Shown here in pieces: positions 1-64,000 of a DNA stretch of 64,000 nt. The notes beneath the pieces are model-generated. The model ran no database searches, had not been told where the DNA came from, and saw only the letters and a program-made list of their open reading frames with translations. The position numbers and the translations under genes were made by a program. Every line of letters begins with the position of its first letter. The stretch's first letter is position 1. The DNA is from Streptomyces misionensis. Lineage in GTDB: Bacteria; Actinomycetota; Actinomycetes; Streptomycetales; Streptomycetaceae. Location: the NCBI RefSeq assembly GCF_007896895.1, contig NZ_VOGW01000177.1, positions 10,002 to 74,001 on the forward strand, in the 5' to 3' direction.

Positions 1-135
1 CCGACCCTCCCCGCCCTGTTGCCCCCCCCAGCCCCGCCCACCCCCGCCCCCCGCCCCCCCCCCCCGCCCCCCCCCCCCCGCCCGCCCCCCCCTCCCCCCC
101 GCCCCCCCCCCCCGCCGCCCGCCCCCCCCCCGCCC
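1..135. other. Cytosine-rich low-complexity run
   Basis: The first ~135 bases are almost pure C broken by single G, T or A residues, on the given strand only. No start, ribosome site or coding pattern is visible. It is much more biased than any other intergenic part of the window. It may be a real homopolymer-rich spacer downstream of the ketosynthase gene, or degraded sequence at a contig or polishing weak spot. No function is claimed. Confidence 0.6.
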
Positions 136-197
136 GCGCCGCCGCAGACGGCCGCCGGCGCCCCGACGGACGCGGGGCCCGCGCTGTAGGGGCGCTC

Positions 198-222
198 GGC
201 CGGGCGGGGCCGCCGCCCGGCC
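198..222 (-). terminator. Hairpin terminator after the lyase/ketosynthase operon
   Basis: Perfect 10-bp inverted repeat (GGCCGGGCGG and its complement) with a 5-base loop. It begins 3 bases past the stop codon at 225-227 of the leftward ketosynthase gene. There is no U-tract, which is normal for Streptomyces terminators. Confidence 0.6.
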
Positions 223-224
223 GG

Positions 225-1367
225 TCAGGGGCGCCAGCCGCCGTCCGGGAAGCGGACGGTGAAGGCGCCCGCGGAGAAGGAGAGGCCGAAGGCGATCGCC
301 AGCCCCTCCCCGGCCGGACGCGGGGTGTCCTCCGCGAACATCAACGGCACCGAACAGCCGAGGGTGTTGGCGTGGTCGCGCAGCACCCGGTACGACGACG
401 CCGCCTTCGCGCCGTGCGGGTCGACGCCGAACCCGGCGCACAGCGAGTCCAGGATGCGGGTGCTGCCGGTGTGCATCAGCAGCACCGACGCGTCCGCCGC
501 CGACGCCAGCGAGGAGCCCGCGAGGGCGGCCGCGGCGGTGGTGGTGGCGTAGTGGCCGCCGCGTGGGGTGACGTCGGGGGAGAGGGTGTAGAGGCGGCGG
601 CCGTGGTCGGCGATGACCACGGGGATGTCGGAGCCGCCGTCGGGGACCGTGCCCAGCTCGGTGTCCTCGGGCAGGTCGTTGGTCAGGTTGGCGACCGGCC
701 CGAACACCGGGCCCTCGCCCTCGTCGCCGAGGACCATGGCCACGGAGGCGTCGGCGAACAGGAACGAGTGCAGCGCGTCGACCGTGCGCTGCCGCTCGGC
801 GGGCGCGGTCTCGGAGAAGTGCCGGTACAGGGTGCCGTCCAGCGGCGGGGACAGCGGCGTGATGGCCTCGGTGAACACCGCGAGCACCCGGCGGCCCGGG
901 TTGGCGGTCAGGTACCAGCGGGCGGTGTCCACCACCTTGGCCATGGCCGAGCAGCCCATGTACTCGATCGCGAGGTTGGCGCAGTCGCGCGGGAGTTCGG
1001 GCATTTTGGCGATCACGTCGCACACCAGCGAGGGCAGCAGGCGGCCGGGGCTGGAGGTGACGCCGAGGACGAGCCCGATGCCGGCCGGGTCGGTGCCCGC
1101 CTTGCCGAGGGCGGCCCGCGCCGACGCGACGGCGAGGTCCGCGGTGAGGACGCCGGTCTCGGGTTCGGCGCCCTTGAAGACGACGTCGGGGTAGTTGACG
1201 AGGACCGAGTGCCGCTTGTCGATGCCCAGGGTGGTGAGCATGGCGGCGAGTCGGTCGGACATCAGGTGACGGCTGGAATCCAGGAGTTCGTCCGTGGTGA
1301 AGGCGGACGCGGGCAGTTCGGCGGCGATGCCCAGCAGGACCGGGTCGGCCTGCGCCGTGCGCGTCAC
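225..1367 (-). CDS. Thiolase-fold ketosynthase resembling type III PKS / KAS III
   Basis: A 380-residue decarboxylating or acyl-condensing ketosynthase, predicted cytosolic. The candidate nucleophile is Cys139 in EYMGCSAM, a context like the GCxAG of chalcone synthases. His299 (HTGS) and Asn334 (HANTLG) complete the Cys-His-Asn triad. The middle segment FLFADASVAMVLG matches the FGDGA region of the family. The C-terminal GFGPGL signature of type III polyketide synthases is not conserved: the segment reads AFGLSFSAG. The protein is therefore divergent and could instead be KAS III-like. The GTG start at 1367 overlaps the lyase stop by four bases (GTGA), so the two genes are translationally coupled. 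With the lyase and the acyl-CoA ligase nearby, the inferred substrate is an arylacryloyl-type thioester. That substrate is inference. Confidence 0.7.
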   Translation of the reverse strand: MTRTAQADPVLLGIAAELPASAFTTDELLDSSRHLMSDRLAAMLTTLGIDKRHSVLVNYPDVVFKGAEPETGVLTADLAVASARAALGKAGTDPAGIGLVLGVTSSPGRLLPSLVCDVIAKMPELPRDCANLAIEYMGCSAMAKVVDTARWYLTANPGRRVLAVFTEAITPLSPPLDGTLYRHFSETAPAERQRTVDALHSFLFADASVAMVLGDEGEGPVFGPVANLTNDLPEDTELGTVPDGGSDIPVVIADHGRRLYTLSPDVTPRGGHYATTTAAAALAGSSLASAADASVLLMHTGSTRILDSLCAGFGVDPHGAKAASSYRVLRDHANTLGCSVPLMFAEDTPRPAGEGLAIAFGLSFSAGAFTVRFPDGGWRP

Positions 1368-2968
1368 CGGAGTTCCCCTTCCGTGCCGGTGGCGGCCAGC
1401 AGGGCGCCCGAGCGGATGAGCGCGACGACCTCGGCGATGTCGCCGTCCATCCGCCGGTCGGCGTCCACGAACGGCACCCGCGTGCGGACCAGGGCGTGGA
1501 CGGCCCTGGTGCGCGGGGCCATCTCGGCGGTGCCGCGCAGATCGAGGGCCTGGCAGGCGGCCAGGATCTGGATCGCGGCGACCTCCTGGGTGAGTTCCAC
1601 GATGCGGCGGGCGTCGCGGGCGGCTATCGGCGCCATGGACACCTTGTCCTGGTTGTGGGCCTCGGTGGAGCGGGAGAACACGGTCGCGGGCCCGGCGTGT
1701 TTGAGCGCCTCGGCGGTCAGCGCGGAGCAGGCGATCTGCATGCCCTTGAAGCCGTGGTGCAGGCCCTTCTCCCAGGCGTCGCCCGCGGTGTGGGGGATGA
1801 GGTTCTCGGTCAGGCCGTTGTTGTACTTGGCGTCGACCAGGAGCTGGAGCTGGCGGTCCAGCAGGTCGGCGACGGAGGCGACGGCGACCTTCAGCGCGTC
1901 CATGGCCTGCACGACATGGCCGGCGTAGAAGTTCCCGCCCGAGTGCACCCGGCCGTTCTCGGCGTCGAAGAGCGGATTGTCGGTGGAGGCGTTGATCTCC
2001 GTCTCCAGCCAGCCGTCCACCCACTCGATCGTGTCCCGCAGCACCCCGGCGACATGGGGGGCGCAGCGCAGCGAGTAGCGGTCCTGGATGGAGCGCTTGA
2101 GCTTCCCGTGGCCCTTGCCGTCGAGCGGGTCGTTGGAGCCGACGACCTGGTCGTGCGGGAGGGACAGGCCGGAGCCGTCGAGGAGCCGGCCGAGGTGGGC
2201 GGCCGAGGCGAGCTGCCCGCGGTGGGGGCGCTGCTCGTGGATGAAGGAGTCGAAGTGCCCGCGGTTGCCCAGGAGGGCCTCGCTGGCCAGGGCGGTGGCG
2301 AGATCGGCGACCCGCGCGAGCTGCGCGGCGTCCTGGGTGGCGAGGACGGCGAACGCGGCCGAGAAACTGGTGCCGTTGATCAGGCCGAGGCCGTCCTTGG
2401 CCTCGGGCACGACGGGCGTGAGCCCCAGCTCCGCCAGGACGTCGGCCGCGGGCCGGACCTCGCCCCGGTACTCGACCTCGCCCTCCCCGAACAGGGTGTT
2501 GGCGACGTAGCAGAGAGGAACGAGGTCGCCGGAGGCGCCGACCGAGCCGCGCTCGGGCACCCGGGGGAGGATGTCGTGGCGCAGGAAGTCCAGCAGCAGG
2601 CCGATGACGTCCGGCTGGACGCCGGAGTTGCCGCGGGCCAGGCAGTTGGCGCGGATGAGGAGGGTGGCGCGGACGACCTCGGCCGGCGCCAGCGGACCCG
2701 TGCCGTTGAGGTGGTAGGTGACCAGGTGCCGCTGGAGTTCGGCGGCCTTCTGCGGGGCGATCTGGTTGACCACGCTGTCGCCGAAGCCGGTGGTGACGCC
2801 GTAGATCGGCTGGCCGGTGGCGATGAGGTCCAGCTTGAGGTCGCGGGAGCGCTTGACCGCCTTCTGCGCGACATCGGTGTGGACGAGGCCGAGTGCACGG
2901 CCCGGGCGGGCGACGGCCGCCACGTCGTCCAGCGTGAGGGACTTTCCGTCGATGATGACGTCCTTCAC
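1364..2968 (-). CDS. MIO-type aromatic amino acid ammonia-lyase (HAL/PAL/TAL family)
   Basis: A 534-residue lyase expected to deaminate an aromatic amino acid to the corresponding acrylate through a 4-methylidene-imidazol-5-one cofactor. The MIO triad Ala145-Ser146-Gly147 lies in GSVGASGDL. Tyr56 (YGVTTGFG), Asn198 (LINGTS), Tyr298 and Arg301 (YSLR) match catalytic positions of the family. The NQDKVSM loop lacks the extra Glu of histidase NQEDHVSM, so an aromatic rather than histidine substrate is favoured. The substrate-selecting pair aligns to Tyr85-His86, unlike His-Leu of tyrosine lyases, Phe-Leu of plant PAL or Ser-His of histidase, so specificity is open; an aminomutase role cannot be excluded. 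The GTG start at 2968 has AAAGG upstream; an upstream in-frame extension exists but has no ribosome site. Confidence 0.88.
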   Translation of the reverse strand: MKDVIIDGKSLTLDDVAAVARPGRALGLVHTDVAQKAVKRSRDLKLDLIATGQPIYGVTTGFGDSVVNQIAPQKAAELQRHLVTYHLNGTGPLAPAEVVRATLLIRANCLARGNSGVQPDVIGLLLDFLRHDILPRVPERGSVGASGDLVPLCYVANTLFGEGEVEYRGEVRPAADVLAELGLTPVVPEAKDGLGLINGTSFSAAFAVLATQDAAQLARVADLATALASEALLGNRGHFDSFIHEQRPHRGQLASAAHLGRLLDGSGLSLPHDQVVGSNDPLDGKGHGKLKRSIQDRYSLRCAPHVAGVLRDTIEWVDGWLETEINASTDNPLFDAENGRVHSGGNFYAGHVVQAMDALKVAVASVADLLDRQLQLLVDAKYNNGLTENLIPHTAGDAWEKGLHHGFKGMQIACSALTAEALKHAGPATVFSRSTEAHNQDKVSMAPIAARDARRIVELTQEVAAIQILAACQALDLRGTAEMAPRTRAVHALVRTRVPFVDADRRMDGDIAEVVALIRSGALLAATGTEGELR

Positions 2969-3195
2969 AAGGGTGCCTTTCCGCTTGCGGACACGCTGAT
3001 GAGTGCCAGGACTCAAGTGGGTGCGAACGACACTACGTTCGACCGTCGGCCGGGAGCCAACAGTGACTGCTTATCGGCCCGATAAGGGCCGGCGATCGCA
3101 TCCGGCGGCGTCATCCGCATAAGGTTCCGTATGCGCACCCGCGCCTTTCAGCGGCCCACGGAGGCCTTCATTCCTCTTGCCGACAGGGAGAACAG
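2969..3195. promoter_or_regulatory. Divergent control region with two palindromes
   Basis: This 227-bp spacer separates the leftward lyase/ketosynthase operon from the rightward reductase/ligase operon. It contains a 17-bp palindrome at 3070-3086 (CTTATCGG-C-CCGATAAG). A second inverted repeat, CGCATA-N8-TATGCG, lies at 3116-3135. They are plausible operators for the LysR or MarR regulator further right, allowing coordinate control of both arms. That assignment is inference. Confidence 0.5.
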
Positions 3196-3786
3196 GTGAC
3201 GCTCGATCATGTGACGATCGTGGGAATCGGAGGCTCCACTCGGCCCGGCTCCTCCACCGAACAGGCGCTCCGGGCAGCCCTGAAGGAGATCGAGCGGCTC
3301 GGCGCCCGCACCGTGTGCCTGAGCGGGCACGACCTCGACCTGCCCCACTACACCCCGGACGACACCGGCCACCCCCGGCGGCGGCGCCTGGTGGACCTCA
3401 TGGCCTCGGCCGACGGCCTGGTCATCGCCACCCCCGCGTACCACGGGGGCATGTCGGGCCTGGTGAAGAACGCCCTCGACCACGCAGAAGACCTCCGCCG
3501 GCGGCCGCAGCCGTACTTCAGCGCACGCCCCGTCGGCTGTCTCGCCACCGCCTACGGAGCCCAGGGGGCCGCCTCGGCGCTCGCCTCCCTGCGCGCCACC
3601 GTCCACGCGCTGCGCGGCTGGCCCACCCCGCTCGGGGTCGCCGTCGACAGCTCGCGCGTCCGCTTCGGCCCGGCCGGGGCGTGCCAGGACCCGCACACCC
3701 AGAGCCATTTGGAGATCATGGCCCGGCACATCACCGAATTCGCCGGGGTCAGGGTTCCCGGATATCGACAGGAAAAGGCATCATGA
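3196..3786 (+). CDS. NADPH-dependent FMN reductase
   Basis: A 196-residue flavodoxin-fold reductase that should make reduced FMN with NAD(P)H. The phosphate-binding loop GGSTRPGSS is near residues 11-19. The flavin-binding TPAYHGGMSGLVKNALD segment typical of the family sits near residues 77-93. The GTG start at 3196 follows GGGAGAACAG. Its stop overlaps the next gene by ATGA. The likely role is to feed reduced flavin to the acyl-CoA-dehydrogenase-fold monooxygenase at 6510-7766. That pairing is inferred from context. Confidence 0.85.
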   Translation: MTLDHVTIVGIGGSTRPGSSTEQALRAALKEIERLGARTVCLSGHDLDLPHYTPDDTGHPRRRRLVDLMASADGLVIATPAYHGGMSGLVKNALDHAEDLRRRPQPYFSARPVGCLATAYGAQGAASALASLRATVHALRGWPTPLGVAVDSSRVRFGPAGACQDPHTQSHLEIMARHITEFAGVRVPGYRQEKAS

Positions 3787-4172
3787 CGGCCAGTGAATTC
3801 GCCCCTCCGGCACAGGAAGACAAGATCGGGGGGCCGTCCACCACCGAACTCGACGGCATGTCCGTCGAATACGTGTACTCCACCGGAAACCATTACCGGA
3901 TGGAATTCGGAGCGGACACCCTCACCTTCCGCTTACTGGCGGGCTCCGCCCCGCCGCACACCGTCACCCTGCCCTACCGGGCCCGGCTGATCCGCTCCGG
4001 TCTGTATCTGGTGACCTGGACCGTCAAGCCCGGCATCCACGTCACCCTCCTCCTCGACCTCGCCGAGCGGACGATCCACGTCAGCGCGATGATGCCGCCC
4101 AACCAGTGGGAGTTCTTCGACATCGGGCGCCTGCTGTCCGTCGAGGGCCGGCCCGGGGAAGACGCCCGGTGA
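3783..4172 (+). CDS. MoaF-like / phenolic-acid-decarboxylase-like calycin protein
   Basis: A 129-residue single-domain protein of beta-strand character, resembling the MoaF-related domain and the lipocalin-like fold of bacterial phenolic acid decarboxylases. Aligned by eye to the latter, it keeps Tyr30-x-Tyr32 (EYVYSTG), Arg50 (LTFRLLAG) and the TWTVKPG.HVTLLLDL strand pair ending in PPNQW. The decarboxylase catalytic Glu appears replaced by Ser72 or Gly73. It may bind, isomerise or decarboxylate a hydroxycinnamate-type acid, or act as a cyclase or chaperone; this is inference. The ATG start overlaps the upstream stop (ATGA), and the stop overlaps the ligase start (GTGA), so all three genes are coupled. 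Confidence 0.6.
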   Translation: MTASEFAPPAQEDKIGGPSTTELDGMSVEYVYSTGNHYRMEFGADTLTFRLLAGSAPPHTVTLPYRARLIRSGLYLVTWTVKPGIHVTLLLDLAERTIHVSAMMPPNQWEFFDIGRLLSVEGRPGEDAR

Positions 4173-5647
4173 GCGACCAGGGAACCGGGAGCTGGCCGTA
4201 CCGCCGCTCCCGTATCGACCCCACCGCTCCCGCGCTCGGCGGCGACGGGGACCCGATCGGCTACGGCGAACTCGCCGCCCGCGTCGACCGGCTCGCCTCC
4301 ACGGGCATCCGGCACGGCGACCGGGTCGCCTACCTCGGCTGGAACCGGCCGGAGGCGTTCGAGCTGTTCTTCGCCGTCTGCCGCCTCGGCGCCGTGTTCG
4401 TGCCGGTCAGCCCGCGCCTGGCCTTCCCCGAACTCCTCGACGTCCTCAAGGACTGCGCCCCGGCCGCCCTGTTCCACGACGACGACCAGCGCACCACCGC
4501 CGAGGTCGCCTCGGGGGGCATCGCACTCGTCTGCGGCCCCGGCGGCCAGCACGCCATGACCGAGGCCGGGGACACCCCGCCGCGCCGCGACGTCACCCTG
4601 GAGGACCCCGCCGTCATCCTCTACACCAGCGGCACCACCGGCATGCCCAAGGGCGCCGTCCTCTCCCACGGCAGCCTGCTCTTCAACACCGTCAACCAAC
4701 TCGCCCACGTCGACGTCCTGTCCACCGACCGGGCGCTGGTCATCGCCCCCCTCTTCCACGCCACCGGGCTCGGACAGGTCGGCCTGCCCACCCTGTTCAA
4801 GGGCGGCAGCCTGCTGGTCCAGCGGTTCTCGGCCGGCAAGGCGCTGAAGACCATCGAGGAGCGGCGGATCACCGCGTTCACGGCCGTGCCGACCATGCTG
4901 CGGATGATGAGCGCCGACCCCGCCTTCGAGAAGGCGGACCTGTCCGCGCTGCGCTACGTCGTCCACGGCGGCTCCCCGGCCGACCCGCGGGTGGTCGACG
5001 CCTGGCGGGCCAAGGGCGTCACCCTCCTCCAGGGCTACGGCATGACCGAGGCCGCCCCGGGCGTCACCCTCGCCACGGAGCGCACGGCGGCCGCCGAGCC
5101 CCGGTCCGCGGGCGTCCCGCACTTCTTCACCGACCTGAGCGTGCGCACCGCCCGGGGCGGGGCGGGCGAGCTGTGGGTGCGCGGCCCGCACCTGTTCACC
5201 GGCTACCACGGACAGCCCGAGGCGACCGCCGAGGCCATGGACGACGGCTGGTTCCGAACCGGCGACGCGGTGCGCCTGGAGAACGGCCAGGTGTACGTGG
5301 TCGACCGGGTCAAGGACATGTTCATCTCGGGCGGCGAGAACGTGTACCCGGCCGAGGTCGAGGCCCGTCTCGACGCCCTGGAAGGGGTCCGGGAGAGCGT
5401 CGTGGTCGGTGTGGACGACGCCGAGTGGGGGCAGGTCGGGGCCGCCTTCGTCGTCCTGGAGGAGGGCGCCCGGCTGACCGGGGAGCAGATCAGGGAGCGG
5501 CTGCGCGGCGAGCTGGCCGCGTTCAAGGTGCCCCGGTCGGTGCGCTTCGTGCCCCGGCTGCCGCGCACCCCCACCGGGAAGATCCGGCGCACCGACCTCG
5601 TCGCCCGGCTGGCGCGTGAGGCGCCGTCGGACACGTCGGACACCTGA
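4169..5647 (+). CDS. Acyl-CoA ligase (ANL superfamily)
   Basis: A 492-residue AMP-forming ligase that activates a carboxylic acid as an acyl-adenylate and then a CoA thioester. The phosphate loop YTSGTTGMPKG lies near residue 152. GYGMTEA, the GDAVRL aspartate motif, and the hinge DRVKDMFISGGENVYP follow. The catalytic lysine is in PRTPTGKIRRTDL near the C-terminus. The length fits 4-coumarate/fatty acid CoA ligases. It is the third gene of the reductase operon and ends before a bidirectional terminator. In context it probably activates the acid made by the lyase; the exact acid cannot be read from sequence. Confidence 0.88.
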   Translation: MSDQGTGSWPYRRSRIDPTAPALGGDGDPIGYGELAARVDRLASTGIRHGDRVAYLGWNRPEAFELFFAVCRLGAVFVPVSPRLAFPELLDVLKDCAPAALFHDDDQRTTAEVASGGIALVCGPGGQHAMTEAGDTPPRRDVTLEDPAVILYTSGTTGMPKGAVLSHGSLLFNTVNQLAHVDVLSTDRALVIAPLFHATGLGQVGLPTLFKGGSLLVQRFSAGKALKTIEERRITAFTAVPTMLRMMSADPAFEKADLSALRYVVHGGSPADPRVVDAWRAKGVTLLQGYGMTEAAPGVTLATERTAAAEPRSAGVPHFFTDLSVRTARGGAGELWVRGPHLFTGYHGQPEATAEAMDDGWFRTGDAVRLENGQVYVVDRVKDMFISGGENVYPAEVEARLDALEGVRESVVVGVDDAEWGQVGAAFVVLEEGARLTGEQIRERLRGELAAFKVPRSVRFVPRLPRTPTGKIRRTDLVARLAREAPSDTSDT

Positions 5648-5666
5648 CCGGGGGGGGCCGTCCGTC

Positions 5667-5705
5667 GTGCGCCGGTCCCGCGCTCCGGGCGCGGGGCCGG
5701 CGCAC
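5667..5705. terminator. Bidirectional terminator between converging operons
   Basis: A 16-bp stem with one G-T wobble and a 7-base loop sits between the ligase stop (5647) and the converging reductase stop (5710). It can serve both strands. Confidence 0.7.
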
Positions 5706-5709
5706 TGTC

Positions 5710-6513
5710 TCAGGGACGGCGTCCCGCGACGGTCCAGTGCCTGTGCACCAGGGCCTGCCGCTCCACCTCGTCGGCGAGGGCGAGCGCCAGGTCCGGCAGG
5801 TCGATCCCGGCCGGCACGCCCTGGTCGAACAGCATGAAGTCGACGCCCAGGCGGTAGTCGCCCGTCCCCGGGCCGGGCCGGTACAGCCACGGCGGCGACA
5901 GGAACGACCAGCGCAGGTCGCGCCGGTGCTCGAACAGGTCCAGGGCGATCCGGCAGCCCTCCAGGAGCGGCACGCGGCTCCAGTTCCCGACCCGCTCCTC
6001 CAGCTCGGGATCGGTCGCCCCCGCAGGTATCGCGCCGCTCAGCTTGCGGCGGGCGGCCTCGTGGAAGAACGACTCCTTGGTGATCTCGCCCAGCCAGGTG
6101 AGGTGCTCGGCGGGCATCACGCCGAAGTACCAGGAGGGGAACCGGGGATCGTCGAACATCTGGAGCCCGGGCTCGACGTACAGGCTGGCCGCGCCGCCGA
6201 CGTACATCAGGTAGCCGGCGCCGGAGCGGACATGCGCCTGGAGGATGCGCCGGGTGCCCTCGGCCTGCCGGTAGTAGACCTCCAGATCGACCTCGTGGCC
6301 GCCGGAGAAGCACGAGACGACGACGTCGTGCCCGCGCAGCCGCTCGGTGAGGGCCGGTACGTCGAACACGTCGCAGGCGGCCTCGGCGAGCTGCCCGGCG
6401 GGCCCGGCGAGCCGGCCGCGGGAGACCCCGGTGACCCGGTGCCCGCGGCGCAGCAGCACCTCGGTCAGGGCCCGGCCGGTCATCCCGGTGTGCCCGATCA
6501 CGGCGACCTTCAC
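5710..6513 (-). CDS. NmrA/isoflavone-reductase-like NAD(P)-dependent oxidoreductase
   Basis: A 267-residue short-chain dehydrogenase-fold protein with an N-terminal Rossmann dinucleotide loop, VIGHTGMTGRALTE, at residues 5-18. It lacks the classical YxxxK pair in the expected place, and the overall pattern is NmrA/atypical SDR. The GTG start at 6513 overlaps the upstream monooxygenase stop (GTGA), so the two are co-translated. In the cluster it could reduce a keto or enoyl intermediate. A purely structural or redox-sensing NmrA role is also possible. Confidence 0.75.
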   Translation of the reverse strand: MKVAVIGHTGMTGRALTEVLLRRGHRVTGVSRGRLAGPAGQLAEAACDVFDVPALTERLRGHDVVVSCFSGGHEVDLEVYYRQAEGTRRILQAHVRSGAGYLMYVGGAASLYVEPGLQMFDDPRFPSWYFGVMPAEHLTWLGEITKESFFHEAARRKLSGAIPAGATDPELEERVGNWSRVPLLEGCRIALDLFEHRRDLRWSFLSPPWLYRPGPGTGDYRLGVDFMLFDQGVPAGIDLPDLALALADEVERQALVHRHWTVAGRRP

Positions 6514-7766
6514 GGCGCCTCCTCCCCGGCGGCCGGGAGGGACACGGCGAGGGCGGGGTTGACGGGGTTCGGCGGCTCGCCCCCCAGGGCGATGACCCCG
6601 GCCATCTGGAGCACGGCGTCCTGCGCGACGGCGTGCTGGCACATGGTGGTGACGTCCCGCAGCCAGCGGTCCAGCGGGCTCGTGCGGTAGACCGCCGAGC
6701 CGCCGACGAGGTCGTACAGCCGCTGGACGATCCGCCGGGCGGTCTGGAAGGCGTACGTGCGCGCCAGCGCGGTGCCGACGCGCGCGGCCCGCAGATCGCC
6801 GCCGCCGGAGTCGAGCAGCTCCCACTGGACGCGCAGCGTCTCGTAGACGCCGGCCCGGGCGGCGGCCAGCTCCATCTCGCTGCGGCCGATCGCCTCGTGC
6901 ACCCGCGGATCGTCGAGCCAGGGGACGCCGGTCTCCCGGTCGCGGCGGCCGTCCGCGAGGCCGATGACATGGTCGAGGGCGGCGCGGGCCAGGCCGAGCG
7001 GGATGCCGGGCATCTTGCGCTGCACCGCGTCCGGGGTGCGCAGCAGGACGCGGTCCCGGCGGGGCCGGGCGAGCGTGAAGACGTGGTCGTTGGGGACGAA
7101 CAGGTCCTCGGTCCGGTAGTCGTGGCTGCCGGAACCGGCCAGCCCGGTGGTGTGCCAGGTGTCGAGGACCTCGAACTGCTCGGGGCGGGCGGCGAAGACC
7201 CGCCACTGCCGGGGCTCGCCGGTCAGCGGGTCCGGCACGGGCCGCCCCCGCTCCTGGACCGTGCAGGAGGCCATGAGCACCTGGCAGTGGCTGACGCAGG
7301 AGGCGAACCGCCACCTGCCGCCGATCCGGTAGCCGCCGTCCGTCTTCTCGGCGGTGCCGGTCGGCAGCAGCGCCCCCGCGGTGATCGTGTCCAGGTCCGC
7401 GTACAGGGTGCGGGCCGTCGCGTCCGGCAGGTAGCCGGCGTAGATGCCGGAGTCCATGCCGATCATCGCGCACCAGGCGGCCGAGGCGTCGCCCTGGGCG
7501 AGGATCTCCAGCAGCCGCGCCTGCTGCGCGGAGGTGAGGTCGGGGCCGCCCCGGTCGGCGGGCATGGCCGCCCGCCACACCCCCGCCCCCCGGAGCAGCT
7601 CGACGACGTGGTCGGGCAGCCGGCGCCCCTCCTCGATCTCGTCGGCGGCCCGCCGCAGCCACGGCACGGTCCGCCGGGCCCGGTCGAGGACGTCGGCCGC
7701 CGAGGCGGGCGGGGTGTCCCAGGGCGGTGGTGCGGCGCTGTCCGTGCGGGTCTCGGTGACGGTCAT
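6510..7766 (-). CDS. Acyl-CoA-dehydrogenase-fold flavin monooxygenase (HsaA type)
   Basis: A 418-residue group D flavoprotein. It has the acyl-CoA dehydrogenase layout: N-terminal helices, a beta domain with GGRWRFASCVSHC and TGLAGSGSHDY, and a C-terminal helical domain with YDLVGGSAVYRTSPLDRWLRD. The dehydrogenase catalytic base is not evident. The GSGSHDY and GGSAVYxTSPLxRxxRD features resemble HsaA, dibenzothiophene and related aromatic hydroxylases that use reduced FMN or FAD. The FMN reductase at 3196 is the natural partner. The predicted job is ring or side-chain hydroxylation of the lyase-derived acid or the final product (inference). The start is ATG at 7766. Confidence 0.78.
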   Translation of the reverse strand: MTVTETRTDSAAPPPWDTPPASAADVLDRARRTVPWLRRAADEIEEGRRLPDHVVELLRGAGVWRAAMPADRGGPDLTSAQQARLLEILAQGDASAAWCAMIGMDSGIYAGYLPDATARTLYADLDTITAGALLPTGTAEKTDGGYRIGGRWRFASCVSHCQVLMASCTVQERGRPVPDPLTGEPRQWRVFAARPEQFEVLDTWHTTGLAGSGSHDYRTEDLFVPNDHVFTLARPRRDRVLLRTPDAVQRKMPGIPLGLARAALDHVIGLADGRRDRETGVPWLDDPRVHEAIGRSEMELAAARAGVYETLRVQWELLDSGGGDLRAARVGTALARTYAFQTARRIVQRLYDLVGGSAVYRTSPLDRWLRDVTTMCQHAVAQDAVLQMAGVIALGGEPPNPVNPALAVSLPAAGEEAP

Positions 7767-7808
7767 GAGCGGTTCCCCCTGTGAGTCGTGCGGCGAGTCG
7801 TGCCGGGC

Positions 7809-9077
7809 TCAGTGCACGGTGGCGGCGCTCTGCGGCGCCTGCCCGCCGAGGACGGTGTTCTCGCCGTGGCGCTGCCACGGACGGGCGATGAGGACGAGGC
7901 ACAGGAACGCGCACCCGAACCCGATGACCATCAGGGCGGCCATGGGCTTGTCGCTGCCGGTGCCCAGCGCGCCGACGACGGGCGCGGCGATGCCGCCGAA
8001 GAGGCACTGCCCGGCGCCGATGACGCCCGAGGCGGCGCCGCCGGCCCGGCGGCCGATCTCCTGGCCGATGGTCATGATGGAGGGGATGGTCAGCCCCATC
8101 GCGAACATGCACAGGAACATGAAGACCAGCGAGGTGGTCAGGGTGTTGCCCGCGGTCACGGCGACGATCGCGTGGCCGGCCGAGGCCACCAGGCCGACGG
8201 TGACGCCGATGGTGAGCAGCCGGTTCAGCCCGGCCTTGGCGGCGAGGTTGCCGACCATCGCGCCGCCGATCAGGATGCCGACCGCGGTGACCGCGAAGGA
8301 CAGGCTGTACTTGGTCGCCGACAGCTTGTAGACGTCCTGGAAGACGAAGCTGGAGCCGGAGATGTACGAGAACAGGGCGACGTTGGCGAAGGAGAACACC
8401 AGTACGTAGCCGAGGAACGGGCGCTCGGCGAGCAGGCCCCGCATGGACCGGAACGCCGTCGCGACGCCGCCGGAGTGGCGCCGCTCGGGCGGGAGGGACT
8501 CCGGCAGGGCGGCGGCGACCGCGATCAGCAGGACCACGCTGAGGGCGGCCAGGACGACGAACAGGGCCCGCCAGGAGAAGACGTTGGTGATCAGACCGCC
8601 GAGCACGGGCGCGATGATCGGGGCCACGGCGAAGATGACCGACAGGATCGAGAACCGCTTCGCCGCCTCCTGGCCCCGGTACCAGTCGCCGACCACGGCG
8701 CGGGCGAGGACCATGCCGGCCGAGCCGGAGACGCCCTCCAGGACGCGGGCCGCATTCAGCAGTTCCGTGCTGGTGGCGACGGCACACAGCACCGAGAACA
8801 CGGCGAACAGCGCGGAGCCCCACATCAGCAGCCTGCGGCGGCCGGTGGAGTCGCTGACCGGGCCGATCAGGAGCTGTCCGACCAGCATGCCCAGCAGGTA
8901 GGCCGTCAGGCTCAGCTGGATGCTGGAATCGGCGGCGTGCAGGTCGCGGCCCATGTCCGGGAACGCCGGTAAGAGCATGTCGGTGGCCAGGGGAGTGATC
9001 GCGGTCAGCGACGCCAGCAGCAGGATCACGGCCCCGCCCCGGGCCGGAGGCGTGCCGTGGAGCGGACGAGCTTGCAT
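7809..9077 (-). CDS. Bcr/CflA-family MFS efflux transporter
   Basis: A 422-residue major facilitator with about 12 hydrophobic segments. Motif A is GQLLIGPVSDSTGRRRLL after the second helix, and DMLLPAFPDMGRDL follows TM1, both typical of the Bcr/CflA drug resistance subfamily (proton-coupled export). It lies 42 bp downstream of the monooxygenase start on the same strand and diverges from the MarR gene. It is probably the product exporter or self-resistance pump of the island. Confidence 0.87.
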   Translation of the reverse strand: MQARPLHGTPPARGGAVILLLASLTAITPLATDMLLPAFPDMGRDLHAADSSIQLSLTAYLLGMLVGQLLIGPVSDSTGRRRLLMWGSALFAVFSVLCAVATSTELLNAARVLEGVSGSAGMVLARAVVGDWYRGQEAAKRFSILSVIFAVAPIIAPVLGGLITNVFSWRALFVVLAALSVVLLIAVAAALPESLPPERRHSGGVATAFRSMRGLLAERPFLGYVLVFSFANVALFSYISGSSFVFQDVYKLSATKYSLSFAVTAVGILIGGAMVGNLAAKAGLNRLLTIGVTVGLVASAGHAIVAVTAGNTLTTSLVFMFLCMFAMGLTIPSIMTIGQEIGRRAGGAASGVIGAGQCLFGGIAAPVVGALGTGSDKPMAALMVIGFGCAFLCLVLIARPWQRHGENTVLGGQAPQSAATVH

Positions 9078-9185
9078 CCGACGAGCCTTTCGTGGTGTGG
9101 GTTGCCGGTCCCGCGGGCCGCCGGTTCTCGGTCGGCCCCGAGATAGTTACACTATGGTTCAGTGATTAACAATATGGAGGTCTCT
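9078..9185. promoter_or_regulatory. Divergent MFS/MarR promoter region
   Basis: This 108-bp spacer has an AT-rich core at about 9143-9173, unusual in this GC-rich window. An imperfect inverted repeat, GTTACACT followed by AGTGATTAAC, lies across it and is a plausible MarR operator. GGAGG at 9176-9180 is the ribosome site for the MarR start at 9186. Confidence 0.5.
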
Positions 9186-9707
9186 GTGATCCCGTCCACC
9201 CCCAGCGACCAAGTCACCCTGTGGTGGCGGCAGGCCCGTCCGGATCTCGACACCCATTCCATGGATGTCTTCGGACGCCTGCGCCGCCTCCAGGTCCTGG
9301 TGGAACTGGAGGCCTCCACGACCCTCGCCGGAGTCCAGCTCACCTCGAGCGAACTCGACGTGATGGTCACCCTGCGGCACGCCGACACACCGCTCATCGC
9401 CCGCAACATCGCCGCCCTGCGCGGCTGTTCGCGCGCCGCGATGAGCAACATCCTCGCCAAGATGGAGAAGCGCGGCCTCGTCGTGCGGGAGCCCAACCCC
9501 GCCGACCGCCGCGCCGTCCTGGTGCGCCTCACCGACGCCGGGGAGCAGCTGACGGATACCGTCTTCCCCAAGCGCCTCGCCCTGGAGGCGGACCTTCTCT
9601 CCCAGCTTTCCGAAGCCGAGCAGCACCAGGTCGCCGACGCCCTGGACCTGCTCGTGAACGCGATGCTGCGCCGTTCACCGCTGCCTCCGGACCCGGAGGC
9701 GGTCTAG
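9186..9707 (+). CDS. MarR-family transcriptional regulator
   Basis: A 173-residue winged-helix regulator. The recognition region NIAALRGCSRAAMSNILAKMEKRGLV and the wing REPNPADRRAVLVRLTDAG are typical. The GTG at 9186 is chosen because GGAGG lies five bases upstream. An upstream GTG (9162) and ATG (9174) overlap that ribosome site. It is divergent from the Bcr/CflA pump, which it most likely represses, with a phenolic or cluster-related ligand (inference). Confidence 0.85.
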   Translation: MIPSTPSDQVTLWWRQARPDLDTHSMDVFGRLRRLQVLVELEASTTLAGVQLTSSELDVMVTLRHADTPLIARNIAALRGCSRAAMSNILAKMEKRGLVVREPNPADRRAVLVRLTDAGEQLTDTVFPKRLALEADLLSQLSEAEQHQVADALDLLVNAMLRRSPLPPDPEAV

Positions 9708-9717
9708 GTACGCAGAC

Positions 9718-9745
9718 GGCGGCGCCCCCCTGGCGGGGTGCCGCC
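9718..9745 (+). terminator. Hairpin terminator after marR
   Basis: An 11-bp stem (GGCGGCGCCCC against GGGGTGCCGCC, one wobble) with a 6-base loop, 10 bases after the MarR stop. Confidence 0.6.
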
Positions 9746-9776
9746 TCTGACGCAACAGCACAACGGGGGAAACACT

Positions 9777-10676
9777 GTGCGACGCGATCTCGACATACGT
9801 CCGTTACGCACGCTCGTCACCATCGTGGACGTCGGAGGCTTCCGCCGGGCCTCCCGGGTCCTCAGCATCTCCCAGCCCGCGGTCAGCCAGCACATCCGCC
9901 GCCTGGACGCCCTGATCGGGGAGCCCGTCTTCCGCGAGACCGGACCGAGCCTGGTCCTGTCCGCCGGCGGCGAGGAACTGCTGCGCTTCGCCCGTCAGCT
10001 CGTGCGCACCAACGACGAACTCGTCACCCGGCTGTCCGCCCACCGCTCCACCGGACGCCTGGCGCTCGGCGTCTGCGAGACCCTGGTCGGCGTGATCCCG
10101 ACCCTGCTCGCCGAGCTGAAGGCCCATGTCTCCCTGGTGGACACGAGCGTGCTCGCGGGACCGGGCGACGAGCTGACCGACCAGCTCGCCGAGGGTGCCA
10201 TCGACATGCTCCTCAAGGTCGGGGAGCCCGGCAAGGACGCGGACCGGGTCATCGGCGCCATCGAGTGCGCCTGGTTCGGCGAGAGGGCCCTGCTCGACGA
10301 CGCCTCCCTGCCCCTCGCCGTCTTCGCGGGCCGCACCACGCCGCTGCGGCAGCTCGCCGAGGAGACCCTCACCTGCGCGTCCCGCCCCTGGCACGTGGTC
10401 TACAAGGGGGTCGGCGTGGAGGACGTCGTCGGCGTCTGCCGGTCCGGCGTCGGCGTCAGCCTGCTGTTCGCCGCGGCCGAGGACCGCTGGAACCTGCCCG
10501 TCGTCCCGCGTGGGCGGCTGCCCGAGCCCGCCCGGCATCTGCCGGTGATCGTCGCCGCGGGGCCGCGGCTCGCGCCCGGGCTCGCCGGCCAGGCGCGGGA
10601 GGCCGTCGAGGAGGCGATGGGCGACTACACCTGCACGGCCGCGGAACCGGGCCACATGGCCAGGCGGGCGTCCTGA
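9777..10676 (+). CDS. LysR-family transcriptional regulator
   Basis: A 299-residue LysR-type regulator. The N-terminal helix-turn-helix is FRRASRVLSISQPAVSQHIRRLDALIGEPVFRE (quoted here only as a motif at residues ~23-55), followed by an effector-binding domain. The GTG start at 9777 has GGGGGA upstream. It is the last gene of the island and converges on nucS with a 7-bp gap. It is the best candidate activator of the lyase and reductase operons, whose shared spacer carries palindromes. Confidence 0.85.
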   Translation: MRRDLDIRPLRTLVTIVDVGGFRRASRVLSISQPAVSQHIRRLDALIGEPVFRETGPSLVLSAGGEELLRFARQLVRTNDELVTRLSAHRSTGRLALGVCETLVGVIPTLLAELKAHVSLVDTSVLAGPGDELTDQLAEGAIDMLLKVGEPGKDADRVIGAIECAWFGERALLDDASLPLAVFAGRTTPLRQLAEETLTCASRPWHVVYKGVGVEDVVGVCRSGVGVSLLFAAAEDRWNLPVVPRGRLPEPARHLPVIVAAGPRLAPGLAGQAREAVEEAMGDYTCTAAEPGHMARRAS

Positions 10677-10683
10677 AGCCGTA

Positions 10684-11355
10684 CTAGAACAGCCTCAGCT
10701 TGTCGTCCTCGATGCCGCGCAGGGCGTCGTAGTCCATGATGTGGCAGTCGATGCCCCGGTCGGTGGCGAGCACCCGCGCCTGGGGCTTGATCTCCTGGGC
10801 GGCGAAGATCCCGCGGACCGGGGCGAGGTGCGGGTCGCGGTTCAACAGGTCGAGATACCGGGTGAGTTGCTCCACGCCGTCGATCTCGCCCCGGCGCTTG
10901 ATCTCGATCGCGACCGTCTGCCCGCTCGCGTCCCGGCACAGGATGTCCACCGGGCCGATGGCCGTCATGTACTCGCGGCGGATGAGCGTGTAGCCCTCGC
11001 CGAGCGTCTCGATGCGGTCGGCGAGCAGCTCCTGGAGGTGCGCTTCCACGCCGTCCTTGATCAGACCGGGGTCCACGCCCAGTTCGTGCGAGGAGTCGTG
11101 GAGGATCTCCTCCATCGTGATGATCAGTTTCTCGCCCGCCTTGTTGACGACGGTCCACACGCCCTCGTCGGCGCCCGTGCCCTCCTTCAGCGTGCAGGGC
11201 GGCGACATCCAGTTGAGGGGCTTGTAGGCCCGGTCGTCGGCGTGGATGGAGACGCTGCCGTCCGCCTTGACCAGGATCAGGCGCGGCGCCGAGGGGAGGT
11301 GGGCGGTGAGCCGGCCGGCGTAGTCGACCGAGCACCGGGCAATGACGAGACGCAT
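10684..11355 (-). CDS. nucS: Endonuclease NucS
   Basis: A 223-residue mismatch-specific endonuclease of the actinobacterial non-canonical mismatch repair pathway, which acts with the beta clamp. The N-terminal beta domain begins [16 protein letters not shown]. The C-terminal nuclease domain carries [12 protein letters not shown] and [21 protein letters not shown], with the Asp and Glu-x-Lys of the restriction-endonuclease-like active site. The last residues, DDKLRLF, resemble a clamp-binding tail. Its place before the small gene at 11642 matches other Streptomyces. It marks the return from the accessory island to core chromosome. Confidence 0.93.
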
Positions 11356-11641
11356 GGTCCGCAACGCTACTCGACACCCGTCGCCCCACGCGATTCGCAG
11401 GTCCCGCCGGTAGCGGATCGCCCCACTTGCCCCTGCTTTGTCCCTGGAAACTCTTGTTCGTCCTTGGCCGATTGTGGGCACAACCCGACCGTTCCATATA
11501 CCCATTCTGGTGGTGTGGTCACCGACCGTTGCCTACCGTAGGAACGGGAGGTCGCGGTCCATGTACTCAGCGTGTTTGACGGCCGAACTCCCTTTGTCCG
11601 TCCGGCAACCCCTGTTCATCGGGGGTGCGAGAGGAGAACCC

Positions 11642-12034
11642 ATGTCGCTCGACGTCTCACCGGCCCTACTCGAAGCGGCCGAGCGAGGCGAGGTCGACGA
11701 AGCAGAATTCGTCGACTGCGTCCGGACCTCCCTGCCCTACGCGTGGGAGATGATCAGCTCCCTGGTGGCCCAGCTGAAGGTGGACGGCGGGCCCTTCGCC
11801 GACAACCAGACGCCGCCGCCGGACGAGCAGGCGCGCGGCCAGTTGCTGCGTGCGCTCGCCAGTGACGCCATCCGCGGCGCGCTGCAACGGCACTTCGGTG
11901 TGCGGCTTGCCTTCCAGAACTGCCACCGGGTGGCGGTGTTCCCGCTGGACCCCTCGGTGGACGAGAGGCTGGCCCGGTTCACCTCGGTGCGGGCCCAGCT
12001 GCTCAACCAGTCGCCGGAACTCCGGGACTGCTGA
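11642..12034 (+). CDS. Conserved Streptomyces protein of unknown function
   Basis: A 130-residue acidic soluble protein starting MSLDVSPALLEAAERGEVDE. No catalytic motif was recognised. A two-cysteine pattern (FVDCVRTS, FQNCHRV, terminal RDC) is noted. GAGAGGAGAACCC is a strong ribosome site before the ATG at 11642. It follows nucS divergently and has a close homologue in the same position in S. coelicolor, by memory. Confidence 0.8.
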   Translation: MSLDVSPALLEAAERGEVDEAEFVDCVRTSLPYAWEMISSLVAQLKVDGGPFADNQTPPPDEQARGQLLRALASDAIRGALQRHFGVRLAFQNCHRVAVFPLDPSVDERLARFTSVRAQLLNQSPELRDC

Positions 12035-12071
12035 CCCGCGGCTCCGGCACGTCCGGGGCAGCGCGTCGCCT

Positions 12072-12123
12072 GCTTGCCGCTCCACCCGCGGGAGGTGCAT
12101 CCGGTGCTGGGGCGGCAAGCCCC
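12072..12123. terminator. Overlapping hairpins between converging genes
   Basis: A 9-bp repeat (GCTTGCCGC at 12072-12080, GCGGCAAGC at 12112-12120) encloses a 31-base loop. A competing hairpin, GGGGC-GGCAA-GCCCC, occupies 12109-12123. The two share bases and are mutually exclusive. The position between converging stops suggests bidirectional termination. Confidence 0.5.
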
Positions 12124-12156
12124 CCAGGCGGCTCGCCCCTTGTCCACGTCCGTCGG

Positions 12157-13185
12157 TCAGCGCAGCCCGGGCAGCACCTCGGCGCCCAGGCGGCGCAGCG
12201 TCTCCTCCGTCGCCGCGAGATCGCCCGAGCCCTCGACCAGCAGGGCGAAGCGGGAGATGCCCGTGCGCTCCGCCGTGGCCGCGAGCCGGTCGCCGGCCAG
12301 CCGCGGGGTGCCCACCGGGTGCAGCCCGCAGAGCAGTTCCGTGTAGGCGTGCGGATCGCGCATCACGCGCCTGCGGCCGTCGACCGTCACATGCGCGTCG
12401 AGCCCCTGTTTCAGCCAACCCGGCATCGCCTTCAGCAGGGTCTCCACCGCGTCCTGCCGGCGGTCGGCGAGCTGGCAGACCCCGGCCGCGACATGTCCGG
12501 CGTCCGCGATCTCCTCGGGTGGCCGGCCCGCCGCGCGGGCGCAGCGCCGCCACAGGGCGACCATCTCGGCTTTCTCCTCGTCCCCCGCGTGCATCCCGAG
12601 CAGCATCGGCAGCCCGCGCTCGGCGGCCAGCCGCACGGTCGCCGGGGAGGTGCAGGCGACGACGACCTCGGGGCCCGGGGCGTCGGTCAGCGCCTCGGCG
12701 GGGCGGGGTACGACCGGGACCTCGCGGAAGCTGAACCGCTCGCCGCAGGCCGCCACGGCCGGCTCGCGCAGCCAGCGCAGCAGCAGATCGAGCGACTCCG
12801 GGAACCCGTGTTCGTACGCGTCCAGTCCCTTGCCGAACACCTCCAGGTCCACCCAGGGGCCGCCGCGGCCCACCCCGAGGGTGAACCGCCCGCCGCTCGT
12901 CAGGTGCAGCAGCGCGGCCTGCTCGCCCAGGGCGACCGGGTGGGCGGTGGGCAGTACGCTGACCGCCGTGCCCACCCGGATGCGGCGGGTGCGGCCGAGC
13001 AGCAGGGCGGCCAGGGTGACGGCCGACGGACAGGTGCCGTACGGCACGAAGTGGTGCTCGGCCAGCCAGACCGAGTCGAGACCGGCCTCCTCGGCGACCT
13101 CCGCCGAGCGGACCGCCCGGTGCAGTGCCTCCCCCTGGCCCTGGCCCGGGAACTGGGCGCCCAGCACAAAGCTTCCTACGTACAT
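12157..13185 (-). CDS. Luciferase-like (LLM class) flavin-dependent oxidoreductase
   Basis: A 342-residue bacterial-luciferase-fold monooxygenase expected to use reduced FMN or F420. The family features are WLAEHHFVPYG, the barrel strand RIRVGTAVSVLPTAHPVALGEQAALL and GRFTLGVGRGG. The ATG start at 13185 has GCGGGA about nine bases upstream. The substrate is unknown. It stands alone, divergent from the small zinc-binding-type gene. Confidence 0.82.
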   Translation of the reverse strand: MYVGSFVLGAQFPGQGQGEALHRAVRSAEVAEEAGLDSVWLAEHHFVPYGTCPSAVTLAALLLGRTRRIRVGTAVSVLPTAHPVALGEQAALLHLTSGGRFTLGVGRGGPWVDLEVFGKGLDAYEHGFPESLDLLLRWLREPAVAACGERFSFREVPVVPRPAEALTDAPGPEVVVACTSPATVRLAAERGLPMLLGMHAGDEEKAEMVALWRRCARAAGRPPEEIADAGHVAAGVCQLADRRQDAVETLLKAMPGWLKQGLDAHVTVDGRRRVMRDPHAYTELLCGLHPVGTPRLAGDRLAATAERTGISRFALLVEGSGDLAATEETLRRLGAEVLPGLR

Positions 13186-13404
13186 CGCGTTTCCCGCTTC
13201 CTCGGCTCCGACCCGAGCTCCCCACCGGCATAACCGTCTGACACGTGCGCAGGACACGGCCCGGTGGGGTAATTGACGGATTGTCTGCAGAATCCGCCGT
13301 CCCACAGGGGGACTTGCGCCGGTTGGCACCCTTCGCGTACCCCGGTCGGCGGCGCGTAGGCTGGGCGCAGTCCTTGCTTGCCGCCGAGCCCCGAGAGGTG
13401 TCCC

Positions 13405-13737
13405 GTGTCCCCGCGCCGCAACCGACCGAAGGCCGCCGGCTCGTCCGGCCCCAGCGCCGAGGACGACCGCACCGGCCGGTACGGCGGCTTCCAGTCCACG
13501 GAGCGCTGGCAGGGCGAGGAGTGGAGCGTGCGCCATGTCGCGGGCGCGAGCGCCGAGGGCAAGACCTACCGCTGCCCCGGCTGCGACCAGCTGATCCCCT
13601 CCGCCGTCCCGCACGTGGTCGCCTGGCCCGACCACGCGGGCGTGGACGACCGCCGCCACTGGCACAAGGCCTGCTGGAACGCGAAGGACCGCCGCACCAC
13701 GCGGGTGCAGCGGTCCCGTAACGCGCCGAGGTTCTAG
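13405..13737 (+). CDS. Small putative zinc-binding protein
   Basis: A 110-residue basic protein. A likely zinc site is formed by CPGC (YRCPGCDQLIP) and the later HWHKACW, with His in VPHVVAW. The N-terminus is Arg/Lys-rich, suggesting nucleic acid contact. Homologues are often labelled ATP/GTP-binding without any P-loop; none is visible here. The GTG start at 13405 follows GAGAGG. Confidence 0.75.
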   Translation: MSPRRNRPKAAGSSGPSAEDDRTGRYGGFQSTERWQGEEWSVRHVAGASAEGKTYRCPGCDQLIPSAVPHVVAWPDHAGVDDRRHWHKACWNAKDRRTTRVQRSRNAPRF

Positions 13738-13755
13738 CGTTCCGGCGGGCGGGGC

Positions 13756-14598
13756 TCAGACGTCCCGGGCGCGCAGCAGGGCGTACGCGCCGGCGCCGGC
13801 CACCGCGGTCAGCCCCAGCATGATCCACAGCGGGTCCCAGCCGGTGGGTCCGGAGCTGCTGATGGCGTTGTCGTAGAAGACGCTGAGCTGGCTCGGGAAC
13901 GAGTACTCGAACAGGAAGTTGCGCACCGAGCGCAGCGAGTCCGTGGCCATGAACAGCGCGAGCACCAGCGGGGCGAGCACCAGGCCGATCATGATGGTGA
14001 TGCCGCCCGCGGAGTGCCGGATCATGGAGCCGACCAGCAGCGCGAGCAGACCGAGCAGGGCGATGTAGAGGCTGACGCCGAGGGTGGCCTTGGCCCAGTC
14101 CCCGCCCGAGGGCGTGCGCGCGCCGCTGCCGGACAGCATGGACGCCTGGACCATGGCCACGAAGGTGGTCGACACCAGGGTCACGACGAAGGCGACCACG
14201 AAGAACACGATCGCCTTGGCGGCCAGCACCCGGCCCCGGCTCGGGCACGCCGTCATCGTCGTACGGATCATCCCGGTGCCGTACTCCGACGCGGTGGTCA
14301 GCACGCCCAGGGTGATGACGCACATATTGCCGACGAGCAGCCCGAAGAACCCGAAGGAGAGCGGGTTGGTGCCGTGCAGCGAGGCCTCGTCGGTGTTCTC
14401 GCTCACCAGCGCCCCGGCCAGCAGGCCGATGCCGACGACCAGGACCACGAAGACGCCGAGCGTCCAGATCGTGGAGCGGACGGACCTGATCTTCGTCCAC
14501 TCGGAGGTCACCGCGTGCCCCAGGTGCGTGCGCACGACGGGGATCGGCGAGGTGTAGCCGGGGTACGAGCCGCCGTGCGCCGCCTGCCGGTCGGGCGC
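13756..14598 (-). pseudogene. ABC transporter permease lacking its 5' end
   Basis: About 280 codons of an ABC-2-type permease, with about six hydrophobic segments from WTLGVFVVLVVGIGLLAG to the terminal LLRARDV. The retained N-terminal tail (QAAHGGSYPGYTSPIP) and SEWTKIRSVRSTIWTLG are typical of Streptomyces ABC-2 permeases paired with an ATPase. The reading frame runs without a start straight into filP sequence in another frame at about 14591-14598. The GTG in PVVRTHLG is a possible internal restart without a clear ribosome site. The ATPase expected beside it is absent. This is a truncation, deletion or assembly collapse. Confidence 0.75.
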
Positions 14599-15274
14599 GG
14601 CGCTCGGCGTCGGTGCGCAGCTTCTCCGCCTCCAGGCGCAGCTGCTCGGCGCGGTGCTCGATCTCCGCGAGCCGCTTCTCCGCCTTCTGCTGACGGGAGG
14701 CCAGGTCGCGCTCGGACTGCTCGCGGCGCTTGGCGAGGTTCGTCTCGAAGTCGGCGGCGGCCTGCGCGGCCTTGGCGCGGGTCTCCTCGAAGAGGGCGTC
14801 CGCCTCCTCACGCTTGGACTGGGCGTCCTTCTGCGCGTCGGCGCGCAGCTGGGAGGCCTCGCCCTTGGCCTTCTCGACGATCCGGACGCCCTCGTCCTCG
14901 GCCTTGGCCTTGCGCTCGGCGGCGTAGGACTCGGCGTCGTTGCGGACCTGCTGGGCGGCCGACTCGGCCAGCTCGCGGTGCTGTTCCGCGGCGCGGCGGG
15001 CCTCCTCACGCAGCTCCTTGGCCTCTTCCTCGGCCAGGCGCAGGATCTTCTCGACCCGGGCGCCGAGACCCGCGTACGACGGCTCGGCGTCGCTGACCTG
15101 GGCCTGGGCGTTCTGCGTCTCGAGGTGCAGCTCCTCGATCCGCTTTTCCAGGGCGGTGATACGGGCGTTGGCCTGGTCACGTTGGGAGACGAGGTTGGAG
15201 ATACGTTCGTCCACCTGAGCGCGGTCGTACCCACGCCGCACAAGCTCGAAGCCGTAGGGGGAAGTGTCGCTCAT
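14591..15274 (-). pseudogene. filP: FilP intermediate-filament-like protein, 3' truncated
   Basis: FilP forms cytoplasmic coiled-coil filaments near growing hyphal tips and works with Scy and DivIVA. The ATG start and the conserved N-terminus MSDTSPYGFELVRRGYDRAQ are present, then heptad-type coiled coil to Arg228 (KLRTDAERRAR). S. coelicolor FilP, from memory, is about 310 residues and continues with RQTVETAQ. Here the sequence changes abruptly to the N-terminal tail of the neighbouring permease in a different frame. Roughly 80 C-terminal residues are lost. The FilP frame happens to stay open for ~970 more codons, but that extension is a shadow of other genes. Confidence 0.8.
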
Positions 15275-15457
15275 GGGGTTCCTGTCAAATGAGACCGGTG
15301 AGGTGATAGGGGGAATCCTAGGCGCCGAAGCGGTGTGTCATCGAGCGGATACGTGTTTGATCTGGAGAATGACACCTCTTTTGAGTGGCTGACCGCAGGA
15401 GGGCTTGCCAACGAGCAGGGCAAAGCCCCCAGTCGACACCCGAACACCCCTCGGATG

Positions 15458-18400
15458 CTAGCCGTCTGACGACTTGCCACCCGAACGGGGGGCTCCGACC
15501 GTCGCACCCGCCTTGACCGACGCGTCCTTGCCGGAACCCGGCGCCTCGAAGGACTCCAGCGCGTCCAGCACGTCCTGGACGCGGGAGATCTCGGCGTTGA
15601 TGTCCTGCCGCCTGCGCACCAGGACCTCCAGCTCGCGCTTGCCCTCCTCGACCGAGGCCCGCGCCTCCCGGATCGCCTCCGCCTTCAGCTCCTCGGCCTC
15701 CTTGACCAGCCGCGCCTTCTTCTGCTCGGCCTCCTTCAGCAGGCCCTCCGCCTTCTTGACGGCCGCGATCCGCACCTTGCCCGCCTCGGAGTCGGCGTCC
15801 GAGAGGATCTCCTTCGCCTTCGCCTGGGCCTTCTCCAGCTGCTCCTCGGCGGCCTTGATGAGCGCGTCGCAGCGGTCGCCCGTGGACTTCATCGTCTCGG
15901 CGGCCTCGCGGCGGGCCCGCGCGTGCAGCTCCTCGATCTCGGCGGTGACCCGCTCGCGCAGCTCCTCCGCCCGCTCCCGGATCGCCGTGGCGTCCCGGCG
16001 GGCGCCCACCAGCAGCTCGTCCGCGTCCGTACGGGCCTTCTCCACCAGGGAGTTGCCCTCGATGGTCGCCTCCGAGACGATCCGCTCGGCCTCGCTGCGG
16101 GCCGCGCCCACCATGGTGTCGGCCTGCGCCTCCGCCTCCGCGGTGGTCTGCTGCGCCTGCTGCTGCGCCTCGGTGAGCAGCTTGTCGGCCTCCGCAGTGG
16201 TCTCGCCGATGAGCTTGTCGACCTGCTCGGCCGCCTCCGAACGCCGCTTGTTGGCGTCCTTGCGGGCCTCGTCCAGGGTCTGCTCGGCCTCCTCGCGGGC
16301 CGAGTTGAGCAGCCGTTCGGCCTCCGCCTGCGCCTCGGTCCTGGTCCGCTCGGCCTCGGTGCGCAGCTGCTCGGCGTGCGCCTGCGCGGAACCCACCGTC
16401 TCGGCGGCCTCGGCACGCAGCCGCTCCGCCTCCGTGGTGGCCTCCCCCACGAGCTGGTCCGCGCCGGCCCGCGCCTCCGCGCGCACCCGCTCGGCCTCGG
16501 CCGCGGTCTGTGCCCGCAGCCGCTCGGCCTCGGTGATCGCCTCGGTGCGCACCCGCTCGGCCTCCGCGGCCGTCTCCGTCTGGAGAAGCTCCGCCTCCTT
16601 GCGCGCCTCCGTGATGAGGGTGTCGGCCTGGGTCGCCGCGTCCGACCGGATGCGGTTGGCGTCCTCGCGGGCGTCCGCCCGGGTCCGCGCCGCCGCCTGG
16701 TCGGCCTCGGCCAGCGCGTCGGACGCCTCGGTGCGCACCCGCTGCGCGTACTCGCCCGCGTCGGAGCGCAGCCGCTCGGCCTCGGTCGCGGCCTCGGCGA
16801 GGGTGCGCTCGGCCAGTGCCTTGGCGGCCTCGGACTCCTCGTGCGCCTCCTGCCGGATGCGGCCGGCGTCCTCGCCCGCGTCCGAGCGCAGCCGCTCGGC
16901 CTCGGTCGCGGCCTCGGCGAGGGTGCGCTCGGCCAGCGCCTTGGCGGCCTCCGTCTCCTCCTGCGCCTCCTGCCGCAGCCGGCCGGCGTCCTCCGACGCC
17001 CGCTCCCGCTCGGCGTGGGCGTCGGCACGCAGCCGCCCGGCCTCCTCCTCGGCCTCCCGCTTCGTCCGCTCCGCCGCGTGCTCGGCGGCCGAACGCAGCC
17101 CGGCGATCTCCTCCTGCGCCTGCTCGTGCAGCCCGGCGACGGAGTCCCGCACCTGCTGCGCGTGCTGCTCGGCCGCGGACACCATCTCGCCGGCCCGGCG
17201 GTCGGCCTCCTCGACCAGGCGCACCGCCTCGGCCTGCGCGTCCTCCACCCGCTTGCGCGCCGAGGCCAGCAGCTCCTCGCTCTGCTCGCGGGCCCGCCGG
17301 CGCTCCTCGTCGGCCTCCTCGCGGGCAGCGCCGAGCAGCTCCTCGGCCTCGCGGCGGCGCCGGGCGGCCTCCTCCTGCGCGGCCGCCAGCGTCTCGGACG
17401 CCTCGGCGGCCAGCCGCTCGGCGGCGGCCTGCGCCTCCGCGCGCACCCGGTCGGCGCTCTCCTGCGCCTCCGTCTTCAGCCGCTCGGCCTCGGCCGCCGC
17501 CTCCGAACGCAGCCGTACGGCGACGGCCTCGCCCTCGGCACGGGAGGCGGACGCGTCCGCCGCCGCCTCGTCGCGCAGCCGTTCGGCCTCGGTCTCGGCC
17601 TGCTCCTGGAGCGCCCGGATCCGCTCGGCGGCCTCGGCGCGCAGCCGCTCGGCCTCCTCGGCGGCCTCCTTGCGGATCCGCCCGGCCTCCTCGCGGGCCT
17701 CGGTGAGCGCCTGCTCGGCCGACGCCAGCCGCTCCTGGGCCTCGCCCTGGAGCCGGGTCAGCTCCTCGGCCGCCTCCAGGCGCCGGGCCTCGACCGCCTT
17801 GTCGGTCTCCTCGCGCAGCTCGCGCGCGGCCTTCTCGGCGTCCGCGCGGACCGTCTCGGCCGCCTCGTCGGCCTCCGTGCGCAGCCGCTCGGCCTCGCCG
17901 CGGGCGCGCTCCAGGGTCTCCTCGGCCTGCCGGCGCAGCGAGGTGGCGCGCTCGATGGCCTCGGTGCGCACCTTCTCGCTGTCGGCGGTCGCCTTCTGCC
18001 GCAGCTCGTCGGCGTCCGCCTTGGCCTTGGCCAGCAGCTCCTCGGCGGACTTGGCCGCCTCCTCGATCTGCGTCACCGCCTCGCGGCGGGCCTCGGCACG
18101 GATCGACTCGCCCTCGGCCACCGCGTCGGACCGCAGCTGCTCGGCCTCGCCGCGCAGCCGCCGGGCCTCCTCCTGGAGCTCGACCGTCTTGGCGCGGTAC
18201 TCCTCGGTGTCGTCCTTCGCCGCGCCCTTGAGCTGCTCGGCGATGTCGTGCGCCTCCGCGCGCAGCCGGTCCGCCTCTTCCTCGGCCTCCTTGCGGATCC
18301 GCTCGGCCTTCTCGGTGGCGGCCCGGGTGGTCTTCCGGGCCTCCTCCGACGCCTTGTTGAGGACCTCCTCGGCGGTCCTGGCCGCCTTGGACAGCTGGGT

Positions 18401-19492
18401 GGCGGTCTCCTCCGCGGTGACCGTACGGGCCTTCTCGACGGCCTCGGCGACGATCTTCTCGGCCTCGGCGCGGGCGTCGGCGACCAGCTGCTCGGCCTCC
18501 GAGCGGGTGCTCTCCGCCTCCTTGGTGGCCTCCTCGACCAGACGGGCGACCTGCTCCTTGGCGGTGCGGGTGCGCGTCTCGTTGGCGCTCTCCGCGCTCG
18601 CCAGGGTCTTGGCGGCGGCCTCCTCGGCCTGCGTGACCAGCTTCTCGGCCTCGGCCTGCGCCTTGCGCAGCGCCTCCTCCGCGTCCGCCATCCGCTGCTC
18701 GGCGGCCCGGCTCAGCTCGGCGGCCTGCCGGCGGGCGGCGTCCGACTCGGTGGCCGTGGTGGTGCGCAGCCGCTCGGCGTGGTCGGTGGCCTCCTGCGCC
18801 TGCGTGGAGGCCGCGTTCAGCAGCCGCTCCGCGTCCGCGCGGGCCCGGCGCAGGATCTGCTCGGCCTCCGCGCGGGCCTCCTCGGCCTCGCCGCGCAGCC
18901 GGTCCCGGGCCTCCCGGGTCAGCCGCTCCGCCTCGGCGCGGGCGGCGGCCATCGCCTGCTCGGCCTCCGCGCGCGACTCGTCCAGCAGCCGCCGGGCCTG
19001 CTGCTCGGTGCGGGCCCGCAGTTGCTCCGCCCACGCCACGTTCTCGTTGACGTGCGACTCGACGGTGGCCCTGCGCTCGGCCAGCTCCTGGTCGAGCTGC
19101 TGGCGCCGGGTCACGGCCTCCTGGTGCAGCTCCGCCTGGAGCCGCGCCGCCTGTTCGGCGTGCTCCTGGAGGATCCGCTGCGTCTGCGCGCGGGCCTGGC
19201 TCAGCTCCCGCTCGGCGTCCTGACGCAGCTGCTCGGCCTGCATCTGGGCGTTGCGGAGCAACTGCTCGGCCTGGTAGCCGATGTCGCCGCCGTCATAGGC
19301 GGGACGGGTCATCAGGGTGCGGCGCGCCTCGTGCAGCTTGGCGCGCAGCACCTCGACCTGGTAGCCGAGGTCCTCGGCGTGCTGGATCGCCTTCTCCCGC
19401 TCGGTCCTCAGCCGCTTCATCTCGGCCTCGAACCGAGAGAGGTGGTCGACGTCAGCCGCCGGCTCTCGCTCCTGGCTCTCGTAGCCCCGCAC
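15458..19492 (-). CDS. scy: Polarity scaffold coiled-coil protein Scy
   Basis: A 1344-residue, almost wholly coiled-coil protein that organises the tip-growth assembly (polarisome) with DivIVA and FilP. The N-terminal globular segment MRGYESQEREPAADVDHLSR precedes a DivIVA-like short coil. Then comes a very long Ala/Glu/Arg repeat with EAERLRxEAxE units. The C-terminus (VLVRRRQDINAEISRVQDVLDAL) resembles FilP's tail. The length is close to S. coelicolor Scy. The GTG start is at 19492. A 120-bp tandem duplication sits at 16751-16990. The long open frames on the opposite strand are a by-product of the repeat composition. Confidence 0.93.
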   Translation of the reverse strand: MRGYESQEREPAADVDHLSRFEAEMKRLRTEREKAIQHAEDLGYQVEVLRAKLHEARRTLMTRPAYDGGDIGYQAEQLLRNAQMQAEQLRQDAERELSQARAQTQRILQEHAEQAARLQAELHQEAVTRRQQLDQELAERRATVESHVNENVAWAEQLRARTEQQARRLLDESRAEAEQAMAAARAEAERLTREARDRLRGEAEEARAEAEQILRRARADAERLLNAASTQAQEATDHAERLRTTTATESDAARRQAAELSRAAEQRMADAEEALRKAQAEAEKLVTQAEEAAAKTLASAESANETRTRTAKEQVARLVEEATKEAESTRSEAEQLVADARAEAEKIVAEAVEKARTVTAEETATQLSKAARTAEEVLNKASEEARKTTRAATEKAERIRKEAEEEADRLRAEAHDIAEQLKGAAKDDTEEYRAKTVELQEEARRLRGEAEQLRSDAVAEGESIRAEARREAVTQIEEAAKSAEELLAKAKADADELRQKATADSEKVRTEAIERATSLRRQAEETLERARGEAERLRTEADEAAETVRADAEKAARELREETDKAVEARRLEAAEELTRLQGEAQERLASAEQALTEAREEAGRIRKEAAEEAERLRAEAAERIRALQEQAETEAERLRDEAAADASASRAEGEAVAVRLRSEAAAEAERLKTEAQESADRVRAEAQAAAERLAAEASETLAAAQEEAARRRREAEELLGAAREEADEERRRAREQSEELLASARKRVEDAQAEAVRLVEEADRRAGEMVSAAEQHAQQVRDSVAGLHEQAQEEIAGLRSAAEHAAERTKREAEEEAGRLRADAHAERERASEDAGRLRQEAQEETEAAKALAERTLAEAATEAERLRSDAGEDAGRIRQEAHEESEAAKALAERTLAEAATEAERLRSDAGEYAQRVRTEASDALAEADQAAARTRADAREDANRIRSDAATQADTLITEARKEAELLQTETAAEAERVRTEAITEAERLRAQTAAEAERVRAEARAGADQLVGEATTEAERLRAEAAETVGSAQAHAEQLRTEAERTRTEAQAEAERLLNSAREEAEQTLDEARKDANKRRSEAAEQVDKLIGETTAEADKLLTEAQQQAQQTTAEAEAQADTMVGAARSEAERIVSEATIEGNSLVEKARTDADELLVGARRDATAIRERAEELRERVTAEIEELHARARREAAETMKSTGDRCDALIKAAEEQLEKAQAKAKEILSDADSEAGKVRIAAVKKAEGLLKEAEQKKARLVKEAEELKAEAIREARASVEEGKRELEVLVRRRQDINAEISRVQDVLDALESFEAPGSGKDASVKAGATVGAPRSGGKSSDG
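16751..16990 (-). repeat. 120-bp tandem duplication inside scy
   Basis: Two adjacent 120-bp copies (16751-16870 and 16871-16990) share long identical stretches, including the 54 bases starting GAGCGCAGCC. They encode two 40-residue units containing AKALAERTLAEAATEAERLR. Forty residues equals one heptad plus three hendecads, so the coiled-coil register can be kept. Confidence 0.8.
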
Positions 19493-19698
19493 TGCGCGGT
19501 CCCATCCGTCCCCTGGTCAGCTTCTCCAACGAGCCACGTCCAACCGCCGAACGGGGCCCCCGGGGAAATGGTGTCAGATCAACGGCGGAGCACGGCCTGC
19601 TGCCCCGACGCACGTCCCCCGAAACCCGGACCCCGGCATGCGGCCGCCCCGCTTCCGGGACGACCGCCCCCAACCCTACCGGCCCTTATGTACGGGGG

Positions 19699-20139
19699 TC
19701 AGTGCTCGGAGGGCTCAACAGGCGCCGAAGTCACCAGTTCTGTGAGGACTCCGTGGCAGTCCTTGGGGTGCAGGAAGGTGATCCGCGACCCCATGGAACC
19801 GCGTCGCGGCTCGTCGTAGAGCACCCGGACGCCCTTGCCCCGGATCTCCTCGGAGTCGGTGTCGACGTCCGCCGTGCCGAAGGCGATGTGATGCACGCCC
19901 TCGCCGTTCTTCGCCAGCCACTTGCCCACCGCCGAGTCCTCGCGGGTCGGCTCCAGCAGCTGGAGGTAGGAGGCGCCGCCGTCCGACGTCTCGTTGATCT
20001 TGAGCATGGCCTCGCGCACGCCCTGCTCCTCGTTGACCTCGGTGTGGAACACCTCGAAGCCGTAGGTGGCCCGGTAGAACTCGACGGTGGCGTCGAGGTC
20101 GTGGCAGGCGATCCCGATGTGGTCGATTCGCGTCAGCAT
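19699..20139 (-). CDS. mce: Methylmalonyl-CoA epimerase
   Basis: A 146-residue vicinal-oxygen-chelate enzyme that interconverts (R)- and (S)-methylmalonyl-CoA. Metal ligands are visible as His7 (IDHIGIA), the His pair in [10 protein letters not shown] and Glu in GVLTELV. YLQLLEP and the ATG start at 20139 fit the family. It diverges from the thiolase gene, and meaB and a mutase subunit are nearby. It supplies propionate-derived extender units or feeds the TCA cycle. Confidence 0.92.
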
Positions 20140-20288
20140 GGTTTCAGTGCAGCGCCACCGCGGTGGTTACGCAACGTGCGCGCGATCACACCGACAGAGC
20201 GATGACGGCACTGAGTGCCGCTCAGTACATTCGAAGTAAACCCTCGTTCACTCCTCGGCTCTGCGCAGCTGGAAGGGGATCGCACCTC

Positions 20289-21488
20289 ATGTCTTCTGGA
20301 ACGAACAGCTCGGTGATCGTCGCGGGCGCCCGTACGCCCATGGGACGACTGCTGGGCTCCCTGAAGTCCTTCTCCGGAGCCGAGCTGGGCGGCTTCGCGA
20401 TCAAGGCCGCCCTCGACCGCGCCGGCATCGGCGGCGACCAGGTGCAGTACGTGATCATGGGCCAGGTGCTCCAGGCCGGAGCGGGCCAGATCCCGGCCCG
20501 CCAGGCCGCCGTCAAGGCCGGCATCCCGATGAGCGTCCCGGCCCTCACCGTCAACAAGGTGTGTCTCTCCGGCCTCGACGCCATCGCCCTGGCCGACCAG
20601 CTGATCCGCGCCGGCGAGTTCGACATCGTCGTGGCCGGCGGTCAGGAGTCCATGACCAACGCCCCGCACCTGCTGCCGAAGTCCCGCGAGGGCTTCAAGT
20701 ACGGCGCCGTCGAGATGCTCGACGCCATGGCGTACGACGGGCTGACCGACGCCTTCGAGGGCATCGCCATGGGCGAGTCCACCGAGAAGCACAACACCCG
20801 CCTCGGCATCGGCCGCGCCGAGCAGGACGAGATCGCCGCGCTGTCCCACCAGCGGGCCGCCGCCGCGCAGAAGAACGGCCTGTTCGAGGCCGAGATCACC
20901 CCGGTGGAGATCCCGCAGCGCAAGGGCGACCCGATCCTGTTCAGCAAGGACGAGGGCATCCGCGCCGAGACCACCGTGGAGTCCCTGGCCAAGCTGCGCC
21001 CGGCCTTCGCCAAGGACGGCACCATCACCGCCGGCTCCTCCTCGCAGATCTCCGACGGCGCCGCCGCCGTGGTCGTGATGAGCAAGGCCAAGGCCGAGGA
21101 GCTGGGTCTGGAGTGGCTCGCCGAGATCGGCGCGCACGGCAATGTGGCCGGCCCGGACAACTCCCTGCAGTCCCAGCCGTCCAACGCCATCCTGCACGCC
21201 CTGAAGAAGGACGGCCTGGAGGTCTCCGACCTCGACCTCATCGAGATCAACGAGGCCTTCGCCGCCGTCGCCGTGCAGTCAATGAAGGACCTCGGCGTGT
21301 CCACGGAAAAGGTGAACGTCAACGGCGGCGCGATCGCGCTCGGCCACCCGATCGGCATGTCCGGCGCCCGGCTCGTGCTCCACTTGGCGCTGGAGCTCAA
21401 GCGCCGGGGCGGCGGCACCGGCGCGGCCGCGCTGTGCGGTGGCGGCGGCCAGGGCGACGCGCTGATCGTGCGGGTACCGAAGGCCTGA
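20289..21488 (+). CDS. atoB: Acetyl-CoA C-acetyltransferase (thiolase)
   Basis: A 399-residue biosynthetic thiolase condensing two acetyl-CoA to acetoacetyl-CoA. The acyl-accepting Cys92 lies in [13 protein letters not shown]. The catalytic His is in [16 protein letters not shown] and the second Cys in [13 protein letters not shown]. The ATG at 20289 has GGAAGGGGA eight bases upstream; the longer open frame upstream has no ribosome site. meaB follows 37 bp downstream on the same strand. Confidence 0.92.
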
Positions 21489-21525
21489 GGCCCCTGGTCG
21501 GGCCGGTGAAGCGAACGGAGCTGTG

Positions 21526-22482
21526 ATGCAGGACGTCTCCTTGCTGGTGGCCCAGGCCAGGGAAGGCCGGCCGCGGGCCGTGGCCCGGCTGATCTCCCTG
21601 GTGGAAGGGGCGTCCCCGCAGCTCAGAGAGGTCATGGCGGCGCTGGCCCCGCTGACCGGCAACGCCTATGTGGTGGGCCTGACCGGCTCACCGGGCGTCG
21701 GCAAGTCGACCTCCACCGCCGCGCTCGTCGCGGCCTACCGCAAGCGGGGGAAGCGGGTCGGCGTCCTGGCCGTCGACCCGTCCTCGCCCTTCTCCGGCGG
21801 CGCCCTGCTCGGCGACCGCGTCCGGATGTCGGAGCACGCCTGCGACCCCGGTGTCTACATCCGCTCCATGGCCACCCGGGGCCACCTCGGCGGCCTCGCC
21901 TGGGCCGCCCCGCAGGCCGTCCGCGTGCTGGACGCGGCGGGCTGCGAGGTGATCCTGGTCGAGACGGTGGGCGTCGGCCAGTCCGAGGTGGAGATCGCCG
22001 CCCAGGCGGACACCAGCGTGGTGCTGCTCGCCCCCGGCATGGGCGACGGCATCCAGGCCGCCAAGGCGGGCATCCTGGAGATCGGCGACGTCTACGTCGT
22101 CAACAAGGCGGACCGGGACGGCGCCGACGCCACCGCCCGCGAGCTGGGCCACATGCTCGGCCTCGGCGAGGCCCGCGGGCCCGGCGACTGGCGGCCGCCG
22201 ATCGTGAAGACGGTCGCCAGCCGCGCCGAGGGCGTGGACGAGGTGGTCGAGGCCCTGGAGAAGCACCGCGCGTGGATGGAGGAGCGCGGGGTGCTCGCCG
22301 AGCGCCGACGCGCCCGCGCGGCCCACGAGGTGGAGACCATCGCGGTCACGGCCCTGCGCCGGCGCATCGGCGACCTGCACGGCGACCGCCGCCTCAGCGC
22401 GCTCGCCGAGCGGATCACGGCGGGCGAACTCGACCCCTACCGCGCGGCGGACGAACTGATCGCGGGCCTGACGGAAGGCTGA
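21526..22482 (+). CDS. meaB: MeaB/ArgK-type G3E GTPase
   Basis: A 318-residue GTPase chaperone that protects adenosylcobalamin-dependent acyl-CoA mutases and gates cofactor loading. The Walker A motif GSPGVGKSTST is near residue 56, followed by VLAVDPSSPFSGGALLGDRVRM, the ETVGVGQSE switch region and NKAD for guanine recognition. A GTG one codon before the ATG (21523) is an alternative start. It is probably co-transcribed with atoB and serves the mutase encoded at 29975 and others elsewhere. Confidence 0.92.
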   Translation: MQDVSLLVAQAREGRPRAVARLISLVEGASPQLREVMAALAPLTGNAYVVGLTGSPGVGKSTSTAALVAAYRKRGKRVGVLAVDPSSPFSGGALLGDRVRMSEHACDPGVYIRSMATRGHLGGLAWAAPQAVRVLDAAGCEVILVETVGVGQSEVEIAAQADTSVVLLAPGMGDGIQAAKAGILEIGDVYVVNKADRDGADATARELGHMLGLGEARGPGDWRPPIVKTVASRAEGVDEVVEALEKHRAWMEERGVLAERRRARAAHEVETIAVTALRRRIGDLHGDRRLSALAERITAGELDPYRAADELIAGLTEG

Positions 22483-22628
22483 CCCTGGCCGACTCCGGAT
22501 GCGACCCGGTAGGTTGACCCCCATGTTCCTCCTCTTGGCATAGGGCGCGCCCCGCGCGAGGCCGGTGACACCACGGCACTCGCGCACTTCGGCGTCCCCT
22601 TTTCCGCCTCCGCCAGAGGAACTCCAGC

Positions 22629-23867
22629 GTGTCCACGCCTGCTCCCGTGCGGCCCTCGTACGCCGCCGTCCTGCGCCTTCCGCACGTCCGCCGCACCTTC
22701 ACCGCCGCCCTGGCCGCCCGGCTGTCCTACGGCACCGTGGGGCTCGCGGTGATGCTGTCCGTCACCCGGGCCACCGGCTCGTACGCCGTCTCCGGCGCGG
22801 TGATGTCCCTGTTCGGCGCCACCACCGTCTTCCTGACCCCGCTGCGCGCCGCCCTCAGCGACCGCCACGGCGCCCGCCGGGCCGTGCTGCCCATGGCGGT
22901 GCTGTACGGCGCCCTGCTGACCCTCCTGGCCGTCCTGACCTGGCGTCCCGGGGCGCCGGTGGCGCCGATCGCCGCGGTCGCCGCGCTGGCCGGCGCGTGC
23001 GCGCCGCCGCTGGGGCCGGTGATGCGGGCCGTATGGGCCGAACTCGCCCCCGACCAGCAGATGTTGCAGCGCGCCTACAGCCTGGACGGGGTAGCCGAGG
23101 AACTGCTGTTCGTCTCCGGACCCGTCCTGGTCGGTGTGCTGACCGGGTTCGCCCCGCCGGCCTCGGGGGTCGTGTTCAGCGCGCTGCTCGTGGTGGGCGG
23201 TGCGAGTGTCTTCCTGAGTTCCCCGGTGATTCCCGGCCCCCGTCCCGCCGCGCCGCGCGGCCGCCAAGGCGCCGTCACGGGGCTGGTGCCGCCGTTCGTC
23301 GTGGCGCTGGGCGCGGGGCTGGCCGTCAGCGCGGTGGAGCTGCTGACCATGGCGTTCGCCACGGAGCACGGCTACGACACCGGACTCGTTCCCTGGGTCC
23401 TGGGCGCGGTCTCGGCGGGCAGCGCGGTGGGCGGCCTGGTGAACGGCGCGGTGGCGTGGCGGACACCGGCCCGCACGCGGCTGGTGCTCTTCGCGGTGGC
23501 GCTGGGCTGCGTCATCGCGGTGGCGGGCCTGGCCCCGAGCCTGTGGCTGCTCACCACCGCGCTGGCCCTGGCCGGCGCGTTCATCGCCCCCACGCTGACG
23601 ACGGCGTACCTGGCGGCGGACGAAGTGGCCGCGCCGGAGTCCCGCACCCAGGCCGGGGCCTGGGTCAACATGGGGGTGAACGGCGGCAGTTCGGCCGGGG
23701 CGCTGGCGGCGGGGCTGCTGATCGGCCGGCTGCCGCTGGGAGTCTGCTTCCTGGTGACGGGCGCGACGGCCCTCGCCTCCGCCGCCCTGGCCGCCGGCGG
23801 CCGGACCACCGGGGCGGAGCGGGCGCCGCGGCCCCTCACCGGGGCCGAGGAGCGCTCGCCCCGCTGA
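22629..23867 (+). CDS. MFS transporter
   Basis: A 412-residue major facilitator with about 12 hydrophobic segments. The N-terminal motif LRLPHVRRTFTAALAARLSYG and the loop ALSDRHGARRAVLP between TM2 and TM3 correspond to MFS motif A. The substrate cannot be told from sequence. The GTG start at 22629 follows AGAGGAACTCCAGC. It stands alone after meaB and ends against a converging MarR gene. Confidence 0.8.
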   Translation: MSTPAPVRPSYAAVLRLPHVRRTFTAALAARLSYGTVGLAVMLSVTRATGSYAVSGAVMSLFGATTVFLTPLRAALSDRHGARRAVLPMAVLYGALLTLLAVLTWRPGAPVAPIAAVAALAGACAPPLGPVMRAVWAELAPDQQMLQRAYSLDGVAEELLFVSGPVLVGVLTGFAPPASGVVFSALLVVGGASVFLSSPVIPGPRPAAPRGRQGAVTGLVPPFVVALGAGLAVSAVELLTMAFATEHGYDTGLVPWVLGAVSAGSAVGGLVNGAVAWRTPARTRLVLFAVALGCVIAVAGLAPSLWLLTTALALAGAFIAPTLTTAYLAADEVAAPESRTQAGAWVNMGVNGGSSAGALAAGLLIGRLPLGVCFLVTGATALASAALAAGGRTTGAERAPRPLTGAEERSPR

Positions 23868-23879
23868 GCTGGGCTGCGA

Positions 23880-23916
23880 CCGGAAAGGTTCACCGGCTCG
23901 CGGCAAACCCTTCCGG
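23880..23916. terminator. Hairpin between converging genes
   Basis: An 11-bp inverted repeat (CCGGAAAGGTT against AACCCTTCCGG, one mismatch) with a 15-base loop lies between the converging MFS and MarR stops. Confidence 0.5.
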
Positions 23917-23924
23917 CCACAGCG

Positions 23925-24401
23925 CTAGGGACGTCCCCGCTGCCCCCGCAGGTGCTCGGCGATCGGCTTCAGGGCCTTGTCCAGTTCCAGCAGAGCCTCC
24001 GGCGAGAGCAGATCGATGAAGTGCCGCCGCACCGACGAGACGTGGTGCGGCGCCACCTTCTTCATCGTCTCCAGGCCGTGCTCGGTGAGCACGGCGTACA
24101 GCCCCCGCCGGTCGGACTCGCAGTTCTCGCGGCGCACGAGGTCCGCGTTCTCCATCCGCGTGATCTGGTGCGAGAGCCGGCTCTTGGACTGCAACGTCGC
24201 GGAGGCGAGGTCGCTCATCCGCATCCGTACGTCCTCCGACTCGGACAGGTTCACGAGGATCTCGTAATCGTTCATCGTCAGGCCGAACGGCTGCAGATCC
24301 TTCTCCAGCTGGTACGTCAACAGCCTGTTGACCTCCAGGTGGGTGCGCCAGGCGCACTGCTCCGCATCGGTCAGCCAGCGCGTGGCCGTCTCGGTCTCCA
24401 T
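23925..24401 (-). CDS. MarR-family transcriptional regulator
   Basis: A 158-residue winged-helix protein. Features are LTMNDYEILVNLSES, the recognition segment SKSRLSHQITRMENADLV, and the wing RRENCESDRRGLYAVLTEHG. A single Cys in NCESDRRG, on the wing, could be redox-active, as in OhrR-type regulators. The start is ATG at 24401. A target is not evident; the nearest genes are the AIM24 operon on the same strand upstream. Confidence 0.85.
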   Translation of the reverse strand: METETATRWLTDAEQCAWRTHLEVNRLLTYQLEKDLQPFGLTMNDYEILVNLSESEDVRMRMSDLASATLQSKSRLSHQITRMENADLVRRENCESDRRGLYAVLTEHGLETMKKVAPHHVSSVRRHFIDLLSPEALLELDKALKPIAEHLRGQRGRP

Positions 24402-24493
24402 GAATGAAGTCTACCTAAGAAGTTGAATGGCGAACTACTTCGGGTGGTGTGACAGTGCGCACGCGTTCGACGTCACACTCCGCAGACTACCGC

Positions 24494-25306
24494 TCACAGC
24501 CCGAAGCGACGTTGGAGGTCTCCCAGCTGTCCGGGAAGGCGCGGTGCACCGCCCGGTTGCGGACCGTGTCCACCCGGTGCCGGTGCGCCACCGCCCGGAA
24601 CCCCCGGCTCGGACGGGACGGCCCCCGTCTCCACCTCGGCCATCAGCGCCTCCGACGACTGCAGGAGCACGGTCCCCGCGCCCGCGAACTCGAACTGGTG
24701 CTCCTCGCCGGAAACCCCGCCCAGGCCCGTCATCGCACGTAGACCGCCCAGTACTCCGGTCAGGTACCCGTGGTCGTAGTGATGACACGGCGAGGGACAG
24801 TCGGCCCAGCCGACGAGCGCCTGGGGATCCACCCGCAGGGGAGGTTCCATGAACACCACCGGACCGTTGGATGCGGCCACGAACTTCCCGGTTCCCAGGA
24901 GCGTGAGGAAGCCCGGCACGATCGACTGCTTGAGCGAGAGACTTGGCTGAAAAGCGAGCAGATTGCCCGCGCGAATGGTCAGGTTCCCGTCGTCCAGGTC
25001 GTACGAGTTGACGTCGAAGGCCCGGTCGGCGAGCAGCATCTTGCCCGAGCCCTGCGCCACGACCCAGTCGCTCGCGTGCAGTGGCGAATGGAACGAGGTG
25101 CGGACGAGGTGGTCGAGTCGTCCGTGTCCGACGCCGTTGAACTCGATCGCCCCGTAATAGGCGATCATCTTCCCTTTCTGGAGGAACCACTGCCCGTCCT
25201 TGAGTTCGACGCAGAACGTGTAGCTGTTCACGTTGTCGTCCGCGGGCAGGGTCATCGGGTCGTACACCACCGGACCCCCGGGCACGGGGGTGCCGTACGC
25301 GCTCAT
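24494..25306 (-). CDS. AIM24-family protein (third of three)
   Basis: A 270-residue beta-helix-like protein of the AIM24/TIGR00266 family, with repeated short beta units (QKGKMIAYYGAIEFNGVG, NLTIRAGNLLAF, GTVLLQSSEAL). Unlike its two neighbours it ends in a Gly/Pro-rich tail of about 40 residues. The family's biochemical role is not established. The ATG at 25306 is preceded by GGAGGA and overlaps the upstream stop (ATGA). Confidence 0.82.
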   Translation of the reverse strand: MSAYGTPVPGGPVVYDPMTLPADDNVNSYTFCVELKDGQWFLQKGKMIAYYGAIEFNGVGHGRLDHLVRTSFHSPLHASDWVVAQGSGKMLLADRAFDVNSYDLDDGNLTIRAGNLLAFQPSLSLKQSIVPGFLTLLGTGKFVAASNGPVVFMEPPLRVDPQALVGWADCPSPCHHYDHGYLTGVLGGLRAMTGLGGVSGEEHQFEFAGAGTVLLQSSEALMAEVETGAVPSEPGVPGGGAPAPGGHGPQPGGAPRLPGQLGDLQRRFGL

Positions 25307-25953
25307 AGCTTCTCCTCCGAGGCCTGGACGTACACCGTGCCGTTGCCGCTCAGCTCCAGCTGGAAGGCCTCGCCGGAGCCGCGGCCCACCATCTCGCGCC
25401 AGCCCAGCGCGGTGGACAGCCTGTTGCGGACCTCGCCGTGGTGGGCGACGTAGGCCTGCGGGTCCACATGGACCGGGCGCTGCGGGGTGATCGGCAGCTC
25501 GAAGACGCCTCCGTGCGCCATCACGGCCACCGAGCCCTGCCCCTGGAGGGTGGTGGTGAACAGTCCCTGGCCGGTGACCTGGCCCCGGACCAGGCCCATG
25601 ACGCCGCCCTGGGAGCCCATGAACATCGTGCCCTGGCGCAGGGTGCCCTCGAAGGCGAGCAGGCGGTCGGCCTCCACGTGGAGGGTGTCGCCGGTGAGGT
25701 GGATGACATGGACGTGATGGCCGCCGTGCCCGAAGAAGACCGTGCCGCTGCCCTCGACGGTCATCAGCGGGGTCGCCTCGCCCGTCACCCGGCGCCCGAG
25801 CATCGACATCACCCCGCCCTGGCCGCCCTGGATGTTGGGCGTGAACGACACGTCCCCCTTGTAGGCGAGCATCGCCCCGCGCTGGCTGAACAGCCGCTGC
25901 CCGGGCAGCACGGTCGCCTCGACCATCTTGGAGTTGAGTTCCCGGAAGGCCAT
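25303..25953 (-). CDS. AIM24-family protein (second of three)
   Basis: A 216-residue AIM24 protein. Recognisable blocks are RLFSQRGAMLAYKGDVSF, GTVFFGHGGHHVHVIHL, RLLAFEGTLRQGT and the terminal GTVYVQASEEKL. Its ATG immediately follows the stop of the upstream paralogue (TAGATG). A His-rich GHGGHHVHVIH stretch is noted. Confidence 0.85.
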   Translation of the reverse strand: MAFRELNSKMVEATVLPGQRLFSQRGAMLAYKGDVSFTPNIQGGQGGVMSMLGRRVTGEATPLMTVEGSGTVFFGHGGHHVHVIHLTGDTLHVEADRLLAFEGTLRQGTMFMGSQGGVMGLVRGQVTGQGLFTTTLQGQGSVAVMAHGGVFELPITPQRPVHVDPQAYVAHHGEVRNRLSTALGWREMVGRGSGEAFQLELSGNGTVYVQASEEKL

Positions 25954-26586
25954 CTACAGATCCCCCGCGATCGTGTTCCGCTCGCTCGGTTGCACATACA
26001 CCAGTCCGTCCCCCTCGAAGCGGATCTGGAAGGCCTCGCCGCCGCCCTCCCCGAGAAAGGTGCGGAACGTCACACCGGACTGGAAGGACTGCCGGACATT
26101 GCCCTGGTGGGCGATGTACGCCCCCGGATCGACCGTCAGCGGGTACTGGGGGCTGACCCGCAGCGCCACCGCCGGCCCGTCGGACATGATCGCCGCCTGC
26201 CCGTGCCCCTCCACCGTGGTGGTGAACAGACCGTTGCCCTGGGAGGCGCCGCGCAGCCCGGTGAACGCGGTGCCCGTGCGCAGCGCGGCGTCCGTCACCA
26301 GCAGGCTGCTCGACTCGACGTACAGCTTGTCGCCCCGCAGGGCCACCAGATTGATCTCGGTCGCCCGGTCGGCGAACCAGCAGGTCCCGTGCCCTTTCAC
26401 CTCCATCACCGCCATCTGCTCGCCGGTGAGGCGCCGCGTCACCATGCCGCGCAGCCCCTCGCCGCCGCCCGTGAGCTTCTTGAACGACATCTGCCCGTCG
26501 TACGCGACCATCGAGCCGTTCTTCGCCTTCACGGCGTCCCCGGTCATGTCGACGGCGAGCACTCTGGTGCCCTGCAATCGGAACAT
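25954..26586 (-). CDS. AIM24-family protein (first of three)
   Basis: A 210-residue AIM24 protein starting [17 protein letters not shown] and ending in [17 protein letters not shown]. It shares [17 protein letters not shown] and [13 protein letters not shown] patterns with the second paralogue. It is the promoter-proximal gene of a three-gene operon with zero or overlapping junctions, so the three products are likely made in fixed ratio. The in-frame GTG two codons upstream is an alternative start. Confidence 0.85.
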
Positions 26587-26754
26587 CGCCACGCTGGGAA
26601 CGTATCGGCCCGACGGGTGGGCCGAACAGCACCCACAGGTGGACTCGCACCCTGAGCGGACCCCTGAGGGCACCGTTTGCCACAATGGCGGGACGCTTGT
26701 GCGTACGTTCACAAATCGGCAGCCACTCCTCGCAACTCCCACCGAAGGTGACCC

Positions 26755-27099
26755 GTGGACATCAAGACCGCCACCGCCCTCCGCCGCCTCCGCCTGGTCT
26801 CCGCACCCGAGGCCGTGTCCTTCATCGTCCTGCTCGTCTGCTCGGTGCTGAAGCGGACCACGGACTTCAACGCGGTGCCCGTGATGGGCGCGATCCATGG
26901 TGTCCTTTTCGTCCTGTACGTTCTCTTCTGGGCCGATGCCTGGAACAAGGCCAAGTGGAGCCTGGGCACCGCGGCCCTCTACTTCGTCCTCTCCGTGCTG
27001 CCCACCGGCGGCTTCTTCGCGGAGCGCAAGCTGCGCCGCGAGGCCGAGGACGCCGTGATCGCGGCCCGCGCCCGCAAGGAAGGAGTCGTGAACGCATGA
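26755..27099 (+). CDS. DUF3817 integral membrane protein
   Basis: A 114-residue protein with about three transmembrane helices ([43 protein letters not shown]) and a charged C-terminus. [11 protein letters not shown] is a family signature. The GTG start at 26755 follows CGAAGGTGACCC. It is coupled by ATGA to the next gene. A paralogue lies at 29534. Function is unknown. Confidence 0.85.
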
Positions 27100-27392
27100 T
27101 CGTCGCCTTCTCCGTGACGCCCCTCGGCGTCGGCGAGGACGTGGGGGAGTACGTCGCCGAGGCCGTGCGCGTGGTCCGCGAGTCGGGCCTGCCGAACCGC
27201 ACCGACGCCATGTTCACCTCGATCGAGGGCGAGAGCTGGGAGGAGGTCATGGACGTCGTGCGGCGCGCCGTCGCCGCCGTCGAGGAGCGCGCCCCGCGCG
27301 TCTCGCTCGTCCTCAAGGCGGACATCCGGCCCGGCGTCACCGACGGCCTGACCTCCAAGGTGGAGACCGTGGAGCGGCACCTCGCCGGCTGA
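27096..27392 (+). CDS. MTH1187/YkoF-type thiamine-binding-fold protein
   Basis: A 98-residue ferredoxin-like fold protein of the MTH1187 family, starting [20 protein letters not shown] and containing [17 protein letters not shown]. Some relatives bind thiamine or its pyrimidine. The ATG overlaps the stop of the DUF3817 gene, so translation is coupled. Confidence 0.82.
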
Positions 27393-27399
27393 CCCCTTC

Positions 27400-27457
27400 G
27401 AGCGACCGCTCACAAGGAGTATCTTCTTGTCGAAGATCCTTTGAGCGTTCGCTCAAA
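27400..27457 (+). promoter_or_regulatory. Two TetR-type operator repeats
   Basis: An 18-bp site at 27440-27457 reads TTTGAGCG-TT-CGCTCAAA, with 8-bp arms. A related, shorter copy, GAGCG-AC-CGCTC, lies at 27400-27411. They sit 25 and 71 bases upstream of an operon whose second gene is a TetR regulator, so autoregulation is likely. Confidence 0.7.
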
Positions 27458-27481
27458 CGGCGGCCTGACGTGGGGGAACAC

Positions 27482-28249
27482 ATGGGTCTCTATACGGAGA
27501 CACACATACGCGCCGACCTGGACGAGCTGTGGGCGCACACCCAGGACCCCGCCCGGCACCGGCGCTGGGACCTGCTCGTCACCGAGCTGCACCACCTCCC
27601 GCACGTCCAGGGCGAGCCGCGCCCGTTCCGCTTCACCGCGCGCCTGCCCCCCTTCCTCGCCCTCAGCGGCACCGGCGTCTCGGCCGGAGAGAAGGAGCGC
27701 CCCGACGGCACCCGCACCTCGGCCCTCTGCTTCTCCTCCACCCACCCCCTCGGCCTGATCGCCGAGGGCGCCGGCTACTGGCGCTACGTCCCCGACGCCC
27801 AGGGCGTCCGCTTCCTCGCCGGCTACGGCTACCGCCCGCGCGGCAAGATCCTCGGCGCCGCCGCCGACCGCCTGCTGGTCCGCCCGCTGCTCGGCTGGGC
27901 CACCGCCTGGTCCTTCGACCGGCTCCGGCTCTGGCTGGAGCGCGGCATCACCCCCGAGCGCGCCCTGCGCAACTGGCTCGCCGAACTCGCCGTGCGCGCC
28001 CTGCTGCTCACGATCTGCCTGGCCGGACTCGGCGGTCTGGAGCCGCTGCTCGGCCTGTTCGGCCCGTTCTCCGCCGCCATGGCCTACCTGTGCCCGGTGC
28101 TGCTGCTCGCCGCCGTCTGCGTCGCCCTGTTCAAGTCCCCGCTGGAGGGCACCCCGGCCGCCCGCCGCTGTCTGCGCGCCCCCGCCACCCAGACCCCGGC
28201 GCCGCGCCTGCTGCGCGCCCTCCAGAACCGCACGGAGACCCCCGTATGA
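27482..28249 (+). CDS. SRPBCC-domain membrane protein
   Basis: A 255-residue protein. The first ~150 residues look like a START/polyketide-cyclase-type lipid or ligand pocket (ETHIRADLDELWAHTQDPARHRRWD). Two hydrophobic helices follow (LLLTICLAGLGGLEPLL and MAYLCPVLLLAAVCVALF). The ATG at 27482 is preferred over a GTG at 27470 because GGGGGAA lies between them. It is coupled by ATGA to the TetR gene and controlled by the twin operators upstream. The ligand is unknown. Confidence 0.75.
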   Translation: MGLYTETHIRADLDELWAHTQDPARHRRWDLLVTELHHLPHVQGEPRPFRFTARLPPFLALSGTGVSAGEKERPDGTRTSALCFSSTHPLGLIAEGAGYWRYVPDAQGVRFLAGYGYRPRGKILGAAADRLLVRPLLGWATAWSFDRLRLWLERGITPERALRNWLAELAVRALLLTICLAGLGGLEPLLGLFGPFSAAMAYLCPVLLLAAVCVALFKSPLEGTPAARRCLRAPATQTPAPRLLRALQNRTETPV

Positions 28250-28893
28250 GCCCCGAGACGGCCAAGGCCGGCCAGACCAAGACCAGGCTGCTGGAGGGCG
28301 CCCTGCGCACGCTCACCGAGCAGGGCATCGCCAAGACCTCGGCCCGTACCGTGGCCGCCGCGGCCGGCGTCAACCAGGCGCTGGTCTTCTACCACTTCGG
28401 CACCGTGGACGAGCTGCTCGCCGCCGCCTGCCGGTACGGCGCGGAGCAGGCCGTCGCCCGTTACCGGGAGCGGCTCGCCGCGGTCACCTCGCTGTCCGAG
28501 CTGCTCGCCGTCGGCCGGGAGATCCACGAAGGCGAGCGGGACGGCGGCCATGTCGCCCTCCTCGGTCAGCTCCTCGCGGGCGCCCCGACCCACCCGGCGC
28601 TCGGACCCGCGACCGCGGCGGGGCTACGGCTGTGGATCGCCGAGATCGAACAGGTGCTCACCCGGTTGCTCGCCGCGACCCCGTTCGCCGAATTCGTCGA
28701 CCCCGCCGGGCTCGCGCGCGCGGTGGCCGCGTCCTTCGTGGGGATCGAGCTGTACGAGGGCGCCGACGAGGCGGGGGCGCGGGCGGCGCTGGACGCGCTG
28801 GACCAGCTCGCCTCGCTGGTGGCCGCGGTGGAGGAGCTGGGGCCGGTGGCGCAGCGGGCGGTGCGGCACCGGCTGCGGAAGGCGGGGCGGTGA
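28246..28893 (+). CDS. TetR-family transcriptional regulator
   Basis: A 215-residue regulator. The N-terminal HTH is TSARTVAAAAGVNQALVFYHFGTVDELLAAA, followed by a helical ligand domain. It is the second gene of the SRPBCC operon and is expected to bind the TTTGAGCG palindromes at 27400-27457, repressing its own operon. The ATG at 28246 overlaps the upstream stop. Confidence 0.88.
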   Translation: MSPETAKAGQTKTRLLEGALRTLTEQGIAKTSARTVAAAAGVNQALVFYHFGTVDELLAAACRYGAEQAVARYRERLAAVTSLSELLAVGREIHEGERDGGHVALLGQLLAGAPTHPALGPATAAGLRLWIAEIEQVLTRLLAATPFAEFVDPAGLARAVAASFVGIELYEGADEAGARAALDALDQLASLVAAVEELGPVAQRAVRHRLRKAGR

Positions 28894-28943
28894 GCGTCCC
28901 GGGACGCGTGGTGATCGTCCGGCATCCGAAAGGCGAGACGGAG

Positions 28944-28972
28944 CTGACCGGCATATGACCGGCCGGTAGGGT
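28944..28972 (+). promoter_or_regulatory. Promoter for a leaderless marR transcript
   Basis: CTGACC (28944-28949) and TAGGGT (28967-28972) are separated by 17 bp. The GTG start at 28981 lies 9 bases past the -10 box, at or next to the expected transcription start, with no ribosome site. Confidence 0.55.
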
Positions 28973-28980
28973 CTGATGAC

Positions 28981-29490
28981 GTGCCCAAGCCACTCAGCCT
29001 CCCGTTCGACCCCATCGCCCGCGCCGACGAGCTGTGGCAGCAGCGCTGGGGAAACGTGCCGTCCATGGCCGCGATCACCTCGATCATGCGGGCCCAGCAG
29101 ATCCTGCTCGCCGAGGTGGACGCGGTGGTCAAGCCGTACGGGCTGACGTTCGCCCGCTACGAGGCGCTGGTGCTGCTCACCTTCTCCAAGGCCGGTGAAC
29201 TGCCGATGTCCAAGATCGGCGAGCGGCTGATGGTGCATCCCACGTCCGTGACGAACACCGTGGACCGGCTGGTGAAGTCCGGCCTGGTGGCGAAGCGGCC
29301 CAATCCCAACGACGGGCGCGGCACCCTCGCCGTGATCACCGAGAAGGGCCGCGAGGTGGTCGACGCGGCCACCCGCGACCTGATGGCCATGGACTTCGGC
29401 CTCGGGGTGTACGACGCGGAGGAGTGCCGGGAGATCTTCGCGATGTTCCGCCCGCTGCGGGTCGCGGCGCTCGACTTCGACGAGGGGTGA
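28981..29490 (+). CDS. MarR-family transcriptional regulator
   Basis: A 169-residue winged-helix regulator. Features are LTFARYEALVLLTFSKAGELPMSKIGERLMVHPTSVTNTVDRLVKSGLV (a motif at residues ~44-92) and the wing RPNPNDGRGTLAVITEKG. The GTG start is probably leaderless. A similar MarR-DUF3817-mutase order is known to me from other Streptomyces. Its target may be the downstream membrane protein or the mutase. Confidence 0.87.
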   Translation: MPKPLSLPFDPIARADELWQQRWGNVPSMAAITSIMRAQQILLAEVDAVVKPYGLTFARYEALVLLTFSKAGELPMSKIGERLMVHPTSVTNTVDRLVKSGLVAKRPNPNDGRGTLAVITEKGREVVDAATRDLMAMDFGLGVYDAEECREIFAMFRPLRVAALDFDEG

Positions 29491-29533
29491 CCCCGGCCAA
29501 GATCTCCCGGAACGGGTGGTTACGCTCGACTCC

Positions 29534-29872
29534 ATGAAGAAGAGCGTGCTGACCCGCTACCGCGTCATGGCCTACACCACGGGTGTCCTGCTGGTGCTGC
29601 TGTGCCTGAGCATGATCGCGAAGTACGGGCTGGACATCAGCGGCGCGGCCGACCTGACCCGCGTCGTCGCCATCGCCCACGGCTGGCTGTACGTCGTCTA
29701 CCTGGTCTTCGCCTTCGACCTGGGGTCCAAGGCGAAGTGGCCGGTCGGCAAGCAGCTGTGGGTGCTGCTCGCGGGCACGATCCCCACCGCCGCGTTCTTC
29801 GTGGAGCGGAAGATCAGCCGGGAGCTGGACGGCAAGGTCGCCGACCGCGCCCCGGCCGTCGCCGAGGCGTAG
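29534..29872 (+). CDS. DUF3817 integral membrane protein (paralogue)
   Basis: A 112-residue protein with about three transmembrane helices and the signature PTAAFFVERKISREL. It is related to the product of 26755-27099 but clearly diverged. The start ATG at 29534 lies 8 bases after TACGCT, a possible -10 box, and there is no clear ribosome site, so it may be leaderless. Function is unknown. Confidence 0.82.
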   Translation: MKKSVLTRYRVMAYTTGVLLVLLCLSMIAKYGLDISGAADLTRVVAIAHGWLYVVYLVFAFDLGSKAKWPVGKQLWVLLAGTIPTAAFFVERKISRELDGKVADRAPAVAEA

Positions 29873-29945
29873 TCCCCACCGGGGCGGCCCTTCGCCGGGC
29901 TCTCACCGCCGTACGGGTGCCGTACGGCGGTCTGCCGTCGACAGA

Positions 29946-29963
29946 TACTAGGACGTCCAAGTA
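29946..29963 (+). promoter_or_regulatory. Palindrome upstream of the mutase gene
   Basis: TACTAGGACGTCCAAGTA is an 18-bp near-perfect palindrome centred on GGACGTCC. It ends 11 bases before the mutase ATG. Its position suggests an operator for an acyl-CoA or branched-chain metabolism regulator; the regulator is unknown. Confidence 0.6.
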
Positions 29964-29974
29964 AATTCGACGGT

Positions 29975-31675
29975 ATGGACGCTCACGCCATCGAGGAGGG
30001 CCGCCGGCGCTGGCAGGCCCGCTACGACGCCGCGCGCAAGCGTGACGCGGACTTCTCCACCCTCTCCGGGGACCCCGTGGAGCCGGTGTACGGGCCCCGG
30101 CCCGGTGACACGTACGAGGGATTCGAGCGGATCGGCTGGCCGGGGGAGTACCCCTTCACCCGCGGTCTGCATCCGACCGGCTACCGCGGCCGGGCCTGGA
30201 CCATCCGGCAGTTCGCCGGGTTCGGCAACGCCGAGCAGACCAACGAGCGGTACAAGATGATCCTCGCCGCGGGCGGCGGCGGGCTCTCCGTGGCGTTCGA
30301 CATGCCCACGCTGATGGGCCGCGACTCCGACGACCCCCGCTCGCTCGGCGAGGTCGGCCACTGCGGGGTCGCGATCGACTCGGCCGCCGACATGGAGGTC
30401 CTGTTCCGGGACATCCCGCTCGGCGAGGTCACCACGTCGATGACGATCAGCGGACCCGCCGTGCCCCTCTTCTGCATGTACCTGGTCGCCGCCGAGCGGC
30501 AGGGCGTGGACCCGGCGGTGCTCGACGGCACGCTCCAGACCGACATCTTCAAGGAGTACATCGCCCAGAAGGAATGGCTCTTCGGGCCGGAGCCGCATCT
30601 GCGGCTGATCGGCGACCTCATGGAGTACTGCGCGGCCCGCGTCCCCGCCTACAAGCCGCTGTCCGTCTCCGGGTACCACATCCGCGAGGCCGGGGCGACG
30701 GCCGCGCAGGAGCTGGCGTACACGCTGGCGGACGGCTTCGGGTACGTCGAGCTGGGGCTGAGCCGCGGGCTGGACGTCGACGTCTTCGCGCCCGGTCTCT
30801 CCTTCTTCTTCGACGCCCACGTCGACTTCTTCGAGGAGATCGCCAAGTTCCGCGCGGCGCGCCGGATCTGGGCGCGCTGGATGCGGGACGTGTACGGCGC
30901 GCGGAGCGAGAAGGCGCAGTGGCTGCGGTTCCACACGCAGACGGCCGGGGTCTCGCTCACCGCGCAGCAGCCGTACAACAACGTGGTGCGCACCGCGGTG
31001 GAGGCGCTGGCCGCGGTGCTCGGCGGGACCAACTCGCTGCACACCAACGCCCTGGACGAGACGCTGGCACTGCCCGGCGAGCAGGCCGCGGAGATCGCGC
31101 TGCGCACCCAGCAGGTGCTGATGGAGGAGACCGGCGTCGCCAACGTGGCGGACCCGCTCGGTGGTTCGTGGTACGTCGAGCGGCTGACGGACCGGATCGA
31201 GGCGGCGGCGGAGGAGATCTTCGAGCGGATCAGGGAGCGGGGGCTGCGGGCGCATCCGGACGGGCGCCACCCGATCGGGCCGATGACCTCCGGCATCCTG
31301 CGCGGGATCGAGGACGGCTGGTTCACCGGGGAGATCGCCGAGTCGGCCTTCCGTCATCAACGGGCCGTGGAGAAGGGCGAGAAGAGGATCGTGGGCGTCA
31401 ACGTCCACACCGGCTCCGTCACCGGCGACCTGGAGATCCTGCGGGTGGGCCACGAGGTGGAGCGGGACCAGGTGAAGATCCTCGGCGAGCGCCGCGCGCA
31501 ACGGGACGGCGCCGCCGTGCGCACCGCCCTGGACGGGCTGCTCGCCGCCGCCCGGGACGGCTCCGGCCTGATCGAGCCCATGCTGGCCGCGGTGCGCGCC
31601 GAGGCGACCCTGGGCGAGATCTGCGGGGTGCTGCGCGAGGAGTGGGGGGTCTACACGGAGCCCGCGGGATTCTGA
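29975..31675 (+). CDS. icmA: Isobutyryl-CoA mutase large subunit IcmA
   Basis: A 566-residue TIM-barrel subunit of the adenosylcobalamin-dependent isobutyryl-CoA/n-butyryl-CoA mutase. It has no B12-binding domain; a separate small subunit is needed. Two specificity residues can be placed with this start: Phe80 (TIRQFAGFG) and Gln198 (KEYIAQKEW). These are the isobutyryl-CoA mutase pair, in contrast to Tyr and Arg of methylmalonyl-CoA mutase. GLSVAFDMPTLMG and the NVADPLGGSWYVE region are intact. It supplies butyryl-CoA or isobutyryl-CoA for valine catabolism and polyketide precursors. It ends 6 bp from a converging TetR stop. Confidence 0.93.
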   Translation: MDAHAIEEGRRRWQARYDAARKRDADFSTLSGDPVEPVYGPRPGDTYEGFERIGWPGEYPFTRGLHPTGYRGRAWTIRQFAGFGNAEQTNERYKMILAAGGGGLSVAFDMPTLMGRDSDDPRSLGEVGHCGVAIDSAADMEVLFRDIPLGEVTTSMTISGPAVPLFCMYLVAAERQGVDPAVLDGTLQTDIFKEYIAQKEWLFGPEPHLRLIGDLMEYCAARVPAYKPLSVSGYHIREAGATAAQELAYTLADGFGYVELGLSRGLDVDVFAPGLSFFFDAHVDFFEEIAKFRAARRIWARWMRDVYGARSEKAQWLRFHTQTAGVSLTAQQPYNNVVRTAVEALAAVLGGTNSLHTNALDETLALPGEQAAEIALRTQQVLMEETGVANVADPLGGSWYVERLTDRIEAAAEEIFERIRERGLRAHPDGRHPIGPMTSGILRGIEDGWFTGEIAESAFRHQRAVEKGEKRIVGVNVHTGSVTGDLEILRVGHEVERDQVKILGERRAQRDGAAVRTALDGLLAAARDGSGLIEPMLAAVRAEATLGEICGVLREEWGVYTEPAGF

Positions 31676-31681
31676 CCGGGT

Positions 31682-32302
31682 TCAGGACGGGGCGGCCAGG
31701 CCCAGCAGCAGGACCCGGATGAAGCTGCGCACCCAGTCCTCGTCGGCGGGTTTGCCGCTCACCAGGGTGCGGTGCACCACCGCGCCCGCCACCACGTCGA
31801 AGGTGAGGTCGACGGTGCGGGCCGCCTCCTCGGCGTCCTCGGGTTCCGGCGGCAGTTCACCGCGTTCGGCGGCCCGGGCCCGGCCCTCCAGGACCAGCCG
31901 TTTCTGGCGTTCCACGATGGAGGTGCGGATGCGTTCGCGCAGCGGGTCGTCGCGGGTGGACTCGGCCACGACCGCCATCAGGCCGCTCCGGCACTCGGGG
32001 CGGTCCAGGAGCGCCGCGAACTGGAGGACGACGCCCTCGATGTCGGCGGCCAGACTGCCCCGGTCGGGCAGGCGCAGTTCGTCGAAGAGTTCCGCGACGG
32101 CGTCGACGACCAGTTCGTTCTTGCCGGCCCAGCGGCGGTAGAGGGTGGTCTTGGCAACCCCGGCGCGGGTCGCGACGTCCTGCAGAGTGAGCTTGGACCA
32201 GCCCAGTTCGACCAGCGCCTGCCTGGTCGCGGCCAGGATCGCGGCGTCCGCGGCGGCGCTGCGCGGGCGCCCGGGACGGCCGGCGGGGGTGCGACTCTGC
32301 AT
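31682..32302 (-). CDS. TetR-family transcriptional regulator
   Basis: A 206-residue regulator. The HTH is LTLQDVATRAGVAKTTLYRRWAGKNELV, preceded by an Arg/Pro-rich arm (RTPAGRPGRPRSAAAD) that can contact the minor groove. It diverges from the thioredoxin-TPR gene; a 17-bp palindrome lies between them at 32386-32402. The ATG at 32302 is used; upstream in-frame codons lack a ribosome site. Confidence 0.87.
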   Translation of the reverse strand: MQSRTPAGRPGRPRSAAADAAILAATRQALVELGWSKLTLQDVATRAGVAKTTLYRRWAGKNELVVDAVAELFDELRLPDRGSLAADIEGVVLQFAALLDRPECRSGLMAVVAESTRDDPLRERIRTSIVERQKRLVLEGRARAAERGELPPEPEDAEEAARTVDLTFDVVAGAVVHRTLVSGKPADEDWVRSFIRVLLLGLAAPS

Positions 32303-32385
32303 CCCATGACCATAACCGGCGGGTTCTGCGGGGCCGTGAGGGAGATCACCGGAAAGAGGTGTCGCCCGCCCGCCCACAGCCATTA

Positions 32386-32402
32386 CGCTACGGGTCGTAG
32401 CG
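32386..32402. promoter_or_regulatory. Operator-like palindrome between tetR and trx-TPR
   Basis: CGCTACG-GGT-CGTAGCG has perfect 7-bp arms. It lies 84 bases upstream of the TetR start and 111 upstream of the thioredoxin start. The TetR protein is the obvious candidate binder. Confidence 0.55.
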
Positions 32403-32512
32403 GAAAGCTCGCGAGGGACGTTCGCGGGCGGGACGACTCGGCGCGGGTGGGGACCCGGCGCCGGACATCGACGCTTTTTTCTTCAGACGCGGTATCGGGG
32501 GAGGATAGACGC

Positions 32513-33484
32513 ATGCAGCCACGGAACATGTCCATGAGCGGCGTGGTCGACCTCGCCGCGGTGAAGGCGGCCCAGGAGGCCAAGGCCAAGGCCGAGCAGA
32601 CGCGCGCCGAAGCCGCCCGGCAGGGCGGCACGGGTGCCGTCTCCCCGGCCGATCTCGTCATCGACGTCGACGAAGCCGGCTTTGAACGCGAGATCCTCCA
32701 GCGCTCCGCAGAGGTGCCGGTCGTCATCGACTTCTGGGCCGAGTGGTGTCAGCCCTGCAAGCAGCTGAGCCCGGTCCTGGAGCGGCTGGCCGTCGAGTAC
32801 AACGGGCGCTTCCTGCTCGCCAAGATCGACGTCGACGCCAACCAGATGCTGATGCAGCAGTTCGGGGTGCAGGGCATCCCGGCGGTGTTCGCCGTCGTCG
32901 CCGGTCAGGCCCTGCCGCTGTTCCAGGGGGCGGCGAGCGAGGAGCAGATCCGGGGAACCCTCGACCAGCTGGTGCAGGTGGCCGAGCAGCGCTTCGGGCT
33001 GACCGGTCTGACCGTCGACCCGGACGCGGAGCCGGGCGGCGCGGCCGGTGCCGAGGCGCCGGAGGGGCCGTACGACGCGGCCCTGAACGCCGCCGCGCTG
33101 GCGCTGGACGCCGGCGACCTGGACGGCGCGGTGCGCGCGTACCAGAACGTACTGGCCGACGACCCGGGCCACCCCGAGGCCAAACTCGGCCTCGCGCAGG
33201 CCGAGTTGCTGCGCCGGGTGCAGCACATGGACCCGCAGAAGGTCCGTCGCGAGGCGGCCGAGAAGCCGAAGGACGCCGAGGCGCAGATCGCCGCCGCGGA
33301 CCTGGATCTGGTGGGCGGTCATGTCGAGGACGCCTTCGGGCGGTTGATCGAGACGGTGCAGCGCACGGTGGGTGACGACCGGGACGCGGTGCGACGCCGA
33401 CTGCTCGAACTGTTCGAGGTCGTGGGCCCCGAGGACCCGCGGGTGGTCGGTGCCCGCCGGGCGCTGGCGCGGGCGCTTTTCTGA
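32513..33484 (+). CDS. Thioredoxin-TPR co-chaperone-like protein (YbbN/CnoX type)
   Basis: A 323-residue cytosolic protein. An Ala/Lys-rich leader (residues 1-45) is followed by a thioredoxin domain with Cys79 and Cys82 in WAEWCQPCKQL and cis-Pro in GIPAVF. A C-terminal tetratricopeptide region follows (ALALDAGDLDGAVRAYQNVLADDPGHPEAKLGL). The layout is that of YbbN/CnoX, which links redox control to chaperone handover. GGGGGAGGATAGACGC precedes the ATG at 32513. Confidence 0.88.
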   Translation: MQPRNMSMSGVVDLAAVKAAQEAKAKAEQTRAEAARQGGTGAVSPADLVIDVDEAGFEREILQRSAEVPVVIDFWAEWCQPCKQLSPVLERLAVEYNGRFLLAKIDVDANQMLMQQFGVQGIPAVFAVVAGQALPLFQGAASEEQIRGTLDQLVQVAEQRFGLTGLTVDPDAEPGGAAGAEAPEGPYDAALNAAALALDAGDLDGAVRAYQNVLADDPGHPEAKLGLAQAELLRRVQHMDPQKVRREAAEKPKDAEAQIAAADLDLVGGHVEDAFGRLIETVQRTVGDDRDAVRRRLLELFEVVGPEDPRVVGARRALARALF

Positions 33485-34107
33485 CCAGTCCGTAAACGCC
33501 ACGGCCTGTGACGCCGGGGTGAAAGGTTTGCCGACAAGGCGTTGAGGCCGCTCCGCTTTACCAAATCTTGGTAATCGGGGCGGCTGTTACTCCGAGTAAA
33601 TCAAGGCCGTTGATCTGTCTGGTTTCGTACAGGGATCAACGGCTTTGTTCTGCCCTGGGATGCGACCGAGTGTCGCGCTCCGAGATCACGCGGACGTTTC
33701 TCGGTTATCCGGCCGTTACTAGCCAGTAACGAACCCCCTTGTGCAGGCGGCCAATTTGCACCACGATCGGCGACGCTCGGTCCATTCCCGTACCCCGGCA
33801 TCCGGTCGGGGCGAGGGAGACTCTGGGTCCCCACCGAGCAGAGCCGGCGGCAGTGGCGCCGGGTCTTGGGCAGGGGGGTCTTCGCCGGCCGGCGAAGCCT
33901 GTCCAGCAAGGTTGTGCGTGATGTGCGTCAGGCGCGACCAGTGGTTGTCGCTCGGGGGTGATCGCCGGTGATTCGGGCGCGGTACGCGCCGCCGAGCGCG
34001 GGCGCTCTCCTTCCCGAGGACGTAGCACTTCTCCCATCCCTGCCCGGCTGAGCCGCCGACCGTGGGCGAGACCGGGCCAGGAGATGTACGTCCGAGAAGG
34101 AGGAAAT
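33485..34107 (+). promoter_or_regulatory. Palindrome-rich 623-bp leader of the DUF6230 locus
   Basis: No gene is supported here. Five inverted repeats can be read: TTACCAA-ATC-TTGGTAA (33558-33574); TTACTC-C-GAGTAA (33587-33599); GCCGTTGATC with its complement after an 18-base loop (33606-33643); CGTTACT-AGCC-AGTAACG (33714-33731); and CTTCGCCGGCCGGCGAAG (33880-33897), a perfect 18-bp palindrome. The second and fourth share TTACT...AGTAA. The third could terminate the thioredoxin transcript. The rest look like operators or leader structure for the gene at 34108. No known riboswitch was recognised. Confidence 0.6.
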
Positions 34108-34740
34108 ATGGAGTCCCAGGTGCGTGGCGGGACCAGATGGAAGCGGTTCGCTGTGGTCATGGTGCCCAGCGTGGCCGCCACTGCGTGCATAGGTGTCGCC
34201 CTCGCGCAGGGCGCGCTCGCCGCCTCGTTCAGCGTGTCCGGTCAGTCCTTCAAGGTGACCGCGGACAAGCTGGTCGGTCAGGGCTTCGAGCAGTACGGCG
34301 CGCTCGACAACGGCTACACCCTCAGCGGTGATCAGACCGCCCACCCGGTGGCGGTCTCGGCCTTCAACTCGGCCGAGATCACCAACATGTGCCAGTCGGT
34401 CGTCACGCCGAACATCCCGGTGCTGGGTTCGGTGAGCCTCGTGCTGAAGGCGGGCGCGAACAAGCCGGTCGAGGCCAGTCAGCTGTACATCGACCTCGAT
34501 GACCTCAGCGCCGACGCCACCTTCAAGAACATCGACATCGGTGTTGCGGCCAAGGACGCCGGCAAGGGTCCTGGCATGAAGGGCGGCAAGGAGCAGGCCA
34601 ACCCGTTCGGCTTCGCGCAGCAGGCCGACTCGGCCACGCTGACCGGCGTGAAGCAGACGGCGTGGGCGACCACGGCCGGCACCTTCAAGCTCAGCGGTCT
34701 GCACATGTCCGTCTCGGCGGGCACGCACGAGTGCTACTAG
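34108..34740 (+). CDS. DUF6230 exported protein
   Basis: A 210-residue protein with an N-terminal signal or anchor (WKRFAVVMVPSVAATACIGVALAQGALAASFS region, residues ~11-42). The mature part is Ser/Thr/Ala-rich, with two Cys (NMCQSV and the terminal HECY) that could form a disulfide. Relatives have been labelled cholesterol esterase, but no lipase Gly-x-Ser-x-Gly motif is visible. GAGAAGGAGGAAAT precedes the ATG. It is the first gene of a three-gene envelope locus. Function is unknown. Confidence 0.82.
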   Translation: MESQVRGGTRWKRFAVVMVPSVAATACIGVALAQGALAASFSVSGQSFKVTADKLVGQGFEQYGALDNGYTLSGDQTAHPVAVSAFNSAEITNMCQSVVTPNIPVLGSVSLVLKAGANKPVEASQLYIDLDDLSADATFKNIDIGVAAKDAGKGPGMKGGKEQANPFGFAQQADSATLTGVKQTAWATTAGTFKLSGLHMSVSAGTHECY

Positions 34741-34752
34741 GCACTCGATGAC

Positions 34753-34781
34753 GGGCGGGGGAGCCGACGGCGCCCCCGCCC
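34753..34781 (+). terminator. Intercistronic hairpin
   Basis: GGGCGGGGG and CCCCCGCCC form a 9-bp stem with an 11-base loop between the DUF6230 and DUF6114 genes. It may terminate part of the transcripts or stabilise the upstream message. Confidence 0.5.
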
Positions 34782-34856
34782 GCGCCAGTTGGACCGCGTT
34801 TTCACACGCGGCACACATCACCACCACAGCAACGCTGCACCAGGGAGCTGTTTTCC

Positions 34857-35405
34857 ATGAGCGCCGAGACCCCTGCCGCCGACCCCGGCCAGTTCACCCG
34901 CCGGAGGCAGCAGTTCCGCGCCTGGCGGGGCACGCGTCCGTTCTGGGCCGGTGTGCTCGTCATCTTCGGCGGCTTTCTCATCCTGTACTTCCCGTACGCA
35001 CACCTCCAGCTGGGCCATCTCTCGATGACGATGGGGACTCCCGGCGGCTCCAGTTCCCTGATCATCGGTGTGCTGCTCATCGTTCTCGGCATCACCCTCT
35101 GGGTCCAGCAGCACATCCGGGTCTTCGCGGGCATCGCGGCGATCCTGCTGGCGCTGGTGTCCATTCCGCTGTCCAACATCGGCGGCTTCATCGTCGGCTT
35201 CCTGTCCGCGCTGATCGGCGGGGCGATGGCCGTGGCCTGGGCGCCCGGCGCGCCGCCGCAGCCGCAGCCGCCGGCCGGGGCGGTCCCCGGCGCGGGCGGC
35301 GCCCCCGAGGCCGCACCGCTGCCGGACCAGCGCATGGGCGAGCCGACCGACCTGTCAGGAACGAGCCCGGCCAACGGGGCGAACGGGAGGCACAGTGCCG
35401 GCTGA
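34857..35405 (+). CDS. DUF6114 integral membrane protein
   Basis: A 182-residue protein with four hydrophobic segments (FWAGVLVIFGGFLILYFPY; SSLIIGVLLIVLGITLWV; FAGIAAILLALVSIPL; GGFIVGFLSALIGGAMAVAW). A Pro/Gly/Ala-rich cytoplasmic-type tail of about 55 residues follows. It sits between two exported proteins and overlaps the third gene by 11 bp, implying a shared envelope complex. Function is unknown. Confidence 0.85.
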   Translation: MSAETPAADPGQFTRRRQQFRAWRGTRPFWAGVLVIFGGFLILYFPYAHLQLGHLSMTMGTPGGSSSLIIGVLLIVLGITLWVQQHIRVFAGIAAILLALVSIPLSNIGGFIVGFLSALIGGAMAVAWAPGAPPQPQPPAGAVPGAGGAPEAAPLPDQRMGEPTDLSGTSPANGANGRHSAG

Positions 35406-36798
35406 CGAGGTGACGCGCGGGAGCGATACGGAGGAGCCCCGCGCCAGAACCGGACCGCGCCACGCGGCCCCCAGAAAGCCGCTGTTCACCAGATTCCACA
35501 TGCCGGCCGGCAAGGCGATAGCCACCGTGGCGATGCCGACGGCCGTGCTCATGGGCATGGGCTTCACCTCCACGCTCGCCATCGCGGCGGGCGGCGGCGA
35601 CGGCCCGTCCCCGTCGACCTCGGCCAAGAGCCTGACGGCCGACGAGTACAAGGACTGCGTGAAGGCGCTGGACGACGCCAAGGACCCGTCGGCCTCGCCC
35701 TCGCCGTCCGCCTCGGCGGACCGGTCCGAGACGCCGACGCCCTCGTCCTCGGCGAGCGCCGACGCCGGGAAGGACTCCGGCAAGGACACGGGCAAGGACA
35801 CGTCCGGATCGCCGTCCTCCGACTCCGGCTCCGCCGGCTCGGGTTCGGCCGGCTCGGGCTCGGCCGATTCAGGTTCGGCCGATTCAGGTTCGGCCGATCC
35901 GGGTTCGGCCGGGAAGACCGAGCAGAAGCCGGCCGGGACCTCCGGGTCCGCCGGCTCGGACTCCGGTGCGACGACGCCCGGTACGACGGCGGGCCAGAGC
36001 GGCGGCGGGCTGCTGGGCACCATCGGCGACACGCTCGGGAACATCCTCACCGGCGGCGCCAAGGACACCCCCACGGCGTCCGCGAGCCCCACGCCCACGG
36101 CGACCCCGTCGGCCTCGGCCTCGGCCTCGAAGCCCGCCGGCACCGTCAAGGACACCACGTCCAAGACCGTCAAGACGGTCGGGGACACGGTGAAGAACAC
36201 CACCGACAAGGTCTCCAAGGCGGCCGACGACGCGGGCAGGACGGTCAAGGACACGGCCGGGTCGGCCACCGCGAGCCCGACCGCCGGCGCCGACCCGTCC
36301 GCGAGTGCGACCCCTTCGGCGCAGGACTGCCCGGTGGCCACCACCGACGAGGGCGGCGTCGACAACCAGGTGCCGGTGGCGGACGACCCCTGGTACCTCA
36401 GCGCCAGCTCGCTGCTGCTGAAGGGCGCCGACTACCAGGGCATCGTCGAGGTCAGGGCGGCGAACGGCACCACCAAGAAGGCGCTGAAGTACGTGGTCTC
36501 CGACGGCACCGACATCGGCGACCTGCACCAGACGGTGGAGGACAAGCTCACCGGCAAGACGTACCACGTCCAGGCCGCCAAGGGCTCGACGTCGACGATC
36601 CGCGACGGCAAGACGGTGATGTACACCGAGAAGATCTCGGGCAATCTGTTCGGGCTGATCCCCATGACGTTCAGCCCCGACAGCCCGCCCCCGCTGAACC
36701 TGCCGCTGATCTACTTCACCAATGTGAAGGTGACCCAGGCGGCCCAGTTCGGCGGCACCCTGCACGTGCCCGGGATGCACGTGTACACGACCGGCTGA
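35395..36798 (+). CDS. Large Ser/Ala/Asp-rich exported protein
   Basis: A 467-residue protein. A positively charged N-terminus (residues 1-36) precedes a membrane segment (IATVAMPTAVLMGMGFTSTLAIAA), suggesting an N-terminal anchor or signal. Next comes a disordered Ser/Ala/Pro/Asp region (to ~290) with five 5-residue tandem units, and an amphipathic lysine-rich stretch (VKDTTSKTVKTVGDTVKNTT). The C-terminal ~170-residue domain is beta-rich, starting near QDCPVATTDEGG and ending LHVPGMHVYTTG. It may span the wall and display that domain. The GTG start overlaps the DUF6114 stop. No homologue of known function is recognised. Confidence 0.78.
   Translation: MPADEVTRGSDTEEPRARTGPRHAAPRKPLFTRFHMPAGKAIATVAMPTAVLMGMGFTSTLAIAAGGGDGPSPSTSAKSLTADEYKDCVKALDDAKDPSASPSPSASADRSETPTPSSSASADAGKDSGKDTGKDTSGSPSSDSGSAGSGSAGSGSADSGSADSGSADPGSAGKTEQKPAGTSGSAGSDSGATTPGTTAGQSGGGLLGTIGDTLGNILTGGAKDTPTASASPTPTATPSASASASKPAGTVKDTTSKTVKTVGDTVKNTTDKVSKAADDAGRTVKDTAGSATASPTAGADPSASATPSAQDCPVATTDEGGVDNQVPVADDPWYLSASSLLLKGADYQGIVEVRAANGTTKKALKYVVSDGTDIGDLHQTVEDKLTGKTYHVQAAKGSTSTIRDGKTVMYTEKISGNLFGLIPMTFSPDSPPPLNLPLIYFTNVKVTQAAQFGGTLHVPGMHVYTTG
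35836..35910 (+). repeat. Five 15-bp tandem repeats
   Basis: Five consecutive 15-bp units encode GSGSA, GSGSA, DSGSA, DSGSA, DPGSA. Units three and four are identical (GATTCAGGTTCGGCC). This is a candidate variable-number repeat in the wall-spanning part of the exported protein. Confidence 0.85.
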
Positions 36799-36836
36799 CC
36801 GGTCCCCAGGTCCCGTCCGGGAGCCGCAACACAGCA

Positions 36837-36868
36837 GAGGGCGCCCCCCGTTCGCGGGGGGCGCCCTC
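36837..36868. terminator. Strong bidirectional terminator
   Basis: A perfect 14-bp stem (GAGGGCGCCCCCCG and its complement) closed by a TTCG tetraloop, between the exported protein gene and the converging pyk gene. Confidence 0.85.
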
Positions 36869-36895
36869 AGCGCCGTGCGAAGCCTGCGGGGTACG

Positions 36896-38320
36896 TCAGT
36901 TGTCGCTGCCCAGGTGGTGGACCCGGATCAGGTTGGTGGTGCCGGGGACACCGGGGGGCGAACCGGCGGTGATCACCACGGTGGCGCCCGTCTCGAAGCG
37001 GCCCAGCTTGGCCAGCTCCTGGTCCACCTGCTCGACCATGTCGTCGGTGGTGTTCACGAACGGCACCACGTGCGGCTCCACGCCCCAGCTCAGCGTGAGC
37101 TGGTTGCGGGTGGCCTCCTCGGTGGTGAAGGCGAGGATCGGCTGGGCGGCGCGGTAGCGGGACAGCCGGCGCGCGGTGTCGCCGGACTGGGTGAAGGCCA
37201 CCAGGCCCCGGCCGCCGAGGAAGTCGGCGATCTCGCAGGCCGCGCGGGCCACCGAACCGCCCTGGGTGCGCGGCTTCTTGCCCGGCACCAGCGGCTGGAG
37301 GCCCTTGGAGAGCAGCTCCTGCTCGGCGGCCTGGACGATCTTCGACATCGTCTTGACCGTCTCGATCGGGTAGGCGCCCACCGAGGACTCGGCGGACAGC
37401 ATCACCGCGTCGGCGCCGTCCAGGATCGCGTTGGCCACGTCGGAGGCCTCGGCGCGGGTCGGACGGGAGTTGGTGATCATCGACTCCATCATCTGGGTCG
37501 CCACGATCACGGGCTTGGCGTTGCGCCGGCACAGCTCGATCAGGCGCTTCTGCACCATGGGGACCTTCTCGAGCGGGTACTCCACCGCGAGGTCGCCGCG
37601 GGCCACCATCACGGCGTCGAAAGCCGCGACGACGTCCTGCATGTTCTCCACCGCCTGCGGCTTCTCCACCTTGGCGATGACCGGGACCCGGCGGCCCTCC
37701 TCGTCCATGACGCGGTGCACGTCCTGGACGTCCTTGGCGTCGCGCACGAAGGACAGGGCGACCAGGTCGCAGCCCATGCGCAGCGCGAAGCGCAGGTCCT
37801 CGACGTCCTTCTCGCTCAGCGCGGGCACGTTGACGGCCGCGCCGGGCAGGTTGATGCCCTTGTGGTCGGAGACGACACCGCCCTCGATGACGATGGTGCG
37901 GACCCGGGGGCCCTCCACGTCCACGACCTTCAGCTCGACGTTGCCGTCGTTGATCAGGACCTGGTCGCCGCGCGAGACGTCGCCCGGCAGCCCCTTGTAC
38001 GTCGTCCCGCAGATGTGCTTGTCACCGGGCACGTCCTCGGTGGTGATGACGAACTCGTCACCGCGCTCCAGCTCGACCGGGCCCTCGGCGAAGGTCTCCA
38101 GCCGGATCTTCGGGCCCTGGAGGTCGGCGAGGACGCCGATGGGCCGGCCGGTCTCCTTGGAGGCGGCCCGGACGCGGTCGTACCGCGCCTGGTGCTCGGC
38201 GTGGGAGCCGTGGCTGAAGTTGAAGCGGGCCACGTTCATGCCGGCCTCGATCAGGGCGACGAGCATCTCGTGGGAGTCGACCGCGGGGCCGAGAGTACAG
38301 ACGATTTTCGAACGGCGCAT
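36896..38320 (-). CDS. pyk: Pyruvate kinase
   Basis: A 474-residue glycolytic enzyme converting phosphoenolpyruvate and ADP to pyruvate and ATP. MRRSKIVCTLGPA, ARFNFSHGSHAEH, LADLQGPKIR, VIAKVEKPQAVEN, MVARGDLAVEYP and TQMMESMI are intact active-site blocks, and the C-terminal allosteric domain is complete. By position it corresponds to the pyk2-type gene of Streptomyces. A 14-bp palindrome lies 28 bases upstream of the ATG. ackA and pta are further upstream on the same strand. Confidence 0.95.
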   Translation of the reverse strand: MRRSKIVCTLGPAVDSHEMLVALIEAGMNVARFNFSHGSHAEHQARYDRVRAASKETGRPIGVLADLQGPKIRLETFAEGPVELERGDEFVITTEDVPGDKHICGTTYKGLPGDVSRGDQVLINDGNVELKVVDVEGPRVRTIVIEGGVVSDHKGINLPGAAVNVPALSEKDVEDLRFALRMGCDLVALSFVRDAKDVQDVHRVMDEEGRRVPVIAKVEKPQAVENMQDVVAAFDAVMVARGDLAVEYPLEKVPMVQKRLIELCRRNAKPVIVATQMMESMITNSRPTRAEASDVANAILDGADAVMLSAESSVGAYPIETVKTMSKIVQAAEQELLSKGLQPLVPGKKPRTQGGSVARAACEIADFLGGRGLVAFTQSGDTARRLSRYRAAQPILAFTTEEATRNQLTLSWGVEPHVVPFVNTTDDMVEQVDQELAKLGRFETGATVVITAGSPPGVPGTTNLIRVHHLGSDN

Positions 38321-38347
38321 GGGGCGATCCTATCGGTTTGTTTCGCT

Positions 38348-38361
38348 ACGGAATATTCCGT
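38348..38361 (-). promoter_or_regulatory. Palindrome in the pyk promoter
   Basis: ACGGAATATTCCGT is a perfect 14-bp palindrome and AT-rich for this genome. It is followed by a partial repeat of its half (GGCGGAAGATA). It lies between ackA and pyk and may be an operator. Confidence 0.5.
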
Positions 38362-38404
38362 CTGGCGGAAGATACAAATGAGAGGCGTCCTGCTCAGGTG
38401 CTGC

Positions 38405-39613
38405 TCAATTGCTCTTTCCGACCAGCGCATAGGTCTGCGTCGCGATCTCCAGTTCTTCATCCGTCGGCACCACGGCCACGGCCACCCGCGCGGACGCCGG
38501 TGAAATCAGCCGAGCCGGCCCGCCGCGCGCGGCGTTCAGCTCCGGGTCGACCGCCGCGCCCAGCCCCTCCAGGCCCGCGATCGCCGCCTCCCGCACGGGC
38601 GCCGCGTTCTCGCCGACCCCGGCGGTGAAGACGATCGCGTCCACCTTCCCGAGGACGGCGAAATAGGCGCCGATGTACTTCTTGAGCCGGTGAATGTAAA
38701 TGTCGAAGGCGAGAGCGGCTTCTTCGTCGCCCTCGTCGATCCGGCGGCGGATCTCGCGCATGTCGTTGTCCCCGCACAGACCGAACAGTCCGCTCCTCTT
38801 GTTGAGAAGAGTGTCGATCTCGTCCATGGACATTCCGCCAACCCGGGCCAAATGGAAGATGACGGCCGGATCCAGATCACCGGATCGCGTACCCATCACC
38901 AGGCCCTCCAAAGGCGTCAGTCCCATGGAGGTGTCCACGCACCGGCCCCGCTCCACGGCCGAGGCGGAGGCGCCGTTGCCCAGGTGGAGCACGATCACGT
39001 TCACCTCGGACGGGTCCTTGCCCAGCAGCCGCGCGGCCTCGCGCGAGACGTAGGCGTGCGAGGTGCCGTGGAAGCCGTAGCGGCGCACCCGGTAGCGGTC
39101 GGCGATCCTCGGGTCGATCGCGTAGCGCGCCGCCGACTCCGGCATGGTGGTGTGGAACGCGGTGTCGAACACGGCGACCTGCGGCAGGTCGGGACGGAGC
39201 GCCCGGGCGGTGCGGATGCCGGTCAGATTGGCGGGGTTGTGCAGCGGGGCGACCGGGATCAGCCGCTCGATCTCGGTGAGCACGCCGTCGTCGACGACCG
39301 TGGGCTCGGTGAAGAACATCCCGCCGTGCACCACCCGGTGCCCGATCGCGAGCAGGTCCGGCGAGTCGAGGCCCACGCCGTCCCGGGCCAGCTCCCCGGC
39401 GACCGCCTTGAGCGCCGCGTCGTGGTCGGCGATCGGGCCGTTCTGCTCCCGCCGCTCGCCGCTCGGGACGCAGGTGTGTTCCATCCGGGAGGTCTGCTCG
39501 CCGATCCGCTCGACCAGCCCGACGGCGAGCCGGCTCGCGTCCCGCATGTCGAGCAGCTGGTACTTCAGCGACGAGGAACCGGAGTTGAGGACGAGGACAC
39601 GGGTCGCGGTCAC
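38405..39613 (-). CDS. ackA: Acetate kinase
   Basis: A 402-residue enzyme of the acetyl phosphate pathway. VLVLNSGSSSLKYQLL at the N-terminus binds phosphate, and HRVVHGG, YGFHGTSHAYVS, LHLGNGAS and FTAGVGENA are the conserved blocks. The GTG at 39613 overlaps the pta stop (GTGA), so the two enzymes of the acetyl-CoA to acetate route are made together. Confidence 0.95.
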   Translation of the reverse strand: MTATRVLVLNSGSSSLKYQLLDMRDASRLAVGLVERIGEQTSRMEHTCVPSGERREQNGPIADHDAALKAVAGELARDGVGLDSPDLLAIGHRVVHGGMFFTEPTVVDDGVLTEIERLIPVAPLHNPANLTGIRTARALRPDLPQVAVFDTAFHTTMPESAARYAIDPRIADRYRVRRYGFHGTSHAYVSREAARLLGKDPSEVNVIVLHLGNGASASAVERGRCVDTSMGLTPLEGLVMGTRSGDLDPAVIFHLARVGGMSMDEIDTLLNKRSGLFGLCGDNDMREIRRRIDEGDEEAALAFDIYIHRLKKYIGAYFAVLGKVDAIVFTAGVGENAAPVREAAIAGLEGLGAAVDPELNAARGGPARLISPASARVAVAVVPTDEELEIATQTYALVGKSN

Positions 39614-41709
39614 GGTACGGGCACGCTCTCTGCTCGGTCGGCGGATGTCTGGGCCTGGATGGCGGTGATGGCCACGGTCGTCACGATGTCCTGCACCAGG
39701 GCGCCCCGGGACAGGTCGTTGACCGGCTTGCGCAGCCCCTGGAGGACCGGTCCGACGGCGATCGCGCCGGCCGAGCGCTGCACGGCCTTGTAGGTGTTGT
39801 TGCCGGTGTTGAGGTCGGGGAAGATCAGCACGGTGGCCTGCCCGGCGACCTCGGAGCCCGGCAGCTTGGTGGCGGCGACGGACGGCTCCACCGCCGCGTC
39901 GTACTGGATCGGCCCCTCGATCTTCAGGTCGGGCCGGCGGGCCCGCACCAGCTCGGTGGCCGTGCGCACCTTGTCGACGTCGGCGCCCGAGCCGGAGGTG
40001 CCCGTGGAGTACGACAGCATCGCGATCCGCGGCTCCACCCCGAACCGGGCCGCGGTGGCGGCCGACTGGACGGCGATGTCCGCCAGCTGCTCGGCGTCCG
40101 GGTCCGGGTTGACCGCGCAGTCGCCGTAGACCAGCACCTTGTCGGCCAGGCACATGAAGAACACCGAGGAGACGATCGAGGCCTCCGGGCGGGTCTTGAT
40201 GATCTCGAAGGCCGGGCGGATGGTGGCCGCGGTGGAGTGCACCGAACCGGAGACCATGCCGTCGGCCAGGCCCTCCTCGACCATCAGGGTGCCGAAGTAG
40301 TTCACGTCCGTGACCACGTCGTACGCCAGCTCCACCGTCACGCCCTTGTGGGCGCGCAGCGCCGCGTACTTCTCCGCGAAGGCGTCGCGCAGCTCGGAGG
40401 TGGCCGGGTCGATCAGCCGGGTGTCGCCGAGGTCGATGCCGAGATCCGCGGCCTTCTTGCGGATCTGGTCGGCGGGCCCCAGCAGGGTCAGGTCGCACAC
40501 GCCCCGGCGCATCAGCACCTCGGCCGCGTGCAGCACCCGCTCCTCGGTGCCCTCCGGCAGCACCACCCGGCGCCGGTCGGCGCGGGCCCGCTCCAGCAGC
40601 TTGTGCTCGAACATCATCGGGGTGACCCGGTCGCCGCTCGACGCGGCGACCCGGCCGGCCAGGTCCACCGTGTCGACGTGGCGCTCGAACAGGCCCAGCG
40701 CGGTCTCCGCCTTGCGCGGGGTGGCCGCCGTCATCCGGCCCTCCAGCGAGAACAGCCGCTCGGCGGTCGGGAAGCTGTTGCCGCGCACGGACAGCACCGG
40801 GGTGCCGGGGGCGAGCCGGGCGGCCAGGGTGAGGATCTCCTCGCTCGGCACCTCGTCCAGGGTGAGCAGCACACCGGCTATCGGCGGGGTGCCGGCGCTG
40901 TGCGCGGCCAGCGCGCCGACGACCAGGTCGGCGCGGTCCCCGGGGGTGACGACCATGCAGCCCGGCGTCAGCGCGGGCAGGAACCGCGGCAGCATCGCAC
41001 CGCCGAAGACGAAGTCGAGGGTGTCCCGGGCGAGCCCGGAGTCGTCGCCGAGCAGCACCCGGGCGTCGAGGGCCTGGGCGATCTGGGCGACGGTCGGCGC
41101 GGACAGCGCGGGCTCGTCGGGCAGCACGTAGCAGGGCACCGGCAGCCGGGAGGACAGCCGCGCGGCGATGTCGTCGCGGTCCTCGCGGGCCACCCGGTTG
41201 GCGACCATCGCGAGCACGTCGCAGCCGAGGCCGTGGTAGGCGCGGTAGGCGTTGCGGACCTCCGCGCGCACCGACTCGGCGGTGTGGCCGCGGCCGCCGA
41301 CCACCGGGAGCACCAGGGCGCCGAACTCGTTGGCGAGGCGGGCGTTGAGGGCCAGCTCGTCGGGGAGCTGGGTGGCGGCGAAGTCGGTGCCGAGGACGAG
41401 GACCACGTCGTAGTCGCGGGCCAGCCGGTTGAAGCGGTCGACGAGCGTGGAGACCAGCTCGTCGGTGCCCCGCTCGGCCTGGAGCGCGGACGCCTCCCGG
41501 TAGTCCAGGCCGACCACGGTCGCCGGGTCCTGGGAGAGGCGGTAGCGCGCCCGCAGCAGGTCGAACATCCGGTCGGGTCCGTCGTGCACGAGTGGACGGA
41601 AGACGCCCACCCGGTCGGCCTGCCGGGTCAGGAGTTCCATGACCCCCAGCTCCACGACCTGACGGCCGTCGCCCCGGTCGATGCCGGTCACGTACACGCT
41701 GCGCGTCAC
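39610..41709 (-). CDS. pta: Phosphate acetyltransferase (long form)
   Basis: A 699-residue enzyme converting acetyl-CoA and phosphate to acetyl phosphate. The N-terminal ~360 residues carry a BioD-like P-loop-fold domain and a DRTGG-type domain (SVYVTGIDRGDGRQVVELG). The C-terminal catalytic PTA domain starts near MMFEHKLLERARADRRRVVLPEG and includes GTSGSGADVDKVR and LIFPDLNTGNN. The GTG at 41709 gives the expected length. It is the first gene of the pta-ackA pair, divergent from pfkA. Confidence 0.94.
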   Translation of the reverse strand: MTRSVYVTGIDRGDGRQVVELGVMELLTRQADRVGVFRPLVHDGPDRMFDLLRARYRLSQDPATVVGLDYREASALQAERGTDELVSTLVDRFNRLARDYDVVLVLGTDFAATQLPDELALNARLANEFGALVLPVVGGRGHTAESVRAEVRNAYRAYHGLGCDVLAMVANRVAREDRDDIAARLSSRLPVPCYVLPDEPALSAPTVAQIAQALDARVLLGDDSGLARDTLDFVFGGAMLPRFLPALTPGCMVVTPGDRADLVVGALAAHSAGTPPIAGVLLTLDEVPSEEILTLAARLAPGTPVLSVRGNSFPTAERLFSLEGRMTAATPRKAETALGLFERHVDTVDLAGRVAASSGDRVTPMMFEHKLLERARADRRRVVLPEGTEERVLHAAEVLMRRGVCDLTLLGPADQIRKKAADLGIDLGDTRLIDPATSELRDAFAEKYAALRAHKGVTVELAYDVVTDVNYFGTLMVEEGLADGMVSGSVHSTAATIRPAFEIIKTRPEASIVSSVFFMCLADKVLVYGDCAVNPDPDAEQLADIAVQSAATAARFGVEPRIAMLSYSTGTSGSGADVDKVRTATELVRARRPDLKIEGPIQYDAAVEPSVAATKLPGSEVAGQATVLIFPDLNTGNNTYKAVQRSAGAIAVGPVLQGLRKPVNDLSRGALVQDIVTTVAITAIQAQTSADRAESVPVP

Positions 41710-41912
41710 GTGTCCACTCCGTTTCTCCTGTCGGCACAAAGCCGGCACAAAAGGGTCGGCACAAAAATCGCCCACCAAGGTGAGCAGAACCCTCTTGACA
41801 GTACCCCTCGGCCGGGATAAGGCGCCCGTCAGGATCCCTGTCCTTCCCGGCGGACGTGAAACAATCGGAGACGGCGCACGCACGGACCACAGCGAGCAGG
41901 AGACACAGCACG

Positions 41913-42938
41913 ATGCGCATCGGAGTACTCACCGCAGGCGGCGACTGCCCCGGCCTCAACGCCGTGATCCGTTCGGTCGTGCACCGGGCGGTGACGCAGT
42001 ACGACGACGAGATCATCGGTTTCGAGGACGGCTACCGGGGTCTGCTCGACCGTCACTACCGGACCCTCGACCTGGACGCGGTCGGCGGCATCCTGGCCCT
42101 CGGCGGCACCATCCTCGGCTCGTCCCGCCTGGAGCGCGACCGGCTCCGGGAGGCCTGTGAGCGGGCCACCGACATGGTCGAGGAGTTCGGCATCGACGCG
42201 CTGATCCCGATCGGCGGCGAGGGCACCCTGACGGCGGCCCGGATGCTCTCCGACGCGGGCCTGCCGGTCGTCGGCGTGCCCAAGACGATCGACAACGACA
42301 TCTCCTCCACCGACCGCACCTTCGGCTTCGACACCGCCGTCGGGGTCGCCACCGAGGCGATGGACCGGCTGAAGACCACCGCCGAGTCCCACCAGCGGGT
42401 GATGGTGGTCGAGGTCATGGGGCGGCACGCCGGCTGGATCGCCCTGGAGTCCGGCATGGCCGCCGGCGCCCACGGCATCTGCCTGCCCGAGCGGCCCTTC
42501 GACCCGGCCGACCTGGTCAAGATGGTCGAGGAGCGCTTCGCCCGCGGCAAGAAGTTCGCCGTCATCTGCGTCGCCGAGGGCGCCCACCCGGCCGAGGGCA
42601 CCATGGACTACGGCAAGGGCGAGATCGACCAGTACGGCCACGAGCGCTTCCAGGGCATCGGCACCGCGCTGGCGTACGAGCTGGAGCGGCGCCTCGGCAA
42701 GGAGGCCAAGCCGGTCATCCTCGGCCATGTGCAGCGCGGCGGCGTGCCCACCGCTTACGACCGCGTCCTCGCCACCCGCTTCGGCTGGCACGCCGTGGAG
42801 GCCGCCCACCGGGGCGACTTCGGCAAGATGACCGCCCTGCGCGGCACCGACGTCCTGATGGTCCCGCTGGCGGAGGCGGTCACCGAGCTGAAGACGGTCC
42901 CGAAGAGCCGGATGGAGGAGGCGGAGTCGGTCTTCTGA
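41913..42938 (+). CDS. pfkA: 6-phosphofructokinase
   Basis: A 341-residue enzyme phosphorylating fructose 6-phosphate. Blocks are GVLTAGGDCPGLNAVIR, GGTILGSSR, IPIGGEGTL and PKTIDNDISSTDRTFGFDTAV. The residue after Glu in GGEGT is Gly, the ATP-type choice rather than the Asp of pyrophosphate-dependent enzymes, although Lys in PKTIDND is the residue also found in pyrophosphate enzymes. ATP use is therefore likely. The ATG at 41913 follows GCAGGAGACACAGCACG. Confidence 0.92.
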   Translation: MRIGVLTAGGDCPGLNAVIRSVVHRAVTQYDDEIIGFEDGYRGLLDRHYRTLDLDAVGGILALGGTILGSSRLERDRLREACERATDMVEEFGIDALIPIGGEGTLTAARMLSDAGLPVVGVPKTIDNDISSTDRTFGFDTAVGVATEAMDRLKTTAESHQRVMVVEVMGRHAGWIALESGMAAGAHGICLPERPFDPADLVKMVEERFARGKKFAVICVAEGAHPAEGTMDYGKGEIDQYGHERFQGIGTALAYELERRLGKEAKPVILGHVQRGGVPTAYDRVLATRFGWHAVEAAHRGDFGKMTALRGTDVLMVPLAEAVTELKTVPKSRMEEAESVF

Positions 42939-42948
42939 CCGGCCCGCG

Positions 42949-42974
42949 CCGCCGGGGGTGCCTTCCCCCGGCGG
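42949..42974. terminator. Bidirectional terminator between pfkA and the ABC operon
   Basis: CCGCCGGGGG and its complement form a perfect 10-bp stem with a 6-base loop, starting 10 bases after the pfkA stop and ending 10 bases before the converging permease stop. Confidence 0.75.
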
Positions 42975-42984
42975 TTCCCCGGCG

Positions 42985-43812
42985 TCACCCCTTGACCGCG
43001 CCGCCCAGTGCGAAGCCGTTGCCGAGGCGGCGGGCGACCAGGGCGTAGAGCAGGATCACCGGGGTCGAGTAGACGACGGAGAAGGCGGCCAGCTGCCCGT
43101 AGGCGACCATGCCGCGGTTGCCGAAGAAGTCGTTGACGCTGACCGAGGCGGGCATCCGGTCCGGGCTGAGCAGCAGCATGAAGGGGACGAAGAAGTTGCC
43201 CCACATCATCACGAACGAGAACACCGTGACGACGGCGAGGCCCGGACCCATCAGGGGCAGCACGATCCGCAGCAGCGACTGGAGCGGGGAGGCCCCGTCG
43301 GTCCAGGCCGCCTCCTCCAGCTCCCTCGGCACGCCGTCCATGAAGTTCTTCATCAGCCAGATGGCGAACGGCAGCTGGGTGGCGGCGAAGAACAGGATCG
43401 TGCCCTGGAAGGTGTCGATCAGGTTCACCCGGACGAACAGTGCGTAGACCGGCACCATGATCGCCGTGATGGGCAGGCTGGTGGCGAACAGGATCGTCAG
43501 CAGGAACGGCCGGTTGAGCCGGGAGCGGAACCGGGAGAGCGGATAGGCGGCCAGCGCGGCGCAGGCGACGGTCAGGGCGGTGGCGAACCCGCACAGGATC
43601 AGGCTGTTGAGCAGCGGGGTGTAGGTGATCTCCGGGGTCAGGACCGCCCGGAAGTTGCCCAGGGTGAGCGCGTGCGGGAGCCGTACCCGCAGACCGGCGC
43701 GCGGGTCCACGCTCGACAGGACCACCCAGGCCAGCGGCAGCGCGAACGCGGCGGCCACCAGCAGCAGACAGGCGTCCGCGGCGAGCCTTCGGGCGGGGCG
43801 GGAGCGGGCCAT
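42985..43812 (-). CDS. Carbohydrate ABC permease, MalG type
   Basis: A 275-residue inner membrane permease with about six helices. The EAA loop is visible as ELEEAAWTDGASPLQSLLRIVLPLMGPG. Its ATG shares one base with the upstream permease stop (TGATG). It forms the channel with the next protein for a sugar or oligosaccharide. No ATPase gene is in the operon; a shared MsiK-type ATPase is the usual solution in Streptomyces. Confidence 0.9.
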   Translation of the reverse strand: MARSRPARRLAADACLLLVAAAFALPLAWVVLSSVDPRAGLRVRLPHALTLGNFRAVLTPEITYTPLLNSLILCGFATALTVACAALAAYPLSRFRSRLNRPFLLTILFATSLPITAIMVPVYALFVRVNLIDTFQGTILFFAATQLPFAIWLMKNFMDGVPRELEEAAWTDGASPLQSLLRIVLPLMGPGLAVVTVFSFVMMWGNFFVPFMLLLSPDRMPASVSVNDFFGNRGMVAYGQLAAFSVVYSTPVILLYALVARRLGNGFALGGAVKG

Positions 43813-44669
43813 CAGACCTCCGTCCGCAGCAGCCGCAGGTACACGACCGAGAACAGGGAGCCGACCAGCAGCAGGAGCAGGGCGACCGCGGTGCCGTAGC
43901 CGATCATGCTGTTCTGGAAGGCCTGTTCGTACATGAACAGCGGCAGGGTCTGGCTCCTGTTGCCCGGGCCGCCCCGGGTCATCACCCAGATCAGCCCGAA
44001 CACCGAGAGGGTCTGGAGGGTGTTGAGCATGAGGTTGGTGCCGATGGAACGGCGGATCATCGGCAGGGTGACGTGCCACAGCCGCCGCCAGCCGCCCGCC
44101 CCGTCCACCTCGGCGGCCTCCGTGATCTCGGCCGGGATCTCGTCCAGCGCGGCCGAGTAGACCAGCATCGAGAACGCGGTCCCGCGCCACACGTTGGCGA
44201 ACGACACCGCGAGGATCGGCAGCGTGTACAGCCAGTTCTGGCGCGGCAGGTGGAGCCAGCCGAGGACGGCGTCCAAGGTGCCCTCGCGCCGGAAGAACGC
44301 GTACAGCAGGAACCCCGCCACCACCTCCGGCAGCACCCACGCGGTGACCACCACCGCGCCGGCCACCGCCCGCACCGGCCGTGACGCCCGCTTCATCAGC
44401 GCGGCCAGCGCGAGCCCCAGGGTGTTCTGCCCGACGATCGAGGACAGCACGGTGAACACCAGCGTCAGCCACACGGCGTTGCGGAAGTCGGCGTCCGTGA
44501 AGGCCCGGCGGAAGTTGGCGAACCCGACGAAGGAGGAGTGCGCCTGGCCGGTCAGTTGCAGGTCGGTGAAGGCGATGAGGACGCAGTAGGCGATGGGTCC
44601 GGCGAGGAAGAGCAGCAGCAGGACGACGGCGGGCGCGAGCGGGAGGGCCCGGGTGAGCCGCTGCCTCAC
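43812..44669 (-). CDS. Carbohydrate ABC permease, MalF type
   Basis: A 285-residue permease with about six helices. The EAA loop is EIPAEITEAAEVDGAGGWRRLWHVTLPMI (residues ~180-208). The N-terminal signal-anchor is ALPLAPAVVLLLLFLAGPIAYCVL. The GTG overlaps the binding-protein stop (GTGA). Confidence 0.9.
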   Translation of the reverse strand: MRQRLTRALPLAPAVVLLLLFLAGPIAYCVLIAFTDLQLTGQAHSSFVGFANFRRAFTDADFRNAVWLTLVFTVLSSIVGQNTLGLALAALMKRASRPVRAVAGAVVVTAWVLPEVVAGFLLYAFFRREGTLDAVLGWLHLPRQNWLYTLPILAVSFANVWRGTAFSMLVYSAALDEIPAEITEAAEVDGAGGWRRLWHVTLPMIRRSIGTNLMLNTLQTLSVFGLIWVMTRGGPGNRSQTLPLFMYEQAFQNSMIGYGTAVALLLLLVGSLFSVVYLRLLRTEV

Positions 44670-46042
44670 CTGCGGACCACCACCTGGCCGTCGGTGACGT
44701 CCTTGAGCGCGGCGTCGTAGTCACCCGCCGCCCGCGCCACCGACCGGTCGCCGGTCGTCACGCTCTCCATCGCCTCCTGGATGGCCGTCGACACCTTCGG
44801 GTACGCGGGGAACGCTGGCCGGTAGTGGGTCGTGGCCACCAGCTCGGTGAAGAACCTGATCCCGGGCTGGGCGCCGATGTAGGCGGGGTCGGCGGCGACG
44901 TCCTCGCGCACGGCGATGCCGGAGTTGGCGATGTACCACCTGCGCGCGTTGTCCTTGGTCTGGAGCGTCCTGACGAAGTCGAAGGCGAGGCCGGGGTGGG
45001 CGGCGCGGGCCGGCACGGACCAGGCCCAGCCGCCGGACATGCTCACCTTGCCGGGCGCCTGCCCGTGCTGGGTCGGCATGTGGGCGAGCCCCAACTCCTT
45101 GGACCAGCCGGGCCATTCGTGGCCGCTGCCGGGCAGCCAGTCCTGCGGCAGCCAGGAGCCGTCCAGGTCGATGCCGAGCTTGCCCTGGGGGAGGAGTTCA
45201 CCGCGCACGGTGGTGGCGTGGTTGGGGTCGAGGGCGTCGGAGACGTCCGGGCCGAGCTTCTCCGCGAAGACCGTCCGCAGGAAGGCGAGCGAGTCCCGGA
45301 ACCCCCGGCTGCCGGTGATCCACTTCTTGCTCGTGGCGTCGTACAACGGGTCGCTCTTCCCGTCGTTCGTACCGTAGAGCAGCTCCTCGAAGCCCTGCAT
45401 GGCGGCCTGTTCGCCCGCCGCCTTGCCGGTGTAGACGTTGAGCGGGGTGACACCGGGGACCTTCCGCTTGATGGTGCGGGCGGCGGCGAGGATGTCGTCC
45501 CAGGTCCTCGGCTGCCAGTCGGTGGGCAGCCCCGCCGCGCGGAACACCCGCTTGTCGTACCAGAGTCCGCGGGTGTCGGTGCCGTCCGGGACGCCGTACG
45601 TCCTGCCGTCCGCCCCCTTGACCGCGGCCGTCGCCGTGTCGATGAAGCGCCCCCAGTCCGGCCATGTGCGCAGATACGCGTCGAGGGGCTTCAAGTAGCC
45701 GCTGGTGATGTCGGAGTTGATGAGGAAGGTGTCCTCGTAGACCAGGTCCGGGGCGGTGCGCGGGGAGCGCAGCATCTGCTGGAGCTTGGTGTAGTACTCC
45801 GAGTCCGGCGCCTTGATCGGCACCAACTCGACCTTCTTGCCCGGGTGTTCGCGCTCGAACTGCTTCTTGATCCCGGCGAGGTAGGTGTCCATCACCTTGA
45901 CGGAGTTGTCGGTGGACTGCTTGTACGACACCTTCAGCGTGTTCGGTCCGGAGTCGGAACCGGTGCCGCACGCGCTGAGGGCGCAGGCGGCGAGGACGGT
46001 GGTGAGGAGGGCGGAGAGAGCGGCGGTGGGGCGCACGGGCAT
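44666..46042 (-). CDS. Extracellular sugar-binding lipoprotein
   Basis: A 458-residue solute-binding protein of the family 1 (maltose-type) class. A lipoprotein signal ends at LSAC with Cys25 as the lipidation site. Typical motifs include APDLVYEDTF, YGVPDGTDTRGLWYDKRVF and WSVPARAAHPGLAFDFVR. AGGAGGTC lies directly before the ATG at 46042. It is the first gene of the importer operon. The sugar is not predictable, and no LacI or ROK regulator is adjacent. Confidence 0.9.
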   Translation of the reverse strand: MPVRPTAALSALLTTVLAACALSACGTGSDSGPNTLKVSYKQSTDNSVKVMDTYLAGIKKQFEREHPGKKVELVPIKAPDSEYYTKLQQMLRSPRTAPDLVYEDTFLINSDITSGYLKPLDAYLRTWPDWGRFIDTATAAVKGADGRTYGVPDGTDTRGLWYDKRVFRAAGLPTDWQPRTWDDILAAARTIKRKVPGVTPLNVYTGKAAGEQAAMQGFEELLYGTNDGKSDPLYDATSKKWITGSRGFRDSLAFLRTVFAEKLGPDVSDALDPNHATTVRGELLPQGKLGIDLDGSWLPQDWLPGSGHEWPGWSKELGLAHMPTQHGQAPGKVSMSGGWAWSVPARAAHPGLAFDFVRTLQTKDNARRWYIANSGIAVREDVAADPAYIGAQPGIRFFTELVATTHYRPAFPAYPKVSTAIQEAMESVTTGDRSVARAAGDYDAALKDVTDGQVVVRR

Positions 46043-46156
46043 GACCTCCTGCGGGCACACGTGGAAAGTGGCCTGGTGGTAGCCGTGAAGGTAAGAGCGG
46101 CGGTCCGGCCGGGTCAATGCGTGTGCACGGTAAGGAAGTTCGCGATCTCTCCCGGC

Positions 46157-46846
46157 TCAGTGCCGCTGCGGCACCCAGCGGTACACCAGCTCCGGCCGTC
46201 CCACCTGGCCGTACAGCGGGCTGCGCGCGGCCCGGCCGGTGTCCACCAGGTGCTCCAGGTAGCGGCGCGCGGTAATCCGGGAGATGCCCACCACCTCGGC
46301 GACCCCGGCCGCGGTCAGACCGTCGGCCGCCTCGCGCAGCGCGCCGGTCACCCGCTCCAGGGTGGGCCCGCTGAGCCCCTTGGGCAGCGCGGCCGGCGCC
46401 GGGGCCCGCAGCACCGCGAGCGCCCGGTCCACCTCGTCCTGCCCGCTCGCCTCGCCCGCCGCGCCCCGGAACTCGGCGTAGCGCACCAGCCGGTCCCGCA
46501 GGGTGGCGAAGGTGAACGGCTTGAGCACGTACTGCACCACGCCCAGCGAGACGCCCTCGCGCACCATCGCCAGATCCCGGGCCGAGGTCACCGCGATCAC
46601 GTCCGCGTGGTGCCCCGAGGCGCGCAGCGAGCGGGCGAACTGGAGGCCGTGCACATCGGGCAGGTGCAGATCGAGCAGGAGCAGGTCCACCGCCGTGCGG
46701 TCCAGGACGCGCCGGGCCTCGGCGCCCGTGCGGGCCTTGGCGACCGCGACGAAGCCCGGCACCCGGCCCACGTACAGCTCGTGCGCGTCGGCGGCGACGG
46801 GATCGTCCTCCACCACGAGCACTCTGATCGGTCTGCCGTCGCTCAC
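46157..46846 (-). CDS. CitB/DpiA-type response regulator
   Basis: A 229-residue regulator. The receiver domain has VLVVEDDPVAA, the phospho-acceptor Asp in LLLLDLHLPDVHG and Lys in YVLKPF. The C-terminal winged HTH (GVAEVVGISRITARRYLEHLVDTG) is of the CitB/DcuR class. The GTG overlaps the sensor kinase stop (GTGA). It probably controls the divergent dicarboxylate symporter. Confidence 0.9.
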   Translation of the reverse strand: MSDGRPIRVLVVEDDPVAADAHELYVGRVPGFVAVAKARTGAEARRVLDRTAVDLLLLDLHLPDVHGLQFARSLRASGHHADVIAVTSARDLAMVREGVSLGVVQYVLKPFTFATLRDRLVRYAEFRGAAGEASGQDEVDRALAVLRAPAPAALPKGLSGPTLERVTGALREAADGLTAAGVAEVVGISRITARRYLEHLVDTGRAARSPLYGQVGRPELVYRWVPQRH

Positions 46847-48471
46847 GCCGCACCGCCCTTGGCAGGGGCGGGCGCCGGGCGCAGCGGCAGCCGCGCCTCG
46901 AAGACCGCGCCCCCGTCCGCCGACGCGTCGGAGACCGTCAGCGTGCCCTCGCGCCGGGTGACCGCCTGGCGCACCAGGGCGAGCCCGAGGCCGCGCCCGC
47001 CGGGCCCGGCCGGTTTGGTGGAGAAGCCGCGCTCGAACACCAGGTCGGCGTGGCCGGGGTCGACGCCGGGGCCGGTGTCGGTGACCCGGAGCACCAGTTC
47101 GGCCGCCGAGGCGTACGCCGTCACGGTCACCCGCGCCCGCGCGCTGCCCCGCGCCGCGTCCACCGCGTTGTCGATCAGGTTGCCGAGGATGGTCACCAGG
47201 TCCCGGGCGGGCAGGTCGTCGGGCAGCAGGCCGTCGTCCAGGCGGCTGTCGGAGGACACCACCAGCTCCACGCCCCGCTCGTTGGCCTGGGAGGTCTTGC
47301 CCAGCAGCAGTGCCGCGAGCACCGGCTCGCTCACCGCCGCCACCACCTGGTCGGTCAGCGCCTGCGCCAGCTCCAGCTCGGCGGTGGCGAACTCCACGGC
47401 CTCCTCGGCCCGGCCCAGCTCGATCAGCGACACCACGGTGTGCAGCCGGTTCGCCGCCTCGTGGGCCTGCGAGCGCAGCGCCTGGGTGAAGCCCCGCTCG
47501 GTGTCCAGCTCGCCCATCAGCGACTGGAGTTCGGTGACATCGCGCAGGGTGACGACCGTACCGCGGTGCTCGCCGCCGGAGACGGGAGAGGTGTTGACCA
47601 CCAGCACCCGGGAGGCGGTCAGGTGCACCTCGTCCACCCGGGGGCGCGAGGACAGCAGCGCGCCGGTCAGCGGGGCGGGCAGGCCGAGTCCGGCGACCGA
47701 GCGGCCCACCACGTCCTCGCCCACGCCCAGCAGTTCCCGCCCGCCGTCGTTGATCAGCGCCACCCGGTACCGTCCGTCCAGCATCAGCAGCCCCTCGCGG
47801 ACCGCGTGCAGCGCCGCCTGGTGGTAGTCGTGCATCCGGCTCAGCTCGGTGGCGTTCATGTTGTGGGTGTGGCGGCGCAGCCGGGCGTTGACGACGTACG
47901 TGCCGACCGCGCCCAGCAGCAGCGCCCCGCCGGCCACCCCGAGCAGCGCCGTGACCTGGTCCTGGAGGCGCTCGCTGATCCGGTCCACGGTGATGCCGGC
48001 GCTGACCAGGCCGACGATCCGGCCGCCGTCCGTCACGGGGGTCACCGCGCGCACGGAGGGGCCGAGGGTGCCGGTGTAGGTCTCGGTGAAGGTGCGGCCC
48101 CGCCGGGCGGGGGCGGTGGTGCCGAGGAAGCGTTTGCCGATCTGGCGGCGGTCCGGGTGGGTCCAGCGGATGCCGTCCGGATTCATGATCGTGACGAAGT
48201 CGACGTTGGCGTCCCGGGTGACCTTCAGGGCGTACGGCTCCAGGGCCGCGGTCGGGTCCGGGGTGCGGATCGCGTCACGGACCGTGGGGGTGTCGGCGAT
48301 CGAACGGGCCACCGCGGTGGCCTGCCGGGCGGCCGCGTCCTCGGCCTGCCGTCGGTCGCTGACGTAGGTGAACAGCGCGTATCCGGCCACGACCACCGCT
48401 ATCAGCACGGCCTGCATGGCGAACAGCTGGCCCGCCAGGCTGCGGGGACGGGTCAGGGACGGAAGACGCAT
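46843..48471 (-). CDS. CitA/DcuS-type sensor histidine kinase
   Basis: A 542-residue membrane kinase. TM1 is near residues 14-34 and TM2 near 180-200. The periplasmic PAS-like sensor between them has DFVTIMNPDGIRWTHPDRRQIGKRF (residues ~91-115), the CitA/DcuS citrate- or C4-acid-sensing pattern. A cytoplasmic PAS domain is followed by the phospho-acceptor His in LRSQAHEAANRLHTVVSL, then the N box NLIDNAVDAA and G boxes. The ATG is at 48471. It diverges from the symporter whose substrates it likely senses. Confidence 0.9.
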   Translation of the reverse strand: MRLPSLTRPRSLAGQLFAMQAVLIAVVVAGYALFTYVSDRRQAEDAAARQATAVARSIADTPTVRDAIRTPDPTAALEPYALKVTRDANVDFVTIMNPDGIRWTHPDRRQIGKRFLGTTAPARRGRTFTETYTGTLGPSVRAVTPVTDGGRIVGLVSAGITVDRISERLQDQVTALLGVAGGALLLGAVGTYVVNARLRRHTHNMNATELSRMHDYHQAALHAVREGLLMLDGRYRVALINDGGRELLGVGEDVVGRSVAGLGLPAPLTGALLSSRPRVDEVHLTASRVLVVNTSPVSGGEHRGTVVTLRDVTELQSLMGELDTERGFTQALRSQAHEAANRLHTVVSLIELGRAEEAVEFATAELELAQALTDQVVAAVSEPVLAALLLGKTSQANERGVELVVSSDSRLDDGLLPDDLPARDLVTILGNLIDNAVDAARGSARARVTVTAYASAAELVLRVTDTGPGVDPGHADLVFERGFSTKPAGPGGRGLGLALVRQAVTRREGTLTVSDASADGGAVFEARLPLRPAPAPAKGGAA

Positions 48472-48627
48472 GCCAGCCAGTGTGCCCCCCGGTCGTGGCG
48501 TGAACTAAATGAACGCAAGCGTGACCGCCCTCACAGGCCGGGAGATAGTCACCGCGTTCCCCAGCACCATCCCGGACGTGAGCCGCACGCCGGTCGTGCA
48601 CCGACGAAGACGTCAAGGAGGGCAGCC

Positions 48628-50004
48628 GTGGCCGCCACCACTCCCGATACGGCACCTGCCGCACCCCGCGCCAAGCGGGACCGGACCCATTACCTGTACA
48701 TCGCCGTCATCGTGGCGGTCGTGCTCGGCATCGCGGTCGGTCTGATCTGGCCGGACGCCGCGGTGAAGCTCCAGCCGCTGGGCACCGGGTTCGTCAACCT
48801 GATCAAGATGATGATCTCGCCGATCATCTTCTGCACCATCGTGCTCGGCATCGGGTCCGTGCGGAAGGCCGCCAAGGTGGGCGCCGTCGGCGGCATAGCC
48901 CTCGGCTACTTCCTCGTGATGTCGCTGGTCGCCCTCGCCATCGGGCTCGTCGTCGGCAATGTGCTGCACCCGGGCTCCGGGCTCCACCTGACGAACGCGC
49001 TCAAGCAGACGGGGCAGGCGCAGGTCGGCCAGGACGCGCTGCCGCCCGTGGACTTCGTGCTGTCGATCATCCCCAAGACGTTCGTGTCCGCCTTCACCGA
49101 GGGCCAGGTCCTCCAGACGCTGCTGGTCGCCCTGCTCGCCGGGTTCGCCCTCCAGGCCATGGGCGCGGCCGGGCAGCCGGTGCTGCGCGGCGTCGAGCAC
49201 CTCCAGCGGCTGGTCTTCCGCATCCTGTCCATGGTGATGTGGGCGGCGCCCCTCGGCGCGTTCGGCGCGATCGCGGCGGTCACCGGCTCGGCCGGCCTGG
49301 ACGCGCTCAAGAGCCTCGCCGTGCTGATGCTCGGCTTCTACATCACCTGTGTCCTCTTCGTCTTCGTGGTGCTCGGCGCCGTGCTGCGCCTGGTGGCCGG
49401 GGTCAACGTCTTCTCCCTGTGCAAGTACCTGGCGCGGGAGTTCCTGCTGATCCTGTCCACGTCCTCCTCCGAGTCCGCGCTGCCCCGGCTGATCGCGAAG
49501 ATGGAGCACCTGGGCGTGAGCAAGCCGGTCGTCGGCATCACCGTGCCGACCGGGTACTCCTTCAACCTCGACGGCACGATGATCTACATGACCATGGCGT
49601 CGCTGTTCATCGCGGACGCGCTGGGCACCCCGATGTCGGTGGGCGAGCAGATCCCGCTGCTGCTGTTCCTGCTGCTGGCGTCCAAGGGCGCGGCCGGTGT
49701 GAGTGGGGCGGGCCTCGCCACCCTGGCCGGCGGCCTCCAGTCGCACAAGCCCGCGCTGGTGGACGGCGTCGGCCTGATCGTCGGCATCGACCGGTTCATG
49801 AGCGAGGCGCGGGCGCTGACCAACTTCGCGGGCAACGCGATCGCCACCGTGCTGGTGGGGACGTGGACCAAGGAGATCGACAAGGCGCGGGTGCGGCAGG
49901 TGCTCGCCGGCGAGCTGCCGTTCGACGAGACGACGCTCGACGTGCAGGCGAGTACGGTCGCCGAGGTCCCCGAGCCCCGCAAGGAGCGGCTGGCCAAGGC
50001 CTGA
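48628..50004 (+). CDS. dctA: Dicarboxylate/cation symporter DctA family
   Basis: A 458-residue glutamate-transporter-fold carrier for C4-dicarboxylates. Features are the IKMMISPIIFCTIVLGIGS region, the serine-rich hairpin ILSTSSSESALPRLI, VPTGYSFNLDGTMIYM and GVSGAGLATLAG, which together hold the substrate and cation sites. AAGGAGG lies 6 bases before the GTG start. It is divergent from the CitA/DpiA-like pair, its probable regulator. Confidence 0.92.
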   Translation: MAATTPDTAPAAPRAKRDRTHYLYIAVIVAVVLGIAVGLIWPDAAVKLQPLGTGFVNLIKMMISPIIFCTIVLGIGSVRKAAKVGAVGGIALGYFLVMSLVALAIGLVVGNVLHPGSGLHLTNALKQTGQAQVGQDALPPVDFVLSIIPKTFVSAFTEGQVLQTLLVALLAGFALQAMGAAGQPVLRGVEHLQRLVFRILSMVMWAAPLGAFGAIAAVTGSAGLDALKSLAVLMLGFYITCVLFVFVVLGAVLRLVAGVNVFSLCKYLAREFLLILSTSSSESALPRLIAKMEHLGVSKPVVGITVPTGYSFNLDGTMIYMTMASLFIADALGTPMSVGEQIPLLLFLLLASKGAAGVSGAGLATLAGGLQSHKPALVDGVGLIVGIDRFMSEARALTNFAGNAIATVLVGTWTKEIDKARVRQVLAGELPFDETTLDVQASTVAEVPEPRKERLAKA

Positions 50005-50016
50005 GCCCCCTGTTCT

Positions 50017-50057
50017 CCGGATGTCCGGCCCCGCCTGAACCGGGGCCGGGCATCCGG
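50017..50057. terminator. Bidirectional terminator between dctA and tetR
   Basis: A 17-bp stem (CCGGATGTCCGGCCCCG and its complement, one wobble) with a 7-base loop lies between the converging stops. Confidence 0.8.
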
Positions 50058-50067
50058 CGTTTCGGCG

Positions 50068-50691
50068 TCAGGAGCCGGAACTCACCTCGGCCACCAGGGC
50101 GGTGGCCGACTCGGCGGGCACGCCGGCCGCGGTCAGGACGGTGACCGTGGCGCAACGGCCCGCCTCCCGCGCCGGCAGCAGACCGTCGTTGACGGCCTCC
50201 ATCACCGCGAACAGGGTCTGCTCGTGCACGTAGGCCAGTGCCGGCGCGGGCAGCGGCGAGGTGAACACCCCTTCGTCCAGGCCCTGCTGGAGCACCCTGA
50301 TCTTGGCCGCGCGCACCGGGGCGAGCCGCTCGCGGATGCCCTGGACGGTGACCGTACGCTGGGCGAGCGCGATCAGCAGCCGGTAGCGGTCCGCGGTCGC
50401 CCAGAGCGCCAGCACCGAGCGGGCCAGGGCCCTCGCCGGGTCGTCCGCCCCCGTGCGCGCCGCCGCGTCCGCGTCCGCCAGGGCCTGCACGGCCTCGTCG
50501 GTGAGGGTGCTGATCAGCGCCTCGCGGCTCGGGAAGTGGCCGTAGACGGTCCGTCGTACGACTCCGGCGGCGCGCGCGATCTGGTCCATGGAGGCATCCG
50601 GGTCGCGCAGCAGCTCGGCGAGGGCGACGTCGAGGATGCGGCGCCGGTTCGCGTCGGCGCGGCTGGGGTTACCCGTGGTCATGGCAGTCAT
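50068..50691 (-). CDS. TetR-family repressor of the adjacent efflux pump
   Basis: A 207-residue regulator. The HTH is MDQIARAAGVVRRTVYGHFPSREALI. A second ATG three codons downstream (50682) is an alternative start. It is divergent from a 14-helix efflux pump, with three 18-bp palindromes in the 119-bp spacer. This is the classical arrangement of a drug-responsive repressor that controls itself and the pump. Confidence 0.9.
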   Translation of the reverse strand: MTAMTTGNPSRADANRRRILDVALAELLRDPDASMDQIARAAGVVRRTVYGHFPSREALISTLTDEAVQALADADAAARTGADDPARALARSVLALWATADRYRLLIALAQRTVTVQGIRERLAPVRAAKIRVLQQGLDEGVFTSPLPAPALAYVHEQTLFAVMEAVNDGLLPAREAGRCATVTVLTAAGVPAESATALVAEVSSGS

Positions 50692-50711
50692 TCTGCACGT
50701 CCTCTCGCGAG

Positions 50712-50774
50712 TTGCACAGCACTGTGCAACGGCGTACATTGCACATCGTTGTGCAATTGCACGCTGCTGTGCAA
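50712..50774. promoter_or_regulatory. Three tandem TetR operators
   Basis: Three 18-bp inverted repeats with TTGCAC and GTGCAA ends: TTGCACAGCACTGTGCAA (50712-50729), TTGCACATCGTTGTGCAA (50739-50756) and TTGCACGCTGCTGTGCAA (50757-50774). Their starts are 27 and 18 bp apart, and the last two abut directly. Confidence 0.85.
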
Positions 50775-50810
50775 GTCCCGACGCGAATCCGAGGAAGGCA
50801 AACCGCTGCC

Positions 50811-52487
50811 ATGCGACTCGTCATGACCGAACCGGTCGAGAAGATGGAGCGCCCGTACGCCCGGCGCTGGTGGGCGCTGCTGGTGCTCTGCCTGAGCCTG
50901 CTGATCATCGTGATGGCCAACACCGCCCTCACGGTCGCGGCGCCCGACATGACGAAGGACCTCGGGCTCTCCAGCGCCGACCTCCAGTGGGTGATCGACG
51001 GCTACACCGTCCCCTACGCGGCGCTGATGCTGCTGCTCGGGGCGATCGGCGACAAGTACAGCCGGCGCGGGGCGCTCGTGCTCGGCCTGCTCGTCTTCGG
51101 CGGCGGCGCCGTCTTCGGCTACCTCGCCGACAGCGCCGCGACCGTGATCGCCGCCCGCGCGGTGATGGGCGTCGGCGCGGCGCTGATCATGCCGGCCACG
51201 CTGTCGCTGCTCGCGGCGACCTTCCCGCGGGCCGAACGGGCCAAGGCGATCACGCTGTGGACCGCCACCGCCGGCCTCGCCATCGCCGCCGGACCGGTGG
51301 TCGCCGGCGCCCTGCTGCGCAACCACGGCTGGTCCTCGACGTTCCTGATCAACGTGCCGATCGCGGCCGTGGCCCTGGTCGCCGCCTTCGTCCTGGTCCC
51401 GCCGTCCAAGGCCGGCCACCACGACCGCATCGACTACGTGGGCGGCCTGCTGTCCGTGCTCTGGACCGGCGCGCTCGTCTACATGATCATCCAGGGCCCG
51501 CACTTCGGCTGGGGCGCCAAGGCCGTCACGGCCGCCGTGATCGCGGGCGCCGGACTGATCGCGTTCGTGCTGTGGGAGCTGCGCCACCCGCGTCCGATCC
51601 TGGACGTCCGCCGCTTCGCGCACCGCCGCTTCGCCGGCTCCAACCTGGCCGTCGCCCTGTTCTTCCTGGCCGTCTTCGGCGCGTTCTACTTCCTCACCCA
51701 GCACCTCCAGTTCGTCCTCGGCTACGACGCCCTCCAGACCGGCGTGCGGATGCTGCCGCTGGCCGGCGCGGTCTTCGTCGGCTCCGCCCTGACCGGCTGG
51801 CTCACCCCGCGCACCGGCATGAAGTGGACGGTCAGCGCGGGCATGGTCCTCGGCACGGTGGCGCTGGCCCTGCTCACCCGGGTGGACGCGGGCTCCACGT
51901 ACGGCGACTTCCTGGCCCCGCTGATCATCCTCGGCCTCGCCATCGGCCTCGCCCTCTCGCCCTGCACCGACGCGATCATGGGCGCCTTCCCGGAGTCCGA
52001 GCTGGGCGTCGGCGGCGCGGTCAACGACACCTCGCTGGAACTGGGCGGCTCGCTCGGCATCGCCATCCTCGGCTCGCTGCTCGCGACGTCGTACGGCAAC
52101 CACCTCGGCGACGCCACGGCCGGCAGCAAGCTCCCGCCGAGCGCCCTCGACACCGCCCGGGACTCGGTCGGCGCCGGGTACGCCGTCGCGCAGGGCATCG
52201 CCGACAAGGCGCACCAGGTCGCCGCGCAGGCCGCCCACGCGAGCAGCCCCCAGCAGGCCGCCCAGCTCAAGCAGCAGGCCGGTGAACTCGCGGCGGGCGC
52301 CCGCCAGATGGCCGACGCGGTCGGCTCGTCCTTCTCCGACGCCGTCGCCCACACCAGCCTCGTCGGCGCGGTCGTGCTCGGCGTCGGCACGGTCCTGGTC
52401 GCCCTCCTGCTGCCGCGCCGCGCCGGCGCGGAGGCGGCGGAGGTGAAGGAGACGGAGAAGGAGCCGGCGGACACCTCGGCTCGCTGA
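50811..52487 (+). CDS. DHA2-family (14-TM) MFS drug transporter
   Basis: A 558-residue antiporter of the EmrB/QacA class. Motif A is LLLGAIGDKYSRRGALVLG, motif C-like glycines are in TATAGLAIAAGPVVAGALL, and there are about 14 helices. The extracellular loop of about 110 residues before the last helix is Ala/Gln-rich with predicted helical character (AHASSPQQAAQLKQQAGELA), which is long for the family. GAGGAAGGC precedes the ATG at 50811; a second Met (50823) is possible. Confidence 0.88.
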   Translation: MRLVMTEPVEKMERPYARRWWALLVLCLSLLIIVMANTALTVAAPDMTKDLGLSSADLQWVIDGYTVPYAALMLLLGAIGDKYSRRGALVLGLLVFGGGAVFGYLADSAATVIAARAVMGVGAALIMPATLSLLAATFPRAERAKAITLWTATAGLAIAAGPVVAGALLRNHGWSSTFLINVPIAAVALVAAFVLVPPSKAGHHDRIDYVGGLLSVLWTGALVYMIIQGPHFGWGAKAVTAAVIAGAGLIAFVLWELRHPRPILDVRRFAHRRFAGSNLAVALFFLAVFGAFYFLTQHLQFVLGYDALQTGVRMLPLAGAVFVGSALTGWLTPRTGMKWTVSAGMVLGTVALALLTRVDAGSTYGDFLAPLIILGLAIGLALSPCTDAIMGAFPESELGVGGAVNDTSLELGGSLGIAILGSLLATSYGNHLGDATAGSKLPPSALDTARDSVGAGYAVAQGIADKAHQVAAQAAHASSPQQAAQLKQQAGELAAGARQMADAVGSSFSDAVAHTSLVGAVVLGVGTVLVALLLPRRAGAEAAEVKETEKEPADTSAR

Positions 52488-52581
52488 GGTCTTCTCACCC
52501 GCATCGATTAACGTGCCGTTCCGGACCGACCGGAACGGCACGCCGGTGCGTGGCGTCAGGAAGAGCATGGAGGCACGGGGG

Positions 52582-53346
52582 ATGAAGATCGACTGGGACC
52601 GGCGCACCTGCGCCCGCAAGGGGCACGTGACCTACGCGCCCGACGACCCCCGGCTGCGGGTGCGGCTGCACGCGCGGACCGGGCTCGGGGACGTCTGGCG
52701 CTGTCTGCGCTGCGGAGACTTCGTGCTCGGCGAGCCGCAGGGCTCGGGGCCCGCCGAGGACGCGCCGCTGGTGCCGCGCGGCAAGGTGCTGCGGGACCTG
52801 TTCATCCTGCGCTTCCTCGCGGTCGAGCGGGCCGTGCGCGGGGTGTTCATCGTGCTGGTCGCGGTGGCGGTGTGGAAGTTCAGCAACAGCCAGGACGCGG
52901 TACGGCGGCTGTTCAACGAGTACCTGACCGTCCTGCGCCCGGTCTTCCGCCACTTCCACTACGACCTCGACCACTCGCCCGTGGTCGGCTCCATACAGAA
53001 GGCCTTCGGCTACCGGCACTCCACGCTGCTCCTGGTCGCCGGCGTGCTCCTCGCCTACGCCCTGATCGAACTGGTCGAGGCGGTCGGCCTGTGGCGCGCC
53101 AAGCGCTGGGCGGAATACCTCACGGTCGTCGCCACGGCCGCGTTCCTCCCGCTGGAGATCTACGAGCTGACGGAGAAGATCAGCTACCTCAAGATCGCCA
53201 CCCTCACCCTCAACATCCTCGCCGTCCTCTACATCGCCCTCGCCAAACGCCTGTTCGGCCTGCGCGGCGGCCGCCGCAAATTCGACGAGGAACGCCACAG
53301 CGCGTCCCTGCTGGAGGTGGAGGAGTCGGCGGGGGTGCTGGTCTGA
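52582..53346 (+). CDS. DUF2127 membrane protein with zinc-ribbon-like N-terminus
   Basis: A 254-residue protein. The N-terminal soluble part has Cys in RTCARKGH and a CLRC pair (WRCLRCGDFV), a possible metal site. DUF2127 follows, with about four hydrophobic helices from VERAVRGVFIVLVAVAVW to IATLTLNILAVLYIALAKRLF. GGAGG lies eight bases before the ATG at 52582, so the longer upstream frame is not used. Function is unknown. Confidence 0.78.
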   Translation: MKIDWDRRTCARKGHVTYAPDDPRLRVRLHARTGLGDVWRCLRCGDFVLGEPQGSGPAEDAPLVPRGKVLRDLFILRFLAVERAVRGVFIVLVAVAVWKFSNSQDAVRRLFNEYLTVLRPVFRHFHYDLDHSPVVGSIQKAFGYRHSTLLLVAGVLLAYALIELVEAVGLWRAKRWAEYLTVVATAAFLPLEIYELTEKISYLKIATLTLNILAVLYIALAKRLFGLRGGRRKFDEERHSASLLEVEESAGVLV

Positions 53347-53357
53347 CGTCCGGCCGC

Positions 53358-53388
53358 TTGCCTTGACCCCGGCGTCAACGCCTACCGT
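53358..53388 (+). promoter_or_regulatory. MerR-type promoter with elongated spacer
   Basis: TTGCCT (53358-53363) and TACCGT (53383-53388) are 19 bp apart, the over-long spacing MerR activators correct by DNA distortion. The spacer holds TTGAC-CCCGGC-GTCAA (53363-53378). The ATG at 53396 lies 8 bases past the -10 box, so the transcript is probably leaderless. Confidence 0.6.
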
Positions 53389-53395
53389 CACGGAC

Positions 53396-53824
53396 ATGCG
53401 AATCGGCGAGCTGGCCGCCCGGGCCGGGACCACGACGCGTGCCCTGCGTTACTACGAGGCGCGCGGGCTGCTTCCGGCGCGGCGCGACGAGAAGGGCCAT
53501 CGGAGTTACGACGAGGACGACCTCCGACTCCTGCGGCAGATCCGGGTGCTCCAGGACTTCGGGTTCGAGCTGGAGGAGACGCGGCCGTTCGTGGAGTGTC
53601 TGCGGGCGGGGCATCCGCAGGGCGACGCGTGTCCCGCGTCGCTCGTGGTCTACCGGCGCAAGCTCGCGGAGCTGGACGCGCTGATCGGGCAGCTGACGGC
53701 GGTGCGGGAGACGGTCGCGGGGCAGTTGCGCCGGGCCGAGCGGGCCCGGGACGAGCTGGCCGCCGAGGCATCGGCTCCGGGGGGTCCGGAGCCCGTGTGC
53801 GAACTGGGAGGGCAGCGGTTGTGA
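53396..53824 (+). CDS. MerR-family regulator
   Basis: A 142-residue regulator. The N-terminal HTH is MRIGELAARAGTTTRALRYYEARGLL, followed by a dimerisation helix. Cysteines are Cys64-type in VECLRAG, then DACPAS and the near-terminal PVCELGG. This pattern is compatible with thiol or metal sensing but is not a canonical SoxR cluster. The GTGA overlap couples it to a thioredoxin gene, suggesting redox control of that gene. Confidence 0.88.
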   Translation: MRIGELAARAGTTTRALRYYEARGLLPARRDEKGHRSYDEDDLRLLRQIRVLQDFGFELEETRPFVECLRAGHPQGDACPASLVVYRRKLAELDALIGQLTAVRETVAGQLRRAERARDELAAEASAPGGPEPVCELGGQRL

Positions 53825-54153
53825 GTGTGACGAGCGGGTTGACCGAGGTGACCGACGCCGACTTCGAGACGGAGGTGCTCGGCGCCGAGCTGCCGGTGCT
53901 GGTGCAGTTCACGGCCGAGTGGTGCGGGCCGTGCCGGCAGCTGGCGCCGGTGCTGAGGGACATCGCCGCCGAGGAGGGCGACCGGCTGAAGGTCGTACAG
54001 GTGGACGTGGACCGCAGTCCGCGGACCACCATGGCCCACGGGGTGCTGGCGACGCCCACGCTCATGGTCTTCCGCGGCGGCGAGCCGGTGCGGTCGATGG
54101 TGGGGGCGCGGGCGAAGCGGCGGCTGCTCGCGGAGCTGGCCGACGCGCTGTAA
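53821..54153 (+). CDS. trxA: Thioredoxin
   Basis: A 110-residue thioredoxin with the active site WCGPC (Cys35, Cys38) and cis-Pro in ATPTLMVF. It is a cytosolic disulfide reductant. The GTG overlaps the MerR stop, so both are made from one message and both are likely under the MerR promoter. The symbol is a family name only; Streptomyces has several thioredoxins. Confidence 0.9.
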   Translation: MSVTSGLTEVTDADFETEVLGAELPVLVQFTAEWCGPCRQLAPVLRDIAAEEGDRLKVVQVDVDRSPRTTMAHGVLATPTLMVFRGGEPVRSMVGARAKRRLLAELADAL

Positions 54154-54171
54154 AGCGGGCCGAGAGACGGA

Positions 54172-54205
54172 GAAATCCCCCGGGCAATTGCGCCCGGGGG
54201 ATTTC
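54172..54205 (+). terminator. Strong intrinsic terminator after the thioredoxin gene
   Basis: A perfect 14-bp stem (GAAATCCCCCGGGC and its complement) with a 6-base loop, followed by TTTG. Confidence 0.85.
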
Positions 54206-54223
54206 TTTGCGTATATTCGGTGG

Positions 54224-54253
54224 TTCGTGACTTCCTGGTCGCAGGGTCACGAA
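54224..54253 (+). promoter_or_regulatory. Inverted repeat upstream of helD
   Basis: TTCGTGAC (54224-54231) and GTCACGAA (54246-54253) flank a 14-base spacer in an AT-rich stretch. It lies 39 bases upstream of the TTG start and may be an operator or leader hairpin. I could not recognise a rifamycin-associated element here. Confidence 0.5.
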
Positions 54254-54291
54254 AAGCTTTGTGGGCACAGTATATCCGGGCGGGAGCGGAA

Positions 54292-56547
54292 TTGTCAAAC
54301 ACCGAATTTCCAGACGATGAATTGCGCCGCGAACAGGAATTCATCGACGGACTGTACGCGCGCGTGGACGTGCTGCGCGGTGAGGCCGAGGCCTCGGTCG
54401 GGGACGCGCTCGCGCAGGGCGACAAGCCCATGCAGGCCCGGCTGGAGCGGGACATCCTGGTCGCCGAGCGGTCCGGGCTGCTCGCCGCGCTGAACGCCGT
54501 GGACGGATCGCTGTGCTTCGGCCGCATCGATCTCGCCGACGGCGCGAGCCACCACATCGGGCGGATCGGGCTGCGGAAGGACGACGCCGAGCACACCCCG
54601 GTGCTGGTCGACTGGCGGGCCGCGGTCGCCCGGCCGTTCTACCTGGCCACCGGGCACACCCCGATGGGGCTGCGGCGGCGCCGCCACATCGCCACCGAGG
54701 GCCGCACCGTCACCGCCCTGCACGACGAGATCCTGGACCTCGGCGACGCCACCCGCACCGGGCACGAGGACCACAACGGCGACGCCGTGCTGCTGGCCGC
54801 GCTGAACTCGGCGCGCACCGGCCGGATGGGCGACATCGTGCGGACCATCCAGGCCGACCAGGACCGCATCATCCGGGCACCGCACCGGGGCGTGCTGGTG
54901 GTCGAGGGCGGCCCCGGCACCGGCAAGACCGCCGTGGCCCTGCACCGGGCGGCGTACCTGCTCTACGAGCACCGGGAGCTGCTGGCCCGCCGGGCCGTGC
55001 TGATCGTCGGGCCCAACCCGGCCTTCCTCGGCTACATCGGCGAGGTGCTGCCCTCCCTCGGCGAGACCGGTGTGCTGCTGGCCACGGTCGGCGAGCTGTT
55101 CCCCGGGGTGAAGGCCACCGCCGCCGACACCCCGGAGGCGGCCGCCGTCAAGGGCGGCGCCGCGATGGCCGACGTGCTCGCCGCGGTGGTCCGCGACCGG
55201 CAGGCGCTGCCCGACCCGGTCATCGCGATCGAGCACGACCGCGAGGTGCTGATGCTGGACGACGGCCTGGTGAGCGTCGCCCGCGAGCGCACCCGGGCCG
55301 CGAAGCTGCCGCACAACGCGGCCCGCGAGCACTTCGAGGGCCACATCCTCAACACCCTCACCGAGCTGTACGCCGAGCGGGTCGGCACCGACCCGTACGA
55401 CGGCGGCAGCCTGCTGGACGCCGCCGACATCACCCAGATCCGCGACGAACTCGCGGAGAACCCCGAGGTCTGGGACGCCATCGACCGGCTGTGGCCCCGC
55501 ATCACCCCGCAGCGGCTGGTCGCCGACTTCCTGGCCGAGCCCGAGGGGTACCTCTCCGACGAGGACGCCGCCGCGATCCGCCGCCCGGTGACCCGCGCGT
55601 GGACCGTCGCCGACGTGCCGCTGCTCGACGAGGCCGCCGAACTCCTCGGCGAGGACGACCGGCCGGCCCGCTCCCGCGCGGAGCAGGAGCGCGAGACGCA
55701 GATCGCGTACGCGCAGGGCGTGCTGGACGTGTCGTACGCCTCGCGGACCTACGAGTTCGACGACAAGGAGGACGAGGAGTCGGAGGTGCTGTCCGCGCAC
55801 GACATCATCGACGCCGAGCGGTTCGCCGAGCGGCAGGAGGAGGGCGACCACCGCAGCGCGGCCGAGCGGGCCGCCGCCGACCGGACCTGGGCGTTCGGGC
55901 ACATCATCGTGGACGAGGCGCAGGAGCTGTCGCCGATGGCCTGGCGGCTGCTGATGCGGCGCTGCCCGACCCGCTCCATGACCCTGGTCGGCGACCCCGC
56001 GCAGACCGCGGAGGCGGCCGGTGTCGGTTCCTGGGCGAAGATCCTCGCCCCGTACGTCGAGGACCGCTACGAGCACACGCGCCTCGGCGTCAACTACCGC
56101 ACCCCGTCCGAGATCATGGACCTCGCCGCGGCCGTGGTCCGGGCCGAGGACCCCGGGTTCCGGCCGCCGAGTTCGGTGCGCTCCACGGGCGTACGGCCCT
56201 GGGTGCGCCGGGCCGACGACGACCTGCCCGGCGCGGTGGCCAAGGCGGTCGCCGAACTCGCCCCGGCGGAGGGCCGCCTGGCGGTCATCGCCCCGCGCCG
56301 CCTGCACCGGGCCGTCGCCGCCCGCCTCGACGGCGTCACGGCCGGCGCGGAACCCGACCTCACCCGGGCGGTCGTCCTGCTGGACCCCCGCCAGTCCAAG
56401 GGGCTGGAGTTCGACTCGGTCCTGGTGGTCGAGCCGGGCGAGTACGGCACCAGCGACCTCTACGTGGCCCTGACCCGGGCGACCCAGCGGCTGGGGGTGC
56501 TGTACACCGGCGAGCCGCCGGCGGCCCTGGCCGGGCAGCCCGGGTAG
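54292..56547 (+). CDS. helD: HelD/HelR-type RNA polymerase-recycling ATPase
   Basis: A 751-residue UvrD/Rep-like motor that binds RNA polymerase and removes it from stalled complexes; Streptomyces relatives (HelR) also displace rifampicin. The N-terminal coiled coil (DELRREQEFIDGLYARVDVLRGEAE) is the secondary-channel arm. Walker A GGPGTGKT is at residues 206-213, Walker B is in IIVDEAQELSPMAW, and the C-terminal motor has QSKGLEFDSVLVVEPGEYG and LYVALTRATQRL. The TTG at 54292 is chosen because GGGAGCGGA lies just upstream and upstream codons lack a ribosome site. TTG starts are uncommon here. Confidence 0.88.
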   Translation: MSNTEFPDDELRREQEFIDGLYARVDVLRGEAEASVGDALAQGDKPMQARLERDILVAERSGLLAALNAVDGSLCFGRIDLADGASHHIGRIGLRKDDAEHTPVLVDWRAAVARPFYLATGHTPMGLRRRRHIATEGRTVTALHDEILDLGDATRTGHEDHNGDAVLLAALNSARTGRMGDIVRTIQADQDRIIRAPHRGVLVVEGGPGTGKTAVALHRAAYLLYEHRELLARRAVLIVGPNPAFLGYIGEVLPSLGETGVLLATVGELFPGVKATAADTPEAAAVKGGAAMADVLAAVVRDRQALPDPVIAIEHDREVLMLDDGLVSVARERTRAAKLPHNAAREHFEGHILNTLTELYAERVGTDPYDGGSLLDAADITQIRDELAENPEVWDAIDRLWPRITPQRLVADFLAEPEGYLSDEDAAAIRRPVTRAWTVADVPLLDEAAELLGEDDRPARSRAEQERETQIAYAQGVLDVSYASRTYEFDDKEDEESEVLSAHDIIDAERFAERQEEGDHRSAAERAAADRTWAFGHIIVDEAQELSPMAWRLLMRRCPTRSMTLVGDPAQTAEAAGVGSWAKILAPYVEDRYEHTRLGVNYRTPSEIMDLAAAVVRAEDPGFRPPSSVRSTGVRPWVRRADDDLPGAVAKAVAELAPAEGRLAVIAPRRLHRAVAARLDGVTAGAEPDLTRAVVLLDPRQSKGLEFDSVLVVEPGEYGTSDLYVALTRATQRLGVLYTGEPPAALAGQPG

Positions 56548-56563
56548 CGGGCCCGGCGTCCGA

Positions 56564-56604
56564 GGCCGAGCGCTTTGGAGCGGCGTGCTCCGGGGCGCTC
56601 GGCC
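56564..56604. terminator. Cruciform terminator between helD and glgB
   Basis: GGCCGAGCGC and its complement make a 10-bp outer stem. A 5-bp inner hairpin (GGAGC/GCTCC) sits inside. It separates converging genes. Confidence 0.7.
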
Positions 56605-56605
56605 G

Positions 56606-58807
56606 TCAGGCCGGCCGCAGCCACACCGTGGCCGAGGGGGGCAGGGTCAGGCGGACGGAGGCCGGGTGGCCGTGGGCGGCCCGGGGCTCCGCCTTCAGCG
56701 GCCCCGGGTTGGTCACGCCGCTCCCGCCGTAGCGTCCGGCGTCCGTGTTCAGCATCTCCGACCACGCCGGGACGTCGTCCGGGACGCCGATCGCGTAGTC
56801 GGGGCGGGGCACCGGGGAGAAGTGGCAGACGACGAGGACGGGGGCGCCGGCGGGGGAGAGGCGGAGGAAGGCGAGGACGTTGTCGTCGGCCGCGTCGCCG
56901 GTGATCCACCGGAAACCGGACGGATCGGTGTCCCGCTGCCACAGGGCCGGAGTCGTGCGGTAGCGGGCGTTGAGATCGCGCACGAGGTCGCGGACGCCCC
57001 GGTGGTCGGGCTCGGCGGGGTAGGACGGATCGAGGAGCCACCAGTCGGGGCCGTGCGCCTCGGACCACTCGGCGCCCTGCGCGAACTCCTGCCCCATGAA
57101 CAGGAGTTGCTTGCCCGGGTGGGCCCACATGAAGCCCAGGTAGGCACGCAGGTCCGCGCGTTGCCGCCACCAGTCGCCCGGCATCTTGGAGACCAGGGAC
57201 CGCTTGCCGTGCACCACCTCGTCGTGGGAGACCGGCAGGACGTAGTTCTCGCTGTACGCGTACATCATCGAGAAGGTCATCTCGTGGTGGTGGTACGCGC
57301 GGTGCACCGGGTCGTGGGACATGTACTGGAGCGAGTCGTGCATCCAGCCCATGTTCCACTTCAGCCCGAACCCCAGCCCGCCGCTGTCGGTCGGCCGGGT
57401 CACGCCCTCCCAGGCGGTGGACTCCTCGGCGACGGTCACCACGCCCGGGCAGCGCCGGTACACGGTGGCGTTCATCTCCTGGAGGAAGGCCACCGCGTCC
57501 AGGTTCTCCCGGCCGCCGTGCTCGTTCGGCGTCCACCGGCCCGGCTCGCGCGAGTAGTCCAGGTAGAGCATGGAGGCCACCGCGTCCACCCGCAGGCCGT
57601 CCACATGGAACTCCTCGCACCAGTAGACGGCGTTCGCCACCAGGAAGTTGCGCACCTCGCGCCGGCCCAGGTCGAACTCCAGCGTGCCCCAGTCGGGGTG
57701 CGCGGCCCGCAGCGGATCGGGGTGCTCGTACAGCGGACGCCCGTCGAACTCGGCCAGCGCCCACTCGTCGCGCGGGAAGTGGGCCGGCACCCAGTCCACC
57801 AGCACCCCGATGCCGGCCTGGTGCAGCCGGTCCACCAGGTACTTGAAGTCGTCCGGGGTGCCCAGGCGGGCCGTCGGCGCGTAGTAGCCGGTGACCTGGT
57901 AGCCCCACGAGCCGCCGAAGGGGTGCTCCGCGACCGGCATCAGCTCCACATGGGTGAACCCCATCTCCGTGACGTACGCGGGCAGTTGCTCCGCGAGGTC
58001 CCGGTAGGTCAGGCCGGGGCGCCAGGACGGCAGATGGACCTCGTAGACCGAGAACGGCGCCTCGTGCACCGGGGTGTCCCCCCGGTGGGCCATCCACTCC
58101 GCGTCGTCCCACACATGGTGCGAGACGTCGACGACCGACGCCGTGGCCGGCGGGACCTCGGTGCGGCGGGCCAGCGGGTCGGCGCGCAGGGTCCGGGAGC
58201 CGTCGGGCCGGGTGATCTCGAACTTGTACAGCTCGCCCTCGCCGATCCCCGGCACGAACAGCTCCCAGACCCCGGAGGAACCCAGCGAACGCATCGGGAA
58301 GCCGGTGCCGTCCCAGAAGTCGAAGTCCCCGGCGACCCGCACCCCCCGGGCGTCGGGCGCCCACACCGTGAACCGGGTGCCCGTCACCCCCTGGTGGGTC
58401 AGGACACGGGCGCCGAGGGCCCGCCACAGCTGCTCGTGCCGGCCCTCGCCGATCAGATGCAGGTCCAGCTCGCCGAGGGTGGGCAGGAAACGGTAGGCGT
58501 CCTCCGTCTCGTGCACGACGCCGTCGTACACCACCCGCAGCCGGTAGGCGGCCGGTACCGCGGACAGCGGGACCAGGCCGGAGAAGAAGCCGTCGCCGTC
58601 GCCGCGCAGTTCGGCGTGCAGGTCGCCGGTGACGACGGTGACCGAGCGGGCGCCCGGGCGCAGCGCCCGGAACACCACGCCGCCGGGCGCCGGATGGGCG
58701 CCCAGGACGGCGTGCGGGTCGTGGTGGGTGCCGTGCAGCAGCCGGTCGCGGTCCCCGGCCTCCCAGGGCGCGGCGGTCCCGGCGGATACGTGCTTCTTCG
58801 ACGTCAC
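56606..58807 (-). CDS. glgB: 1,4-alpha-glucan branching enzyme
   Basis: A 733-residue GH13 enzyme adding alpha-1,6 branches to GlgE-made glucan. Two N-terminal beta modules precede the barrel. The catalytic Asp lies in [13 protein letters not shown], the Glu in [11 protein letters not shown] and the Asp in [12 protein letters not shown]. The GTG start at 58807 fits the conserved length. It is the last gene of the GlgE operon. Confidence 0.94.
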
Positions 58808-58834
58808 GAGCGAGTCTCCCGGGCGTGGATCGGG

Positions 58835-60202
58835 TCAGTTCGGGTCGGACGCGGCGAGGCGGCGGACCGCCGACAGCGGCACGGGCAGCCAGTCGGGGCG
58901 GTGGCGGGCCTCGTACACCACTTCGTAGACGGCCTTGTCGGTCTCGTAGGCGCGCAGCATGACCGGATCGGTGCGCGGGTCGTGCCCGGTCACCTCCGCG
59001 TACCCGGAGCAGAAGGCGGCCCGGCAGTCGTGCGCCCAGCGCGGTGCGGGCGGGCTCGCGGAGCGGGCGGCGTAGTCGAAGGAGCGGAGCATCCCCGCGA
59101 CGTCCCGCACCGGCGGCTGCGGCAGCCGCCGCTCGGCCGGCGGCCGGGCCGGTTCCCCCTCGAAGTCGATCAGCGACCAGTCGCCGGACGGCGCGCGCAG
59201 GCACTGCCCGAGGTGCAGGTCCCCGTGCACCCGCTGCGCCGTCCAGGTCCGGCCCCCGGCCACCAGCTCGCCGAGCGCCGTGTACGCCGAGCGCAGCCCC
59301 TCCTCGTACGGCAGCAGCGCGGGCACCGCCTGGACGGCCGCCGCCAGCCGCTCGGTCATCCCCTGGACCAGCGGCCCCAGTTGGGCCGGACCGAGGGTGA
59401 CCGTCGGCAGGGCGCGGGCGAGCGCGGTGTGCACCTCGGCCGTGGCCCGGCCCAGCGCCCGCGCCTCGGGGGCGAAGTCCTCGCCCTTGGCCAGCCCGCG
59501 CAGCGCCAGCTCCCAGCCGTCGGCGGCACCGCTCACGAACGGCTGGAGCACCGCCAGCACGTACGGCTCCCCGTCCAGTTCGGTACGGAGCCACGCCGTC
59601 GGCGCGGGCACCCGGGGGCAGCCCTCGCGGGCCAGCGCCAGCGGCAGTTCCAGATCGGGGTTGATCCCGGGGACCACCCGGCGCAGCACCTTCAGGATGA
59701 ACGTGTCTCCGTACACCACCGAGGAGTTGGACTGCTCGGCGGCCAGCAACCGGGCCACCAGGTTCGGCCGTATCTCCCGGCGCGGGTCCCGCTCGAAGAC
59801 CAGCCCGCCGACGCGGGCCCGGGAGCGCAGGGCCTCCAGGAGCACTTCGGCGGGCCGGGGGTCGTGGAGGGCGTCGTACACCGTGTGTCCGGCGAGCGGG
59901 CCGCTGTCCACATGGCCGATCAGCGCGGGCGCCAGCCGGGGCGGCAGCGCCTCGCGCACGCCTATGAGGAGCTGGTAGCAGTGGCCGGGTTGCCGTCCCG
60001 GTGGCTGATGGACCCGCAGCAGGATGTGGTACAGACCCAACCGGCCGCCGGGCGGCAGGAGTGGGGTGACGGCCACCGGGGTGAACCCGGTGACCGGGCG
60101 GCCCTTGCCCGCGAACCAGCGCTGCCGGGGCAGCCAGGCGCGCAGCAAGGGGGCCAGTGAGTCGAGGGTGGTGCTCGTCGAAGGGGTGACCGCTTCCGTC
60201 AT
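58835..60202 (-). CDS. mak: Maltokinase (Pep2/Mak)
   Basis: A 455-residue kinase phosphorylating maltose to maltose 1-phosphate, the GlgE substrate. The N-terminal cap starts LAPLLRAWLPRQRWFAGKGRP. The kinase core has RVHGDLHLGQCLR (catalytic loop) and SLIDFEGEPARP (metal-binding Asp). Its ATG at 60202 follows AAAGGACGTGACGCCC. The gene lies between treS and glgB in the standard order. Confidence 0.93.
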   Translation of the reverse strand: MTEAVTPSTSTTLDSLAPLLRAWLPRQRWFAGKGRPVTGFTPVAVTPLLPPGGRLGLYHILLRVHQPPGRQPGHCYQLLIGVREALPPRLAPALIGHVDSGPLAGHTVYDALHDPRPAEVLLEALRSRARVGGLVFERDPRREIRPNLVARLLAAEQSNSSVVYGDTFILKVLRRVVPGINPDLELPLALAREGCPRVPAPTAWLRTELDGEPYVLAVLQPFVSGAADGWELALRGLAKGEDFAPEARALGRATAEVHTALARALPTVTLGPAQLGPLVQGMTERLAAAVQAVPALLPYEEGLRSAYTALGELVAGGRTWTAQRVHGDLHLGQCLRAPSGDWSLIDFEGEPARPPAERRLPQPPVRDVAGMLRSFDYAARSASPPAPRWAHDCRAAFCSGYAEVTGHDPRTDPVMLRAYETDKAVYEVVYEARHRPDWLPVPLSAVRRLAASDPN

Positions 60203-60294
60203 GGGCGTCACGTCCTTTCCCCGGGTCGTCGGGGTGTCACTGTCGCGTGCCCGGGGCGGGGCGAGGGAAACGCCCCGCGGCGCGAGCGGTGGGA

Positions 60295-61991
<1,697 letters not shown>

Positions 61992-61995
<4 letters not shown>

Positions 61996-63983
61996 GACGC
62001 TGCGGGCCCTCCGTTCTCGGGCGTCGATCGCCGGACGTGGAGCACGTGCGCGGGCACCCGGCCGGGTGTCAGCCGCACGTAGTTGGTGCTGCCCCAGTGG
62101 TACGTCTCGCCCGTCAGTTCGTCGTGTACGGACAGGTCGGCGTGCCAGTCCAGGCCGAGTTGCGGCATGTCCAACGAGACCGTGGCCTCCTGGGTGTGAC
62201 GCGGGTCGAGATTGACGACCACGATGACCGTGTCCGCCCCCGTGCTCTTGCTGTAGGCGAGCACGGCGTCGTTGTCGGTTTGATGGAAGCGGAGATTCCG
62301 CAGGCGCTGTAGCGCGGGATGACGGCGCCGGATGTGGTTGAGCTCGGTGATCAGGGGGGCGATGGTGTGGCCCTCGCGTGCCGCGGTTTCCCAGTCGCGT
62401 GGCTTGAGCTGGTACTTCTCGGAGTCGAGGTATTCCTCGCCGCCCTCTCGCAGGGGGGTGTTCTCGCAGAGTTCGTAGCCGCTGTAGACGCCCCAGCTGG
62501 GGGAGAGGGTGGCGGCGAGGACGGCGCGGACCTCGAAGGCGGGCCGGCCGCCGTGCTGGAGGTAGGCGTGCAGGATGTCGGGGGTGCTGGGGAAGAGGTT
62601 GGGCCGCATGTAGGCGGCCGCGTCCCCGCTCAACTCGGTGAAGTACTCGGTGAGTTCGTCTTTGGTGGTGCGCCAGGTGAAGTAGGTGTAGGACTGCTGG
62701 AAGCCGATCTGCGCGAGGGCGTGCATCATGGCGGGGCGGGTGAAGGCCTCGGCCAGGAAGATCACGTCGGGGTCGCGGCCGTTGATCTCGGCGATGACCC
62801 GTTCCCAGAAGAGCACCGGTTTGGTGTGGGGGTTGTCGACGCGGAAGATGCGCACCCCGTGGTCCATCCAGTGCCGCAGCACCCGCACGGTCTCCTTGAC
62901 CAGGCCGTCCATGTCCGCGTCGAAGGCGATGGGGTAGATGTCCTGGTACTTCTTCGGCGGGTTCTCGGCGTAGGCGATGGTGCCGTCGGGGCGGTGGTGG
63001 AACCACTCGGGGTGTTTGTGCACCCAGGGGTGGTCGGGGGAGCACTGGAGGGCGAAGTCGAGGGCGATCTCCAGGCCCAGGGCGCGGGCCTGGGCGACGA
63101 AGTGGTCGAAGTCCTCGATCGTGCCGAGCTGGGGGTGGACGGCGTCGTGGCCGCCCTCGGGGGAGCCGATGGCCCAGGGCACCCCGACGTCGTCGGGGGT
63201 GGCGGTGAGGCTGTTGTTGCGGCCCTTGCGGAAGGTGCTGCCGATCGGGTGGATCGGGGGCAGGTAGACCACGTCGAAGCCCATGTCCGCGATCGGCTTC
63301 AGCCGGCGGGCCGCGCTGCGGAAGGTGCCGTGCGGCTGCTCGGCCGTGCCCTCGCTGCGCGGGAAGAACTCGTACCAGGAGCCGTAGAGCGCGCGCTCGC
63401 GCTCGACCAGCAGCGGCATCGGGTCCGACGCGGTCACCAACTCCCGCAACGGATACCGCGCGAGAACGTCCTGGACCTCCGGGCGGAGCGCGGGCTCGAG
63501 GCGGTCGTGGACCGAGCGGGAGTCGTCGCCGAGGGCGCGGGCGGCGGCGGCCACCAGGTCCCGCTCGGGGCCCCTCGGGACCCCGGCGGCGGCGCGCTCG
63601 TACAGCTCGGCGCCCTCCTCCAGGACCAGCCCCGTGTCGATCCCGGCCGGCACCTTGACCGAGGCGGCGTGCCGCCAGGTCGCCAGCGGATGGCTCCAGG
63701 CCTCCACCCGGAAGGTCCAACGGCCCGTCACGTCCGGGGTGACCTCGGCGCCCCACACGTCGCTGCCCGGGGACAGCTCGCGCATCGGGGTCCAGGGGCC
63801 GCGCCGGCCCCGGGGATCGCGCAGGACCACATTGGCGCCGACGGCGTCGTGCCCCTCGCGGAACACGGTGGCGGTGACCTGGAAGGTCTCCCCGGCCACC
63901 GCCTTCGCCGGGCGCCTGCCGCACTCCACGGCCGGCCGGACGTCGCGTACCGGTACACGGCCGATGGCCGGGGTCCTGCGCAT
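61992..63983 (-). CDS. glgE: Maltosyltransferase GlgE
   Basis: A 663-residue GH13 maltosyltransferase extending alpha-1,4-glucan from maltose 1-phosphate. N-terminal beta modules are followed by the barrel with [12 protein letters not shown] (nucleophile Asp), [10 protein letters not shown] (acid/base Glu) and the donor-site segment [18 protein letters not shown]. The ATG at 63983 is preferred over the GTG at 63992 because GGAGG lies eight bases before it. It is the first gene of the operon; the promoter lies beyond the window edge. Confidence 0.94.
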
Positions 63984-64000
63984 GTATCTCACCTCCGCCG

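Follow-up and report, generated by a model that had tools for sequence, protein, structure and literature searches.

A phenolic acid decarboxylase/MoaF-type barrel with an altered pocket in a probable tyrosine-derived product cluster of Streptomyces misionensis

P0001, a protein encoded in a 64,000-nucleotide stretch of Streptomyces misionensis DNA (contig NZ_VOGW01000177.1, positions 10,002 to 74,001; hereafter the window), keeps the phenol-holding tyrosine pair of the phenolic acid decarboxylases (PADs) but has lost their acid–base glutamate and an arginine, indicating either a changed reaction or pure binding. From its predicted fold, its residue differences and its conserved cluster, we tentatively infer that P0001 is a non-decarboxylating MoaF/PAD barrel, for which we propose a reaction, the steering of isomerisation, cyclisation or dehydration, and a substrate, a hydroxycinnamoyl-derived intermediate. 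The gene lies in a cluster of ten (Table 1) that probably makes a tyrosine-derived compound.

Table 1 Genes of the cluster, with positions in the window
Feature	Position	Strand	Basis
KAS III / type III PKS-like condensing enzyme P0003	225-1367	-	weak family scores; Cys-His-Asn aligned
Aromatic amino acid ammonia-lyase	1364-3016	-	best NCBIfam model BagA/FevW; ASG motif
NADPH-dependent FMN reductase (PF03358)	3196-3786	+	Pfam
MoaF/PAD-fold protein P0001, 129 aa	3783-4172	+	ORF, Pfam, fold, alignments
Acyl/aryl-CoA ligase (PF00501 + PF13193)	4169-5647	+	Pfam
NAD(P)-binding SDR/NmrA-like reductase	5710-6513	-	domain match
Acyl-CoA-dehydrogenase-fold flavin monooxygenase	6510-7766	-	closest solved relative Rv3094c
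Bcr/CflA-family MFS exporter	7809-9077	-	family match
MarR-family regulator	9162-9707	+	family match
LysR-family regulator	9738-10676	+	family match

The P0001 reading frame is a genuine gene. The sequence ATGA at 3783–3786 holds both its start codon and the stop codon of the FMN reductase gene, and GTGA at 4169–4172 holds its stop codon and the GTG start of the CoA ligase gene; these 4-bp overlaps bear out the coupling on both sides that the initial annotation of this DNA had described. Among 392 genomes of the genus, 8 gave any match to P0001 at E 1e-3, and three carry true orthologues, namely the source genome, G612 (96%) and G632 (78%); matches in the remaining five were partial, at 30–45%. 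The overlap with the ligase gene is kept at 3/3 orthologous loci and that with the reductase gene at 2/3, G632 having a 45-bp gap instead. Both G612 and G632 contain all ten cluster genes in the same order, with P0001 placed each time between the genes for the FMN reductase and the ligase. The 96% DNA similarity to G612 extends beyond the LysR gene as far as the fetched sequence reaches, and similarity to G632 is confined to the cluster. The dN/dS of P0001 was 0.36 against G632 (0.16–0.59 for the other nine cluster genes) and 0.52 against G612, a value that rests on few changes and is the highest of the ten (others 0.02–0.45). Given the orthologous position in 3/3 clusters and the dN/dS against G632, the presence of P0001 is more than chance.

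The three genus genomes with P0001 orthologues, of the 392 searched, are also those with orthologues of the KS-like P0003; matches in 24 others reached at most 32% identity. In the family sample, P0001 and P0003 were each found in the source genome only (1/297 in both cases), as was the profile of the three P0001 orthologues in the order sample (1/313); these two samples and the genus set were drawn with genomes in common and are not independent. No close relative of P0001 was confirmed among 40 pattern-matched stretches of genome contigs, a plasmid search found neither P0001 nor P0003, viral contigs searched with PAD and MoaF_like queries gave no match, and PADLOC gave no match for five cluster proteins.

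The neighbouring genes fit a pathway that starts from tyrosine. The best model listed for the lyase, which starts at GTG 2968 or TTG 3016, is the BagA/FevW tyrosine ammonia-lyase NF041222, at 852.5 bits and under the cut-off of 1000. Among solved relatives, Rv3094c is closest to the flavin monooxygenase (E 4.7e-62); HsaA-type enzymes and XiaF are more distant. P0003 is very divergent, with identities of 32% or less outside its own orthologues in the 392 genus genomes, and sequence scores are weak both for KAS III and for type III PKS. Its Cys, His and Asn align with those of solved type III PKS relatives, at what are presumably the catalytic positions, and are kept in G632. The G632 cluster contains an additional prephenate dehydrogenase gene between the SDR and ligase genes (L142:6833-8044), which fits tyrosine use and would raise tyrosine supply.

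Pfam searches placed P0001 above the curated cut-offs of MoaF_like (PF22036; 38.7 bits against 27, E 9.6e-10) and MoaF (PF10703; 27.8 bits against 23.3) and below that of PA_decarbox (PF05870; 15.1 bits against 24.6), and an NCBIfam search returned zero matches at E 0.01. The closest solved structures by sequence are PADs, with 8a85 at E 6.3e-5 for P0001 and at E 2.7e-5 for the three-orthologue profile. An AlphaFold2 model of P0001 from its single sequence has eight strands and a mean pLDDT of 78.5, averaging 85–92 per ten-residue block across residues 21–100 and less in residues 1–20 (52 and 49), 101–110 (63) and 121–129 (65); by contrast, a single-sequence model of P0003 had a mean pLDDT of 37.8 and was unusable. 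Foldseek searches with the P0001 model returned PADs, MoaF (4q51) and 5hal in the top 27 rows, from E 2.6e-6 for the best match, 8a85, to 2.6e-4, followed by a designed barrel at E 1.8e-3. VIA-align gave Z 13.8 for 4q51 (rmsd 4.2, 118 aligned), 13.6 for the PAD 2gc9 (rmsd 3.6, 105 aligned) and 13.5 for 5hal (rmsd 3.0, 100 aligned), the last probably a PF22036 member, given its match to the profile; the first chain outside these groups was 5jk2, at Z 9.0. Because these matches head both rankings, the predicted PAD/MoaF calycin-type barrel is well supported, in line with the calycin fold proposed earlier from the letters of the sequence. Lower-scoring entries in the fold lists include ligand-binding barrels, among them fatty-acid-binding proteins and avidins. 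To our knowledge, little has been established about the function of MoaF_like barrels.

For the PADs, the accessible text of PMC13358373 names Tyr19, Tyr21, Arg49 and Glu72 as essential and describes Glu72 as the general acid–base and the twin tyrosines as forming the oxyanion hole that accommodates the phenolic oxygen. The Enterobacter PAD 4uu3 carries these four residues at identical numbers, and its HMMER alignment with P0001 was used for pocket mapping. In this alignment, Y19 and Y21 correspond to Y30 and Y32 of P0001 (motif Y30-V-Y32), R49 to H59 and E72 to V81; among other positions, Y27 matches Y38, W70 matches W79, I41 corresponds to L51, L80 to L89 and I93 to A102, and H99 of P0001 likewise matches the PAD. 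Residues Y30, Y32, Y38, H59, W79, V81 and A102 are identical in 3/3 orthologues. Thus, the Tyr-x-Tyr motif and the missing catalytic glutamate that the initial annotation had pointed out are both confirmed in all three cluster-bearing genomes, and the pocket residues it had asked to see compared are conserved there; its claim that the catalytic arginine is kept failed, as H59 occupies the Arg49 position. R50, the arginine of the PAD-like motif, was considered as the catalytic arginine and rejected: it aligns with PAD Arg40, lies at opposite strand parity to L51 (PAD Ile41) and is His in G632, the most divergent orthologue. Arg40 is absent from the four residues named essential in the accessible part of PMC13358373.

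These pocket features set the cluster proteins apart from their relatives. In a non-random sample of 53 distinct homologous segments from the fetched loci, the 50 that lie outside the cluster are all acidic at the Glu72 column, 48 with Glu and 2 with Asp, whereas the 3/3 cluster members have Val there; Y-x-Y occurs in five segments, two canonical PADs and the three cluster members. This bears on whether P0001 might be an ordinary MoaF_like protein that serves some housekeeping or stress function unrelated to the cluster and lies there by chance. Such proteins are common, with PF22036 matched at E 0.001 in 93 of the 297 family-sample genomes (113 rows), but we regard this explanation as very improbable given the difference from the 50 other homologues at the acidic position, the confinement of the P0001 orthologues found to the cluster (3/3) and the 4-bp overlaps that set the gene in the operon.

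At the PAD Ile93 position, P0001 naturally has Ala102. According to the accessible text of PMC13358373, most of the volume gained by the pocket in an engineered triple variant of PAD N31 that was better on sinapic acid came from Ile93Ala, and an analogous change in Bacillus pumilus PAD raised activity on this bulkier substrate, but PAD N31 with Ile93Ala alone was inactive; for this reason, Ala102 by itself is no argument for a new substrate. Comparison of P0001 with the G632 orthologue revealed two fully identical blocks, residues 54–69 (16/16) and 99–113 (15/15), the latter partly within the low-confidence stretch 101–110 of the model (mean pLDDT 63). The N-terminal stretch 6–23 is nearly invariant (16/18), and residues 24–53 (19/30) and the tail 114–129 (4/16) are less conserved. 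Changes affect 4/22 inward and 6/23 outward positions, no clear difference where inward is assigned by strand parity only; the case for pocket conservation therefore rests on the named residues and the blocks.

With Val81 in place of the acid–base Glu, His59 in place of the Arg and Ala102 where the PADs have a pocket Ile, P0001 would not be expected to eject CO2, and a canonical decarboxylase was discarded as the best reading, two of the four essential residues being different in 3/3 orthologues. A decarboxylase with a changed substrate, for example a beta-keto acid released by the KS-like enzyme, or one acting on p-coumarate through another acid such as His59, would account for the retained phenol-binding tyrosines, and a related lyase locus (L060) does have a canonical PAD beside the lyase. 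We nevertheless consider it unlikely: PAD Glu and Arg are reported as essential (PMC13358373, accessible text), and the PA_decarbox score of P0001 falls under the cut-off (15.1 versus 24.6). Moreover, the host genome has a canonical PAD by sequence on another contig (L035:4694-5578, minus strand), and the operon's own acyl/aryl-CoA ligase would draw on the same free acid; both speak against p-coumarate decarboxylation being the task of P0001.

A second alternative is that P0001 is a non-catalytic binder or escort whose task is to sequester a hydroxycinnamoyl intermediate that is reactive or toxic, or else to stabilise the flavin reductase or the ligase. The absence of two of four catalytic residues, the presence of ligand-binding barrels lower in the fold lists and the coupling to both the reductase and ligase genes agree with such a role; however, the reductase coupling is lost in G632, and the two invariant blocks, one of them containing H59, together with the near-invariant N-terminal stretch seem to exceed the needs of simple hydrophobic binding. 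We judge a binder somewhat doubtful and, guided by the invariant His59 and the invariant blocks, favour catalysis over both binding and decarboxylation.

The preferred reading, a non-decarboxylating catalyst, would place P0001 in the following sequence of steps. The lyase would convert tyrosine to p-coumarate, in an order that we infer from the gene content, and the flavin monooxygenase, served by the FMN reductase of the cluster, may hydroxylate it. The ligase would turn the acid into its CoA ester, which the KS/type III-like enzyme would extend or couple. P0001 would act beside or after the ligase and the KS, on a larger intermediate, with Tyr30 and Tyr32 holding the para-phenol as in the PADs and His59 as the most likely acid/base. 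The repurposed pocket beside aryl-acrylate enzymes that was suggested at the outset thus stands as the best reading, on the predicted fold and on residues shared 3/3, its role being a proposal. A narrower version, in which P0001 is a dedicated cyclase or isomerase of phenylpropanoid–polyketide intermediates with the tyrosine pair kept, Val and His substituted for Glu and Arg, and Ala102 giving a wider pocket, is less likely than not. The computed mechanism for promiscuous hydration by PADs also uses the glutamate, according to the accessible text of PMC10116590, and so no demonstrated Glu-less reaction of the PAD fold can be named. A literature search that mostly covered papers outside subscription, and is therefore weak, had among the matches listed neither a natural-product enzyme with a MoaF/PAD-type barrel nor a description of a cluster of such make-up; a chromomycin match was due to PadR, and a nocamycin match came from a reference list only.

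Related lyase loci were compared using the best 80 of 92 relatives. By tblastn at 1e-4, none of the 80 contains relatives of P0001, P0003 or P0006; the monooxygenase has relatives in L090 (52%), which also has a relative of the FMN reductase (55%), and in L054 (48%), and the LysR regulator has one in L053 (48%). L053 also contains the closest lyase found (76%), and Pfam assigned families to 4 of the 10 ORFs around it (AMP-binding, luciferase-like monooxygenase, MFS and PaaX), with no barrel among the ten. A profile search detected the PAD/MoaF fold at two of the 80 loci, L057 and L060, against 0.07 expected (P about 0.002), which is weak evidence for an association: the expectation assumes 8.4 Mb per genome and a rate derived from the 113 rows for the window's own family, the two counts used different profiles, the loci were the top 80 of 92 relatives and both hits are from Amycolatopsis. 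L057, from Amycolatopsis decaplanina, has a gene of the tyrosine ammonia-lyase type that overlaps the first of two MoaF_like genes; next come a BBE-type oxidase, the other MoaF_like gene and a P450. The two MoaF_like genes (11605-11943 and 13649-13957) flank the oxidase, and both barrels have Asp at the PAD Glu column and are without Y-x-Y. At L060 (Amycolatopsis sp. GM8), a canonical PAD (9444-9983) immediately precedes a lyase of 65% identity, and the two are likely a vinylphenol-making pair.

The fold and superfamily of P0001 are already known, and its residue set and cluster setting appear to be new within the literature search. If the preferred reading is true, a cofactor-free decarboxylase pocket has become another catalyst through two or three residue changes with the phenol-binding pair kept, and P0001 would be, within the same search, the first non-decarboxylase natural-product catalyst on the phenolic acid decarboxylase scaffold. 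It would also make MoaF_like barrels possible pathway proteins and offer a concrete cluster, in three genomes, for testing the repurposing of the PAD fold. The small cluster itself, probably for a tyrosine-derived product, had no description in the literature searched.

Compared with PAD/PadC (PF05870; 8a85, 4uu3, 2gc9, 2p8g), P0001 shares the barrel, the twin tyrosines and the matches at Y38, W79 and H99, but differs at Arg49 (His59), Glu72 (Val81) and Ile93 (Ala102), in its PA_decarbox score under the cut-off and in length, at 129 residues against 158–194 for the PAD chains listed. It resembles MoaF_like and MoaF (PF22036 and PF10703; 5hal and 4q51) in passing both cut-offs and in its structural matches (Z 13.5–13.8), whereas the 48 non-PAD homologues outside the cluster have Y-x-Y in 0/48 and Glu or Asp in 48/48, and P0001 combines Y-x-Y with Val. 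Lipocalin-type Diels-Alderases (PyrI4, AbyU and Tsn11) provide a precedent for single-domain barrels as natural-product cyclases in the accessible text of PMC8159843; they are absent among the fold matches listed, which does not argue against a common fold, and no sequence relationship to P0001 is shown. According to a title cited in that accessible text (PMC8159843), PyrI4 has an N-terminal lid, to which the conserved N-terminal stretch 6–23 of P0001 (pLDDT 52 and 49 over residues 1–20 of the model) offers an analogy only. In gene content, the cluster is like those of ferroverdin and bagremycin (fev/bag) in its BagA/FevW-type lyase (852.5 bits), and ORF1 of fev is a prephenate dehydrogenase according to the accessible text of PMC6692506, an enzyme that the G632 cluster also has. 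The same text proposes that a UbiX/UbiD pair decarboxylates p-coumarate in the bagremycin and ferroverdin pathways (PMC6692506); neither is among the ten genes described here, which instead contain a KS-like enzyme and the P0001 barrel.
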